A stretch of DNA of 64,000 nucleotides from positions 1,116,001 through 1,180,000 of the forward strand of contig JAZGTN010000025.1 of assembly GCA_037783415.1 (NCBI GenBank), read 5' to 3'. The DNA is from Leptasterias polaris. Lineage: Eukaryota; Echinodermata; Asteroidea; Forcipulatida; Asteriidae. This document shows, piece after piece, positions 1 to 64,000 of this stretch. Positions within the stretch are counted from its first letter, which is position 1. Every line of letters starts with the position of its first letter. The notes beneath the pieces were generated by a model, which saw only the letters and a list, made by a program, of their open reading frames with translations, was not told the origin of the DNA and searched no databases. Position numbers and translations under genes: made by a program.

Positions 1-351
1 GAGTGTCTATATTGGCCGTGAATCATCACTCAAATCGAGCGGGACGTTAGAAAATTGATGCTGCTTCAGGGTAATACTTGTCTCTTTCCTTGTTCAGCAT
101 AATTTTTTTTCTTTAGGATAAGTACACTGTATATCTTGATGATGGATCTCTAGTTTTGTTTGCTGTTTCCAGTGTTTGGTCTTTTTCTTTTAATCAAATC
201 TTATTTCTCGATCTTCGCAAAGCAGGGTTTATCCTTAAGAAGAAAGATGAAAACGTGGTGTAAATTTTTTCAATAATCTGTTTTTTATAACGTTTGTTTT
301 ATGGTTTGAGTTTCAAAGACTAAACTGTTTAAAGCATGCAGACAACATTGG

Positions 352-1063
352 TAATAGACTGTGCAAGTTTCGCGCGTATCCGAACGAGAAAACACGTCAA
401 ACGAAGAACATTTTTCTTTCTGAAATTAAATCTTTGTTTTAAATTATATCTCATGACAAAATCTGAACAACAAAAATTAATCATTACAATTTTATGAAAA
501 GGTTTAGCTTTTGAAAAAAAAATCACAATAGTGTGTATATTATTATTGAAAACAAATTAAAACTCTGGGACAAGGATGCCTATTTGATGTTAACTTTTTA
601 GAAACCCCTTACGCGGATTCGTGAAGGTCAAACGGGTCTTAAATGGACCCGTATCGCAGTCTAAAGAGGATGCTGACGCCTCAACAACCATAGACTGCAA
701 TGAAAAGGGTTTGCTTTGCAATTACAGCATCTGGCGATTATAATTGCGCATCCAAAACAAGCGTTTACGTAAGTTTTATGATCGGAGGCGAGCACAAAAT
801 TCTTAATTTTTTGCAATAACCGGAAGCTGAGGTCAAGTTTAATTCTTGGGTTTTCTTCGTTATATTGTTGAATTGGTTTTACTTTCATATTTTGTTATCA
901 CTTAGTATTACATTCCCAACAACATGTATACTTTTCTAGGTCATAACCTACGTTAAACTAAAATAATTGACGAAACAAAATCTCGCCCACGTAAAACTCC
1001 ATATGGTTGGGACCACTATGGTCCCGGAAGTTCGAATGCGCGCGAGACTTGCACAGCCTATTG
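352..1063. mobile_element. Non-autonomous inverted-repeat element, family A copy 1
   Basis: The ends are AATAGACTGTGCAAGT at the left and its imperfect reverse complement (CTTGCACAGCCTATTG) at the right. The whole ~712 bp is repeated, in the same orientation and about 95% alike by eye, at 9123..9823. No transposase-like reading frame is visible, so it looks like a deletion derivative or MITE mobilised in trans. I could not fix a target-site duplication. Single-end relics with the same ACTGTGCAAG motif occur near 12970 and 40700. Confidence 0.75.
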
Positions 1064-2270
1064 TCAAAGACCAGTACCCACACTTTGTGTGACCCAACAT
1101 ATTATGAAATAATAAAACCTGTGTTTAAGTTTCAGCTCAATCATTGAAGTCACAAGAAAATAGCGAAAAACCTCCACCATATCTTTTCACCGTTTTGCGT
1201 ACAAGCAAGATCAAATCTAGTTGTTTTACTAAGTCCCCATTTCTCAAAAACTGTATTTTAGGCAAAAGAATTTAAAGGGAAGTTTTTCACCATGACCATC
1301 TTTATACCATGTAAAGTTGTGTGCAAATCTTAGACGACTATAATATCATTATCACCAATGTTATGCACACTCTTTAAAGGTAAAATATATCATTGATTTT
1401 CGACAATCGAAATAAGCAACAGTGATTTGTGAGGTCATCAAAATGCTATTTTCTTGATTTAGACATGGTGTTTCAGATGGAACTATTTCTCTTGAGGATT
1501 GGAATTGCATAAACTTTATAATCAGTGAGCTATCAGTATCAGATTGAAACTAAACAATTCATATTTTCTATAATTACCAATCCTCTATTTTGTCATTAAA
1601 TGAAAGCCTCATTTTGTGCCGCTGCTTTAAGATGGCATGTTCATAATTGAATGGGTAATGACAGGGAAAGTTTTGACTGCAATTGCATTCTGCGTCACAA
1701 AGTTCAAATTCTACCCACATTGTTGTTGATACTGATACTTGTGCTATCATTATCAACATTTGTAACATACTTACATTTGGCATAATCTACTCTTGACAAG
1801 TGACCTGAAGATCTGTGGGGGGGAAAAAAATAACATTTTTTGTGTGTGAGGATGGTATTCTTTTAAAATGCAGTCCAAGACTCCACAAATTCCTGACTGC
1901 GGCAGTCTTCACATTGACATCAATGGTTATCTTGGTGCACATTCTGAGTTAGTTTAGTGCAGGTCAAAGTTCAGAATGTGATATACTGAAATGTTCATAG
2001 AAAGTGTGACCAGAGAGCATATTTAAGGGAAACACCATTCTAACTCAGAATTGGACCAGGCCTTGAACTTCACTCTTAAAGGGGCACAGCAATCTTCCTC
2101 TGGTAAGGGGCACTTCTATGAGGAGAATGTAAATTTGTATTGGAACTTTGCAAAGGGCACCACAGCAAAAGCACAGGGCACCAAGGCAATGTGGGTGCCG
2201 TGGGTTAATTTGAGTCCTGTTGGACTATTAAATATCTTTAATGTTTCCTTTAAGGTTGACACATACTTTT
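1064..2270. other. Non-coding stretch, little recognisable
   Basis: A/T-rich DNA without a supportable exon. The part 2035..2225 (a tract with AAGGGGCAC and GGGCACCAAGGCAATG) resembles 15188..15300 and is probably an old dispersed repeat. Nothing else in it is explained. Confidence 0.4.
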
Positions 2271-2765
2271 GTTGATGTAACTTCCTTAAAGGAAAAACAA
2301 AACTTCTTTGTTGACTCATCAAACATGTCTTCCATTCCCGCCTTTTTCTTTCCGTATTTGACTATTAAGGCAAAGACTGTTCTTTTAAGGGTGAAGGGGT
2401 GACATCTTTTTTGAAGTGATTTCCTCAAAGGAAAAATATAACTTAGAATATAACTCCTTAAGAATGTATTCCATTCTCTTTCCTCCTTTGACTACTGGAA
2501 ACTGAACCTTTAAGGGTGATGTCTTGCTGATTTCCTTTACGGAACTACAATAACTGAAAAAATGACCCTTTAGAATGTCTTCCAATGTATTCCAATCTCT
2601 TTCTTCATTTGACTACGGCAAATTTATTTGTAGAGATTTCCCTTCTGAAAAAGACATCACTTGGACTTGCCAACTTTCATTTTGTGAATGGCTGCATGGT
2701 TTCAATTCTCTTCGTCCATTTGACCACAGTAGAGGGTCTCGCCTTCCCTGACAGTTTCCACCGTA
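2271..2765. repeat. Decayed tandem repeat, unit about 120-140 bp
   Basis: About four diverged units each contain a TCCATTCTCTTTC-like block, then a TTTGACTAC block, then CTTTAAGGGTGA and a TTTCCTYAAGGAA-like block. Units begin near 2331, 2470, 2591 and 2700. The minus strand is largely open over 2228..2585 with repeated K/E-rich motifs, but stop codons interrupt other units. I read it as an old minisatellite rather than a gene. Confidence 0.5.
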
Positions 2766-3174
2766 AAGTCAACAAAGACCAAGTGAAATTTAAGACGCGC
2801 TGAATAGCCGTCCCCATGTCTCCTGACCCAGTTCTCTTTACCATCCTAAAGAATATCGGTTTCCGTGATACGTACATGAACAAATACCCCATGCACAAGC
2901 CCACACTTTAAATAGACTGAGAACTCAAGATGTGCAAAACATGTAATGAAACACGAGGAATAGCTAGCCAGGAGAATGAGTGATTGTAGGTGCCTAATTG
3001 TGCGAACACAGCCATTTGATATTGTAGGACATGACACAAAATTCCAAAACTTCATCCCCTCCAAAAAAGGAAAGAAAAAGAAAGGCGCAAACTACTACAT
3101 CAACTCTGACGAAAGAGAAGAAAAAAATCTCTGAGAATTTTTTAAAGTAAAGCGATGACACCTATATCAGGCCT

Positions 3175-3265
3175 TCATTTTAATAAATCCGAGGAGAGCT
3201 GTAAATTGCTCTCCTTAAATCAAGAAAGTGAATTAAGGAGAGCGATTTAAAATTACTGCGCATGT
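3175..3265. repeat. Short inverted/direct GGAGAGC repeats
   Basis: Three copies of an AGGAGAGC/GCTCTCCTT motif lie in inverted and direct order within 90 bp. A similar cluster with GGAGCGC lies at 7490..7566 in the opposite overall orientation. They may be the outer edges of an element that includes the P2RX7_C-domain gene, but the similarity is short. Confidence 0.35.
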
Positions 3266-3555
3266 GCATAAGAATAGGCGATCACAAAAAATCCGGAAAA
3301 ATCTAACGCTAAAAATTTTGTCCGGAATTTGGGCAAGTTGACTCGTGCGTCAGCGCCGCACTCTGTGAACCCCTCGGGCGTTATTGGGACCATAGATGGG
3401 ACCGGGGACGAGTAAATAGGAGGAAAATACTTTTACAAAAGATGAAATCAGACGTATAGTGTCTAAAAAAAACAAAAAAATGCAATCATAATGATCTTCC
3501 GAAATAATCCACGAAAATATGAACGGAGCAGTCATGACGTTTTCAATGGTTTTTG

Positions 3556-3770
3556 TTAAAGTGCGTGGAAAATGAGAAGTTTCCATTCAATCCACTTTCA
3601 AAATCTAGTTGCTGATGTATCAAACACAACATACAAGTATACAAAGATAATTTTTCGAAATTGTAAAAAGATTAAAAAAAGGAATTTTTAAAAAGCCCGC
3701 GCGTCGCGATTCTGAAAATGCAGAGGTCACGATCGGTTGTTGCGCAATGGCTGTGACGTCATAAAGGAGA
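3556..3770. repeat. Left inverted-repeat blocks flanking the P2RX7_C gene
   Basis: Two exact blocks recur in inverse orientation downstream of the gene. TTAAAGTGCGTGGAAAA at 3556..3572 matches 6725..6741, and ACGTCATAAAGGAGA at 3756..3770 matches 6517..6531. The gap between blocks is 183 bp here and 193 bp on the other side. The inner block overlaps a palindromic CRE/ATF-type TGACGTCA (3755..3762), so it could also act as a promoter element for the gene starting at 3891. Confidence 0.5.
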
Positions 3771-3890
3771 CTGACTAAGTCTGGTACCCATATAACTCAA
3801 GCACGCTACGCACGCCGCCACACATCATGTAATAATGTGCGTGCATTATTCCATTTATTGTCCGCTTATTCTTTCTTCGACGAAGCAAAC

Positions 3891-4189
3891 ATGTCAGACT
3901 CTGAAAACTCCGGTGACGAATTTTGGGAAGAAATCAGTGTTGATTCTGATGGTTTCAGTGAAGGATCTGAAAGTACGTCAGGGGGATCGGGAGACAGCGA
4001 TGACGTTGAACCAGACGATGAGGATGAGGTGGTTCGTGGGGCTGAACCATATAGGTTCGAGCCACTGGCAAGACCACGCCAACAGCAAGGTGACGCTGCT
4101 GGCGATGATGACGCCGACGACCCCGATGAAGACCAACGTGATGGGAATGACCAAGCTGCAAACAACGAGCGATTGAACAATACCGACTG
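3891..4189 (+). CDS. P2RX7_C-domain gene, exon 1 (acidic N-terminus)
   Basis: Starts at ATG (MSDSENSGDEFWEE) and ends in phase 2 (...NNTD + TG) at donor GTAATT. It encodes 99 codons, rich in D/E/S, with a short basic patch (LARPRQQQ) near residues 59-66. Two other frames of the same stretch are open over more than 100 codons because of composition, but only this frame joins the conserved exon 2. Confidence 0.85.
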
Positions 4190-5341
4190 GTAATTTTAAT
4201 TTCTTAATCATTGACATAGTACTATAGTTCTCTGATTTTACATAGCCGGTGTAGGCCTTTGCTGATATTTATGACAGCAAAACACGTACCCATGTATTCT
4301 CACTCGTCTATCTACACAATGCAAAGACAGCTTTGTTTGTGAGTGGTTTTCTGCAACTCAATTCAATTCAATTCACTTTATTTCCAAATCCAAACAAATA
4401 AACAAAACACTTGGGTAGTGAATAAAGAATTATGTTTTACAAGTAACTGTTAGTGTCTAATTTGCCACGATGTCAACCAAATGCAATTGAGTTTTGTACA
4501 TAACTGTTGAGTTAAATTTATTGCCACAGTTCTCTTAAAAATGTCTGACTTAATTGTCTTGCTTTTTGAATTGAAGGTGTTCCTGTGGTAAATGTGTGGT
4601 GATGGAGTTCATTCATAACTGCATTTGCTGTAAAGAGATTGAAGCCATACAGCAGAAAATCATTCATACTGGAGTCGACACTGAGGGGTTTAGTTGCTTT
4701 ACAGACCATCCCTGGTATGAGGCTACGTGTCTCAACCCCGGAACACTAGAGACGGCGTACTATGCGTACAGACAACAGTATGGGGCTAGAGCTGTTGAAG
4801 GTGACCTTCCACGGTAATAGTTAATTTTCAATGTTTAAAAAATTTTTTTTGTGTGTGTGTAAGATTTTTGAACCAAAATAGAAGCACAGAACCTGGTTAT
4901 TATATTCAGATAATCTATTTTATGAGTACCGGTACATACATGAACATGTATCAGGAGACTTTTCCCACCCCCACAATAAAAGCGACTCTCTTGATAAGCC
5001 CATTATTCCTTGTTTGAGCCCATTTCGTCAATCCCACTTATCCTGGTAACACTGATACTGGTAACACTGATACTGGCTAGTACATTGGTCAATTCAACGT
5101 AACAAATGGACAAATGATATACAGTTTGTTGATTGTAAAACAAAACGTTATTATTTTTTTATTTCACAGAAAGTACAGACATGTGTCTTATCGGCAGGTG
5201 ATCAGGTGGTGTTATGGTTACCTTGGAAGACACAACCGAGTGCCCCTCCCAGCATGCATAATGGGAATAACCAGAACTACTTTCCCCGATGAAGGAGGCA
5301 ACTATGAAGGGTTTAGATTTCCTGACCTTGATGACATGTAG
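3891..5341 (+). CDS. P2RX7_C ('ballast') domain protein, stand-alone, three exons
   Basis: Exons 3891..4189, 4577..4813 and 5170..5341 join in consistent phase into 235 codons plus stop TAG. Residues 1-98 are acidic and low-complexity (runs of D, E, S), likely disordered. From about residue 95 (RLNNTDWCSCGKC) to 222 it matches the cytoplasmic C-terminal domain of the ATP-gated channel P2X7. It shows CxCxxC, then CICC, then C-F-T-D-H-P-W-Y-E, ETAYYAYRQQYG and KYRHVSYRQVIRWCYGYLG. In P2X7 this domain binds a zinc pair and GDP/GTP. No channel transmembrane segments or ATP-binding ectodomain occur nearby, so this is a soluble orphan version. Many invertebrate genes annotated 'P2X purinoceptor 7-like' have this form and their role is unknown. 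Splice sites are all GT-AG. ATG 3891 is chosen because the upstream in-frame stretch lacks an ATG. Inverted repeats flank it (see findings). Confidence 0.88.
4577..4813 (+). CDS. P2RX7_C-domain gene, exon 2 (zinc-cysteine half)
   Basis: Acceptor TTGAAG|G completes the W codon, then CSCGKC. The 78 whole codons carry the metal-binding cysteines (C-S-C-G-K-C, C-I-C-C-K-E, SCFTDHP, ATCLNP) and end with the conserved YAYRQQYG region. Donor is CG|GTAATA, phase 2. Confidence 0.87.
5170..5341 (+). CDS. P2RX7_C-domain gene, exon 3 (C-terminus)
   Basis: Acceptor TTTCACAG|A completes an R codon. It encodes KYRHVSYRQVIRWCYGYLG, then LPACIMGITRTTFPD and a short GGNYEGFRFPDLDDM tail before TAG. The R-Y-R-H-V-x-Y-R-Q and LPAC motifs are the hallmark end of the P2X7 ballast domain. 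AATAAA signals follow at about 5596 and 5622, suitable for polyadenylation. Confidence 0.87.
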
Positions 5342-5592
5342 ATTTACAATAACATAACACATAACTGGATGTCGGCAACACTTTTACATGGTTTAGGAGT
5401 AATAATAATGATAGTCTTTCAAAAATGAGTTTGAACGGTCAAGCGTTTTTGTTAAGTTTACAAAAGAGGCCTTTGCATTTTTGTTTGTGTTTTTTTGTAC
5501 AAAATATTTTACATTCAAAGTTATTGACTAAATCTATTTGAGGGAACGCCATGTCAAATTCAATTTTGTGATGCACTCATGGATGAAAGTAG

Positions 5593-5630
5593 GAAAAATA
5601 AAACAGAATTTGTATTTTACAATAAAAAAA
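5593..5630 (+). promoter_or_regulatory. Candidate poly(A) signals of the P2RX7_C gene
   Basis: AATAAA hexamers occur at about 5596 and 5622, about 255-280 bp after the stop codon and in a T-rich context. Position fits a 3' UTR end, but no transcript evidence is available here. Confidence 0.4.
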
Positions 5631-6516
5631 ATTGTACAATTATACCGTACCATGTATGTATTTGTTAATATTCAAGCGAAATTTGTCATATTACATTATA
5701 ACTCACCATGATGTCACATTTGAAAAATACGTCATTACATTTTTATATGAAAATGTAGTGGTAGCCATGGCTAGTTATATTGGTTGATCACAAGTTCAGT
5801 CGAATAGTATTCTACTGTGCAAACCTAGTAACAATAAATGCATGCTGAAATGAATGTATAATGAATATCAAAGGATTATGCTCTGTTGTGTCGTCACCCC
5901 CCTCCCCCCCCCCCCTACACACACTCACATGTATACTGCAGTAAAAGGGTCCCTCCGACATTGACAAATTGAGAAAATATTAGGAAAAAGGGTGTGAGAT
6001 GCCATTTCAACTGTTTCAATACCCTAAGGCACAGGTTGAATTCATGAACCTTTGTTTCGGAAGCATGTTTTTTTTATCTTTTGATTAAATCACTGTCGGA
6101 GGCATCTTTACTGTATTTACCAGTAACAAACTAAACTGTACATTATAAAGGATTTGTAAACATCTTCCCAGTGAGCAGTGGAACGCAGACACACCAATTT
6201 CATGGGCAATATAAAATTACAAAAACCTTTAATCCCGCCTACAACACACGATTTGGGCATTTTGATAGTATCGGCACTGAACTTTGATACACAAATCTTA
6301 GATTAAATGCACTTCACACTCGTCGCCTAATCCAACAACATCCCAGTTTGGCTCAGCTTGAGCCGCTAGAGGGATTATTCTACCAAGTACCAAGTACCAA
6401 GTACAACCAGAGGATAAAATTGTGAAGCTCGCATCACTATACGGCGAAAACACAGCATGCACACGCGCCGCACGTACGTTGAAGCTCCTACAGTACTTCC
6501 GCGTCACGTGACTCGA

Positions 6517-6741
6517 TCTCCTTTATGACGTTTTGGGGTCACTTGCATATCATTATCATAATGTCCTGCTTTTACGTTATGGGGGCGGAGGGAATCATGC
6601 GAGTGCTTGGTTTGTCGTTTTTTTTCCAGTGCAAATATACAGATAATGGTAAAGTAATATTTTATTTGGAATCAGTAGGGCTTGTTTTATAAAGTATATG
6701 TGTTTCCGTCCCTCAAAGTTATCGTTTTCCACGCACTTTAA
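6517..6741. repeat. Right inverted-repeat blocks flanking the P2RX7_C gene
   Basis: TCTCCTTTATGACGT (6517..6531) and TTTTCCACGCACTTTAA (6725..6741) are exact reverse complements of blocks at 3756..3770 and 3556..3572, in mirrored order. Sequence between the blocks is not obviously similar, so these would be old, diverged terminal repeats or shared regulatory blocks. Confidence 0.5.
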
Positions 6742-6879
6742 AAGAAATGTTGATGTTTGGGGTCTTTACCTGTGTTAGTGAATCATTGGGTTAAGTGTTG
6801 CCTTTTGGACATTGAAAATTGTTCTTGAAACACATCCTCGAAGATCGCAAACCAAATCATTTTGGAAAAATAATGTAAG

Positions 6880-7580
6880 ACGTCAACTCAAATGTCGTCG
6901 ACGATCCCCTCACACGTGTGTGACGCACACTCATCATTGCATGAATTATCTCGAAGTTTCTTCCAGGTCATAGTTCAATGCGTAAAAATATCTCCAGCCG
7001 TAAAACACATTAAACGAATCGAAGAACTGGCGCTTTTGCCTATGAACGCGGGTAGTGACGACTGGTGAAAAAGGTCTAACGTTTCGCGGGTATCCACACA
7101 ACACACCGTGTGTTGTTGTCAGTAGACTTTTCAATGTCTCCACACATGTTCCTTTGCTGCAGCAGTAAACATACATGTGTACATGTACTACGGTCAAACT
7201 GTACCGCGAATGAAGCGGGGAATGAGAGAAGTCTAGCTACACATGTATATCAATAGATCTAGCTGCATACAATACACGACGCACATGGAAGAAATAAATC
7301 ACCGCGTGGTGGTGCGGCCGCCGCCGGGCCGCAATTTATTTACGAACGGTGAAATAAAGGTAAAATTAACGGGGGAAAAAAGAAAAAGCGTGCACTCTTT
7401 AGATGTTGCCACTGCCAACTCCGAGATTCAAGCGGCTTATTTTAATCAACAACTAGGGTTTTGAAAAAACATACTCTTGTTAAATTTGTAAGGAGCGCTT
7501 TTTTTTGCTCTCCTTGGAAAACATTAAGGAGCGCGGAGGAGCGCGAGCACGATCGCGCTCCTTTAAAATGGTGGTCTGCT
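6880..7580. other. CpG-richer tract with unassigned open frames
   Basis: The tract has more CpG than its surroundings. On + an ATG at 7285 opens a 59-codon frame (MEEINHRVVVRPPPGRN...) with a possible donor AAAG|GTAAAA inside it. On the minus strand, a good acceptor (CTGCTGCAG) near 7155 could lead into a short open stretch and serve as the last exon of the minus-strand gene ending at 8214, but this is unproven. The end (7490..7566) holds GGAGCGC inverted repeats. Confidence 0.3.
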
Positions 7581-8213
7581 ATATTGTACATGTACATAGC
7601 CCAACGTCAAAACAGACAATGATTTTCCTTTCAGTGAAAGAAATTCCCATCGTCATTTCTATATTGTTTCGTCTCTCCTTGTGACGCACAGGGAGACCAC
7701 AGTATGACATTTATCCTCTATTCATGTTTGGCTTGTTCCGTGGTAACAGAACAATTCGCTATTGGTTGGTTACATGCAATGACCAAGTCTTCATTGTCCA
7801 AAACACTTTCCATGGCGACAGCTTTTTATAATTTGTCTTTCAGATCACCACAGCTGGTTGATTTATAAATATTTCTTGATTTATAAATATTTCTTGATTA
7901 AAAATGCATTTCCTGTTTTTTGGCCAGACAGATGGTTAACAAAAATAAAGAATATTTTACTAATAGAGAAGAAAGTCAAGTATTTTCCTTTAGTCAAGGA
8001 AGTTTTAAACTTTCATTTGAGACACGGAACAAAAAAACATTATCTCAGGTTAGCATCGGCCACGTTCATGTACAAACAGTTTCGGGCATTGTACGTGGCA
8101 TACGCAAAAGTATCATGGCCTTTTAAAAAATAGTTTTGCAACAAAATAATCTGATAACGTTCTATAATTTGTTGTCTTGTAGTGAAAAATAAGGCGATAG
8201 GATTTTAACATAC

Positions 8214-8274
8214 CTGGTCAAACTGGTTGTGGTGATTGTGTGTGCTGAAGCGTCGTTCACTTTGGTACTTTGTG
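8214..8274 (-). CDS. Unidentified gene, 61-bp exon (basic, His-rich)
   Basis: Acceptor CCTTTGCAG, donor GACCAG|GTATGT. One base completes the Ser codon, then twenty codons end in phase 0. If not spliced, the frame stops two codons past the donor. Confidence 0.62.
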
Positions 8275-11200
8275 CTGCAAAGGGTCAAACAAAATAATGA
8301 TTCTTAGTTGTCAAATTATTTGAAATATTCAAACAATCTTTTTCATCAGCTCAAGTAAAGTACAACTCTTTTTTTTCTTCTTTTCTTCTCTTTTCTTCTT
8401 ATTTTAAAGTAAAATGGCGCAACCTTGTTTTGTGGATGAGTAATTTTTTAAACAAAACAACTACCATAAAACTAATCTGTGAAAACATCATTGAAACTGC
8501 ATTTCACATAATAACAAAATATTTTAAAACTACTCGGTGAAAACTTCATTGAAACTGGATTTCACATATAATAAGAACTGTTAACTGCTTTTAATGCACA
8601 TAATTCCTAACTTAACTTAAGATTCATTACCTAAAATGTAAAATGTAAAATTTCCTTTCATAAAATTGACACACAAGGGCTTTTTGTATTTCATAGATGG
8701 TTCACTCATTTTATTCGCTAAGCAGAAATCAATGCGGGACCAGTTAAGAGCTTTTGAAATCACATGGTACATGTACATTGGTTGGTCACCTTTTTTAGCT
8801 ATCGAGATTACTCAATGCTAAGCAAATTTATGTGATTTATGTTAATGTGAACTTTGGGCTTTAGTAATGTTCCAAGAGATGGGAAATATTTACCTGAAGT
8901 TTTCGAGAGCGACAGCTTCAGAGCTTTGGTATTGGCATGAGCCAGACTTTGTGGGCTTCTGCACCCCATTGGCTGACTTCACTGCATTGTTGTTGTTGTT
9001 ATTGTTTGCAGGGTCATAATCTAAGGATGGCAACTACAAAAACAAACAAAATTTGATATTTTCAATCAATCTCCACAACAAATTAACTGTTATAACTCCT
9101 CCTCTCAAAAAGAAGAAGAAAACAATAGACTGTGCAAGTCTCGCACTTATCCGAACGAGAAAACACGTCAAACGAAGAACATTTTTATTTCTGAAATCAA
9201 ATCTTTGTTTTAAATTATTTTTCATGACAAAATCTGAACAACAAAAGTAAATCATTACAATTTTATGAAAAGTTTTAGCTTTTGAAAAAATTACACAATT
9301 GTGTGTTGTTTATTATTGGAAAGAAAAATTTAAACTCTGGGACAAGGATGCTTATTTGATGAAACCCCTTACGCGGATTCGTGAAGGTCAAACGGGTTTA
9401 AAATTGACCCGTATCGCAGTTCAGAGAAGATGCCGACGCCTCAACAACCATAGACTGCAATGAAAAGCGTTTGTTTTGCAATTACTGCATCCGGCGATTA
9501 TAATCGCGCATCCAAAACAAGCGTTTACATAAGTTTTATGATCGGAGGCGAGCACAAAATTCTTAATTTTTTGCAATAACCGGAAGCTGAGGTCAAGTTA
9601 AATTCCCGGGTTTTCGTCGTTATATTGTTGAATTGGTTTTACTTTCATACTATGTTATCACTTAGTATTACATTCCCAACAACATGTATAATATTCTAGG
9701 TCATAAACTACGTTAAACTAAAATAATTGACGAAACAAAATCTCGCCCACGTAAAACTCCATATGGTTGGGACCACTATGGTCCCTGAAGTTTGAATGTG
9801 CGCGAGACTTGCACAGTCTATTGGAAGAATATCATGCATGACAATGTTTGCAATTCACTTGGACTTACTCCTAGTTGGGTTATTAAATCAAAGGCTATAA
9901 TCAGAATTTCGCAAAAAGGAATTGTATTTACACAAAAAATTCAAACAGTCACATAACGTTTGTTTACATTTTCTTGACTTACTTGTTGTTTACTGGCTGG
10001 GGTATTTAGCAGCTCGAGTAGTCTACTTAATTCTATGGTTTCTCTGACAGGAAAAAAAAACAACAATTAAATAAATTTAAAAATAAACAATTCATCTTCT
10101 AGCACTGATTGGTAAATAGCTGAGTATGGAACACAATACATGTGGTTAGAACAGGCCTGGATTTACACAGAGGCCAAGGAGGTCATTGCGTCTGTTGCTG
10201 AGGGCCCAATGTAAAAGAGCTGCTTGAGAAGAAAATAAAGTATGATTTCAATCACAGATGGTACATGTGAAATGCCATTTTGATTGATAACCATATTCTT
10301 GTAAGCATATTTTTGCTGTGCTTAGCTTATAGTTGTGCTTAAGCAGGTCTATGAAACTGGGCCCTGGTCTTGGCCTTGGCGATCCTTCAAAAGTTTCCTA
10401 TAAACTTTCAGATTTTCCAATGGAAGTGCCCTTTGCAAAATTAAAATTGCCTTATTTTTGCCCTCTAAAAAACGATGGCTTGTTAAATTAAGAACTCAAA
10501 ATAGAAAGAAAGAACAAATTGTCAAAATGCACACAAAATAATTAAAATCAAGACTTGTTGATAGACCCCTTGCATATGACATCCAATTTTCAAACAGCGC
10601 CCTCACTGAGACAAAAGAAGGCATCTCATTGGACGAATACTGTTCTTGGTGCACATGACTTCAGCGAACCAGCAGCGTAAACGTTATGCAAGGGATCTAT
10701 TAGTCCATAGATTTTGTCTCAAATATCATAAACAGTGGACCTCTGGTCTGACTAATGTCCTGAAAACTTCAAAATCGGGCAAAACTGGAGCAAGTATTGG
10801 TGGGAAAATTAGGTTTGCAATTAAGTACATAATGCCATCTATGAGCAGCTGCCCATTACATGTACATCCAGGTTTACATAAATCAGCTGTTTAAGTTCAC
10901 AGTGTGCATTAATAGCATCACAAAATACCAGAGAATGTTCGCCCACTACCTAACGCCAATAACCCTCCAGAGCTACCTGGTTATTGACGGAATCGTTAAA
11001 CATAATTAACAATCAAATTGCTCCTAGTTGTTTGCACACACAATGGACAAACTAATGACTGTTTAATTAAGAAGGCCAAGTTTTTTTTTCCCACTTCAAG
11101 TGAGATGTTGGATTGTAATAGCATTGTGCTAATTAATTTGTATTCGCACGTTTACAAAATACGCAGAGCCTAGACTTTCTGGAGACACAGTTTGTACATC

Positions 11201-13200
11201 ATAAAAACTAACATTTTATTGAAATTGCACCATACACAATTCAGCTGTTATTTTTTTAATTATTGCTTTTTATGCAACTTATGACCAGTGTACAATGTAG
11301 TACCTTGCCTGCCAGGAAATGCCCTGGAATGTGCAAGGTGAACCCTTCCTGTTAACAAGGTGACCAAGCCCAATTTTCATGACACTGCTTAGCACCCTGC
11401 AACAGTTGATAGAACTGCACGCTTTCCAGGGCGCTGTAAGTGCAGAATTCTGTGGTAACCAGTGGTACATGTATACCGTAATCTTCAGCATATAAGCCGC
11501 GGCTTATACGTTGATTTTGGCCCTATGAAAAATTTCTGCGGCTTAAATGCCGGGTGGCTTATACACCGGCGTACGAAAACCATCGTACACATTTTTAAAG
11601 AAAAAAAAAGAAGAAGCAAAACATGGCCTGTGTGATGTGATGGTTTTGACGAAATGTTGTTGAAAATCCCAGCTCATCTTTCGAGCTGAGGAGTCGTGAA
11701 ACTTGCGCACACCATGCTTGCTTCGATTATGGCTTTCGCTGGTGACCGCTTGCGTGTATCATACTTAATGCCGCGAAGATGCAGGTGACCATTTGACCAA
11801 TGTGGTATCGCCATTTGTAGTGTTGTTTATTAACATTGACAAAACGTTTTTCATAAATATACGATGTACACATGAACGTGTGAGTTGACTATAAATCTCC
11901 GTTTCTAATTTGAGTTATTAGCCATTCAGTTGTTCGGACTGTTATAGCCCTACAATAGAAACCAGTTTTTATTAGATATGAATGCCGCAAAACCAGAGCA
12001 CATAGACTGAAAATAAAACTTTGAATGGATGACGGTGATTGAAACTGGATATAATGTATGAACGTCTTCTCATCTAGCCATGGTTCTTCATATCGCTGAA
12101 GCAGCACGAACGTACTTAGCACAGGCCGCTTTTCGATTGGCCGAAATGCACTCGACCGGTGTGAATAATTATGACGTAATGCTTCTCACAGCGCTGCCAT
12201 CCCATAGTATTCACCACATCGATCCCGCGGACCGGATGTGCTTGCTCCTAGTTGCTATACTTTATTGTCTGGGGATGAAGAAACGGCATGTACATGTAGC
12301 GAAGGTGCAAGGGAAATTCCCAAGTGAGAAATCACCGCAAGTTCGAGAAACGTCACGTGCACGTGTATAAGAATAAAAATCGAGGCACCAGCTTCAGAGA
12401 TCGCAATGCTCAATCGTGGAGGTAGAAACCATTAATTAATCGAGTCAGAACTAGTGATAAAAAGCACATACAAATGTTAAACGTTCTGTTTTCATGGAAT
12501 ATGGACATTAAATTCAGTGTTTTTACCTCAGCGGTTTATCAATACAGTCAAGTCTTGTTTGTTTATTTTATTGCTCGCTTCCTCCCTGCGGTAAAACCGT
12601 TTTTCCGCGTTAGAAAAAACTTCACGAATATTGACATATCGGCGAATTACCCGACAATATATCGCCATTCAAAATTTACGAAATGAAAATAGACCCACTT
12701 GACTGCAGACCATTTTTACTTTAATGCAACATAAGACGCACTTTGAGGCGATGTACAATGACTGATGTGCGGCCCGCCAGTCACTGTAAATCACCACAAA
12801 GGACCGCAAACACTCACGGCCTCTATGTGTGTGCGGTCACCACTATGGCTTATACGTCGGGCGGCTTATACACTGACACATAAATCTTGTATTGACAATT
12901 TCTGTGCATTGCGGCTTATACAACGGGCAGCTTATATGCCAAAGATTACGGTATGTATTTTGTCTGACAGACTGTGCAAGTCTTGTGCGTGTTTTAATGT
13001 TGGGACCCGTTATTCAATAATCTAACGACTCACTTGTTGAGTTTGGACAGTCTTTCTTTTCTCTCCTCACTAGGCATGATGTCAGGGCAGTCACATGATC
13101 CGAGGGGATTCACATTAGGGTAAGCCTCATGATAGCAGTCCCACTTGTAAAGTTCTAGCGTTGGCTGTCGTTGGTTGCAGTTAAAAGTAGCATTGGAGAT
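8214..13200 (-). CDS. Unidentified cysteine-containing lumenal/secreted protein, four internal exons
   Basis: Four minus-strand exons, 13200..13034, 10043..9983, 9033..8894 and 8274..8214, have good GT-AG sites and join in one uninterrupted frame (phases 2, 0, 2, 0), giving about 143 residues. The first exon is cysteine-rich and conserved-looking (TFNCNQ, YKWDCYHEAYPNVNP, SCDCPDIMPSEERKERL). The second is a leucine-rich helix (ETIELSRLLELLNTPASKQQ). The third starts with LPSLDYDP and a seven-Asn run, then a GSCQYQSSEAVALENF stretch. The fourth has STKYQSERRFSTHNHHNQFD. Paired cysteines and N-x-T/S sites suggest an extracytoplasmic domain. I do not recognise the family. Both ends are missing. 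Candidate upstream exons at 33161..33111 and 35143..35051 are also in phase 0, but they lie 20 kb away and may be unrelated. Confidence 0.7.
8894..9033 (-). CDS. Unidentified gene, exon with Asn run
   Basis: Acceptor TTTTTGTAG, donor TTCAG|GTAAAT. Starts in phase 0 and ends in phase 2. The AAC/AAT run (7 Asn) is probably length-variable between alleles. Confidence 0.68.
9123..9823. mobile_element. Non-autonomous inverted-repeat element, family A copy 2
   Basis: Ends CAATAGACTGTGCAAGTCTC and GAGACTTGCACAGTCTATTG are perfect reverse complements over 20 bp. It is otherwise a close copy of 352..1063 in the same orientation. It sits in an intron of the unidentified minus-strand gene. Confidence 0.78.
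9983..10043 (-). CDS. Unidentified gene, 61-bp exon (leucine-rich)
   Basis: Acceptor CTGTCAG preceded by a T-rich tract, donor CAA|GTAAGT. The single first base completes the K codon left by the previous exon, and twenty codons follow. Confidence 0.7.
10202..10364. repeat. GGGCCC hairpin MITE, copy
   Basis: Begins GGGCCCAATGTAAAAGAGCT and ends with the inverted form AAACTGGGCCC, preceded by TGTGCTTAAGCAGGTC. The middle has the family's TGCTTAGC and GATAACC blocks. Family members occur at 17454, 39865, 45201 and 58081. Confidence 0.65.
11150..11410. repeat. Old relic related to the CTATAGACCATG family
   Basis: Blocks GTACCTTGCCTGCCAGGAAA and GGAATGTGCAAGGTGA parallel GTATCTTGCCCAGCAGGAAA and AGAATGTGCAAGGTCA at 57640..57690. 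The leading CTTTCTGGAGACACAG part resembles the other half of that element. Confidence 0.4.
11473..12954. mobile_element. 1.48 kb DNA-transposon-like element, TACCGTAAT ends
   Basis: Left end ATACCGTAATCTTCAGCATA and right end (reverse complement) ATACCGTAATCTTTGGCATA form terminal inverted repeats. Both are followed by repeated GCGGCTTATAC/GGCTTATAC blocks, five or more in all. No transposase domain is recognisable, and the short open frames at 12080 and 12474 are unremarkable. A one-ended relative (TACCGTAATTTCTTGCGTAT) starts at 56214. Confidence 0.65.
13034..13200 (-). CDS. Unidentified gene, exon with CDC motif
   Basis: Acceptor CTCTTTAG, donor AACAA|GTGAGT (consensus). It holds 55 codons plus two bases and four cysteines (NCN, DCY, SCDC), with an N-A-T glycosylation sequon at its start. 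Codon quality and both splice sites make this the most convincing exon of the set. Confidence 0.75.
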
Positions 13201-15180
13201 CTAAAGAGTTGACCAGCATTCTTTCTGTTACAATTTCTGTAAGAAAAGAAATAAAAAGTAAAATATTTGCTTGGCAGAATCAGTCAAAATATCATGATTT
13301 TGTAATTTTCACAACTGGTGCCTCTTATTTTTTGTTAGCACAATTATTTTACAACTCATTACAAATCTGCATAGCACCAAAAAACTACCTAGTTCAGAAA
13401 ATTCTCGCTATGAAGTAGAAACAGAGCACTAGTGAAAATACCCCGTTACATGTTACATACATTGCTCATAACTGGTTCCCTGCTTGCAAAACAAATATAA
13501 AGAGCAACAATTTCAGCTTTTCATTAAAATAGACCACGTCTCAACTGAGGCATTTTGGGGCTTATTTGTCATGAATAATCCAAGTGCAAACCTGGTTTAA
13601 CCATGCCCCAGATTTGACCCAAACCTGGGTTCGTTCACTGAGGCAGTTGACTGATGATGCACAAAGGATTCTACACTTGTCTGCTTTCCCCCAGGGTGCT
13701 CTTTTAAAACTTCTGTCAAAACATTTCATTGATTTTTTATTCAGTGTAAAAATTGTATATAGCTTTTAAAGAAAACCAGCCAGAGGGAACAATGATATTG
13801 TACCCTGGCTTAAGAAATTCATTTTCCTGTTAGTCTTTTAATTTTTGCAAATTCAGTTTGATCATACAGTTCATTTACTTTCATAGGCCACTGACATCCT
13901 TTTAAAAAAGCCTTAGGGGAGAGCAGATTAATTTGACCCCCTGTCCTGACAAAACCGAAAAAAACCCAAAACAATTCCTTAGTACTAGAGAGGTAGATCA
14001 AAGAGCAGGGTTTCTTTAGGTCTGAAGAACATCACAAACTGTTTTTTTTTTCACCAAGCATACATTTACAAACGAAGCTAAATTCAGACAAAAGTCAGAC
14101 TGAATTCAGACAAAAGACATCAGTGCAATGTTTCATCCCTGAACTTTGTTTGCATTTTGTTGATGAACCTTTTGAACTCAATAACACTTAGGAAAGGTTG
14201 CCAGACAAAATACGGTTGCCAGACAAAATACCATTCCACATGTACCACTAATGACTGGTATCTTACAGTAGCAGAAAATTGTTAAGCAATATATATATGC
14301 TGCTTAAGTAGCGAATTTGAGCCAAGGGGCATGGATACTTCTGCTGTCTACAAGAAGTACGTAATCAGCTCTGGAACTGCAGTATAGCATCCAGTACAAA
14401 GCGTAAAATGAAATTGACCATTTAACCCACAATTTTCTTTCACTTTCCATCCACAAATCAATCAACTTATAACCTGTCAAACTGATTGACCATAAAACCC
14501 TACATTGATAAAGCACTGCACCACTGCTCTACGCCAATATTGACCAAGATCACTTACACAAGTTACAGCCTGAGGTACAGGTATTGTCCAGTCTTTGTAA
14601 GTAATCAGAGGGATCAATTGAAGGGGATTACACTTTTGACTTTGAACTGCTGAAGGGGCTTGACTTAGTATTTGTTAACAATTTGTATCTTTCTCACAAC
14701 AGTGCTTATAACCTTGCACAGTAATGCAAGTTATCAGTCAACTTGTTTACAATGTAGCAACACCAAGGGTGCAGACAACACAATATTTTTAGGTCACTTT
14801 TCTGAAAGCTTTATACAAAATTTTGTTAAAACTTGAACTTGTTGCACAAAATGTCTTCTAAAAAAGCGCGATAGGAGAGTTCATTTTAGCCCCTTCAATC
14901 TCACACTGCTACAGTCTTCCATATATACATGTAAACATATCAAAAAAACTCTTGGAGAACATTTTCCAAAAGCAGATGGCTGATGAATTCAACTGTCAAT
15001 AGAAACAATGTCAACATGGGACACTCCTTGTGTGTCTTTATCACCTAAACTAAAGTAAATAAGGAGTGTGTTGCAATGGTCTTCTGTTTCTGTTGAAGGA
15101 ACTGTGTCAATAAACGATGTACAAATCAAACAGTTGAACTCTGTATTTATACTAACTAACCAGCAGACCTGATGGTTCGT
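13201..15180. other. Non-coding stretch between repeats
   Basis: I see no supportable exon or intact mobile element. A short duplication of TTGCCAGACAAAATAC is at 14199..14231, and A/T-rich runs dominate. Confidence 0.35.
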
Positions 15181-15722
15181 TCTTGAAAGGGCAAGGGCAC
15201 CAAGGTGATTTCTCTTTTGAAAAGAGCATCTTTGTTAGGAAATTGTAAATTTCTATTGGAAAGTGTCTAGGGCAACCCAGGCAATGAACATGGGCATGAA
15301 GGTAACTGCTTCAGTTGTCTCTGTGAAGCATCAGGCCGGAGCCAGTACAAAAAGTTTGGAGTCAATTGACAACATATTTTACTACTGCATAATGGAAGTC
15401 AATAAAGTTTTTCTACAATGTACAGTAAAAGGCAAGCTAATAATTTCCCTTAAAATTTTTACAGGACCATAATTTGTATAGTTCTTTCATAAAATGAAAC
15501 CAATAATACGCCTATAGTACCTTGAAAAATTATGTATGGACTGTTGCCAAGATACTGTACACAAGTTGATCTATGCTGAAGGTATCAATTGTTGTTTTGT
15601 ACACGGTAAAAACTTCTGAGCCTGTGGACAGTGTGGACAAATATTGAGTATTGTAGCTCAACAAAATGCCTTCAAGAAGTGTTTTCTTTAAACAGATTCT
15701 TGCCTTGTATACATCATGAATG

Positions 15723-15990
15723 GCGTGTCATGGCCAAGCAGTTAAGAGCACCAAACTCAAGTTCTGATGAGTGTGGGTTTGAGTCCCAGTCAAGACACTT
15801 AACCATGAATGCTTCATTCTTCGGATGGGATGTAAAGTCGTAAGTCCCCTGTGTTGTTATAAAAACTATTAATGCATGTGTAAAAGACCCCAGTTCACAT
15901 TTATTGCTAAGAGTTAAGACTGAGAGAAGAGGTTCGCCCTGGTGTGTCTGGCAGTGGGTATATCTTCAACCATTGAAAGCTGCAATCAAA
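15723..15990 (+). mobile_element. tRNA-derived SINE, diverged copy
   Basis: The head (GCGTGTCATGGCCAAGCAGT...GTGTGGGTTTGAGTCCCAGT) carries pol III A- and B-box-like motifs and matches the better SINEs at 31919 and 63385. The body (GAGAGAAGAGGTTCGCCCTG) is a variant type. Confidence 0.55.
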
Positions 15991-17404
15991 AGGAAGAAGA
16001 ATGAAACTACCACTTGTCAAATCCCTTGCTCTATGGTTAAACCATTGAGCTCCATGCTCAAACACACTGTTAAAAATGAAAATAGCATTTGAAGTTCCCA
16101 CAAATCAATGCTTATTTTGATTGCCACAGTTGAAACATGTAGAAAGATTGTCTACATGTACCTCCATATTAGACCATGTAGAATGCCCAAGATTGCACAG
16201 AGGGCTTTTAAAACCAAAGATAAATACCAGGTCAAAAACAAGTGTAAAACCCTACGTGGAAAAACCAAAACAATACAAACTGAACTTACCACTGAACAAA
16301 ATGCCATCACAGTAAATAATCCAACATCGATTGGTTTAAAGACCAGGTTCCTAAATGATCCACGGGTACAACCTCAGCACACCACAACATCAGAATGGAC
16401 AGATAGATAGAGTAGAAACAACAACTACATGTCTTGTTTCTAATATCACACACCACTTAAGAATGATAATACCCTTAGTCCAACATGCACTTTGACAGCA
16501 CTCCCTTCTCACAAAAATGCTTCCCTAGCTCAGAAACCCTACTCTGAAATGCCAGCCCTGACAAAACCCCTCAACACCCATTGAAAGTCAGTGAAGTGAC
16601 TGTTGTAATGAGCCTGTGGTGGCATCACCAGTAGACCTGATCACTGTGGGTGACTGTCTGAACAGGAGGCAACAAAAGTTGCGTAACAATAGGGGCTGCT
16701 GAATGGATGAATGGTAGTAACACCCCCCCCCCCCCCTCTCAACTTCCTCCACCCCTAGGTGCACTTTGGCCCGTCCTCTTTGATTACTCTTGTGCACAGT
16801 GCGTATCTTTCTTTTTTCCAGAAGGAAATTTGTCAACATGAATGAAAGGACTATGGTGGTAGTGACGTACTTATTCCATTTAAACCTGTCAATGTACATT
16901 GTTTTGTAACATGTTCAAAAAGGAACATGCTTAAAAAACAAACATTAAAAAAAGTGTTAAATTCTCCATGGTTGGATTAAGTCCAACCAAGGTTAATCGG
17001 AGCGGGAAAAGTTTAAAATCTGAATGGGAACTTTAATAATAATAATAATACAGAGCATTGGTGTTCTACAAAGAGCATTATCCACACTTAATGCACAGTT
17101 ATAATGATGCAATGTGAGTAGGATTGGTTTCGTAGAATGTACTTGACAAAAAACAACAAACAACCCCATCATAGATTTTTGAAGTTAACAGCCAAGTAAA
17201 AAACAGACATCTAATCACGGATTGCGTTCAGTAACTGGGATAAAGTTCATAATTTCATGTACAGCCACAGTGCTATGATCATGACGTTAGTCCCCCTTCA
17301 ATTGCAAACCTCCTAAACATCCAGTAACTATAAACAAAGAAAATGTAATTTACAGCCTTGAAAACATATTTTTGGTCAAGCAAAAAATTACATAAGTTCT
17401 GAGT

Positions 17405-17870
17405 GGTGATGTGAAGTGGATGCGGGTGGTCAAGCGAACATGCGTCAAGAGCTGGGCCCAATTTCATAGAGCTGCTTAAGCAGAAAAAGTTGCTTAACAA
17501 TTGTCTGCTAAGCAGAAATGAGCACAATACCAGTCACAAATTCTACATGAGACATGGTAGTTTGGCTGGTAACCTTATTCTGATAAGCGAATTTTTGTTG
17601 TGCTTAGCTACTTTTTGTGCTTGAGCAGCTCTATGAAATTGGGCCCTGGTGTTTCTGATCAGCAGAGTGTGAGATCAACACTTGTGTCCTTTTTGCTTCA
17701 TCCTTTGGATCAGAAATAAAACTGTAGGTCCTGTGTTGTACACTTATCAGTAAGAAAAGGGGTTCCCCTCAGTGTTTTCTGGAGTGGTTGGCAGCAGAAA
17801 TCTTATAATCATCATCTTATAATCAATTACAAGGTGCTTTATAAATGATCTCGTAATTCAAAAACTTTGC
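17405..17870 (+). mobile_element. tRNA-derived SINE interrupted by a GGGCCC hairpin
   Basis: Head part GTGGTCAAGCGAACATGCGTCAAGAGCTG precedes 17454 in two short pieces. The continuation TGGTGTTTCTGATCAGCAGA and the SINE body resume right after 17646. The same two parts are contiguous in the SINE at 31919. Confidence 0.5.
17454..17646. repeat. GGGCCC hairpin MITE, best copy
   Basis: 193 bp with terminal inverted repeat GGGCCCAATTTCATAGAGCT at both ends. Internal blocks pair as well (CTTAAGCAGAAAAAGTTGCT against AGCTACTTTTTGTGCTTGAG), so the single strand folds into a long hairpin. Non-coding, and highly repeated in this window. Confidence 0.75.
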
Positions 17871-18611
17871 ATTACACCTGTCTTAAAAACATATTAAGAT
17901 GAGCTTTGAGACACCCGTAGATAAGGCGCTAGTTTAAGAACTGATATTAATATAGCCCTGGATCACCTCATAAGTGTCGGGCTTTTCAACACTGTGATTG
18001 TCTTACACACAGGGAGAGAAATTAAGAGTCTGTGATGTGAAAGATCACTGATGACTGAACTGACACTAGCACCTGTCATGATTGCTCAGCCTTGAGCAAA
18101 TTAGCCTTTTAAGCGAAAATAAATTATGCCTTTACAGAAGAATAATGCATTGATGATTGAAACCAGTGGGGGTGGGGGGGGGGGGGGGTAGATGTAGATG
18201 GATTAATGGACATTTCTCAGAATATTGTTGAGGTGTGAATGACAGTGGTATCTAATCAGAGTGTACTCATTACTTACACATGTTTTTTTTAAAGTTGTTG
18301 GTTTGAGTTCAGGGTTGGGATGTTAACCATATTATTGTACACAACTTTACAATCTGTTTTCAAACTTCCTTTAAAATGTTAAAAGGAAACCCACAGTGAC
18401 AAAAAATGAGACCATCCAATTTTGTTTTAAATGTCAGCTCCAGACACTATCCAATTAGACTAACATCCCTTTTGTTGGTTGCATGTGTCTTATCTTAATT
18501 CCAAACAGTTTATTAAAGATTTTGCTAAGTTCTTTGGTTTTGTGGCATTGGGTATAGTTTTCCATTTTTAATCCTGGAAAATGCATTGACAAGTCTGAGC
18601 TCCTCCTAGAC

Positions 18612-19870
18612 CGCGTTTACACTTGATCCGGCAAGGGCGATCAAAGGGCGATCAACAGCTAGTGTAAACACAAGAGCAATCAGGATCTGATCCTCCTTTT
18701 TGATCCCCCTATTTTGCGGGATCAAAGGAGGATCTGATCCTGCAAGGTGGATCAAAAACATAGTGTAAACGCAACGCAGGATCAGACCCCGCAATTTGAC
18801 CCACCGACTTCTGGTCTCGTCGAACAGACTGGGGTGCAGAGTTGAAAAAAGAAACCCAGAAAGCATGTAGGAACAACCTGTGCAATGCAAGCGTCCCCGT
18901 ACACTGGTTCCAACACGTAAAAACAGCATTTATGTGCACAAAAGAACATTACACTAATTAAATGGTACTTGCCATTTGCATTCCTGTTCTGAAACAAACG
19001 TGACGAACCACATGCTTCGACCTGTTTCCTTCTCGTTCGTTTTCCTAATCATTTCTCTTTATTATAGTTGTCATTACTAATAATGTAAGGCCAATGATTT
19101 TCCGTTTCAGAAAAGTGTAAATTCCGTTTGAAGAAAACATGAACAAATTTCTGTTTCATAAACTCTCAATAAATCAACGGCCGATTCAGTTCCGGAGTTG
19201 GCAATTTCTAAAATGTATGTACATGGAGGTATTGCACTGATCGCTGCAACAAACATAAGTTTGAAGGATGTAACAGCCGCTGTGGTGTCAAATATTGCAC
19301 ATCACATTCTCAAGACAAAAACAGACCGGCAGCCATTTTGTTTTCGCTTTGGCGACAAAATGTTTAAAATTTACAGTTGATTTTAGACCTTTATGAGAGA
19401 ACAATCAATTTGTGTGTTCATATAGAGCAGGGGTAAGCTAGTTTGTGTGTGGCTGTTGATTAAAGGGAGGGAGAAAATGCAATATGGGTGAGAATTTTTC
19501 AAGGGGCAGAATCTGGGAATTCCGTCCGTTTTCCGCGATCGCGGAAAAACATTGGCCCTACATTAGCATTTGAAAGGCATTTGAAAAGCATTTGAAAATC
19601 ATTTTGTATATTCCATATTTTGTATTTTCTTGCCGCAGTATTAGTGTATTTAAGGTTATAGTCTTGTTGGTGGTTTTTACGTTGTTTCTTGGACTGAGGC
19701 TGTTGTACGGGGTCACACGAGCAGTGTTGAACTTCCGTTCAACAGGCGCCGGGCAAAGTGGATCAATGCGAGATCAGACTCAAGTGTAAACGTGTCAGCG
19801 ATCAGTTTGATCGCCCTTGCAGGATCTGATCCTCCTTTGATCGCCCCTGCCGGATCAAGTGTAAACGCGA
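18612..19870. mobile_element. 1.26 kb hAT-like non-autonomous element, CGCGTTTACAC ends
   Basis: Ends CGCGTTTACACTTGATCCGG and its reverse complement, with nested GATCMGGCAAGGGCGATC repeats inside each end. Flanks TCCTAGAC and TCCTATAC agree at 7 of 8 bases, as expected of an hAT-type 8-bp target duplication. No intact transposase is seen. The three overlapping minus-strand frames at 18606..18997 lie in the repeat-rich left end. Confidence 0.6.
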
Positions 19871-19888
19871 TCCTATACAGCTGTATCA

Positions 19889-19983
19889 TGCAAACTCTCT
19901 TTGAGTCTTGAGGTTCCGAAAAGAACTGTTGGTTGTTTCACCACCTGTTGTTCTTTTCCAGAACCACCACAACTCAAAGAGAG
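19889..19983. repeat. Hairpin inverted repeat
   Basis: AAACTCTCTTTGAG...TTGAGGTTC..GAAAAGAAC pairs with GTTCTTTTC.AGAACC...CTCAAAGAGAGT around a GGTTGTTTCACCACC loop. Part of one arm (AGAACCACCACTACTCAAA) recurs at 36293. It could be a foldback repeat or, less likely, a small-RNA precursor. Confidence 0.5.
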
Positions 19984-20488
19984 TATTCACAGTGTTAACA
20001 CAAAACCTTGTAAACTTTGAAATCCTACTTTGAAATTTCTCCTCTGTGGACCCTAGTTAGAATCCCACCTCAAACTGAAGTATTGAAAGGGATCGGGTTT
20101 TCATTCTTCATCTGATTCCAAATGTTTATCCCATTCTGATGTTATCTTCTCAAATCTCAGAATATGTTTTCCTCTTATCTTGTCACATTTCATTGACTTT
20201 AGGCATACAGCTAAAAGTCCTTGTCACTTTAAATAATCCCATAGTTTCAAGACCAGAAAAGAAAAAAAATACGTTTTTGAAGCATTAAATCCAAATGCAA
20301 AATTAATATGATGTGTTATTGAATTTAAAGTATTTCTTAAAAAACACATTTCTTTATTTCAAAATACAGCCCACAAGACAAGATTCCCCAAACAAGGGTC
20401 ACATCCCACCCTGTTCTCACAACTGTTGTGGTCTGCCAGAAATTCCACATGTAGGCATATGCAACAGAGCATTTAAGCTTGTTATGTA

Positions 20489-21187
20489 TGAGGCGCCAAG
20501 TGTAAACTTATTATTTAACGCAATTATTTACAAATAATTCATTATATAATATATAATTCATTATTTAACCATTATTTAATCTTTATTTACAAATAATCAG
20601 TTTTGCACCACACAATTGTTTATATATAATCGTATAAAAGCTTTCATTATATATATATAATCTTAAACACAATTTCATTATTTACAAATAATGTCGACGG
20701 ATAGATTTTTATATATAAATAATTAACTTTGCACATGCAATTATATGTATATAATTTCTGGACAACTTTCATTATATATATATAATTTAACGGATCATTA
20801 CACTTATATATAAATAATGACGACTGACAAAATTTATATGTAAATAATTTATTTTACACATGCAATTATATAATAAATAATTGTTAGGCAGCTTTCATTA
20901 TATACATATAATTTTGCGGATCATTATACTTATATAAATAAATAATATCGGCTGACAAAATTTATTTGTAAATAAAGAATTTTGAACCACACATTTATAT
21001 ATAAATAAGGAAAACTATTACTTTACAACTAAGCGAACGAGGCTATGATATACTAAATAATGACTTTGCGTTGCTTTCATTATATATAAATAATCGTGTA
21101 GTATGTAAATTAAGTTTGGTTAGCCCCGCCCCAATACTCTAAATATTCACATCAAAACACAGTCTAGTCTAGTACTACACGCTCAGA
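20489..21187. repeat. Left terminal inverted repeat of the 5.1 kb element
   Basis: Pairs with 24900..25605. The inner edge is marked by CACGCTCA in both arms, shortly after the shared CCCAATACTCTAAATATTCA. Near-palindromic A/T motifs recur throughout and would let each arm fold on itself. Confidence 0.78.
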
Positions 21188-21269
21188 CTTCATGACTTAC
21201 AGTCATGCGTACAGTGAGTACATTTTGTACAGTAATGTACACTGTACGTGTACAGTCAACTGTCGTTTC

Positions 21270-22856
21270 ATGATGGGTTTCGTGCAGCAGCCATTTAAAA
21301 TCCTCGGTTACAGTTACAAAACTTGACAAATTTAGCTCTTTAGAGAACATTCCTCTATCAACAGTGCCCACATACATCACCACCCGAGAAGGAGACCAAT
21401 TTAGTTCAATGACATTTTGGTAAGTTACGTTATAAAATGTTATTCTTGATGGTAGCTACGTAGTTTACTTCATTTCAAATGACGGATAAGTGACCGATAA
21501 ACTTAGTGCTGCATCTAATTCGTGAAAACAATGTTGTTGTTTTTTCCCCAATAACTGATGAAGATTTGCTACAATTACACTTCATGGCATTAACTGATCG
21601 GATAATGTTTGTCGAGTAGGACCTGTTTGGTTGAATTTTGTTGTTAATTGGCAGTCACCAAAGTTGTGCACTGTTTTTTTTTATAATCCTACCCAATTTT
21701 GTGTTTTATTAGTTAACAGTGACACTGACAGTAACACAACACTCTATGTCTGTAGTATTAATTAACAGATTAAATTTAAAGTTCCATTTGCTGAATATGC
21801 TGATTATGCTGATGCACTGTATTTTTGTAATACACTGTTCTTTTGAATAATTTGTTAATGTTTTTACTATTTAGATTTGTTATTAATTTTAACAACTAAA
21901 TTATAAATATGAATAAAGTAGTAATATTTTTCTGAAGGAAAATACATTATGTGATTCTGACTTTTTACATTAAATGCAATGAAATTACATAAATTAAAAC
22001 AGGGGGCAGTAGTGAGTGACAAACTAGTGGTGATGTGTATTACATGTGTACTCATTGTTGCATCAACAAAACGTCAGTGGGGTACCAGTACCACCATGTC
22101 GAGGGCTTTGCTTGAGGATTGGACTAGTACAGTAGTATTCATCAACTTTGTTAAACATTCATTGTTTTATTTTATCTTTTTTTAAGGATGCATATATGCA
22201 CAGTTGGAGGGGAGACTTTTGTTTTAGAACCACCTCGACACAAGGCTGAGTTGGTCTCCAACGAGACAAAAGGGTACTTGAAAACTGCATAAATATATAA
22301 GGTAGGTCCCTATGAATTACAATAAAACTGTTCATTTATCAAAACGTTTAGACTGACTACCCATAGTCTAGAACTGGGTACTTTTTAATAACATTACTTT
22401 CCACAATTTACAAGACATCCAACACTAATAAGTGGTGAACTGGAGCCTGGGGAGGCCAAAGACAATCCCATGTTGACATTTGTTATTATTTTCAAGGAGG
22501 AAGAGGAAGAAAAATCTTCAAAGGTAGTTGGAAAAAATATCATAAAAACATCCAATCCCGTAAAAAGTGCAACAACTTTTGTTTGTTTGAAATACAATGA
22601 TCATCCATGGTGCTTAACTATGGAGAGTTGCATTGACTATTTGATTATATTGACACAACATTAAAACAATTTCTCATTTCAGTTACAAGGCATACACGAA
22701 TCTGCAGAGGCAATCACATTGTGAGAAAATCTTTGGTGTGATAACCAGTTTCTTCAAAGCAAAACCTGTCGTCGGCTCTTTTAAAAAAGGATACAAGAAC
22801 TCGTCAGTAGAGGATATACCACCTGTGATTCAGCAGAATAAATATCACCTGTGATT
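21270..22856 (+). CDS. Possible three-exon gene inside the 5.1 kb element, unknown family
   Basis: An open stretch from about 21265 (SHLKSSVTVTKLDKF, TTREGDQFSSMTF) ends at a consensus donor TTTTG|GTAAGT (21419/21420). A strong acceptor, T-rich then TTTAAG, at 22187 continues the same frame (WMHICTVGGETFVLEPP, RHKAELVSNETKGY) to a stop at 22292. If the weak donor AAAAGG|GTACTT at about 22274 is used instead, the frame enters a third block after acceptor TCATTTCAG at 22680 (YKAYTNLQRQSHCEKIF, KPVVGSFKKGYKNSS) and stops at 22856. No start codon or known domain is identified. It may be the element's transposase or an accessory gene, perhaps decayed. The exon between 22417 and 22664 (E-rich frame) is an alternative. 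Confidence 0.35.
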
Positions 22857-22885
22857 ATGTTGGTATAAACCAACTCTGCAGGGAA

Positions 22886-23008
22886 TGATTTCATCCAGCA
22901 ATTTTGCATAGCAAAATATTTAGACTGAACTTGTTTTGTGCACACTGAATGCTAATATTGAGTAGCAACTCCTGATTTTTGAGTAGCAACTGATGCATTT
23001 TGTGTAGC
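22886..23008. repeat. Dispersed repeat, copy related to 29752..29892
   Basis: CATCCAGCAATTTTGCATAG and GAATGCTAATATTGAGTAGC recur in the same order, with about 80% agreement, at 29752..29892. No coding potential seen. Confidence 0.55.
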
Positions 23009-23012
23009 AATA

Positions 23013-23170
23013 GACCGATCCATTAAGCCCCGCCTCCTTACGAGTTGACCAATCACAGCCGCGAAACCCGATCACCGTTAGTGCAAAGATCACCAAACGG
23101 CTCAAATGGTGATAAGATTTCGCGGTTGTGATTGGTCAATGAGAAATGGGCGTGGCTTAATGGATCAGTG
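23013..23170. mobile_element. 158-bp MITE with TA flanks
   Basis: GACCGATCCATTAAGCCCCG at the left is inverted as GGGCGTGGCTTAATGGATCA at the right. A second pairing is TTGACCAATCACAGCCGCGA against TCGCGGTTGTGATTGGTCAA. TA sits on both sides (23011 and 23171). It folds into a long hairpin and is nested in the 5.1 kb element. Confidence 0.7.
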
Positions 23171-23840
23171 TATTCCGTTTGCTATACAAGGGAAATCGTT
23201 CACTGAACTGTCAAAGTAACAGCTAGCAAACTGGTGTCCTTATTTTGTTTGCCACTAAACAACAGCTGAAAAACATTAGAAAAAGTTAGAAAACTCACCA
23301 TTAGCCTAAATGTAGACAGATATAATGGTGTATCATTATTGAGTGAGTCAACGTTTTTAATTTTTACATTAACGCTTTCCTCCAATTTTATGAGATGAGT
23401 TCATCGTTAACTTTTTCAATTTTGAAGAAAACAAATATATTTATAAGCACTGTCTTTGTATTGTTTTGCAAATCAAGGTTGTATACTTTTAGCTAATTGT
23501 TATTCCATTTTTAAGTGATTCAATTTGTGATAGATTCATTGTGCCACAGTATTACTTTTATTGCATCTTTTACTCTATTGTCAAAGTATGTTAGTTTCAT
23601 TCTAAAAGACAGTCATCCTACTCCAGAGTTCAGAAAGCAGAACTAATCTTTACAAATGTCTTTGAGGACTGCCTCAAGGTTTGTTGATTTTTTAAAGTTG
23701 TGTATTCTTGAAGGTTCCAGTGCAAGGTATAATTTTTAGTTTCTAAGGTTATTTATGTTGTTTGTACTTTTATTTGAATAAAAGGTTTTATGTTTCATGA
23801 ACTGATCGGTTTTCTTGACAAAAACAGTAAATAATATTGT

Positions 23841-23915
23841 TTACCCTTACACCGATGTGCATTAAGCACTCCATACTTCCCCGAGTTCTATGAAAAAAAT
23901 CCACAGGATTTGTTT
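23841..23915. repeat. Dispersed repeat, inverse copy at 27985..28070
   Basis: TTTACCCTTACACCGATGTG followed by GTGCATTAAGCACT and CCCGAGTTCTATG is found reversed at 27985..28070 (GAACTCGGGAAAGTACTGAG ... CATCGGTGTAAGGGTAAAAA). Confidence 0.6.
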
Positions 23916-23984
23916 TTTCATTTAAAAAGTATACGTGACGCCCCAGACATTTTTATTTAGCTCGTCTTCAATACTTGATTCTCG

Positions 23985-24380
23985 CATAATAATAATAAAG
24001 ACTTGTTATGCGCACATATCCACCCTGCTGGGTGTTCAAGGCGCAGTAAATCAAAAACAAACAAAAGAAACGGATACAACTAAATTATTCCTTGAAAACC
24101 TGTGACATAAGATAAGGTTTGAGAAGTGATTTCAATTTTGTGGTACAAAGACAACATCAAAGATTATGTGGTAGAGAGTTCCAGATGCGTGGGGCGCAGC
24201 TGCAGAAAAAGACCTGTCGCCCCAGGAGTGTTGAGACTTGGGTTCCTTGAGGAGAAGCATGGTACTGGATCGAAGATCCCTTGACGGAGTGTAAACTTGA
24301 AGTAGTTCTGAGATATAGTGGGGAGCCTTGCCGTTAAGTGCTTTGTGGACAATGAGCATCAGCTTGAAGATGATACGCAC
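23985..24380 (-). pseudogene. CR1/L2-like LINE: reverse-transcriptase C-terminus and 3' tail
   Basis: The minus frame from 24380 reads FKLMLIVHKALNGKAPHYIS, ELLQVYTPSRDLRSS, WGDRSFSAAAP. After a frameshift it gives WNSLPHNL and LKSLLKPYLMSQVF before a stop near 24090. This is the typical end of a non-LTR reverse transcriptase (KALHGxAPxYIxDLL, LRSS, GDRAFSxAAPxLWNSLP). A 3' tail follows to the (AAT)n run at 23990. Truncated and frame-shifted, so non-functional. Confidence 0.7.
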
Positions 24381-24814
24381 AGGGAGAACCTTGTATTAAC
24401 TGACAAACCTTTTAGCTTTTCAGTCACATATTTAGTGCGTTCCGCGGGTCCTATTTTCTTTTATTTTTTGCATGTCCTTAAAAAATACCCCTCTTCGATG
24501 CATTTATCAAACAAAATCAAATTGTTTTTCTCGGGCACACAATGGTTTTAATCTCATCCATGACTTTCTTCCACACGGCTACGTAAGATTTCAGCCTTTC
24601 CTCTATGTTCAGCTAACCGGATTATAATATAATGTTGGATGCTGCTGTTGGACCTGGACATTAACAATACACTCATTGCTCAAGATTAAAACCATAAGAG
24701 TAGCCAAGCAGAGGATCGTAGGACACTCAATTCACAACTTGAAAAACACTGCAAAAAGGGACCGCGGTCTATACTTTCACCACCTGATTTTGCTTGGCTG
24801 TTGCACACGTTTTT

Positions 24815-24885
24815 ACATACATGTACATGTATGTACATCGTATGCATACATGTACATGTATATGTACATGTACATGTACATGTGC
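24815..24885. repeat. ACATGT/TGTACA simple repeat
   Basis: Interleaved TACATG and TGTACA units form a palindromic simple repeat just inside the right arm of the 5.1 kb element. A weaker counterpart (GTACAGT units) lies just inside the left arm at 21205..21255. Confidence 0.6.
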
Positions 24886-24899
24886 AGCTCGCAGAAAGT

Positions 24900-25605
24900 A
24901 GACTGTGAGCCCGGTGAGCGTGTAGACTGTGCCGGATGTTATAACATGAATATTTAGAGTATTGGGGCGTGGCTATACACTCAATTTACATATAACACCA
25001 TTATTTATATATAATGAAAGCAGCGCACAGTCATTATTTAGTATATCATAGCCTCGTCCGCGTAGTTGTAAAGTAATAGTTTTCCTTATTTATATATAAA
25101 TGTGTGGTTCAAAATTCTTTATTTACAAATAAATTTTGGCAGCCGATATTATTTATATATAAGTATAATGATCCGCAAAATTATATGTATATAATGAAAG
25201 CTGCCTAACAATTATTTATTATATAATTGCATGTGTAAAATAAATTATTTACATATAAATTTTGTCAGTCGCCATTATTTATATATAAGTGTAATGATCC
25301 GTTAAATTATATATATATAATGAAAGTTGTCCAGAAATTATATACATATAATTGCATACGTGCAAAGTTAATTATTTATATATAAAAATCTATCCGTCGA
25401 CATTATTTGTAAATAATGAAATTGTGTTTAAGATTATATATATATAATGAAAGCTTTCATACGATTATATATAAACAATTGTGTGGTGCAAAACTTATTA
25501 TTTGTAAATAAAGATTAAATAATGGTTAAATAATGAATTATATATTATATAATGAATTATTTGTAAATAATTGCGTTAAATAATAAGTTTACACTTGGCG
25601 CCTCA
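24900..25605. repeat. Right terminal inverted repeat of the 5.1 kb element
   Basis: Reverse complement of 20489..21187 with scattered substitutions and one ~15 bp length difference near the inner edge. Divergence is low, so the insertion or a conversion event is fairly recent. Confidence 0.78.
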
Positions 25606-26114
25606 TAGTTATGAACACACAACTATTCCTGCAACAACAGGATACACATGGCCTCCATTGGTTTACACCTTTTGTTGCAGTCGTCAAGGCAACTTTTCAG
25701 GAACAGGCAAACCATGGCAAACCATTGAAAACCAGTTGTACACAAGTCTGTTTTTAAAGAAATGGGTTTGAACTTTGAATGACCATGACTGATTTGTTTC
25801 TGTGAATTTTGGTGATTGTCCTGTGAGGTAATCCTCAAACTTAGTCACCTACTAAGAAATGTAACTCAAAGACAAATGGATCAGTGAACTTTTTCTTCAG
25901 TCTTTTTTTGTTGTGCTTGTCTGGGGGCTTGAGTGAAATTTGGGGAAACTCCCAGCAATGAATAAGTTGACAATAGGATGGGTATGTAGCCGGACTCCTT
26001 TAAAACTTGTAAATGGAAGGATAATTTTAAACAAATACTTAGATCGATGATAATATTAAACAGTTCTGGCAAACCTTATATATTATAGATTTAGATGTGA
26101 ATTTGAGTCTAGTG

Positions 26115-26873
26115 TTAACACCTTGACTGCTGAGCCCGAGTATTCTCGGGATAGACTTACCCCCCAGTAGGTGCTGAGCCTGAGAATACTCGGGATAGCG
26201 GTACAACATTGTACTGCCCTCTGTAGATCAATGATTGAGATGCTTTTCATGTATAAAACGTATTGACATACGTTAGGGGAACCAATGGAGTTGTTTTCGA
26301 TGGTTTTACTCATCGGGCCCGGGCACCAGCGGTGATATAGTAACCCGGAAGTTTATACTTTCGGAGTTAAAAAATGCCGGCGCCCAGGAAACGCGTGAAG
26401 TGGTTAGTGAGTGTAGCAGAGCTGTTGTTGAAATATTCGCAGATAGTGACTCTGAAGTAAGTGAGTTTGATGGAAATGATCATTCTGATAATATAGAGTC
26501 TAAAAGTAATGCCAGTGACGTTGAAAGTGAATTTGATCGACAGGAATCGTCCGATGATGACGGTGATTTGCAGACGGTAAACTTCTGCTAACATTTTTAG
26601 TAACAGTGTAAAATTCCACTTCACCAGACCCCTTGCTACGATGTATACCACTCCAAAAAAGATATGGGGTGTAATAGAAAATAAAAGCAACAGTGTCATT
26701 TATTGGAATGTTTTTATTTATAAATCTTTGATGTAGTTCTCCAAATAAAACATGCAGAATCGTGGGGAGGGACAGTGTAAAACTAAAACATGAAGTTTTT
26801 TTGTAGTTTTGTAAAACATTTGCAGCACCATGGGGAGGGACCGTGTAAACATTTGCAGCAGTCAAAGTGTTAA
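26115..26873. mobile_element. piggyBac-like relic flanked by TTAA
   Basis: TTAA lies at each end (26115..26118 and 26870..26873), followed inward by CACCTTGACTGCTG and CACTTTGACTGCTG as inverted repeats. Internal GAGNATACTCGGGATA and GGGGAGGGACNGTGTAAA blocks are duplicated. The TTAA target and small TIR fit the piggyBac superfamily. A short acidic open frame inside (see next entry) looks like a transposase N-terminus. Confidence 0.7.
26374..26590 (+). pseudogene. Fragment resembling a piggyBac transposase N-terminus
   Basis: ATG at 26374 gives MPAPRKRVKW and then shifts frame. The frame from 26400 reads SDSEVSEFDG, ESKSNASDVESEFDR and SSDDDGD, the Ser/Asp/Glu-rich leader common ahead of the DDD domain of piggyBac transposases. 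No catalytic part remains. The acidic composition alone is not diagnostic; the TTAA context is the main argument. Confidence 0.45.
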
Positions 26874-26879
26874 ATGGGT

Positions 26880-29800
26880 AAGTTTCAAGACATTTTTTTA
26901 AAACTGATCCAGTGTTGTTTCAATATGAACATTGAACATGACATCATATCAGACCTTCACCCTAAAATGCAAATGACTTTTCAATCGACAAAATGTCTTT
27001 AAAATGCCAAATGAGTTTTGATAAAGCTACACAAACTAATGTTTCCAATGCACACTTGTTAGTGGTATTGTTAAAAAGAAATCAAACAAAAATCTGCCTT
27101 ATCTTATAAAAAATAAAATACACACAGTTCTCAAACTCAGACACAACTTCAGAGTTGCAAATAAAAGTGGATTGCCATCCACAGCAGAGTCTTTAAGTTT
27201 TCTTTGGCCCATTTTTACCAAACAAAAGGGGGAAATTGTCTGATCAGCTGGGGAAAAAAAAGTTGCATGCTTATAAATGTAAAGTGTACATATTTTAAAA
27301 AACACACATGTGGAACCATAAAACACTATATTCATTTTTCATCACAGCACTCACTATAAATAATAAGGGCCAACACCCAAGATGATTGATAGCTACATGT
27401 ACTGTAGTGATAATGTCACCACCTTCCAAGATGCTAACCAATGCCCCTGCAGGGAAAGTGTACAAATTCACCCCAGACAAATACTGGAAATTAATCTGTA
27501 TTTCCATACACTCCAGTCTGAGTCACTGTGTCTTTCCCCCTGACAACCAACGTGTTCAGTTTGATTTACAACAGATTGGAAATTTCTGGCTCTGGTACAG
27601 TAGTGTCTGTTTTTTATAGGAAAAAAAAACCCCAGGATTGATATTTATTGAAAACAAATGATTAGTGTCAACTGTTTGGAAGCTGGATGACTGTTAAGTT
27701 TATAACAGCCCCAAACCTCCAGAGAAATCTTCATGCCATCAAAGTCGAGAAAATAACATCTGAAGAGCCCACAAATCACTAAATGTATATTATTTCACTT
27801 GCACTTTTGCAGTGATTGATTGTACAGTACATTATAATGTATGACAATTTTAATTTTCACTAAAAATGAAAACCACCTACTTAAGGCTGAGTCATAAAAG
27901 AAACTTGTGAAATTTTAATCCGAAGGCCCACTTGTTGCCAACCAGAACTAATTTCATGTTAATTAGTGATTTCATGTGATTTGCCTGTGGATTTCTTTTC
28001 ACAGAACTCGGGAAAGTACTGAGTATACAGTGCTTAACACACATGTCATCGGTGTAAGGGTAAAAACCAAATTATAATTTCATGTAAATATTTAAAAATA
28101 AATGCTGAATTGTAAGCATTACATAGGTCTGTGAAGTTATATTTTAAAAGGTGTTTTACTTTTAGGTGTTTTGTTTTAAAACTTAGAAGATCATAAAGAA
28201 TTTATTCTTTCAAAACCCAATAATGAATCATCCTTTTAAATGAGAGATTTATAGATTGTGAGTTAGAAGTCAGTTCTCCCATGGTGAGATCATGAAGATA
28301 GAATGAATAAATCAAGAGGGGGACGATGCACTGGTGAAATATTTATTTTCATTTCCTGAAGATACAGTAGTAAAATGTCAACCACAGAGTGAGAGTTAGG
28401 GACGTGCTGATTGAACTGTTCAAAACACTGCGCTGACTAAAAATTTTCAACACAGGTGTCCACTAGTATCCACAACTCCCACAATTAGCAAGTGACAACA
28501 AAATACAAGAACAATGGAACTAGTTTGCAGTATTGGCTATGGGCAGTGTCTCCTTAAGGGTAGTTCTGAGAAAAGCCATGAAATGAGACCCTACAATTTT
28601 AAGCTCCATGGTGTTTCTGTACTTTGTTATAACCCGACAAATTTGTTCAAAGTTTCTTTCAGAACCCTTGCAGACTAGTGCAGCCCAATTCCTTCCATTT
28701 CCTCTTCTACATTGATTCAATGTCCCTCAAAACCAAATGGCTTGAATTTAGATAACATTGAGTGTTAAGTTCAACTCTTAACTCAGTACCTCAACTTGAA
28801 ACTTTAAACTCAAAAGAAAAGATACCCTGAATAAGATTGAAATGCCTGACACTGTCAAACGCAATTATTAATGGGCGTACCGGCCCCAGTCCTTCCTAAT
28901 CCTTCACTTTGGCAAGTGGGACTGTAAGGAATAATGGTTAATGTCAATATTATTATTATTATGATTATGGTGGTATGCCTGTTCCCATGTAAAAGCAGTT
29001 TAGTGCAGTCCTCAGTTAGTCCAAACAGAGTCAAACAAAACATGCAGTTGATTAAATCTTATATCAATAAAAGAATTCATCCCTAGAATACTATACTGAT
29101 ATTAAAGGTTTGGACTAATAGGCATGTCTTATTTCTAAATTGTCTGATTTTGTTAACAGTGAAACTGAAATTGCATACTTTTGAACCTGACCTCTATCTA
29201 CTCACGAATGTAAACAAGCATTCACAGTGTGATAATGACCTTAGGAAGTAAAGGTCAAAGGTCAACAATAACATGAGACAGCAAACATTAATTAAAGCAC
29301 CTTGTTCTTCTTATGAGTTAACTCAGATAAAATTTTTAACTTGTGGTAGAATGACACTTTTCATTTACATCCACTTCAAGAAAAAAATAAGAAATGTGTG
29401 ATTTTAAAGAACAATATTAATTATTGTTTGTATACTTTCAATGTTTGTTTTAGAAAACAGCCAATCCAAAAGAAGATTTTAAAAACTACTTTTACTTTGT
29501 GGAACACTCAATCTGCAAGGACATTTTCTCCATTGTTTGTTATAGCTTCATCATACATGTAAAAACAAATTGAGTTACAAATACCGATTTGTGTGTGTGA
29601 AAGAACCTTTGAGCATATCAATTAATTGGATTTAATTGATGAATGATTGATGTATTTGGATGTAATTATTTGTCACATGGAAGTTTTGTTTGATTGCTTT
29701 TTGGAATGGTGGTTTCCCTGCTTGGCAAAAAAGTACATATACAGTTTACAATTCCATCCAGCAATTTTACATATATATACATGTAGGGAGCAAATAGACT

Positions 29801-31900
29801 AAACATGTTTTATGCACACTGATGAATGCTCATATTGAGTTAGCAAATGATGATTTTTGAATAGCAACTGAGACATTTGGGTAGCATTTTTCCACACTGC
29901 ACGAAGCAAACTGTTCACTGACATTCCACCACAAGTCTGTTAACCCCAAAAGAAGCCGGTTCCCTGTAACCCAGTACAAATACAATGCGATTATTGTCAC
30001 CCTTGGGTGGTTGCTCATTCAGTCCAGAAGCAGGTTGGCTTTTTGAACTCCACTCAACTCTACAACAAGGAGTCCCTGGGATGGATTGGGTTGTTGTTTT
30101 TTACGCAGTAGGAGGTATAAATTATAAAACCACAAACTGTGTGATAAATGGGCTTGCTGTGTGGAAAGTGTCTCCAAAGAGACTGGGGGGATTGGTTTTA
30201 AAATATAGGATAAGTATGGATTGAAATAATGGGCAGTCTATTCTTCTTTTTGGGGTATGGGGATAAACTGGCATCACGGTGGCTCACATTTCAACTTTCA
30301 ACTTACTTACAAAAACAGCCCGAGGGGAGGGGATGCTTGATACTTGTTCACAGGCTGATAGGGCCATATCAGCATGCATTCTTTGACTTTGGAATATATT
30401 AGCTTGTTGGGGAAATAATATTTAATTAACCTTGTTGGTATTGCCTGTATAGTACCAACAGTCGACATTCATTCTGTCTATACTACAAGTACAATGTAAA
30501 CCAATCCATACAGTTTGAATTGTACATATATACAGGGCCTACATATTTTTTAGAAGATGTATCTTTCCCTTGTGGTGTCAGATTTGAAGTAATTACAAGT
30601 CAAAAGCATAGACACTTGTTTCTTTATTGGAAAGAATGATTGTATTATGTAGGCCTACTTGTAAGTTGTAGTGAATACAATTTTACTCACAACTTCACTA
30701 TATTTTAAAAAGATGACAGAAAGTCCACAAAATAAAATAACAAGAGGTGAAAATTGTTTTTACACAAAGTTTAGTTTTAAAATGTTTGTTTCAACAGAAA
30801 TAGTGGTTGCTTAGAGAACCCAAAACATGAGACCTGCCATCAATACACCATTTCATTTTTACAGACCAGAGCACTAAAACACTCCCAAACATAAACACAA
30901 TAACATCAATTTATCACTTTTATGCCCGACTCACAACAAACATGAACATTTATTGAACCTTTATTCCCAATGATTGGATATTCACAAGTAGTTAGGTAAA
31001 AGCACTCGATCATAGGCCTAACATAACGCCGCTCAGTTCAGCCGCAGAGTTTCAGCAATCACACAAACACTTCACATTACGAGTATAAATTATCCAACCA
31101 ATTCGGCAAAATTATACAAAGGTAAACATCGCAATATCTGCTCACGAGTGACTCAACCACCTGTGTTTGTGGACCAGTGGAAAAGGGCTGGCGCAGTTTC
31201 AGTTTTTATCTGAAGCAGCAGGTCCCCGAGCTTTGGACCCTACACTTGCTGTGCACACTGTTATTATATTGGACAAACAGGACTTGAAGATCATGGGGAA
31301 AGAACCTAGACAGGAATGCTGATAAATTGTTATCAGGATCCTTTAGGTTAAAACTACTATTTTGCAGGGCAATTTGGAAGGATCTCCACTTTGTTTGTTT
31401 TTATGATAATAGATGGCAAGCTGATGAGGTATGACGTACTTAAAAGAGGACCAGATTTATGTTATCATTGTAGGAAGTTATCAAACTGGATTTTAAAATC
31501 ACATAGGCCCTACTTGGTGTTATTAAAATGTTTTTTGATTTTTCTCGTATTTAGTGAATTGTAAAAGATCAGGGCTTGAATCAACCAACAGCATCCACAT
31601 GCCCAGCAATTGTCGTGGTGCCCTGTGCCTTTGCTGCTTATTGTGACCTATTTAAGTTGCAAAGTCCATATTTGAAGTTACATTTCGCAGGTGCGAGGGT
31701 AGTCTTGGTGCAAGACATTGTTGTTCACGCTGTTGGGAAAACTTCCAGATCACCCACCACATCGCAATTCTGTTGATTGCGCTCGACAGATGAACGAGAG
31801 TGGACTCATCAGAATTCTCAAGCGGACGATTTGGGTCATCCTTTTAGCAAAAAAATTATATTTTTTGAAATATATCTGTTATATTAATCATACCCTCCAT
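26880..31900. other. 5 kb without a recognisable gene
   Basis: A/T-rich DNA. It contains the dispersed repeats at 27985..28070 and 29752..29892 and an ATT microsatellite at about 28950. Several frames of 60-80 codons are open on either strand, but none shows splice context or a recognisable motif. Confidence 0.35.
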
Positions 31901-31918
31901 ATTAATCATACCCCCATG

Positions 31919-32281
31919 GGGTGTCGTGGCCGAGTGGATAAGAACACTGAACTCAAGCTCTGGTGTTTCTGTTCAGCAGAGTGTGGGTTCGAGTCCCGGT
32001 CGTGACACTTGTGTCCCTGAGCAAGACACTTAACTATAATTGCTTCTCTCCACCCAGGGGTAAAAATGGGTACCTGTGAGGGCAGAGATGGTTCTTGTGA
32101 TGGATTTAGCCTAGTAGCGCATATATTGCAGCACAGGCTGTATATACTCCCTAGGGAGCTGAGATGGTTTCAGGATTGGAATAAAAATGGCCCAGTGACC
32201 AGGGGTAATAATATGCGCCTCGGAATAGCCTAGCTAGATAGATGGCGCTTTATAAATGCTTGATATTATTATTATTATTAA
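31919..32281 (+). mobile_element. tRNA-Leu-like SINE, complete copy
   Basis: The head GTGTCGTGGCCGAGTGGATA ... GTGTGGGTTCGAGTCCCGGT has A- and B-box promoter motifs and an ACTCAAG anticodon-loop-like segment (CAA, Leu). A ~250 bp body follows (CACCCAGGGGTAAAAATGGG, GGCTGTATATACTCCCTAGG, GATGGCGCTTTATAAATGCT) and a final (ATT)n tail. The same unit lies inverted at 63385..63016. Confidence 0.8.
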
Positions 32282-33110
32282 CCAGAAACCAGTGATATGA
32301 GGAAACTTTCTCACTGTCCCACCGAGCTATTGTTTTGGGGGCAATCGGTGGCCCGGAGATATTTTCACTGGTCACAGGGACTCACAGGCCAGCTGGCCAA
32401 CCTTCCCTCAGGACTTCTGTCCAAGGATTAGCAGTCTGGGATACAAGCGAAGCCCCTCTGTTCAACATGGGTATTGATTATCTTTTTAGGGTTAGAGCCT
32501 TGGGTGGGTGAAATCAAGCGGAAATCGGTGCCCTTGTAATTTATTTAAGCATGGTTTGTTCTACCTTTCTATCAAATAATCTACAATCTTTATTTTTGAC
32601 TGATCACTTTTTTATCCTTGCTCAAGTCACATTTTAAGTAGATTAATGCCAACAACAGATGATGTCTGATTCAATAAACACAAGGTTCAATATGTTTTAT
32701 GCTAAGATGCCGTGAGGTGCAGATGCACAGACCTAGTATAGGAAAAAAATTGTGACCCCAAGTAATCAATTAACCCTATAAAACAATAAATTAACCCTAT
32801 AACCTTATCAATTAACGCACTCTGTGGACACTGGTATAGAATAAAAACAGAAGTTGAAATGTTGTTCATTTCATACCCAACTATCCTCCTTGATATTAAA
32901 AAAATGAACCTGAAAATGTTATTTTATTGGAATGTGGCTGTTTGTAACAATGTGCAATGTTGTTAAATAGATTTGCCACTTTTACCTATTCTATGTTCTA
33001 TTGCAAATTTAGTAAATTCAAGGTTCAAATTTTGTTTGGGTGAGAAAGGCTGTACCTGACTGCCACTTTATCTCCCTTACATGTATTTTAAGTCAAATAA
33101 ATATCCTTAC

Positions 33111-33161
33111 CTGTTTAGAAAGGATGACAGAATGAATACAGAGAAGAACAGTCACTTTGAG
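33111..33161 (-). CDS. Weak candidate 51-bp exon (hydrophobic)
   Basis: Seventeen codons (LKVTVLLCIHSVILSKQ) end at a strong donor AAACAG|GTAAGG, but the acceptor TTGTAATAG lacks a pyrimidine tract. It begins and ends in phase 0, which is compatible with the exon ending at 35051 and with the exon starting at 13200. Read together they would make a type II membrane protein, but this is speculative. Confidence 0.3.
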
Positions 33162-34758
33162 CTATTACAAAGTGTTGAAATCATGTAAATTAGCCACTTC
33201 CAGGTCTATTATTATATAAAGCTACAAATTCCTCGACAGAAATATTTGTAAGAGGGAAATAAGCCTTAACATCCATTATTTTATTATTATTTTTAATTCC
33301 TTAGAAAGTAGCAGTCTGATAAAAAATGTTTTCCTTGGTTCTAATGTACACCAGACCTGCAAGGTCTAAATGCCAGGTAAGAACTAAACTTGCATTAACA
33401 TCAATGAAATGAAAGTAGGGTCAAGGTGTCAACAGTTCAAACTGTCTGGGCTAGAATTACACCAACTCTTAGACTAGGACAAATACCAACTCATAGACTA
33501 GTAGTAGTAGTGTACAACTACGCATACATGTACATTAGGTGGAGGTTTATGCATTGATGATGGCTTCACAGTTGAGCCATAAGCATTTCCTCAACTTTGT
33601 CACTGTTGTCAGAGCTCGAAACACCCACTGGGGGCACTGGACCACTGCTGGCCTGAGTCAATACATTTTACTTTTAGCATTAGGCCAGTAACCACACAAC
33701 AAAAAAAGTACTTCAGTCCAGTGCTTTTTGAATAAATTATTTAGTCAACACCCAAAAGCTGGATACACCTGTAGGACACACTTCAATCTTCCTACAAATG
33801 TAACCACTCCATTTCTGACATGAATTTACAGGGCATTGAGGCACTAGGTAACTGCAGAGACACTGTCCGTCTGAGTAGGGAAAAACTTTGTATAAGGCGC
33901 ATAAAGACCACTCAGCCCCATGGTTTGAACATCCAAGAAGGAAATGACTAATACTTTTGTCTTTGCCTTCTCCTTTTCCCACAGAGATATCCACTTTTTT
34001 AGGCTGCCCTACATTGTATTAACTAATTATTTACCATTCTTCCAACCTTCCATTTTGTTCTTTGTGTTTCCAACTTTTTGTGGTCAAGCTATCCCCTTCT
34101 CCAGACTATTATTAGAAAATTATATAAGGCACGTGGCTTCTTTAAGCCTCTGTATTTTTTTCCCCAGAATGCTCAGCAGAATGTTCAGTCACATGATTTG
34201 ATCATCGTGAATTGTGAATTGAAAAAGTGTTTGATGAAACTTTTTCGGTGGGCAAATTTTTGTTTATGGCCCCGACAGTATGACATATTTTTGTACCTTG
34301 TAGAAATGCCTAAAATACCACAACTTTTTGCATTTACAAGTGCAACTAACCAGTGGAGCCTTACATGTTTCTAAGTTTTGGTCAAAGGAGAGGAGACTCT
34401 TTGCTTGGCAAGTCAAACCACAAAAATTGTATCTAGGTACTGTTAACATCGCGCGCAGAGAGGTAAAAGATTTGCATCGATTTCAGGGTCGCCTTGAGTA
34501 CAGGACGTCCTACGATACTTATTTTTAAAGAGTATTAAAATTGAATTTGTTATTATTCATTTAATGATTTAGTCTTTCTGCACCTTAATCTGCACTCCAA
34601 ATACATTCAACAAGACCTATCTTCTGATCTTGGCATAATCGCTTTCTTATAGAATAAAGCAATGTAGACATCAGAAGAATTGTCAACTTTAAAACCACTT
34701 ACTTAACACTCAACAACAAACATGATTTAAGCAAGGGGATTTTGAGTCACCAACATTC

Positions 34759-34803
34759 CACTGGCTGGAGTAATTTGTTGGCAACAAATTACTCCAGCCA
34801 GTG
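34759..34803. repeat. 45-bp near-perfect palindrome
   Basis: The 22-bp arm beginning CACTGGCTGGAGTAATTTGT is followed by one spacer base (G, 34781) and its exact reverse complement. It could extrude as a cruciform. No flanking repeat structure explains it. Confidence 0.85.
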
Positions 34804-35050
34804 CAGTGGGTAAACGCTTGTGATAAACTTTGCAGTTTCCACGAAGTCTGTATTTTTTGACAAGCAACAGTCAATTGACTTGCAAATATTAGATAAGGAA
34901 CACCATCTTTACACGGCTATAATAGTGTTTCACTGGAAAACAGTAAAGTAGTCAACAAATTTTCTCGGGGGGGGGGGGGGGGGCGGGGAAGCCGGTGTTC
35001 ATTGAGCCATGGAAATGGCGTCCCTTGCAACGTATGGTTTCTACACTCAC

Positions 35051-35143
35051 CTTTCCTTCAAATTTGAAGTGTCGTCTTTTCACGGCCACTTTGCGGATCC
35101 ACCAGCCTGAAATTATCCTCAAAAGCCAACTGTCAGCAATCAA
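35051..35143 (-). CDS. Candidate first coding exon, unidentified
   Basis: The ATG at 35143 opens MIADSWLLRIISGWW and KVAVKRRHFKFEGK up to a consensus donor GGAAAG|GTGAGT in phase 0. Upstream (35330..35440) is somewhat CpG-richer and could be a promoter. The basic KRRHFKFEGK end would suit the cytosolic side of a type II anchor if joined to 33161..33111. No family recognised. Confidence 0.3.
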
Positions 35144-35439
35144 AAATCCACCGAAATAAGAAGCAGGTGTACACCGGGAACTGACAATGTCTTACAAGAA
35201 GACTTACACTGCTTGTTGAGTGAAGTAGAATCAATAAATTTGGCGTAAGAATTCTCCACATCCAAACCCCCTTTCAGATGCAAATTCCACTTTTCCACTG
35301 ACAACAGTCGACTGGTTGACAAACCGCAATTTCACGCAGATAATAACGGCTCATGTCGAGTTAAATACAAGACCAAACAAAACGTTGGTGTTAATCAAAC
35401 GACAGAGGGCTCACGTCAACTATGCGGTTGCGCCTTTTT

Positions 35440-38400
35440 AGCAGACGACAAACCATTCAAACCTCTTAACAAAAAACACACACAAAAAGCCAACAACATA
35501 TCCACATATATATTAGTACACACAGTAGTTCCGGTGTAGCACGTCTTTGTTCATGAATTTATTATTTCTTTACATATATGAGAGATAAAATATTGCTTCA
35601 CATGTTTGTTTTTTTATATTTCCAATTTAACAAAAACTAAACCTAACTGAACCAAATGGGCCACTAAAATTAAAAATTATGGAGACACACTTAAAATTGT
35701 GTCTTTGGACTTAGAATGGGCAAATATTTTTTTAAAACCTCCATTATTAACTACATACATGGACAAATAAACATGCCTAAGTCTAATAACTTGATGTTTG
35801 TGATTTGACACAGAAACACCAAAACAAAAAATTGCTTACTTTATTATTTTGGACAAAACAAGGTGACCGACACCACCGATTATTGAGCACCGAAGGCGCA
35901 AGATGGGGAACTCCATTTCAGTAAGTAACTCTTTTCAACAATAAATCAGTGCGGACAATGACTATTGCTATCAATGATATAACAAAACATTTGCTTGCTG
36001 AACTGGCACCCATGCGTATTTCACATTCCAACAACAGACAGAGCTCCAGTTCCCCATCTGGCACCTTCGACACTTTATAATCTTTGATTGATACCCAGCT
36101 ATCCCAATCAGAATGAATTATTACCCCCATTTGAACAACTTCACTCAATGAGGGTATAAATTGTCCCCACAACCTTTTGTTTTAAACTATGTCATTTTAT
36201 GGCTTACTGAATGGACTTAATCTAACATTCTCCTGAAGATGATCAGAGCAAACTGATCAAATCGTCAAGTTGTCAAACCACCATTTCTTCTCAGAACCAC
36301 CACTACTCAAAAAAGATGTTTACAAAAACCTCACCTGCTTAATAGACTTTGGTTTGTTTCGTTTTTTAAATACATTCTCAATAATAGAATACTACATTTA
36401 ATTAAATATATCTTAATCATTAATTAAAACTTAAAAGGCACTTATTGTATGTAATTAATTCTGATACAAAATTACTTGCAGATTGTTTATTTTCAATTAC
36501 CTACTTTACAAAAATCCCTATCACCACAGAAGTAGCAACAACATTCTTCCTTTACAAATCAAGATTTCACTGTGATTAGATTAGAATACTGACGCAACCT
36601 TTTAACTCACAATGAAAAAACAACCAACTGAAAGCCTGTCGCCTCTTAATGCCAAGCTAAAGCTAACAATGTCAAAGCCACTCAAACTGGGATGCACGAT
36701 CACCCAGATTAGAACAGTACACACATGGCCCCCAATCTTAGGAACCCTTGAGTGACAATGAATTACTTTTCTATCTTAAATTGTTGTCACTTCCTTAAAA
36801 CAAGGTGTCTAAAGTTTCTATGCATGCTTCGAAGCACAAACGCAGTTCCCTTTTTACCAATTTTGCATTTCACAAGACACACACACACGTCACTGACTCT
36901 GTTCTTATAATAGTTAAATAGAAAAAAATCACTTTACAAAATGTACAAGACGGTGGATCCGTTAGGTTCACCCGAAGAAAAATATGGCTTCGCTAAATTT
37001 TGCTTAGTTTTGTCTTTTTGGGGAAAAAGCACCAATAGGTATTTTGGCAAGTTTGAACCAAAGAACAAAAATATTGTCTTTTTCCTGGTTTTTAATTAGA
37101 TGGTTTCCTTTTCCGAAGCAAGGCAAACATTTCTTATTGGTGTACTCATGTAACTTTCATTAAAACTTAAAAGTCACGGCATGGTGCATCCTCTACATGC
37201 AAAACAGATGAGATTAAAAACTACACTCAAAATACTAAAATTTAATTGCGAGTGTAATAAGCAAGAAATGGAAATACCCAAAATATCCACCACCATACAT
37301 CTTCACTCAGTCATAATCAACAAAACCTGACAACATAAGCTTACTGTTTGTACAAGAATCTGTGATAACAAATGGGCATTAAATTGTGATGGCAACCAAA
37401 GTCTGAAGCTAACCAAATCAAAACCATTTCTTGGTTAGCCTTTGAAACTGACTCTCCCAGGACCAAACTGAAGGCAATAACACCTTCGTACAATTGTGTA
37501 ATTGTGGTTGGTGAGTAGTTTGAGAAAGCTCCTCCCTCCTTCCCGTTTTAACCATGTTAAAAGTATTGATTTCAACTTCACTTGACACATCTGATGGAAG
37601 TGTAAAATGGGCTTTCAACATTGCCAATATCTGGGACTGAAAACCTGTCACTGCTATGAAGAGGATAGAAATCCATTTACAGTGTTTTTCAGTTTTCTTG
37701 GGCTCTTAAAAAGGGAAGGGATTCATCTGATAAGCTGAGAAGTTGAAAATCTGAAATATAAAACATATTGGCAAAAACTGTGCTTGACTGTTTAACGTTT
37801 ATTTTTCTCTGAACAATTGTAAATTCCCTCATTTCATTCTTACAACTGAACCCCCCCCCCAAAAAAAAAGAATGCATTATTTATCCTTTACTGTTAACTG
37901 ATTCAATTGAAAGACTAGTAATTAAAAGGGGGGAAATGAAGAAAAAAAAATCAGGATATTCTTGACTTTATAAAACCAAATAGCATACGGATAATCTGAA
38001 ATTAGGAGACCCTAGTGTGAAACTGGTTCCATCTGCCCAAAACCAATCCAATACAGGGTGTATTTTTACCTTAATTGAGACTGTACACCCCCAATGGAAT
38101 ATGAATAATCTCAAATCAGGAGAATCTGGGGTGAAAATGTCATATTTTTTTCATACCCAATCTAAACTATCCCAATCGGAGTAAATTTCCCCTTTATTAA
38201 AACACGCTTCTTCCAATGAGAGTATAATATCAACAGATCCCCGTATTTGTTTTATTTCTACCTCCATGGTTTCTTTAAGTATGCCAAGAATCGCGGGGAA
38301 AAAAACGCTTAAGTAGGGTCTATAATAAACATTGACGGATGAATAACAAAATGTACACTTGAGTTGCATTCTTAAGATGGAGTTATACTTTTTCCCGTTC

Positions 38401-38490
38401 ACCGTGCAGGTTACCTACACCTACATGTTATCATACAAGAATGGAAATTCAATCATTATTTTGCTAGATAAACATGATTTTTTTTTTTAA
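35440..38490. other. 3 kb without a recognisable gene; one repeated block
   Basis: The tract 36080..36165 (CTATCCCAATCAGAATGAAT ... AATGAGGGTATAA) is echoed at 38165..38230 (CTATCCCAATCGGAGTAAAT ... AATGAGAGTATAA). Both are open on the minus strand with an S-D-W-D-S motif. It may be a repeat family or a pair of decayed exons. The rest is A/T-rich and unexplained. Confidence 0.35.
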
Positions 38491-38492
38491 AG

Positions 38493-38613
38493 GAGCTGAT
38501 TTCACAAGAAGTTAAGATTGCTCTCAACAGTGTATCAATCTTAATTGCTAAGCAAAGTAAGATGTTACAAGACAAATCACCTTAAGATAAATCTTAGGGT
38601 TTTGTGAAATCAA
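38493..38613. repeat. Hairpin MITE, GAGCTGATTTCACAAG type
   Basis: The ends GCTGATTTCACAAGAAGTTA and AGGGTTTTGTGAAATCAAGC pair, as do AGATTG...CAATCTT inside. A relative lies at 58270..58410 with the same ATTGCTAAGCAAAGT core. Confidence 0.55.
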
Positions 38614-39864
38614 GCCCAAGTCAAACTTTTGGGGTACATCTTAAACATTTCAGGGGTGGGATTTATTGGGGGTGTTCGCCTGGCACATGCCAAACTTTTG
38701 AGTACCATTTCACATGTACAGTTTGCGACTGGTTTCCTACTTAATTGTGCTCAGCAGAAATTTGTTAAGCATTTTTGTTTCTGCTTAAGCAACTCCACAA
38801 AAATGGCTGCAGGAGCATCATAAATTATAGTTGGAAAATACAGCACATAATTGTAAGAAGGCAACACTGGTAAATACATAGTTTTGTTAACAAAGCTGGC
38901 CACAAAAAGATTCAAATAATAAGGTGCTGCAATTTTCTTAAAATAATGTGACAAAACAGAACTTGGTTTGAATCAGATTGATTGAACCAGCCATTTTGTT
39001 TATTGAGTGCAGAAATTCTATGTGCACCATAATGAGGTTTTAGTCCAAATAGTTTCAACTAGTGCTTTTTTAATGTGATTGCAAAAGTCTGAAAACCAGA
39101 CTTATTTCATTGCAGAATAAAAGGTCTGGTGCTGTGTTTGAATAAAGCTTCTTCGGCTATATAGCTATTACTGTTAGGACCTGCAGCAAGGTTGAAGAAT
39201 GAACCTTTTCAGCAACCCTGCCACAGCCAATTCTGAAGCCACTAATTCAATCAAACACATCCAAACTCAGTTTTTCAATATGGCAGCTGCTTTAACAAAC
39301 CAAAAATTCAGTTGATTGAGTTAAGATCCTAACTACAAAGTTTTTAAGAAACAGTGATGGGCTTAACAAAATAAGTCTCTATAAAACCTTACTGTGCACC
39401 CAAAATAAAAAAAACTCTTTCTTTAGCAAGCATTGTTGCTTAACACATCTCCCCGCTAAGCAGAAATTAGCAGGAAACCCAATCACAAACATTATACATC
39501 ACATGACATTCTGGCTGGTAACCTGTTTCTGCCAAACGAAACCATTTAGTGAAACTTCCTTTGTTAACCAAGTTATTTAAATTCATGAAAATGTTTAATT
39601 TAGAAACATTTCGCTAAGCCCAAAATGGTGACCCGCTGAGATATGATACACTGTATATTGGTAGTGACCAGTTCCCTGCTAATCATAGCCTACTCAATGT
39701 AAATTAAGCCTCATTTCTGCTTTTACAGGGAAACAATGGCTTCAGCTTCAACTCCGGCTTTGTCTCCGCCCGCAATGTTGAAGGCTCAAGCCAAAAGTGC
39801 ATTATTTGTTAAATTACTGACAGAGCTTAAGCCCGAACTAAGCTACAGCTTAGAGTTCAGACCA

Positions 39865-40047
39865 GGACCCAATTTCATGGAGTTGCCTAAGCAGCAAATA
39901 CTGCTGAATAATTTTCTGCTAAGCAAAACGAGAAGGATACCGGTCACAGATGGTACTTGTGGAATGCTATTTTAGCTGGTAACAATATTCTAGTAAGCAT
40001 AATTTTGTTGTGCTTGGCAAGTTTTAGTGCTTAAGCAGCTTGGGCCC
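39865..40047. repeat. GGGCCC hairpin MITE, copy next to the GALNT 3' end
   Basis: GGACCCAATTTCATGGAGTT at the left and TGCTTAAGCAGCTTGGGCCC at the right, with the family's AGCTGGTAACAATATTC middle. It lies about 200 bp beyond the GALNT stop codon and so may be within its 3' UTR. Confidence 0.6.
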
Positions 40048-40250
40048 AGAGCTTAAGCTACAGTTTACGCCAGAGCTTGAAGCACAGATTAAGCTATAGC
40101 CTAAGCCAGAGACTAACAAGGGGATCAAAGTGCCAAAGGCATGCGCCACAGAAAGCTCAATACGAGATTGAATAAGAAAAATATACTTTTTGCATTTGTT
40201 TGTGGCCAGCTGTGTTTTATGATACAAAATGTACAAAAAGAGAAAAAATA

Positions 40251-40391
40251 CTAGTTTTTTTCCATCCAGTTGAGACTATTCATTTCCCATTTTTGTGACT
40301 TATGGCCACTGCAGGGTTTAGTAGTAGGTTCATCTTGAGCTTTGTCCGATAAGTCCAGGCAGAGCCCATTGCTATGTTTCAACTCCTTCGT
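40251..40391 (-). CDS. GALNT1: GALNT last exon: lectin repeat gamma and stop
   Basis: Acceptor ATTCCTTTCAG; 46 codons with [26 protein letters not shown] and TAG. CLD and QKW motifs are present. The tail after QKW is short, as in GALNT1/13. Confidence 0.92.
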   Translation of the reverse strand, partial: TKELKHSNGLCLDLSDKAQDEPTTKPCSGHKSQKWEMNSLNWMEKN

Positions 40392-43300
40392 CTGAAAGGA
40401 ATTTAAAAATTAAAAAATCAATGAAAATATTTCAGACTACTTCCTTTTGATATTTTGTAGAATGGACTGGAAAAAACAGAAGATAAATTAGTTAAAACGT
40501 TAAAGATAAGTTTGTTAAAATTTTTAATTAAATATAACACAAAAATAGAAAAACAAAAACCTTTTCAAATTTTATTCAAAAAGCTCCCTGACACATTTAT
40601 CAAAAAACAAATAATTAGAACTAAATGAAAAAATTGACAAAAGAAATGATTTTATCATTAAACAGAAATAGAACCCATAGAATGCTTGTGTCTCAACAGA
40701 CTGTGCACAAGTTTCTTTCCTTCACGCAATAAAGCAATGTACGTGGGCCCAAAGTGGTTCCAATTTTGTTTTTGAATACGCAAGACTTGCATGGTCTATA
40801 TCTGTTCTTTTCTGCTTTCAAGCACTTCATGCGCAGCTGTTTCAGCTATATGGCAAATATCAGCTTCTCCATGGATTGATCTGGTTAATTTTGCCATACA
40901 GGAATGTCATATGGTTCTGATACTTTATGTCCAAAGCTGACATAAAAGGGGTTGCAGAGAGCTCAGCATTCTCCAAGCTCTATTTCTGCATCACGAACTC
41001 AAACAGTATCTTTGTTCTAATAAGGTATGCGGTAACACCATGTACATAAACATCTTTTATGAGCTGCAGTACTTTTGAAAAGAACCTGTGTTGGATCAAC
41101 TGGATGTTTCAATCAAAATGCTCTGATTGTCTTCTGGGGGAAACTAACGCCAGCCTCCTAACATGGGGGACATACCGATCTCCTCAGAGATGTATTTTGT
41201 AAAGCCGAAGCAGAAAGACAGGGAACCAGTCTAGTTTGATAGTTACTTACCTCAGTGTTGTAAGACCATTGTTGGTTACCGCCTTGAGAATGGCAGCTCA
41301 GCATCATGATGGGTCCTCCTCTAGCTACGTCAAGACAAACGTCGTCATGTCGGATTTCCTGAAGTTTTGTCAAAGCCCAGATCTGTCATGGACAAAGAAA
41401 CAATAGACCCTTACACTTAGTGCTCAGTGAACATGGGAGACCTAATTTTAACATTGATGTCATGATGCAATTTTGCAAAAGGTTTGCCAGTACTGGTAGA
41501 AATATGGCGTCACAATCCAGTAGAAGCCACTCTACAACTCTGGCTATTATGGCTGTAGCATCTACTATATGATATATTATGGGTAGAATCAGCTACAGCC
41601 ATAGCTGAAGCAGAAGCAAAAGCAAAGTAATGGTTCTGAAGATGCCCTGTGAAGCATTATAATATATTCAATCGACATGAGATGAAGTCTAGGTACTAGA
41701 TGGATACAGAGTCAAAACCTTGGCTTGGGCTCAGGCTCCAACATCAATTTGAAGCAAGTGTGCATTTTGCACCGTGTTTTCACATCAAATGGAACCTGGA
41801 GCCTGGAGCCTGGAGCCTGGAGCCTGGAGCCTGGAGCCTGGAGCCTGGAGCCTGGAGCCTGGAGCCTGAGCCGAGGTTTGGAAAAAGTCTTGTTCTTGTC
41901 TTGTTCAGCCTAATGCTGGGTGGTAGCATCTAATAGCAAGTATGAGATCCAGTTACCAACCCAAGTTATAAACCATGAGAGTGGAGACTGGGTGTCATTC
42001 TCGTGACTCCCATAAGAATTTGAAAAAATGCCAGGCGACTCAAAATGGAGGATTGCAAACTTACAGAGAGACCACCACAGAAATGAAATGAAGTCACAGG
42101 TACAACTATATGTAAAAGCACAAAAGCCAGGAGGGCTACTTTACAAAAAACGTAAGCACAAGGCCCGAGTGATTATCACACATCGGTGTAGGGTTATACC
42201 AAAATCATTACCAAAGATTTATAAAAAAGGGACAACTCAACCACAAAACCAAGAATGTACATGGCAGTTTGACTGGTACCCTGCTAAGAAAACAAACAAC
42301 AATTCCTGCTAAGGAATCCAACTGAGAGTAAACCACTTTATTCCTAACCCTCCCTCAACCAACCTGAAAACGAGACCGGCTTCCAAATCGTTTATGGGTC
42401 TGGTGTCAAGAATAATTGCGCAGCATGTTGAGAAAACGATTGTAAGATCAGCGAAGACAATTTTGACAAGAATATTTTGAAAGAAAGGAATGTTTTGAGC
42501 ATTGCAATGACTTTTGGGATATCTGGATGTCTCTTGGACAAGATGTCTTAGGGTTTGTGTTTTGGTTTGCATTTTGGTTTGCTTTTCATTTACATATCTT
42601 TAGTTAATAGTTTGTTTAATAACATCATAACAATCCACAAACTGAAATAGTTTAGAGGGAAAAAATGTTACAAATGGTTCTAATTTATGCACCTTGGCTT
42701 ACAACCTTACTCTGGAGACTACAGCAGTCTAGTTCACCAGACCCAAGCTCTGGTGTTGTCAGCAGCAGAGTGTGGGTTCGAATCCCGGTCATGACACTTG
42801 TGTCCTTGAGGAAGACACTTAAACATAATTGCTTCCTAAAAAGTTGGGAAGGTAGTCATTCTGCTTTACCAGCCAGGCTCCTAGTGGATGATACCCATGC
42901 CTACATCCTTAACGGAAGTGGGTAACCCTGTTTCAGCCCCAGGAGTAGGTGGCAACTTGCCCCTCGTGACAGATGATTTGGGTCGACAGCCCAAATCAGT
43001 TAAGTGTAGCCCTCACTTGAAGTGGCTGTCTGGCCTTGTGATGTAGGCAATATTTCATTTTAAAAAAACATAAAAAAAAAACTACATTACTGAAGTAAGA
43101 CTTTATAGATTACGCAACATAAAATATAGAGAGGAAACAAGAAATCAAAGCAGAAATTGTTCTCTTTTTTGAGGAGAAAATATTTTCCAACATACCTGAT
43201 TGCCACCTTGGCCGTGACATCCGAAGAGACCAACTTTTTGTCCGCTGTCTTTCATCATCGTGTCAAGGCATTTGTTGTTTTGTAAATTGCGGATCTGGTT

Positions 43301-46300
43301 GAAACAAAAAGACAAAAATCAATAACAACCAACTATGTTTGATGATTAACATTTGTAAACACATTTTGTACGCAGCCTTTGAGCCTATCCCCACATCGAA
43401 CCCTTTGCACAAACATAAAAATAATGAAAAGTTTGGACTAGGTGCTTACCTCTCCCATAGATTTGTAGTCCACCGGCCATGAGGATTCCGGATAAATATT
43501 CTCCAGATACCATTTGAAACTTTTGCACTGCAATTTTTCCCGAAGCTTCAGCCGATCCGTCAAATCTCCCGGGTCGGTTTTAGCAACGACGGGAGAAATC
43601 CGGTAGTAGAAGTGCTTGTACTCGTCCAGCCACACCTCTGCGAGACGCTTGTTGTTACGATTGACGTAGTTGGTACCCGGCGGGAAGTGGTAAGGGGACT
43701 TCTTCCGGAAGACGTGACCAACGTGGGAGCAGGGCACGAATTCCAGTTTTCCACCGCACATCCAAAGCTTAAAGAGAATAAATATTTGTTTTAAATAATA
43801 TATTTGACGAATGTGGTAATCATACTAAATTTGAATTCTTCTTGGTATTACCTTGTAATATACACAGCAGAAAGTGGAAGCCCAACTCATACAACTCATC
43901 AATAAAAAACATTTAGATGAAAATAGAATGAGGGGTAGATCAGACAGAAGAAGCAATGACAACATTACACCAAAAAGAGGACAGGGAAAAAAGCACTGCA
44001 GATGGCAAAGAGGCCAGCACAAAACAGAATATCACTAAGAATGCTGACCAACAGATGCTGTGTGGCAAATCATAACAACTTGTTGTCTTTGCCTTCTCCT
44101 TTTTCCACAGATGTTCCACTTTTTAGTCTGTCTCATTCACTATTTGATTACCTTTCCTACCTCATACCTCCCTTGATTTTGTCTTATTGTGGTTAAACCA
44201 GCCCCTTCCCTCCACAGCCCTTTGTCTCCTTCTTCATGTTCATCCCTTGTTTTTTCTGTGTGTTTTCTGCCTCTCCCTATCTTTTCATTTCTTTCCACTT
44301 GACTGCTTCTGTTACACCAGTCTACTTGTATGTGTGTTGTGTTGTCATTAAGCCTTCAAAAAGATTCTGCTAATAGGTTCAAAATGTCAGGACATTCACC
44401 TTTTTTGTGCATTTATACCATAGGGTCCTATTGGTTGGTAAACAGTTTGCAAAAGCTAATTCTATTTTCTCAATCATAATAGGACCATGGTAGCAATGAC
44501 GATATGTAGAAGCGTTCATGCATCAAAACTATGTTAGAGCAACAACAAAAGTGAATACATTTCATACCTTAAAGGAGAGTTCCAAGTTCTCACCGCCCCA
44601 AATGTTGAACCCTGGATCATACAGACCCAGTTCTCTAAAATAGCTTTTATCGATTGCGAATAGTCCTCCAGCCATTGTAGGTGACCTGTTGACAAAAACT
44701 AAAATGTTCAGATCGTTTTGCTTCTACACACTTTTGTAATAATAATAGACCTTTCCCATGAAATATGCTAATTACACTCACGCCTGCATACACCATAGAG
44801 ATGTGCACTAAGCAGACGCACAAACACGTATGCGTCACGCCACCATCAGCCCCATACAAAAGGCGCAATGTTCCATCATTTTGCCAACCAAAGTGTTAGT
44901 GCGCACGAGCTATGTGTAACTTACATATTTCATGGGAAGGGTCCATTGTGTAGGCACTCCTTTTAAAATGGTGTTTAACTATAAGTTCTCTGAACTTCAA
45001 ACAAGTATATGAATAAAATGTAAACCAAAATAATAAAACAAACTAAGATAGAAAAATTCCCAGTACAGCACACAGAAGTACTGCTTAGCTGAAAGGGGTT
45101 AACCAGTCAAGATACTGAGCAATGTTATTGCTACTGACTGGTTCCCTGTTATGTTTACCTTAGCAAATTAAATTGTCAAGAAATAATCTCTGCTGTTTAA
45201 AACAGCTCTATGAAATTGGGCCCTAAGCAGAATACACAGCTTAGCAAATTTTACTGCTAAGCAAAAATTAGCAAGAGACCAGTTACAAACAATACACATT
45301 ACACGGTACTTTGGCTGGTAACCTGTTTCTGCTAAGCAACATTTTTCTTTGACAAGCATTTTTTTGGGCTGTACAGCTTCATGAAAATGGGCCCAGAACT
45401 GTGGCATGTAATGGCTCTTTGATCTTACAGAGCTGCCAACATTTGCATCTTGCAATCAGGGAGATTTTCATGTCTGCTCATCAGAACATGGACAGATTGG
45501 TTAAATGGAATCCGGAAGAGTTGGCAGCTCTGATGTTAGGAAAGTGGTGACAGCTGACCAGTATCCCTGAGAATCTACTCACTGGAGAGGTTCAGTGTTG
45601 TCCCCCTTGCGTCTCTCCCTCTCCCTGTGTGGAATGGGGTACCATTTGAAGAATAGCGACCAGCCGAACCCGCCCATCTGAGGATCATTGCCATGCTGAT
45701 ATCCAAAGTTCTCATCGCTGATGACGTCAATGACTGGGCACACAGATGTCTTCCTGCAAAGAGAGATCAAACGAAACACATCTTCAAAAACTCAAATATT
45801 CAAGTATGCAATGTTAAGGGGGAAAAAAGAAAAAATTGCCTGACACAAACAAACTTTGCACAAGTTTACCTTTTGTGTCGTAATTTTCACACATATTCAT
45901 GACTTATAAAAGTAACAGCTGAGCAAGTTTTGAGATGTGCCCCCTTTTCTTCACTTCAAAAAGTTAATAAAAAATCAGACATTGCAATCTTGTATTTCAT
46001 GGAGAATGCAATGTCTGATTTTTATCAACTTTTGATGTGAAGAAAAGGGGGCACATCTCAAACTTGCTCAGCTGTTACTTTTATAACTCTTTGAGTTTAT
46101 GTGAAAATTATGACATGCTTTCTTCCACTTGAGCTGTGTACAAATCGTGCGGGAAATCCAGGTTCTGTGGCCCTTTTGTAAATATGTGATGTCACAGGTC
46201 ACATGGTATACATGTATGTGCACCCCACTAAACACCCCATTAAATGGGGGGTAAACAGTGCGACGGCCTCAACAAATATGCTATACTAGACAAATTTGAG

Positions 46301-49300
46301 AGCCAAATAAACGGGGTACAGTGTAAAAGGGTTGCTCAATTGTGACCTGGGGTTGATGACATCCAACTTGTGGTATTTTGCAAAACAGATGCCCTGAAAA
46401 AATTGTCCTATTTGCTAAGTGGTGCAGGGAAATTTTTTCAAGATTGATGCTCGGACGCTTGGAAATTTACACAAGTGTAGGGGTGTTTTTATTTTGAGGG
46501 AGAATAACTCAACGGACCTTGGGACAACACATGTCAATTTGAACAGAGGATAACAATTTAGGAGTTAAGGGATAATTTTCTCTTCCCTGTAAAAAGCTGT
46601 TAGACTTGTAAGTATTTTAAAAGTATTTTTTAATATTTAGCGTTTTGCACTGTATGCTACAGGAGTTTATTAACGGGACCCACCCACAGGGACTAGGGGT
46701 ATCTACAGCCAAAGTAAACAGCGCCCTCAAACAGCTCTTCTCATGCAGCTGTTCATCATGTTTTAGGAATGATCAACACTCATGAGTACAGCCTATCAAT
46801 GACTAACCCATTAACACACAGCAGACTGTTAACGATCGGCACGGTACATGCAGCATCTGTGACTCTCCCACCACATAATAATTATATACAATCACATGAA
46901 ATGTTGACCGGATTGCTAGTCTTGGTCTCAAGCCTTTTTCTGTGATGTTTTTATCCTGGCCAAAATTTTGAAAGCCTGAGATCAGAAACAAGCAGTTGAC
47001 TGTTTTAAGCATTTCCGCAATACATGGAGCATCTGTGACTCTCCCAACACTTAACAAATATTGCAATCACATAAGATGTTGACTCGATTGCTAGTCTTGG
47101 TATCAATACTTTTTTTATGATGGTCTGATCTTGGCCTTAATTTTGAAAACCCCGAGGTCTTGGTCTCTGACTCAAGCCCTTCCAGATTTCAAACTTTTCA
47201 ATCAAGACAAACAAGATATTTTCTTTAAAGACAACGATTCTGATAATTATAAACACATACCGACAGTGAAAGATTCCACATGTACCGCTACGCATTTTGC
47301 GATGCAATTTTAAAAAGTAAACCACAAATTTGTGATCCATAGTGTGATACATTTATTGCACCATTTATTCTTGATACAAATAATTTGACAACGTCTTTTT
47401 ATGGCCTTTTCATATACTTTTTTCTAAAAGAAATCTAATGCTAAATTGATTAGCATAAACATTTCAATGTGCAGCCATTGGCAGTCAATGGACGACAAAA
47501 ATGTAAGTTTCCTCTACGGTTTTCAAGGCATGCAGCACAATACAAACAACTGGCCGTTCATTAAACCATATTGTTTGGGGGGAGGGGATATGTTAATCTT
47601 ACCCCCAAACCAGTGTTGTTCGACTTTTGTTTCTACCAAAACTGAGAAAATCTTATTCCTTCCCTTTGCCTTCCCAGCATTCATCGAACCATTAGCTATG
47701 TTTTTTAATGAACCCAATTTCCCGGACGAAAAAAGAAAACGGCAGATGAACTTTCTAAGTCTCGGCGACCAACTTCCTACAAACCTAGCCCCTCAGTGTT
47801 CCTATGACTCATAGCAGAGGGCCAAATACCTGCACCTGGCTAACGCTAACTTCACCATCCCCCAGCATTCAAACTCAATTATGCCGTCAGGTAAGGTAAG
47901 GTATACCATTTGGACGTGGTCAATAGGCTGGACCAGAGTTGTCTTCTTTAGGTACCATTCATAATGACTAAAGTAGCCACCAACCTGTTTCCCCAAGCAC
48001 CCCAAACACCATCCCCTCCCCACCCTTTGACAAGCCCAACAGTCGGCAGCTGTACAGGGTGGTGCAAAAAGAAGGAAACCCACTTTGGAATAAAGCCATA
48101 AGTGGATAAACAGGTTTGTACCATGAATTTATTAAACTACCATATCTCAGAGACAAAATAGGAATTTGCAATCATTTGTTTTCTTCGTCACTTATGTTTA
48201 AAGATCATTACTTTAATACTATTGGATTTTTGTACTTCAGGGAGTACTTCAGGGTGACACCTTGGCCCCATTCCTCTTCATCATTGTCCTTGACCATGGC
48301 CTGAGAAAGGCAAACGTCGGTAAAGAAGAGGAGCTTGGTTTCACCTTAGTTCCCCGCAAGAGCTGACGTGTGCCTCCTGTGACAATCACTGATCTGGATT
48401 TTGCGGATGATATCGCGATGGTTTCAAACACAATCGAGCAGGCATAGGACCTGTTACTGTCAGTCGAGGAGGAGTGCCTGAAAGTTGGCCTCCAGCTGAA
48501 CACAAAAAAGACCAAGGTGATCGCTTACAACATCAATGACCCCCTGTCCACACGAGGGACGGCACAACTCTCCATTTTGAATCCGACTTCAAATACCTTG
48601 GATCCTGGATCAACTCCAGTGAAAAAGACCTGAAGATTCTAAAAGGACAGGCGTGGTCCGTGCTCCACAGCATGAAAAAGGTGTGGTCATCAACACTGAG
48701 TGTCCGGCTGAAAAGGTCACTGTTTGTGTCAACAGTAGAAGCAGTACTACTATACGGAGCTGAGACCTGGACCCTCACCACCAAGATGGAAAAGTCTCTG
48801 GATGGTTGCTACACCAGGATGCTGCGTATGGCCCTAAACATCTCCTGGCAGGTCCATATGAGAAACTCCAACCTGTATGCTGGCTGGCCAAAGGCTACAG
48901 AAAAGATCTGCAAACGCCGCCTCAAGCTTGCTGGGCACTGTGTCCGCCACTCGGAGCTTGTCGCTTGCCCAACCATCCTCTGGGAGCCCACACAAGGCAA
49001 GGCTTCTCGTGGGAGAAGATGTCTTTCCTTCGTAGATACCCTGAAACGAGACACCGGCTTGGCCAGCGCTGAGGAACTACGCTCCTGCATGCTGGATCGA
49101 AATATCTGGACAAAAATCACTGGGCAGGCTCGAGCTTCTACATGGCGCTCGACTTGATGATGATGATGATGATTGGATTTAACTTTTGAAATATGCTCAA
49201 AAAGTTTGTGAAAATTGCAGACATGGTTTCCCTCTTTTTGTAATCACCCCAGCAAGCAGCAGCACCAGCACTATGACCTCACAGTACCAATCTACATAAG

Positions 49301-50251
49301 GAAAGTTAGGTCATCCCCTTTGCATCCCCACCCTAACACCCATCCCACCCCCTTCCCTCCACATACCTGTCAGCGGCTATTCTAGCAAAAAGCAGCACCA
49401 GCCCTGTGACCTCACAGCACCAATCTACATTAGGGAAAGTTAGGTCATCCCCCTTTGCATCACGCTCCCCCTCCCCACCCAATTATCCCTCCCGCACCCT
49501 TTTACCCCCACCCCTTTCCCTCCACATACCTGTCAGCGGCTATTCTAGCAAGCAGCGGTTCCAGCCAACCCTCTGTCACCTCACAATGGGAATCTAAGAA
49601 TGTAAGCACATCTCCCTTAGCATCCTCTGCCCCTGTCATTCGAGCTCGTATAAGACCTGACCGCCCTGGCATCCTTTTAACACGAACTGGCACTGGCAGT
49701 TTTGCTACATAATCGTTTAATTTTTTTCCTAAATGTTCTGTAAAAGAAAAGAAGAAAAAGGTAAAAAATTAAGGTTTGACAAAACTGGTCAAACAATTAC
49801 TAACTACAAGCCGGTATCTCAAACAAAAATCAACCACAAGTTTCTGGGTTTTGGGTTTGTTTGTTTGTTTGTTTGTTTGTTTGTTTTCATTTCACAAACT
49901 TCAAAATATAAAAAAGCATTGAGTTCACATGACGGAAGGAAAAAAACTGACACAAAATACTTTTAAAATTAGACAAACATGAACAGGAAAAATCCAAATA
50001 TAAAACAAAAATGAGCTGAAGTGAAGAGTAGGGGATAAACAAAAACTGTTCAACATGTGACTCAGATCAAAGGGCAATTTTTACCTTGATCACTGGCGTC
50101 GTCGACCAGGATAATTTCTGCAAGAAGATCAGGTGGTGACCGGTTGATTATACTGTGCACGTTGCGTAAAAGAGTGCTCCAGGCTTCATTGTGGTATACT
50201 AAAATGACGCTTGTTGTCGGTAATTTTTTAGGATATACTTTATTTGCGCAC
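40251..50251 (-). CDS. GALNT1: Polypeptide N-acetylgalactosaminyltransferase (GALNT1/13 type), C-terminal 450 codons
   Basis: Golgi enzyme that starts mucin-type O-glycosylation by moving GalNAc from UDP-GalNAc to Ser/Thr. Eight minus-strand exons (50251..50085, 49737..49530, 45753..45583, 44685..44568, 43767..43450, 43294..43196, 41382..41251, 40391..40251) join in one frame to TAG at 40251..40253. The GT-A domain shows [17 protein letters not shown], the manganese motif DSH (TFLDSHCE), the Gal/GalNAc-T motif [13 protein letters not shown] and the third metal ligand in [12 protein letters not shown] ricin-B lectin domain follows with three CLD...QxW repeats. GEIRN after PVDY and the exon layout are closest to vertebrate GALNT1/GALNT13; I cannot separate the two. 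Compared with the ~559-residue family length about 110 residues are missing: cytosolic tail, membrane anchor and stem. No such exon was found up to 64000, so the gene continues past the right edge. Confidence 0.95.
41251..41382 (-). CDS. GALNT1: GALNT exon: lectin repeat beta
   Basis: Acceptor CATGACAG, donor ACTGAG|GTAAGT; 44 codons with [16 protein letters not shown] and [16 protein letters not shown] and QQW are intact, so GalNAc binding by this repeat is plausible. Confidence 0.94.
41793..41870. repeat. 7-bp minisatellite GCCTGGA
   Basis: About eleven uninterrupted units of GCCTGGA in a GALNT intron. Being a multiple-of-7 repeat it reads as GAWSLEP in all forward frames, which creates a spurious open frame. 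Confidence 0.9.
42711..43045 (+). mobile_element. tRNA-derived SINE in a GALNT intron
   Basis: CCCAAGCTCTGGTGTTGTCA and GTGTGGGTTCGAATCCCGGT match the SINE head; the A-box part is degenerate. The body (CCTGTTTCAGCCCCAGGAGT, TTGGGTCGACAGCCCAAATC) ends in an A-rich tail. Confidence 0.6.
43196..43294 (-). CDS. GALNT1: GALNT exon: lectin repeat alpha
   Basis: Acceptor TTTCAACCAG, donor AATCAG|GTATGT; 33 codons ([15 protein letters not shown] to GCHGQGGNQ). The QxW of this repeat is split by the intron (GGNQ then IW). Confidence 0.94.
43450..43767 (-). CDS. GALNT1: GALNT exon: end of catalytic domain and linker
   Basis: Acceptor TCTCTTTAAG, donor GGAGAG|GTAAGC; 106 codons in phase 0. Starts [20 protein letters not shown] (metal-ligand His), then [19 protein letters not shown], and ends [16 protein letters not shown] and the linker to the lectin domain. 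Confidence 0.95.
44568..44685 (-). CDS. GALNT1: GALNT exon: WGGEN motif
   Basis: Acceptor TTGTCAACAG, donor TTTAAG|GTATGA. 39 codons: [16 protein letters not shown] then [20 protein letters not shown]. The glutamate and asparagine of GGEN lie in the sugar-donor pocket. Confidence 0.95.
45201..45393. repeat. GGGCCC hairpin MITE, rearranged copy
   Basis: A right-end piece (CAGCTCTATGAAATTGGGCCC in two parts) is joined directly to a left-type unit. The right end is CAGCTTCATGAAAATGGGCC. It looks like two overlapping insertions in a GALNT intron. Confidence 0.5.
45583..45753 (-). CDS. GALNT1: GALNT exon: [10 protein letters not shown] segment
   Basis: Acceptor TCTTTGCAG, donor CTCCA|GTGAGT. Encodes [30 protein letters not shown] and a basic [10 protein letters not shown] loop, the conserved acceptor-site half of the enzyme. 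Confidence 0.95.
45876..46115. repeat. Large foldback: ~110-bp arms, 20-bp loop
   Basis: Arms 45876..45986 and 46007..46115 are near-perfect inverse copies (TAAAAGTAACAGCTGAGCAA, GATGTGCCCCCTTTTCTTCA, AATCAGACATTGCA). The arm sequence is also present once at 57497..57610, so the foldback arose by inverted duplication of part of that element. It lies in a GALNT intron between 49530 and 45753. Confidence 0.75.
46845..47165. repeat. Tandem duplication, period 176 bp
   Basis: GCATCTGTGACTCTCCCA at 46853 and again at 47029. ATTGCTAGTCTTGGT and the AATTTTGAAA blocks follow at the same offset. Two diverged copies, non-coding. Confidence 0.65.
48054..48078. repeat. Possible mariner-like terminal motif
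   Basis: TACAGGGTGGTGCAAAAAGA resembles terminal repeats of Tc1/mariner elements. No matching inverse end was found before the RTE fragment, so this is a lone end at best. Confidence 0.25.
48241..49176 (+). pseudogene. RTE-like LINE fragment, reverse transcriptase C-terminal half
   Basis: The frame at 48241 reads [20 protein letters not shown], then [14 protein letters not shown] (the catalytic FADD box) and [12 protein letters not shown]. In-frame stops (after VPRKS and EQA) and a frameshift near 48555 break it. It resumes as [54 protein letters not shown] and [13 protein letters not shown] before TGA at about 49155. A (TGATGA)n tail follows, as in RTE-clade LINEs. It is 5'-truncated and dead, inserted in a GALNT intron. 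Confidence 0.82.
49251..49327 (-). pseudogene. Decayed partial copy of the GALNT DxH exon (outer)
   Basis: AGCAAGCAGCAGCACCAGCA, TATGACCTCACAGTACCAAT and AAAGTTAGGTCATCCCCTTT follow the order of the exon antisense (AGCAAGCAGCGGTTCCAGCC, GTCACCTCACAATGGGAATC). Its donor-proximal part is missing. Confidence 0.6.
49367..49462 (-). pseudogene. Decayed partial copy of the GALNT DxH exon (inner)
   Basis: The copy keeps an intact donor (ACAG|GTATGTGG antisense to CCACATACCTGT) and the ARIAAD end. Upstream it reads [17 protein letters not shown] instead of [16 protein letters not shown], so the DSH metal motif is lost. A short poly-C-rich tract repeats between copies, giving a tandem unit of about 150 bp. 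Confidence 0.65.
49530..49737 (-). CDS. GALNT1: GALNT exon: DxH metal-binding motif
   Basis: Acceptor TTTTACAG, donor GACAG|GTATGT. Contains [18 protein letters not shown] and [20 protein letters not shown] and H of DSH bind manganese. Decayed copies of the 3' part of this exon lie at 49367..49462 and 49251..49327. Confidence 0.95.
49856..49885. repeat. (TGTT)n microsatellite
   Basis: Seven GTTT units in the intron upstream of the DxH exon. Confidence 0.9.
50085..50251 (-). CDS. GALNT1: GALNT exon: start of catalytic domain
   Basis: Acceptor TTCTTTACAG, donor GATCAAG|GTAAAA. 55 codons from [15 protein letters not shown] to [11 protein letters not shown]. The first base finishes a codon from an upstream exon not present in the window. 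DDASD is the nucleotide-sugar-binding edge of the GT-A fold. Confidence 0.95.
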
Positions 50252-50325
50252 CTGTAAAGAAGACCAAAAGATAACATAATTATCCAGACTCTGTTCTTTA
50301 AAGAATTAATTCATTTATTATTCAA

Positions 50326-50602
50326 GGTTCTCCCCATGATTTTCCAAATCTTTGGGGCATTCTGGACCCAAATTGTGCAAGTTTGACCAAAGCACGCTGA
50401 GTTGAAACGAGGTCCTTTCAACGTTTTCTACATGGTGCTTATCTTGGTTTTAAAAACACTACTATGCAAACTGGAGCATTCTGAATGGTTTTATCTAAAG
50501 TCAAAAAGTAAAAAAAAATAATAATACAAAAATGTAAAAATCGACCGCAATTTGTGCGCGTATCGTCTGCAATTCATGCATATCTTGTGCATGGGGAGAA
50601 CC
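50326..50602. repeat. GGTTCTCCCC element, copy 1
   Basis: Begins GGTTCTCCCCATGATTTT and ends CATGGGGAGAACC (inverted). Internal landmarks TTGTGCAAGTTTGACCAAAG and GTGCTTATCTTGGTTTTAAA are shared with 56099..56343 and 58914..59155. Confidence 0.6.
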
Positions 50603-51079
50603 CCCGTTACTCATTCTAATCCCATTAACTGTGATCGTAAGCGCAGAATTCTTTGCATGCTTGCACACAGCTCATGCAGAAATTCGGCACTGCTCGTAAG
50701 CGGAGAATGATGACTATGGAGTGCAGATTCCAAAGGTAAGCCAGCCATCCCAGTTCTCAACAAGGACTCTCATAACAATAATTATTATATTAACAACAGT
50801 CAAATGTAAAATGGGGACAATCTGGAAAGATAACATTTCTCCTAGGTTTAAAGCCCCATAAACGGTCCAAAAACATTTTCACACCTCATTTTATTCGTAA
50901 CTTTTTTGTTTTTTATTAATACTGCATTTTAAAATTGTGATCATAAACAGCCCCACAACATTACTGGACCCCTTAAAATAACTTATATCATATTAATATT
51001 TATTTTTTTCTCAATGCCATTTATAATTTTTTTTTAACCGACAAAACTTCTCACTCATTTTATCATTCACTTTGATTTA

Positions 51080-51500
51080 AAGCCTCTCAAATTTCCAACC
51101 AAAATCTTCAAACCCCAACAGACTAGGCCTGTTTCCTTTACACATAGCCCAAATCCTTCAGAAGTAGAGAGTTAAAAGCAGGGCCCAAACCTTCTAAATT
51201 CTCCTGGTTTCCCTCAATATGACTAATGGCCTAAATCATTCTAAATCCTCATGTGACAGGCTTCATCATCACATTCCCATCCCTCAACAGCCCATATCCT
51301 TTGGAATCTCATTTTGGCCAAGCTGCACACAACCCAAAATCTACAATTGTTTTCCTCTTGTATCAAAAATAACCTGACAGCCCAATTCCTTCTAAATCCT
51401 CTTACAGCAGAAACCCATTATGGCTCAGATCCTTCTGGATCCTCCCCACTGCAATTACCTCATAGCACAAGTTCTCCTAATTCCTTCACTTCGGCAAAGA
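51080..51500. repeat. Degenerate CC-TTCTAAATCCTC repeat tract
   Basis: CCAAATCCTTC, CAATTCCTTCTAAATCCTC and CAGATCCTTCTGGATCC-like blocks recur about every 30-60 bp with much drift. An old satellite-like tract; non-coding. Confidence 0.4.
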
Positions 51501-52527
51501 GGATATTGAAGGGGTTTGGCTTTTTCAGGTTAACTCCAAAACCTCTTTCCCTTTTTTAATTTTAAGTTGGTTTCCATGCCAGTCAGCCAAAGTCCAATCC
51601 TTTCCTACTAGACATTTAACAGAACTCCTCTGAAAATCACACGTCAACAGTAACCTAACAATTGTCATCCCCCCCCCCCCCTGATACTTTCCTTTTCACT
51701 TGTTTGCGTGGCAGTGTTTGCTTTTAAAACAAAATAGAGAAAATCTTAATAATCAATAGCCTAACAGTACAGATGTTGCCCACAGATGGTGTCATTGGTA
51801 CACATTCAACGAGGCGGAACTGTGTTTGCCACATCACGAAAACAGGTTAAACCAATTTAATTATCTAAATTTACACTAGCACACAAAGATTTCACACATG
51901 TTTCTGGTCAGTGGCAATATGTACAACGTATGTGACTGTACAATAGAGGATGCATGACTGTTTTATTCATGTGGAAGTTTGATAAATAAATGGTTTTCTC
52001 ATAAACTTTAGAAGAATTACACTTCAAAATACGAGCAACAAAAAGGGAATTTGACAATATTTACACTAAAATGTGTCATTCAGTTTTTCTTTCAAAAATA
52101 TGGAACGTTGGGTCAGAAGAAATAATTGAAAATCCAAATTAGGTTAACAACTAAAATATAAAGGAGAAAAAACAAACTTTGTATTGAGAAAAAGTACCAA
52201 GTAGTCTCTTCCATTGTTTGCCATGTCTGTACTGTGCATTTTTAATATCAGTCAACCTTGTTTCAATAGCCGACCTTTGTGCCTGATGTGAGATGGCAAA
52301 TATTTCCCTAATTACAATGTTGCCTTCTGCTGGAGCCCAGGAAAAGCCATTGAAAACTCCTGAGCTGGGAGAACATTGATCTAAAATATCTGCTTCATTT
52401 GGGGCATTACTTTCTTCAATGTTACTACAAACTGAATAAATTGTAAATACATACTGTACATACTGGTCACTCATATAAATAGAGCTTAGAATACTCTGTC
52501 AGCAGTTATCCCTGTGTGTCTGCTTTG

Positions 52528-53413
52528 GGGATCCTACAAACTCACATTGATTGGTTTTGGAGGATTGAGGCAGGAGGCATCCTACATAAACTCACATTGA
52601 TTGGTTTTGGAGGATTGAGGCAGGAGGCATCCGACATAAACTCACATTGATTGGTTTTGGAGGATTGAGGCAGGAGGCATCCTACATAAACTCACATTGA
52701 TTGTTTTGGAGGATTGAGGCAGGAGGCATCCGACATAAACTCACATTGATTGGTTTTGGAGGATTGAGGCAGGAGGCATCCTACATAAACTCACATTGAT
52801 TGGTTTTGGAGGATTGAGGCAGGAGGCATCCGACATAAACTCACATTGATTGGTTTTGGAGGATTGAGGCAGGAGGCATCCTACATAAACTCACATTGAT
52901 TGGTTTTGGTGGATTGAGGCAGTAGGGATCCTACAAACTCACATTGATTGGTTTTGGAGGATTGATGCAGTAGGGATCCTACATAAACTCATATTGGTTG
53001 ATTTTGGAGGATTGAGGCAGGAGGCATCCTACATAAACTCACATTGATTGGTTTTGGAGGATTGATGCAGTAGGGATCCTACAAACTCACATTGATTGGT
53101 TTTGGAGGATTGAGGCAGGAGACATCCTACATAAACTCACATTGATTGGTTTTGGTGGATTGAGGCAGTAGGGATCCTACATAAACTCACATTGATTGGT
53201 TTTGGAGGATTGAGGCAGGAGGCATCCGACATAAACTCACATTGATTGGTTTTGGAGGATTGAGGCAGGAGGCATCCTACATAAACTCACATTGATTGAT
53301 TTTAGAGGATTGATGCAGTAGGGATCCTACATAAACTCATATTGGTTGATTTTGGAGGATTGAGGCAGGAGGCATCCTACATTTATATAAACTCATATTG
53401 GTTGATTTTAGAA
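52528..53413. repeat. 50-bp minisatellite, about 18 units
   Basis: Unit AACTCACATTGATTGGTTTT then GGAGGATTGAGGCAGGAGGC then ATCCTACATA (50 bp). Variants lack ATA (47 bp), swap CTACATA/CGACATA, or carry TATTGGTTGATTTT. Units with CTAC and CGAC alternate over 52560..52900, suggesting expansion by 100-bp pairs. There are no spacers, so it is not a CRISPR array. Confidence 0.92.
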
Positions 53414-53449
53414 AATTTAGGAAATTTCCTGGGAAGGAGTACAGATCTA

Positions 53450-56090
53450 TAAACATTTGACAACCTTTCTCCCACCCATCTGACCCAACAGCCAAACTGG
53501 GCCACTCTTTAAATATCTTAAATGCATCTGTCCTCATTCTTGTCTGAATTGAATCCCTGCTGTAAATGTTTAAAAATTCATTTGACTCACTTGTCACTCG
53601 GAGGACAAACTGTGAACCTGCGTGTAGTGTTTCAATCGATTGTTTGCATGTGAAAGGTGTCTGGGTGTCAAAGTTGACATTTGGGGTGGGGGTGGGGGTG
53701 TTTACAATCTATTCAGAATTCAGGAAGTTTCCCATACATGTTGTCTTTATGAAAAAGAAAATGGCATTGCACCTCTCAAAGATCAAATTCCAGATTTGCC
53801 AAATGTCATTAATGAACTGAATTAGAAATATATTAAAATACAACGAAAATGTAATAGAGAGTAACTGAAAATTACAATGCTAGTGCTCATCAAACCAACC
53901 AACCGACCAACCAACATGAAACAGTTTTTTGACCATTTGCATTTAATTCCAGCCATTCCATGTCCCATGGTTATGTATTATTTGTCTTTCCCGTTTATCA
54001 TGAACATGAACATTGCTGTTCCCATGTCGCATTATTTATGTAGCTAGGAATGTGAGAGGTTTTGGGGTCAGACAAGGTCACCTCCTTAAGCTGTCACTGA
54101 ACCCACTGAGGGGAAAACAATTTTAAAAAATGGGGGAACAAATTCCTTAAAGCTGCAGGACCTGAGAGCTCAATTTTGACAAAAGTAGAAAATATTGCTC
54201 AGAACTAAGCATGTGCTCATTGTAAGCTCAATGGCATTCTGCCTGATAACCATTCTAAGCAAAAGTTGTCTATACTGACCAATATTTGTGCCTTTACAAA
54301 GGACATTGGGCTTTATTTCTTCAAGAGTTTGAAAGCAGAAAATATTGCTTAACCAATTTTCTTTGCTAAGCATAAATACAGTGGGACAAGAGTTGCACAA
54401 ATACATTAACTACAAGGCATTTTGGCTGGTAACCTATTTTTGTTTAGCAAGGTTCTTCTGTGACTGTGAGGGCACCGTTCTCGGCTGAATAGTTTCTTGT
54501 CAAATTGACTCATGAATGTGGTAGTACATGTATGAGGTACAACAGCGCGCGAGACTGTTTAGGTTCACAAGGTCAAACTGTCAGACAGTGATGACTTCTA
54601 ATCGTAAAACTGTAGAAATCCGAGATTTCACCTGTCATTTTGAACTCCACACTTGGGCCGAGTATAATTTGTGTGGACAATTGGTATCTTGTTAAATAAA
54701 TAAAGTGTTGAATCTTTATTTTTATTTTCATAGGCAGTGGGTTTTTTTGCTTTCAAAGGAAAAGTTAATCATATTTTCCGAAGAAGTGAATTGATCCCTT
54801 TCTCTCTAGTTTTTAACAAAGGAACCATTTCAACAATCCGTGAAAATGTCATCAAATTCAGTCCTATGCTTTGGGGTGGTTTTTTTAGTGCAAACAATAA
54901 AAATCCGTTTTGTTCATTGGCCAATCTTGTGCGCCACGGGCACAAACCTGTGCGTTTCCATTGTTTCATTGAAGGTAATGGTTTAAAGATGGAGGCTGGA
55001 GTACGTCAATCCATAAGGTGTATAATTAAATAAGTCTTAATTCCAGTTCATGGCAAACATTTTTAAAAGGTGAATGGAGATTGAGCAAATCGGGAAAAAT
55101 CTTGACAGTTCAAAGGCATATATTCATATTACACCATTGCAAAAATACGTCTTTGCATTGCCCTGCTAATACGGTTGACTCTTGGGGATCATGTGTGTCC
55201 AAAACAACAACAAATTTGATGGCGCTTAGAAAAACTTGTCATCACTAGTCAGGGGGAGGGGGGACTCTAGAGAGCCTGTGGGTCCTCCAGGACTAAACAG
55301 GGAAAGGCCAAATACACCAACATGTTTAAGTGTTATCTTACGGATGGCGATTGATGGAGCTGATGTTTTTATTATAGCCAGTGGGACTGAATGGAACACT
55401 TTTAAACAGTGTGTTCCATACTGTTTTGTCATTCCATACTGTTTTGTCCATATGATAATAATAACTAGTTTTTAAAAAGTGCTTGAGGCCTATCTACAGG
55501 TGTCTCAAAGCGCTTATCATTATTTATTTCCTGACAGGTTTTTGAAGTTTTTGAATTATGAGACCCATTTATGTAACACCTTGTAACATGTAAGGGTTTA
55601 CAAGGTGCTGCTGAGTATTCAGGTCGGCATACATTGTCTAGTAAAAACTGCACTGGGCTAGTAAACACCACTTCTGAACTTGCCCTGTGGGTTACAAAAC
55701 TCTGTCCAACCTACATGTACTTGTTTATAATGGTCGTATTTCTTCCTTTTAAATGTGAATAGTGATTTTTTATTATTTTTTTTATTTTTTTTATTTTGAG
55801 TGAGTGCATGTAATTTCATTTGACCAATAAACTGGCTGTGATCACTTACCATAAAGTTTTGGTGAGACAAAACGCCCAGTTTACTCGCCAAGTAGGCTAC
55901 TTTTTAAAAAGCTTAAGCGCTAAGCCAGCTTATGAAATCCCCTTTGTTTACTCTAGCTCAATTTATTTCATTTAAAAAAAACGCTCTCCAGGGCACCAGT
56001 GACATCACATCACAAGGAAGGTTTTTTTTCCTTCAGAATTCCTGGAAAGCATAATTTGAAATGAATTTAAAAAACATAAAGGGGGATTGG
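53450..56090. other. Mostly unexplained intron/intergenic DNA
   Basis: Contains diverged GGGCCC-family fragments (54170..54260, 54325..54455: GCTGGTAACCTATTTTTG) and a repeat block 55545..55625 (ACCTTGTAACATG..TTTACAAGGTGCT) also seen at 59380..59463. A 98-codon + frame at 54737 and an 86-codon minus frame at 53597 are open but have no recognisable motif. Confidence 0.4.
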
Positions 56091-56098
56091 TTCATCAG

Positions 56099-56343
56099 GG
56101 TTCTCCCCAGGATTTTTCAACTCTGAAGTTTTGGCAAAGCACACTGAATTGAAATCATTTTTACTTGTTGCTTATCTTTGGTTTTAAAATCCTACTGTGC
56201 AATGGGGTATACTACCGTAATTTCTTGCGTATAAGACGCGGGGCGTACAAGGCGCATCACTATTAGCCTTAATTCACGCTTATCGGCGCGCGATTCACGC
56301 GAACATATTGGCCCGATGCTAGTTTGTGCATGGGAAGAACACC
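56099..56343. repeat. GGTTCTCCCC element, copy 2, with a second repeat inside
   Basis: Both ends are preserved (GGTTCTCCCCAGGATTTTT, TGCATGGGAAGAACACC). The middle carries TACCGTAATTTCTTGCGTAT from 56214, the end motif of the 11473..12954 element family. Confidence 0.5.
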
Positions 56344-57396
56344 GGTTACTTGTATGAACTATAAGCAGTGAGCTTTCAAAGTTATGAACAAACCGGTACT
56401 TTAGTCAAACAACATAAACCCAACAACTGCAGTAACTAAACACATGGTTGTACAATGTATAGTAGATTCAAATCAACTTCACCAGTTAGTTTTGTTTGGA
56501 AAACATGAATTATTCATCAGCGAAGATGCGAAAGTTTACAGATCGCATACTTGTTTTAGTTTTTTCACTCTTTCTTTGCAGTGCAAATATATCATGCGCA
56601 TTAGTGTTTGACAGGACTTCACGCTGCATATTAAGCCGAGCTAATCCTAGGCAAGCTGAATGTAAGGCAATCGTCCCGAGGGCGCCACTGATGGGGCACT
56701 GACACCATTTCAGCTAGTGTTGATCATCTAGCATTTCATTTCCCCCAAGAAAAGAAAACGTCCATCGCTAACAGATGGTGGACAGGAAAAGACACTCTTT
56801 AAAAATTAAAACAAGTCTTTGAACTCATTACAGGGCAATAATGTGTTATAAATGACCCAATTAAAATAAAAAGAACTGCTGAAGGCTGATGTTCGCCCAC
56901 GACCCTTGTCAAAAAGGGGAAACCAAAAATAAAGGTCAAGAACCTGACACCATAAATGAAGCAGCCACTACATTTCAAATACCTTTTATATATCATGTTT
57001 GGTATGAAAATACCAACCAAATTGTGATAAAAACCTTATAACAATACAACAGCAATTTCCTTATTTGGGATATTATTATATTAAATGAAAGATGAATCAT
57101 TTCGGTTTAGGGGCAAGCAGCCTAGAAGTTTTGTGTCCAATAAACCAATTTGCGAGTTAGATTTGAATCATGTCTGGTATAATGACTTGCTAAGTCACAA
57201 GGTACCCCTTCAATTTGAATACCTCAGACTCGAAGAGACAGTTTCTATGTCAAATGGTTCAGGGCAAGCTTTTGTATAGCAAAACCTGGTACCATTGGGC
57301 CAAACACATTCATTCAGAATTAAGTATGGGTGTTCCCTGCATATTATGTAACTATGCAACAGCTTGCCCAGAACCATTTTGACAAAGCAACTCTCT

Positions 57397-57732
57397 CTAT
57401 AGACCATGTGACCTGTGACATCACATGTTTACAAAAGAGCCACAGAGCCTGGACTTCCTGCAGGCACATTTGTACACAGCTCAATGGAAGAAAACAACAA
57501 ATCTTGCACTGTCTGTTTTTTCTCAACTTTTGATATGAAGAAAGGGGGGACATCTCAAAAGGTGTACAGCTGTTGCTTTTGTAAATTTTGAATTTATGTG
57601 AAAATTATGACACAAAATGTAAATTTTCCCATATAGCCTGTGTAGTATCTTGCCCAGCAGGAAACGCTTAAGAATGTGCAAGGTCACCACTCTGTAAACA
57701 AAGGTAACATGGTCTTCCTCCATGGTCTATAG
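57397..57732. mobile_element. 336-bp MITE, CTATAGACCATG ends
   Basis: CTATAGACCATG at 57397 and CATGGTCTATAG at 57721..57732 are exact inverse repeats. The interior includes TGACCTGTGACATCACATGT and the AAAGGGGGGACATCTCA block shared with the foldback at 45876..46115. The same GTGATGTCACAGGTCACATG is at 46188. No open frame of note. Confidence 0.72.
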
Positions 57733-58080
57733 TCAGAGAAATTCAAAATTAAGCAGAAAGATGTGACAAAGCAAGTCATTGTACCAGACATTATTCAAAT
57801 CTAACCCACAAATAGCTTATTGCTAAAGGGGAGGATTCAGCAGGATTGGGTCCAACCTGTTTTATAGCTCCACTGATAACAACAATTGCTTATCACAGGG
57901 TCAGGCATTCCAATCTTATCTAAGTCCAAACAATTTGGTGTGGAGTGACATAAGAGGAGAAGAGGATATTGAAGGACTGAGAACACAAGCTAGACAAAAA
58001 TGTATGTAAGGGCTTTACAAAAATAAATAAAAAACAAAACATATTAACTGTTGCAAACTTCTCACCAACTAAAATGACCA

Positions 58081-58263
58081 GTGTCCAATTTCACAAAACC
58101 ACTGTAAAGCAGAAAATATTGCTTAACAGTTTTCTGCTTAGCAAATATCAGTCAAATATTGTGATGTTACATGGTAGGTTTCTGGTTACCTTAATCTGGT
58201 AGACATAATGCTGCTGTGCTTAGCTACTTTTTGTGCTTAAGCAGCTCTATGAAATTGGGCCCG
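58081..58263. repeat. GGGCCC hairpin MITE, copy
   Basis: The right end TGCTTAAGCAGCTCTATGAA ATTGGGCCC is good; the left end (GTCCAATTTCACAAAACCAC) is diverged. It is directly followed by the relative of 38493..38613. Confidence 0.6.
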
Positions 58264-58448
58264 GGAGCCTTAATATCAAAGAGCTAAGATTGATCTCAAC
58301 TGTGTATCAATATTAATTGCTAAGCAAAGTGTGATGTCACACCACAAATCACTGTGGCAATATCTACAACTCATCTTCATGAATCTTATTAGTGCTTTGT
58401 GTGAAATCGCGCCATGTGGTTATAAATGCCAACATTCTTAATGGCACA

Positions 58449-58537
58449 ACATTTGCAGAGTCTTTGACCTTTGCAGAGTCTTTGACCTTTGCAGAGTCTT
58501 TGACCTTTGCAGAGTCTTTGACCTTTGCAGAGTCTTT
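58449..58537. repeat. 18-bp minisatellite
   Basis: About five units of TTTGCAGAGTCTTTGACC, in frame on the minus strand (KVKDSA repeats) only because 18 is a multiple of three. Confidence 0.88.
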
Positions 58538-58913
58538 CTCAAAGGTTTCCAAATTTGCTGGCTAACGAAAAAAAACTCAGTCCAAATATCTGGGGCATTA
58601 ACATTTTGACCCTAGCAAAATCTTTTCCAATGGTTTACAAGTTAAAAAGTAGCTAGTTAACTAAGAAAACTCAAGTCAAAATCTCTGGGGACTAACCAGC
58701 TGCTAGCATGTCAGCACCGCCCGGAGTACCCTGTGTAATGTCAATGTAATATGAAGAAGAAAAAACGTGGCACTCTTTAAAACTATCCACTTCCTTGAAA
58801 ACAAAACAACACATTACCTGTACAAATACTTCAGGATCCATCCTGTTATTAAAAGTGATGGGGGTGGGAGCCAGGTTGACCCAACCCAAGAGAGCAATGC
58901 CCGGAATGGACCA

Positions 58914-59155
58914 GGGTTCTGACTCCCCAGGAGTTGTCAAAACTGTGGGGCATTCTTTAACCAAATTGTGCAAGCTTGGCCTACTTAGCATGCTGAATTA
59001 AAACGATGTCCATGAAATGTTTTCGATTTGGTGTTTATTTTTGGTTGTAAATTTGATCTGAAGCTCCCCCCCCCCAAGATTTTTTTTTTAAATCTTTAAT
59101 TGGTGGCAATTTGCGCGTATCAGCACGCAATACGCAAGCTTGTGCGTGGAGAGAA
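58914..59155. repeat. GGTTCTCCCC element, diverged copy 3
   Basis: GGTTCTGACTCCCCAGGAGT ... TTGTGCAAGCTTGGCCTACT ... GTGCGTGGAGAGAA follow the order of copy 1. The centre holds a poly-C/poly-T stretch. Confidence 0.5.
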
Positions 59156-59507
59156 TTTTGTGTGTAAAATGTCATCCCAATTCTACAGTACAATTTACGG
59201 TTACTTAAACAGTATGTTTCAACAATGTGCATATTTATACTCCTATCCCGAGTACTGTTATGTCATATCTTTTCCTACAGCTGGCAGAGCTCCATAATTA
59301 TTAAAGGGAACCTATTGACTTGATAATAGTAATAATAGTTTTCTCAAAAACACTTTGGTTATTTGTTATTATCCAGACATGGTTTTGAAGTTTTTTATTA
59401 TGAGTCCCATATTGTACGTAGAACCTTGTAAGGCTTTACAAGGTTCTGTGGTGCATTCAGCAGCCACTACCAGAAACACCAGGACAAATCCCTTCTCTAA
59501 GTCTATA

Positions 59508-60044
59508 GCCGTGTTCGCATTGGATTAATGTTTTACCGAGACAGTGGTTAACATTCCAAAAGGGGAAACTTACCAGCGTCCGCACTTGGATTAATGACGT
59601 GGGTAAACTAACCGACACGATCGGTAAATCTATACCGACTAACTTAAGACAAACACATAAGGGCGCTATCGCAGTGACCTTTGACCGGGGTGCATGACAG
59701 CGAGAATGCAATGAATGCAACCGAGCTTCCGTCCGTGTAAACAATTGCGTGTGTACGACGTGTCACCACACGATCACGTGGCGTGGCGGGTAGATCGGGG
59801 GACCGGATGTGGCTTTTTACCGGGACGGCTTTTACCCTGATCGCGTCCGCACTGGACTTTACGGCTCGGTTAAACTGACCTGGTCAATTTAACCGGGCAG
59901 ACGTGGGTCGGTTAAACTACCCATTCGGGTCGGGTAAGTTACCTGGGAGGGAAACTTCCTGGGCTGTTCGCATTGGACTTAAAATGGTTAAGTTACCCAT
60001 TTGCTCGGTTAGTTTACCCAAATTAAGTCCAATGCGAACAGGGC
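59508..60044. mobile_element. 537-bp hAT-like MITE, TGTTCGCATTGGA ends
   Basis: GCCGTGTTCGCATTGGATTA at the left, inverse TTAAGTCCAATGCGAACAGG at the right. Subterminal blocks CCGACACGATCGG, GGTTAAACTGACC and GGTCGGTTAAACTACCC repeat inside. Flanks CTATAGC and CTTTAGC nearly agree. Organisation parallels the 18612..19870 element. Confidence 0.62.
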
Positions 60045-60051
60045 TTTAGCT

Positions 60052-60264
60052 TTAAGTGTAAGTGCAAGTTCTTTAATATGTACATCATGCAACACACAGG
60101 ACCAAATGCTCTACAATCCATCCGAAGGACAAGGCAATAATGGTTAAGCGTCTTGCTTAAAAGGACACAAGTGCCAAGAACAGGCGGGAGTCGAACCCTT
60201 GCTCTGCTGATCAGAAACACCCGAACTTGAGTCCAGTGTGCTTGATTGCTTGGCCACGACACGC
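60052..60264 (-). mobile_element. tRNA-derived SINE, partial
   Basis: Antisense head (GGCGTGTCGTGGCCAAGCAA, GGGTTCGACTCCCGCC) starts at 60264; the body is short and lacks the (ATT)n tail. It abuts the right end of the 59508 element. Confidence 0.6.
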
Positions 60265-60469
60265 CAAATGGGAATTTTAATGACCAATGATTCAGGCAAC
60301 TTTAGTTGGTCAACAGCAACAACTAGATGAAAGGTGCTACATGTAGCCACAGCGATCTCCCGTAACAGTGGTCGGCGGGCCAAATGCCAGTTAAAACAAC
60401 AGAAGACCAGTCAAAGTTCTCTCCAAGTGGTTCAGCTGGCTAGGTTAGTGCTGAAAAGAATCCCTATTT

Positions 60470-60474
60470 AATAT

Positions 60475-60509
<35 letters not shown>

Positions 60510-60751
60510 TTAACCAAATCCAACAGCGATCAAGTCGCCAATAACAGGATGGTATAGAGTGAAGAGAAGACAATGAAGGAAGTTTCAGTTTTAGATGTGG
60601 GAGGAAAACCCCAGAGAATTATTCCAGGGAAAACCCACGCGATCAGGCAGGGACTGAAAACCCAATCCACATAGTGCCCCAGGTGGGATTCGAACCGGGG
60701 TCCCATAGGTGGAAGGCGAGGCAAGATACCACTACACCAACCTGACCGCCC
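60470..60751 (-). mobile_element. Second tRNA-derived SINE family, (TAAA)n tail
   Basis: On the minus strand the head reads GGCGGTCAGGTTGGTGTAGT GGTATC (A box) and CCCCGGTTCGAATCCCACCT (B box). The body follows and an (AAAT)n tail (60470..60512 on +). The head differs from the Leu-like SINEs, so this is an independent family. Confidence 0.72.
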
Positions 60752-60959
60752 AAATATAAAGTATGGACTAGTAAAAAAGCTGGCAGACTAGTGAAATGAC
60801 AAGCTAACTGGTCCTGCCTGCTGGCTAGTCACTAAACAAATAAAGGACAACTGTCATTTTCAATATTTAATGAAACAGCTGAGAAACCAGAACTGAGGAA
60901 ATGTGGCATAAATTTTCTCCGTTCACTTTAAACACAGAATCAGTCACCGTGACAATTCA

Positions 60960-61070
60960 TCTATATAATTAAAATCGGTGCCAAGTTCCACCCCGCGGCG
61001 CTGCGAGATCCGACCGTCCGCTTGCGCACGGTGACCTCGCCCCCTCGAGGACGAGGTTGCGCTCTGGGCT
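60960..61070 (+). other. Possible Helitron-type 5' end with GC-rich leader
   Basis: TCTATATAATTAAAATCGG after an A resembles the TC...TATATAAAA 5' ends of Helitrons. The next ~80 bp are GC-rich (CGGCGCTGCGAGATCCGACC). A hairpin ACCCGCGTCGGGT is at 61914..61926 but no CTAG terminus follows at the expected place. Weak. Confidence 0.25.
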
Positions 61071-61141
61071 GCCATCTTTTTTATTGGGTCGCCATCTTTT
61101 TTATTGGGTCGCCATCTTTTTTATTGGGTCGCCATCTTTTT
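61071..61141. repeat. 20-bp tandem repeat
   Basis: About 3.5 exact units of GCCATCTTTTTTATTGGGTC, immediately before the 383-bp duplication. Confidence 0.88.
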
Positions 61142-61872
61142 TTTCTCACGTGTGATGACTTCTCACCAGTGATTGGTCCGTTATTTCCTCGGTCTTGGGT
61201 GTTCACCATAATTTCCCAGCTCTCTCGACAAGATTGTGTTAATGTTGTTTGTCTTCAGAAGATATTTGTTGCACGTTTTGTGGGTTTATAAATGGTATTA
61301 AATAATTTTTCAATAAATATCTACTGCATTTTGTGTCACCAAAAGTCCACGGTTTTAACGACACATGAGTCTTTTCAGTGAACAATCAGAAGTAGTGTTG
61401 CATGACTAAGATAATTTCTCACATGAATGCTCTGTCGCAATAAACAGTTTGCATGCTGTGTTAACCGGTGCCCTCATTTTCCATCGAACAATGCTTTAGA
61501 AAGAGAGTGTGTACCACCGACGATTTTCTCACGTGTGATTATTTCTCACGTTTGATTGGTCCGTTATTACCTCGGTCTTGGGTGTTCGCCACAATTTCCC
61601 AGCTCTCTCGAAAAGATTGTTTTAATGTTGTTTGTCTTCAGAAGATATTTGTTGCACGTTTTGTGGGTTGAATGTTATTAAATAATTTATCAATAAATAT
61701 CTACTGCATTTTGTGTCACCAAAAGTCCACGGTTTTAACGACCCGTGAGTCTTTTCAGTGAACAATCAGAAGTAGTGTTGCATGACTATGGTAATTTCTC
61801 AAGGATGCACGCAATAAACAATTTGCATGTTGGGATAACTGGTGCCCTTATTTTCGATCGAACAACGCTATG
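61141..61872. repeat. Tandem duplication, period 383 bp
   Basis: TTTTCTCACGTGTGATGACT at 61141 and TTTTCTCACGTGTGATTATT at 61524. The copies stay alike (CGGTCTTGGGTGTTC, AGAAGATATTTGTTGCACGT, GTCACCAAAAGTCCACGGTT) to TTCNATCGAACAANGCT at both ends. About 90% similar by eye. No convincing coding frame. Confidence 0.75.
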
Positions 61873-63010
61873 TTCCGACGTCTACCCGCGATTGTGTGCA
61901 ACGGCAGCCGGATACCCGCGTCGGGTCGGCCCTTGCATGTTTCATACCCGTCAGGCATGGTTTTGGGGTTGCGCCGGGGTTAGTCTGTAGCGGAGCTTGC
62001 GTGAGGGTCAGATGATTTGTGGGTGTTGATTTTTGGATAAATTTGGCATATTCAAAACATAAATTGGGGGGTTTTGCCAGTCTTAAAATTTGCGTTCGCT
62101 ATTGCATTTGTGCATTCTGGGAAGTTTCGCTTGCCGGACACCGCTTACTGGGTTGGCACTGGTGTTCCAACGTCTCCCCGCGCCTATGTGCAACGGCATA
62201 CTATTATAGCGAGATGACTTATTTAAAATGCAGCTCAAAGGGGGTGGGGGGGTGGGTGGGGGGGAGGGGGTAATCCTAATTTCTACAGATACTGCATATT
62301 TTCTGTTAATGATGCTTTGTCTTCTTCCAGCTCATTTCATTTTATTGGGCAGATGTGACCTCCTATGTCCCCTTTATAAATTTTCCTTATATTATTTCTT
62401 TCATAAATTGATTGCTTACGTTAGGCCTACTCATTGACTGAATAACAACATAATATTCACAAAGACAAGCATTGTCGAATATTAGTCGTTACCTGCATTT
62501 AGTGGTATGTAGGCCTAAATACAACCAATAATTTCCGAGCCATAAAGAAATAAAGAAACAAGGCATAAAGAAAGCAAGAAATAACGACACAATGAAATAA
62601 AGGGAAAATGGACAAAAATAAAGCCTCCTCCAAACAAGCATATAAATCAAGAAATCAAAGACAGACAGAAAGGAACAAATAAAGGAAAACGAAAACACAC
62701 AAATCATTTTTATTTTATTTTCGTTTCCTATTTAAATCTTTAGACGTACGATGAATAAAATTTGAACAACAGGGTCTGTCAAGACAAAAACAAGTTTACA
62801 AAACTGTCATCAACAAAATGTGCAAAATCACACCCCTGTAATACTTAACATTATTATTGTATTATCAACCATTTACAAAATCTAGAAGAACGAAATACGG
62901 AAACAAACACATCCACACCCGAAATAATTTAAAAACACAGAAATAGTGACATAGAAACATCGAAATCAAATGTAACATAGTGACATAAAAACATTACAAA
63001 ATAAACGTCA
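61873..63010. other. Non-coding stretch
   Basis: A 40-bp echo GTTCCRACGTCTMCCCGCG ... TGTGCAACGGCA occurs at 61871 and 62164. After 62520 comes A-rich sequence with many AAGAAATAAAG-like units (62540..62700, continuing at 63400..63660), a degenerate simple repeat. Confidence 0.4.
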
Positions 63011-63015
63011 ATAGA

Positions 63016-63385
63016 TAATAATAATAATAATAATAGCAACATTTATAATGTGCACGTATCCACCCCAAGGGATGCTCAAGGCACCTAACAAGGTATTATT
63101 ACCCCTGGTCACTGGGCCATTTATTTCATTCCTTAAACCATCTCAGCTCCCTGGGGAGTATACAGCCTGTGCTGCAATATATGCGCTACTAGGCTAAATC
63201 AATCACAAGAACCATCTCTGCCCTCACAGGTACCCATTTTACCCCTGGGTGGAGAGAAGCAATTATAGTTAAGTGTCTTGCTCAGGGACACAAGTGTCAC
63301 GACCGGGACTCGAACCCACACTCTGCTGAACAGAAACACCAGAGCTTGAGTTCGGTGCTCTTAACCGCTCGGCCACGAAACATCA
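63016..63385 (-). mobile_element. tRNA-Leu-like SINE, complete copy, (AAT)n tail
   Basis: The head at 63385 reads TTTCGTGGCCGAGCGGTTAA ... GTGGGTTCGAGTCCCGGTCG, with good A and B boxes. The body matches 31919..32281 (CCCAGGGGTAAAATGGGTAC, GTATACTCCCCAGGGAGCTG). The 3' part (GCCTTGAGCATCCCTTGGGG, TGGATACGTGCACATTATAA) matches the LINE tail at 23990..24060 instead of the 31919 copy. Confidence 0.8.
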
Positions 63386-64000
63386 GAGATAAATAATAGG
63401 CCCCCTGCAACTAAGGAAATAACGAAACTAAGACATAAACAAAATAAACAAATAAAAAGACAAACAGACCACTGAGTCAGAAAAACACATAGGCCTAATT
63501 ACAGAAACAATGAAATAGAATACTGAGAAAATACAAAGTTCACCACGGGCAAACACGGATATTCAGAAAGAGAAAATATAGAAACAAAGACACATTTAAG
63601 AAATAAAGAGATAGAGACACAAAGAAATCCAGAAATAAAGAAAAAAGGAAATCAAGTATTATACATAAATTCAAACATTTTACAAATTTTAGGAGCACAG
63701 AAGCATATATTTCATGGATTACTCAGGCCTTTGTTGGATATTCAAAAAGTCTTGATATATCTAAAAACCTACATTATCATGCCAACCATGCATCATTGCC
63801 TTTTTATATCCTTCCCAAATATTAAAACACACCCCCAACTTATGCTTCGTAGTCGAGAAAAGGGGCGAAAAGGGTGAGGGAAGGCGACGTGTCGCCTTCG
63901 ACCGCACTCAACACCTTTTGCATGCTCAACATTTTTTTATCATTAGGACATAACTACATTGCGTACAGTTGCGTACAGATTTTAAATATCTTTACCAAAC

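What the first reader, a model, noticed from the sequence alone, without database searches (positions are those of the whole stretch)
20489..25605. 5.1 kb element with ~700 bp terminal repeats made of regularly spaced A/T palindromes
The two arms are near-identical inverse copies, and each holds about twenty small self-complementary motifs (TTATATATAA, ATTATTTRYAAATAAT types) separated by short unique spacers. Termini are TGAGGCGCC/GGCGCCTCA with TA on both sides. I know of no standard superfamily with this arm architecture. The motifs could be arrays of transposase-binding sites or form multi-hairpin arms. Interior sequence includes a possible spliced gene with no recognised domain. This is my leading candidate for something undescribed.
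Basis: partly seen in the sequence, partly recalled or inferred. Interest (0 to 1): 0.8.

Follow-up and report, generated by a model that had tools for sequence, protein, structure and literature searches.

The report
Jumping gene with helically phased arms
This is a recently active family of DNA transposons in an animal genome whose long end-repeats carry about fourteen small A/T palindromes spaced almost exactly three turns of the double helix apart, probably a landing strip for the protein that moves it.

Summary
The element is real: near-identical inverted arms, with boundaries 20487-25607. TA belongs to the element (5'-TATGAGGCGCC), and the target duplication is 6 bp, GTTATG. Of 19 complete copies including the window's, 15 have an exact 6-bp duplication, 1 has one mismatch and 3 have none. 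The genome holds 230 termini (control 2). The target site is weakly palindromic.

Six-bp duplications with TA..TA termini are the published signature of IS3EU/GingerRoot transposons. No recognisable transposase was found in the copies examined, so IS3EU membership is likely but unproven.

In the left arm, 14 A/T motifs repeat every 31.53 bp, or 3.00 helical turns. Half-sites are conserved while central symmetric pairs often fail to pair. This favours a phased array of dimer-binding sites over hairpins. Arrays inside long arms are known from foldback elements (Tetris, Galileo), so this is a new variant, not a new kind.

Whether they encode something is the best open question.

The parts
20481..20486 (.). 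left target-site duplication GTTATG
   Evidence: exact 6-bp duplication in 15 of 19 complete copies
25608..25613 (.). right target-site duplication GTTATG
20487..25607 (.). whole element, 5121 bp, termini TATGAGGCGCC...GGCGCCTCATA
   Evidence: 230 termini in the genome
20487..21115 (+). left arm (terminal inverted repeat; alignable with gaps to about 21140)
24979..25607 (-). right arm (terminal inverted repeat)
20492..20497 (.). terminal G/C palindrome GGCGCC, left
   Evidence: sequence
25597..25602 (.). terminal G/C palindrome GGCGCC, right
   Evidence: sequence
20582..21009 (.). phased array: 14 A/T motifs of 16 bp, period 31.53 bp, within a roughly 126-bp higher-order repeat
25085..25512 (.). 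the same phased array in the right arm (period measured in the left arm only)
20523..20538 (.). outermost A/T motif, out of register with the array
21079..21094 (.). innermost A/T motif, 85 bp from the array
21287..21536 (.). interior conserved block A
22337..22876 (.). interior conserved block B
   Evidence: region 22330-22870 has 98 candidate places in the genome
22878..23205 (.). 328-bp stretch absent from the older copies L037, L044 and L048: probably a nested insertion, including an imperfect palindrome at 23045-23139
24132..24395 (-). fragment that looks like the 3' end of a non-LTR reverse transcriptase, present in the family's interior (resemblance recalled; no Pfam match)
   Evidence: similar frame in L031, L037, L039, L045, L050
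24818..24883 (.). TACATG microsatellite, the most variable part of the interior

Best explanation
It is one copy of a young, high-copy, non-autonomous cut-and-paste DNA transposon with foldback-type arms. SHOWN: fixed termini TATGAGGCGCC...GGCGCCTCATA, 6-bp target duplications, a weakly palindromic target site, about a hundred copies, and no recognisable transposase in the copies examined. INFERRED: it is moved in trans by an integrase-like DDD/E transposase of IS3EU/GingerRoot type, which cuts at the TA ends and joins them across a 6-bp stagger. INFERRED: each arm's 14 A/T palindromes (half-site TTATWTR) are binding sites for a dimeric protein (the transposase, an accessory protein, or a recruited host factor). 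The three-turn spacing would put all dimers on one face of the helix, so that a regular filament or bundle forms on each arm and brings the two ends together.
For: 15 of 19 complete copies have exact 6-bp duplications, 1 has one mismatch, 3 have none; all 19 start TATGAGGCGCCAAG. Two of 3 short copies and the 23.1-kb copy also have exact duplications. 230 termini against a control of 2; of the first 100 listed, 76 form 38 inverted pairs under 15 kb, 28 of 38 being 4.7-5.6 kb. Target palindrome: G or C 3 bp outside the duplication in 31 of 36 half-sites, P 4e-8 uncorrected over 13 positions; T at duplication position 1 in 1 of 36. [quoted passage not shown] Array: period 31.53 bp, residual sd 0.83 bp over 14 motifs; motif pairwise identity 0.76 against 0.457 (sd 0.013) shuffled; spacers 0.31 against 0.269 (12 of 13 spacers used); conserved half-sites with symmetric pairs 6/11 and 8/9 complementary in only 8 and 6 of 14. 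Between old and young copies the arms hold 3 fixed differences in 952 columns against 34 in 1596 of the unconserved interior. No transposase: six frames of the window copy have no Pfam match; in the 18 fetched complete copies the only frames over 175 aa are two reverse transcriptases.
Against: No autonomous partner was found. Genome matches to rve_3 were capped (150 scored of 979 candidates), many in Gypsy-sized frames; 41 of the 150 were compared by position with 140 of the 230 termini, the nearest being 7.0 kb away; the shorter frames could not be read. Some copy-specific inserted frames have no Pfam match (L040, L042, L043, L044, L056, C24 pieces). No Repbase comparison was possible. The array period alone could come from old tandem duplication, and motif columns are not significantly less variable than spacers among 45 recent arms (0.14 of rotations). 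The arms' fixed-difference deficit is not significant once shared changes are added and compared with singletons (P 0.26). A 719-bp copy has lost most of one arm; its junction is unique in the genome, so it does not show whether mobility survives the loss.
Confidence: 0.6

Rival explanations
1. It is a Tc1/mariner-like element with TA target duplications.
For: TA flanks TGAGGCGCC on both sides in the window.
Against: All 19 copies carry the same TA because it is part of the element, and immediately outside it 15 of 19 have 6-bp duplications that differ between copies.
Confidence: 0.01
2. The arms are A/T-rich tandem repeats left by slippage and unequal exchange; the palindromes bind nothing.
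For: There is a 126-bp higher-order repeat with about 80% matches. Recent arms show no significant motif constraint.
Against: Motifs stay alike at each lag tested (0.73-0.81) while spacers agree well only at lag 4, i.e. 126 bp (0.53). Motif centres keep a 31.53-bp register to within 0.83 bp over 14 units. Arms carry few fixed differences between old and young copies, though not significantly few by the widest count (P 0.26).
Confidence: 0.2
3. The motifs act as hairpins or cruciforms, with single-stranded arms as the recognised structure.
For: The arm folds as single-stranded DNA with z = -6.05 against 20 shuffles.
Against: Symmetric positions 6/11 and 8/9 are complementary in only 8 and 6 of 14 motifs, while each half-site is conserved on its own. 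Folding strength is expected of any inverted-repeat array. Clean 6-bp duplications point to ordinary double-stranded strand transfer.
Confidence: 0.08
4. The element is autonomous and encodes an unrecognised mobility protein, or an array-binding protein, in a small spliced gene within conserved blocks A and B.
For: Blocks A and B differ from old copies by 0.6-1.9% against about 4.9% elsewhere. Lineage-level changes are depleted there (7 of 718 columns against 74 of 1596) while singletons are not (29 against 86); odds ratio 0.28, P 0.0045. One frame in block B (22654-22851) has 7 silent against 8 replacement or stop changes where about 3.2 to 1 was expected (not tested for significance).
Against: The block limits were chosen. 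The other candidate frames are near expectation and stops occur in some copies. No Pfam match over cut-off, and the one frame searched had no relative among 5.8 billion proteins. Copy L038 shows no difference between blocks and rest (P 0.73). Blocks A and B total only 790 bp.
Confidence: 0.1
5. It is derived from another superfamily with 6-bp duplications (Polinton, hAT6 or Dada).
For: 6-bp duplications occur there: Polinton per PMC10045372 passages; hAT6 from a reference title in PMC12730594; Dada recalled.
Against: TA..TA termini are the stated IS3EU signature. Polinton termini (AG) and hAT termini (YARNG), both recalled, do not match TATGAGG. The only Pfam matches in the copies scanned are of retroelement type.
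Confidence: 0.1

Closest known systems
IS3EU / GingerRoot DNA transposons (incl. Styx of Zymoseptoria)
   Same: TA..TA termini and 6-bp target duplications (PMC10045372 and PMC12730594, passages). Styx: 6-bp duplications and a DDD/E transposase suggesting common origin with IS3EU (PMC10853768, passages).
   Different: No transposase is encoded here. The termini TATGAGG differ from the TAYGG of fungal IS3EU. The arms are about 650 bp with a phased palindrome array; the passages read give a 36-bp TIR for Styx and 'longer than 30 bps' for fungal IS3EU. Homology of ends could not be tested (Repbase not available).
Tetris foldback element of Drosophila virilis
   Same: Long TIRs with internal tandem repeats, a middle without apparent coding capacity, structurally complete copies lacking conserved ORFs (PMC4079207, passages).
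   Different: Tetris repeats are about 220 bp and vary in number. Here the unit is a 16-bp palindrome every 31.5 bp, and most arms fetched are 614-632 bp long (L043 and L044 have an interrupted right arm).
Galileo (P superfamily)
   Same: Extended TIRs with tandem repeats; extra transposase-binding sites inside the repeats are stated in PMC4079207, citing Marzo et al. 2013 (passages).
   Different: 7-8 bp duplications (PMC4168063, passages), different termini (recalled) and a THAP-domain transposase.
Sea urchin foldback (TU) elements
   Same: Foldback organisation (a sea urchin foldback reference is cited in PMC4079207; the name TU and details recalled).
   Different: Recalled to have 8-bp duplications and short tandem repeats in the outer domain; not compared here.

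Membership tests
IS3EU / GingerRoot | TA..TA termini | tested here: met
   all 19 complete copies start TATGAGG and end CCTCATA
IS3EU / GingerRoot | 6-bp target-site duplication | tested here: met
   15 of 19 exact, 1 with one mismatch, 3 none; 2 of 3 short copies and the 23.1-kb copy exact
IS3EU / GingerRoot | encodes an IS3EU-type DDD/E transposase (autonomous members only) | tested here: not met
   no Pfam match in six frames of the window copy; in 18 fetched complete copies the only frames over 175 aa are reverse transcriptases; larger copies carry Gypsy-type domains; the 413- and 280-aa frames in L056 and some shorter copy-specific frames have no Pfam match
IS3EU / GingerRoot | terminal sequence shared with an autonomous IS3EU family | not testable with these tools
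   Repbase is not held; no autonomous partner found in the genome
Foldback (structural class) | long inverted arms containing tandem sub-repeats around a non-coding middle | tested here: met
   that the middle is wholly non-coding is not proven
Tc1/mariner | 2-bp TA target-site duplication | tested here: not met
   TA is constant element sequence; duplications are 6 bp
Polinton/Maverick | termini AG..CT (recalled) and polymerase/integrase genes | tested here: not met
   termini TA..TA; no Pfam match in the window copy
P superfamily (Galileo) | 7-8 bp target-site duplication | tested here: not met
   6 bp

The most novel reading that the evidence does not exclude
The 'non-coding' interior carries a small, undescribed gene or RNA (blocks A and B) kept by selection acting on the transposing lineage, for example the factor that binds the helically phased arm array. 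The element would then be a self-organising mobile element with its own nucleoprotein scaffold, rather than a passive hitch-hiker on another element's transposase.
Probability: 0.15. Interest if true: 0.75.

Novelty: new variant of a known kind. Interest (0 to 1): 0.5.

Why it matters
A 31.53-bp (3.00-turn) register of palindromic half-sites in the arms of a recently active element is an unusually clear natural design for a phased protein-DNA scaffold at transposon ends, and it gives a quantitative prediction: half-turn spacing changes should hurt. It would also give an animal example of IS3EU-type ends with foldback arms. The contrast between lineage-level and singleton changes offers a way to ask whether 'non-autonomous' elements retain selected cargo.

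Tried and rejected
Rejected: TA target duplication. Rejected: the interior as a decayed known transposase (one search gave only sub-cut-off matches, best E 0.039). Rejected: large copies as autonomous versions. L045 and L031 carry reverse-transcriptase insertions (Pfam RVT_1). The C86 copy (L051) carries a Gypsy-type frame with reverse transcriptase, RNase H and integrase zinc-binding domains. The 23.1-kb C24 copy, seen only in pieces, carries an rve/H2C2 frame (L059), a zinc-knuckle frame (L061) and two similar gag-like stretches (L060, L061, by eye); L062's 251-aa zinc-finger-like frame has no Pfam match. The C125 copy (L056) carries an insertion in its arm with a 413-aa frame that looks to me like a tyrosine recombinase; it has no Pfam match. 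C40 is a truncated copy plus other sequence with no frame of 130 aa or more. A different family sharing only the outer 11 bp was not seen: 38 hits against 29 in the control, no inverted pair within 20 kb. Strong arm homogenisation within elements was not seen: within-element arm distance 0.017, between 0.0175-0.020 (45 of 47 arms used, two poorly aligned right arms, L043 and L044, dropped). The apparent different interior of L037, L039, L048 and L050 was only inverted orientation. IMG/VR held no exact match to the terminal 21-mer. Rfam gave nothing over its thresholds for 20400-25700.
Full report
Observation. The window holds a 5121-bp element at 20487-25607 whose arms are inverted copies at 95-100%. 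The A/T motif ATTATWTRYAWATAAT (up to 2 mismatches) occurs 31 times in the window, 29 of them in the arms, against 1.14 expected and at most 4 in 100 shuffles.

Boundaries. Outside that TA, GTTATG occurs on both sides. I searched the host genome (unnamed; 630 Mb, 334 contigs) with the arm. The first look gave 235 candidates; 40 were scored and all 40 matched the full arm at 98-100%. I fetched 20 regions. Eighteen of the 20 held both arms (in L043 and L044 the right arm is interrupted), 2 (L034, L036) held one. With the window this makes 19 complete copies. All start TATGAGGCGCCAAG; 15 have exact 6-bp duplications, 1 (L037) has one mismatch, 3 (L035, L039, L043) have none. The chance of 15 of 19 is negligible. 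So TA is element sequence and the duplication is 6 bp.

Copy number and age. The terminal 21-mer (up to 3 mismatches) has 230 places against 2 for the reversed control. The first 100 listed give 38 inverted pairs under 15 kb and 24 other ends (among them both ends of the 23.1-kb C24 copy); 28 of 38 pairs are 4.7-5.6 kb, and one pair (C40) proved not to be a single copy. An interior stretch has 98 candidate places (40 scored, all at least 96%). A maximum-likelihood tree of 19 interiors has terminal branches from 0.12% to 2.9%, with an older group L037/L044/L048. The family was therefore active recently.

Target site. Joining the flanks of 18 insertions with exact duplications gives a weak palindrome: G or C three bases outside the duplication in 31 of 36 half-sites (P 4e-8, uncorrected over 13 positions) and T at the first duplicated base in 1 of 36 (P 6e-5). 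Symmetric weak target preference is usual for DDE integrases and transposases (established knowledge).

Superfamily. PMC10045372 (passages) states that complete IS3EU families always have TA..TA termini and usually 6-bp duplications, and that GingerRoot has 6-bp duplications and mostly TA..TA ends. PMC12730594 (passages) gives TAYGG..CCRTA and 6 bp for fungal IS3EU. The element meets both structural criteria. It does not meet the coding criterion. Six frames of the interior have no Pfam match at E up to 0.5. In the 18 fetched complete copies the only frames over 175 aa are an 802-aa and a 392-aa reverse transcriptase. Larger copies contain Gypsy-type domains; some inserted frames, including 413 and 280 aa in L056, have no Pfam match. 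A genome search with rve_3 scored 150 of 979 candidates, many in Gypsy-sized frames. I compared 41 of the 150 with 140 of the 230 termini; the nearest lies 7.0 kb outside a copy. I therefore say it has IS3EU-type ends and is probably moved by an IS3EU-type transposase in trans; I do not file it as a proven member.

The arms. Fourteen motifs in the left arm fall on a line with slope 31.53 bp and residual sd 0.83 bp, which is 3.00 turns at 10.5 bp per turn; autocorrelation peaks at 32, 63, 94, 126, 158 and 190 bp. Two of the 14 (20865, 20929) were placed by the register and match the consensus less well. A 126-bp higher-order repeat is present at about 80% matches. Motifs agree with one another at 0.76 (shuffled 0.457, sd 0.013, maximum 0.53 in 1000), spacers at 0.31 (shuffled 0.269, sd 0.014; 12 of 13 used), and spacers agree well only at lag 4 (0.53). 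The motifs are therefore conserved beyond what the 126-bp duplication explains. Half-sites (TTATWTR) are conserved individually, but the two halves often do not pair at positions 6/11 (8 of 14) and 8/9 (6 of 14). This fits a dimer that reads each half independently and fits hairpins poorly, although the arm folds well as a single strand (z -6.05), as any such array must. Among 45 recent arms the motif columns are less diverse than spacers (0.0092 against 0.0167) but not significantly (0.14 of rotations). Between old and young copies the arms have 3 fixed differences in 952 columns against 34 in 1596 of the unconserved interior (P 1e-4); against singletons P is 0.014, but with shared changes added it is 0.26. 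L048's left arm is misaligned in the whole-element alignments.

Natural deletions. Three short copies (719, 759, 954 bp) keep both ends; two have exact duplications, one differs at one base. The 719-bp copy keeps only 81 bp of one arm, but its junction is unique in the genome, so it may be a deletion after insertion.

Interior. All 19 complete copies share it, 4 of them inverted relative to the strand fetched. A 328-bp stretch (22878-23205) is missing in the three older copies. In pairwise alignments to the window copy, blocks A (21287-21536) and B (22337-22876) differ from L037, L044 and L048 by 0.6, 0.9 and 1.9% against about 4.9% elsewhere (P 7e-10, 1e-8, 2e-4). L049, L042 and L043 agree more weakly (P 0.02, 0.001, 0.04), and L038 shows no difference (P 0.73). 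Singletons, which arise after insertion, are as common in A and B as elsewhere (29 of 718 against 86 of 1596, P 0.18). Shared or fixed changes are depleted (7 against 74; odds ratio against singletons 0.28, P 0.0045). Columns within 4 bases of a gap were dropped before these counts (718 of 790 and 1596 of 2373 kept). Coding evidence is weak: most candidate frames are near expectation and stops occur in some copies, but 22654-22851 has 7 silent against 8 replacement or stop changes where about 3.2 to 1 was expected (untested). That frame has no relative in 5.8 billion proteins.

Mechanism. Most likely (0.6): an integrase-like transposase acting in trans cuts at the TA ends and inserts across 6 bp. 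The arm arrays bind dimers on one helical face to build the end complex or keep the element competent. The 6-bp insertion stagger is shown by the duplications; the enzyme's identity, the array's ligand and its role are inferred.

Known or new. Foldback elements with tandem arrays in long arms are known (Tetris, PMC4079207; Galileo, PMC4168063; passages), and repeats carrying extra transposase sites are stated for Galileo. I found no description of three-turn-phased palindrome arrays in transposon arms, nor of this family, in searches (open-licence PMC only; listings read, and passages of seven papers). Host: an animal; the best named relative of a GALNT exon in the window is a crinoid at 61%, which does not settle the species.

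Noticed in passing
window 43438-43824 (-): Exon of a polypeptide N-acetylgalactosaminyltransferase; best named relative crinoid Anneissia japonica at 61%.
   Followed up: partly
window 48540-49157 (+): 205-aa frame that looks like a non-LTR reverse-transcriptase fragment (recalled resemblance).
   Followed up: no
window 3765-4193 (+): 142-aa acidic frame reminiscent of the N-terminus of a piggyBac-like transposase (recalled); no Pfam match.
   Followed up: no
L039 5928-5947: The right flank of this copy reads ATATGAGGCGGTGTAAAC, resembling a damaged element terminus next to the intact one; this may explain its missing target duplication.
   Followed up: no
G000 C91:2611136, 2674489, 2736026: Three same-strand termini about 62 kb apart, suggesting a segmental duplication carrying the element.
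   Followed up: no
L056 4539-6889: Sequence inserted in the arm of the C125 copy with frames of 280 and 413 aa; the longer looks like a tyrosine recombinase by eye, but neither has a Pfam match.
   Followed up: partly
window 22954-23010 and 29795-29886: A 21-bp imperfect tandem repeat in the interior, within a stretch with an 83%-similar piece elsewhere in the window.
   Followed up: no
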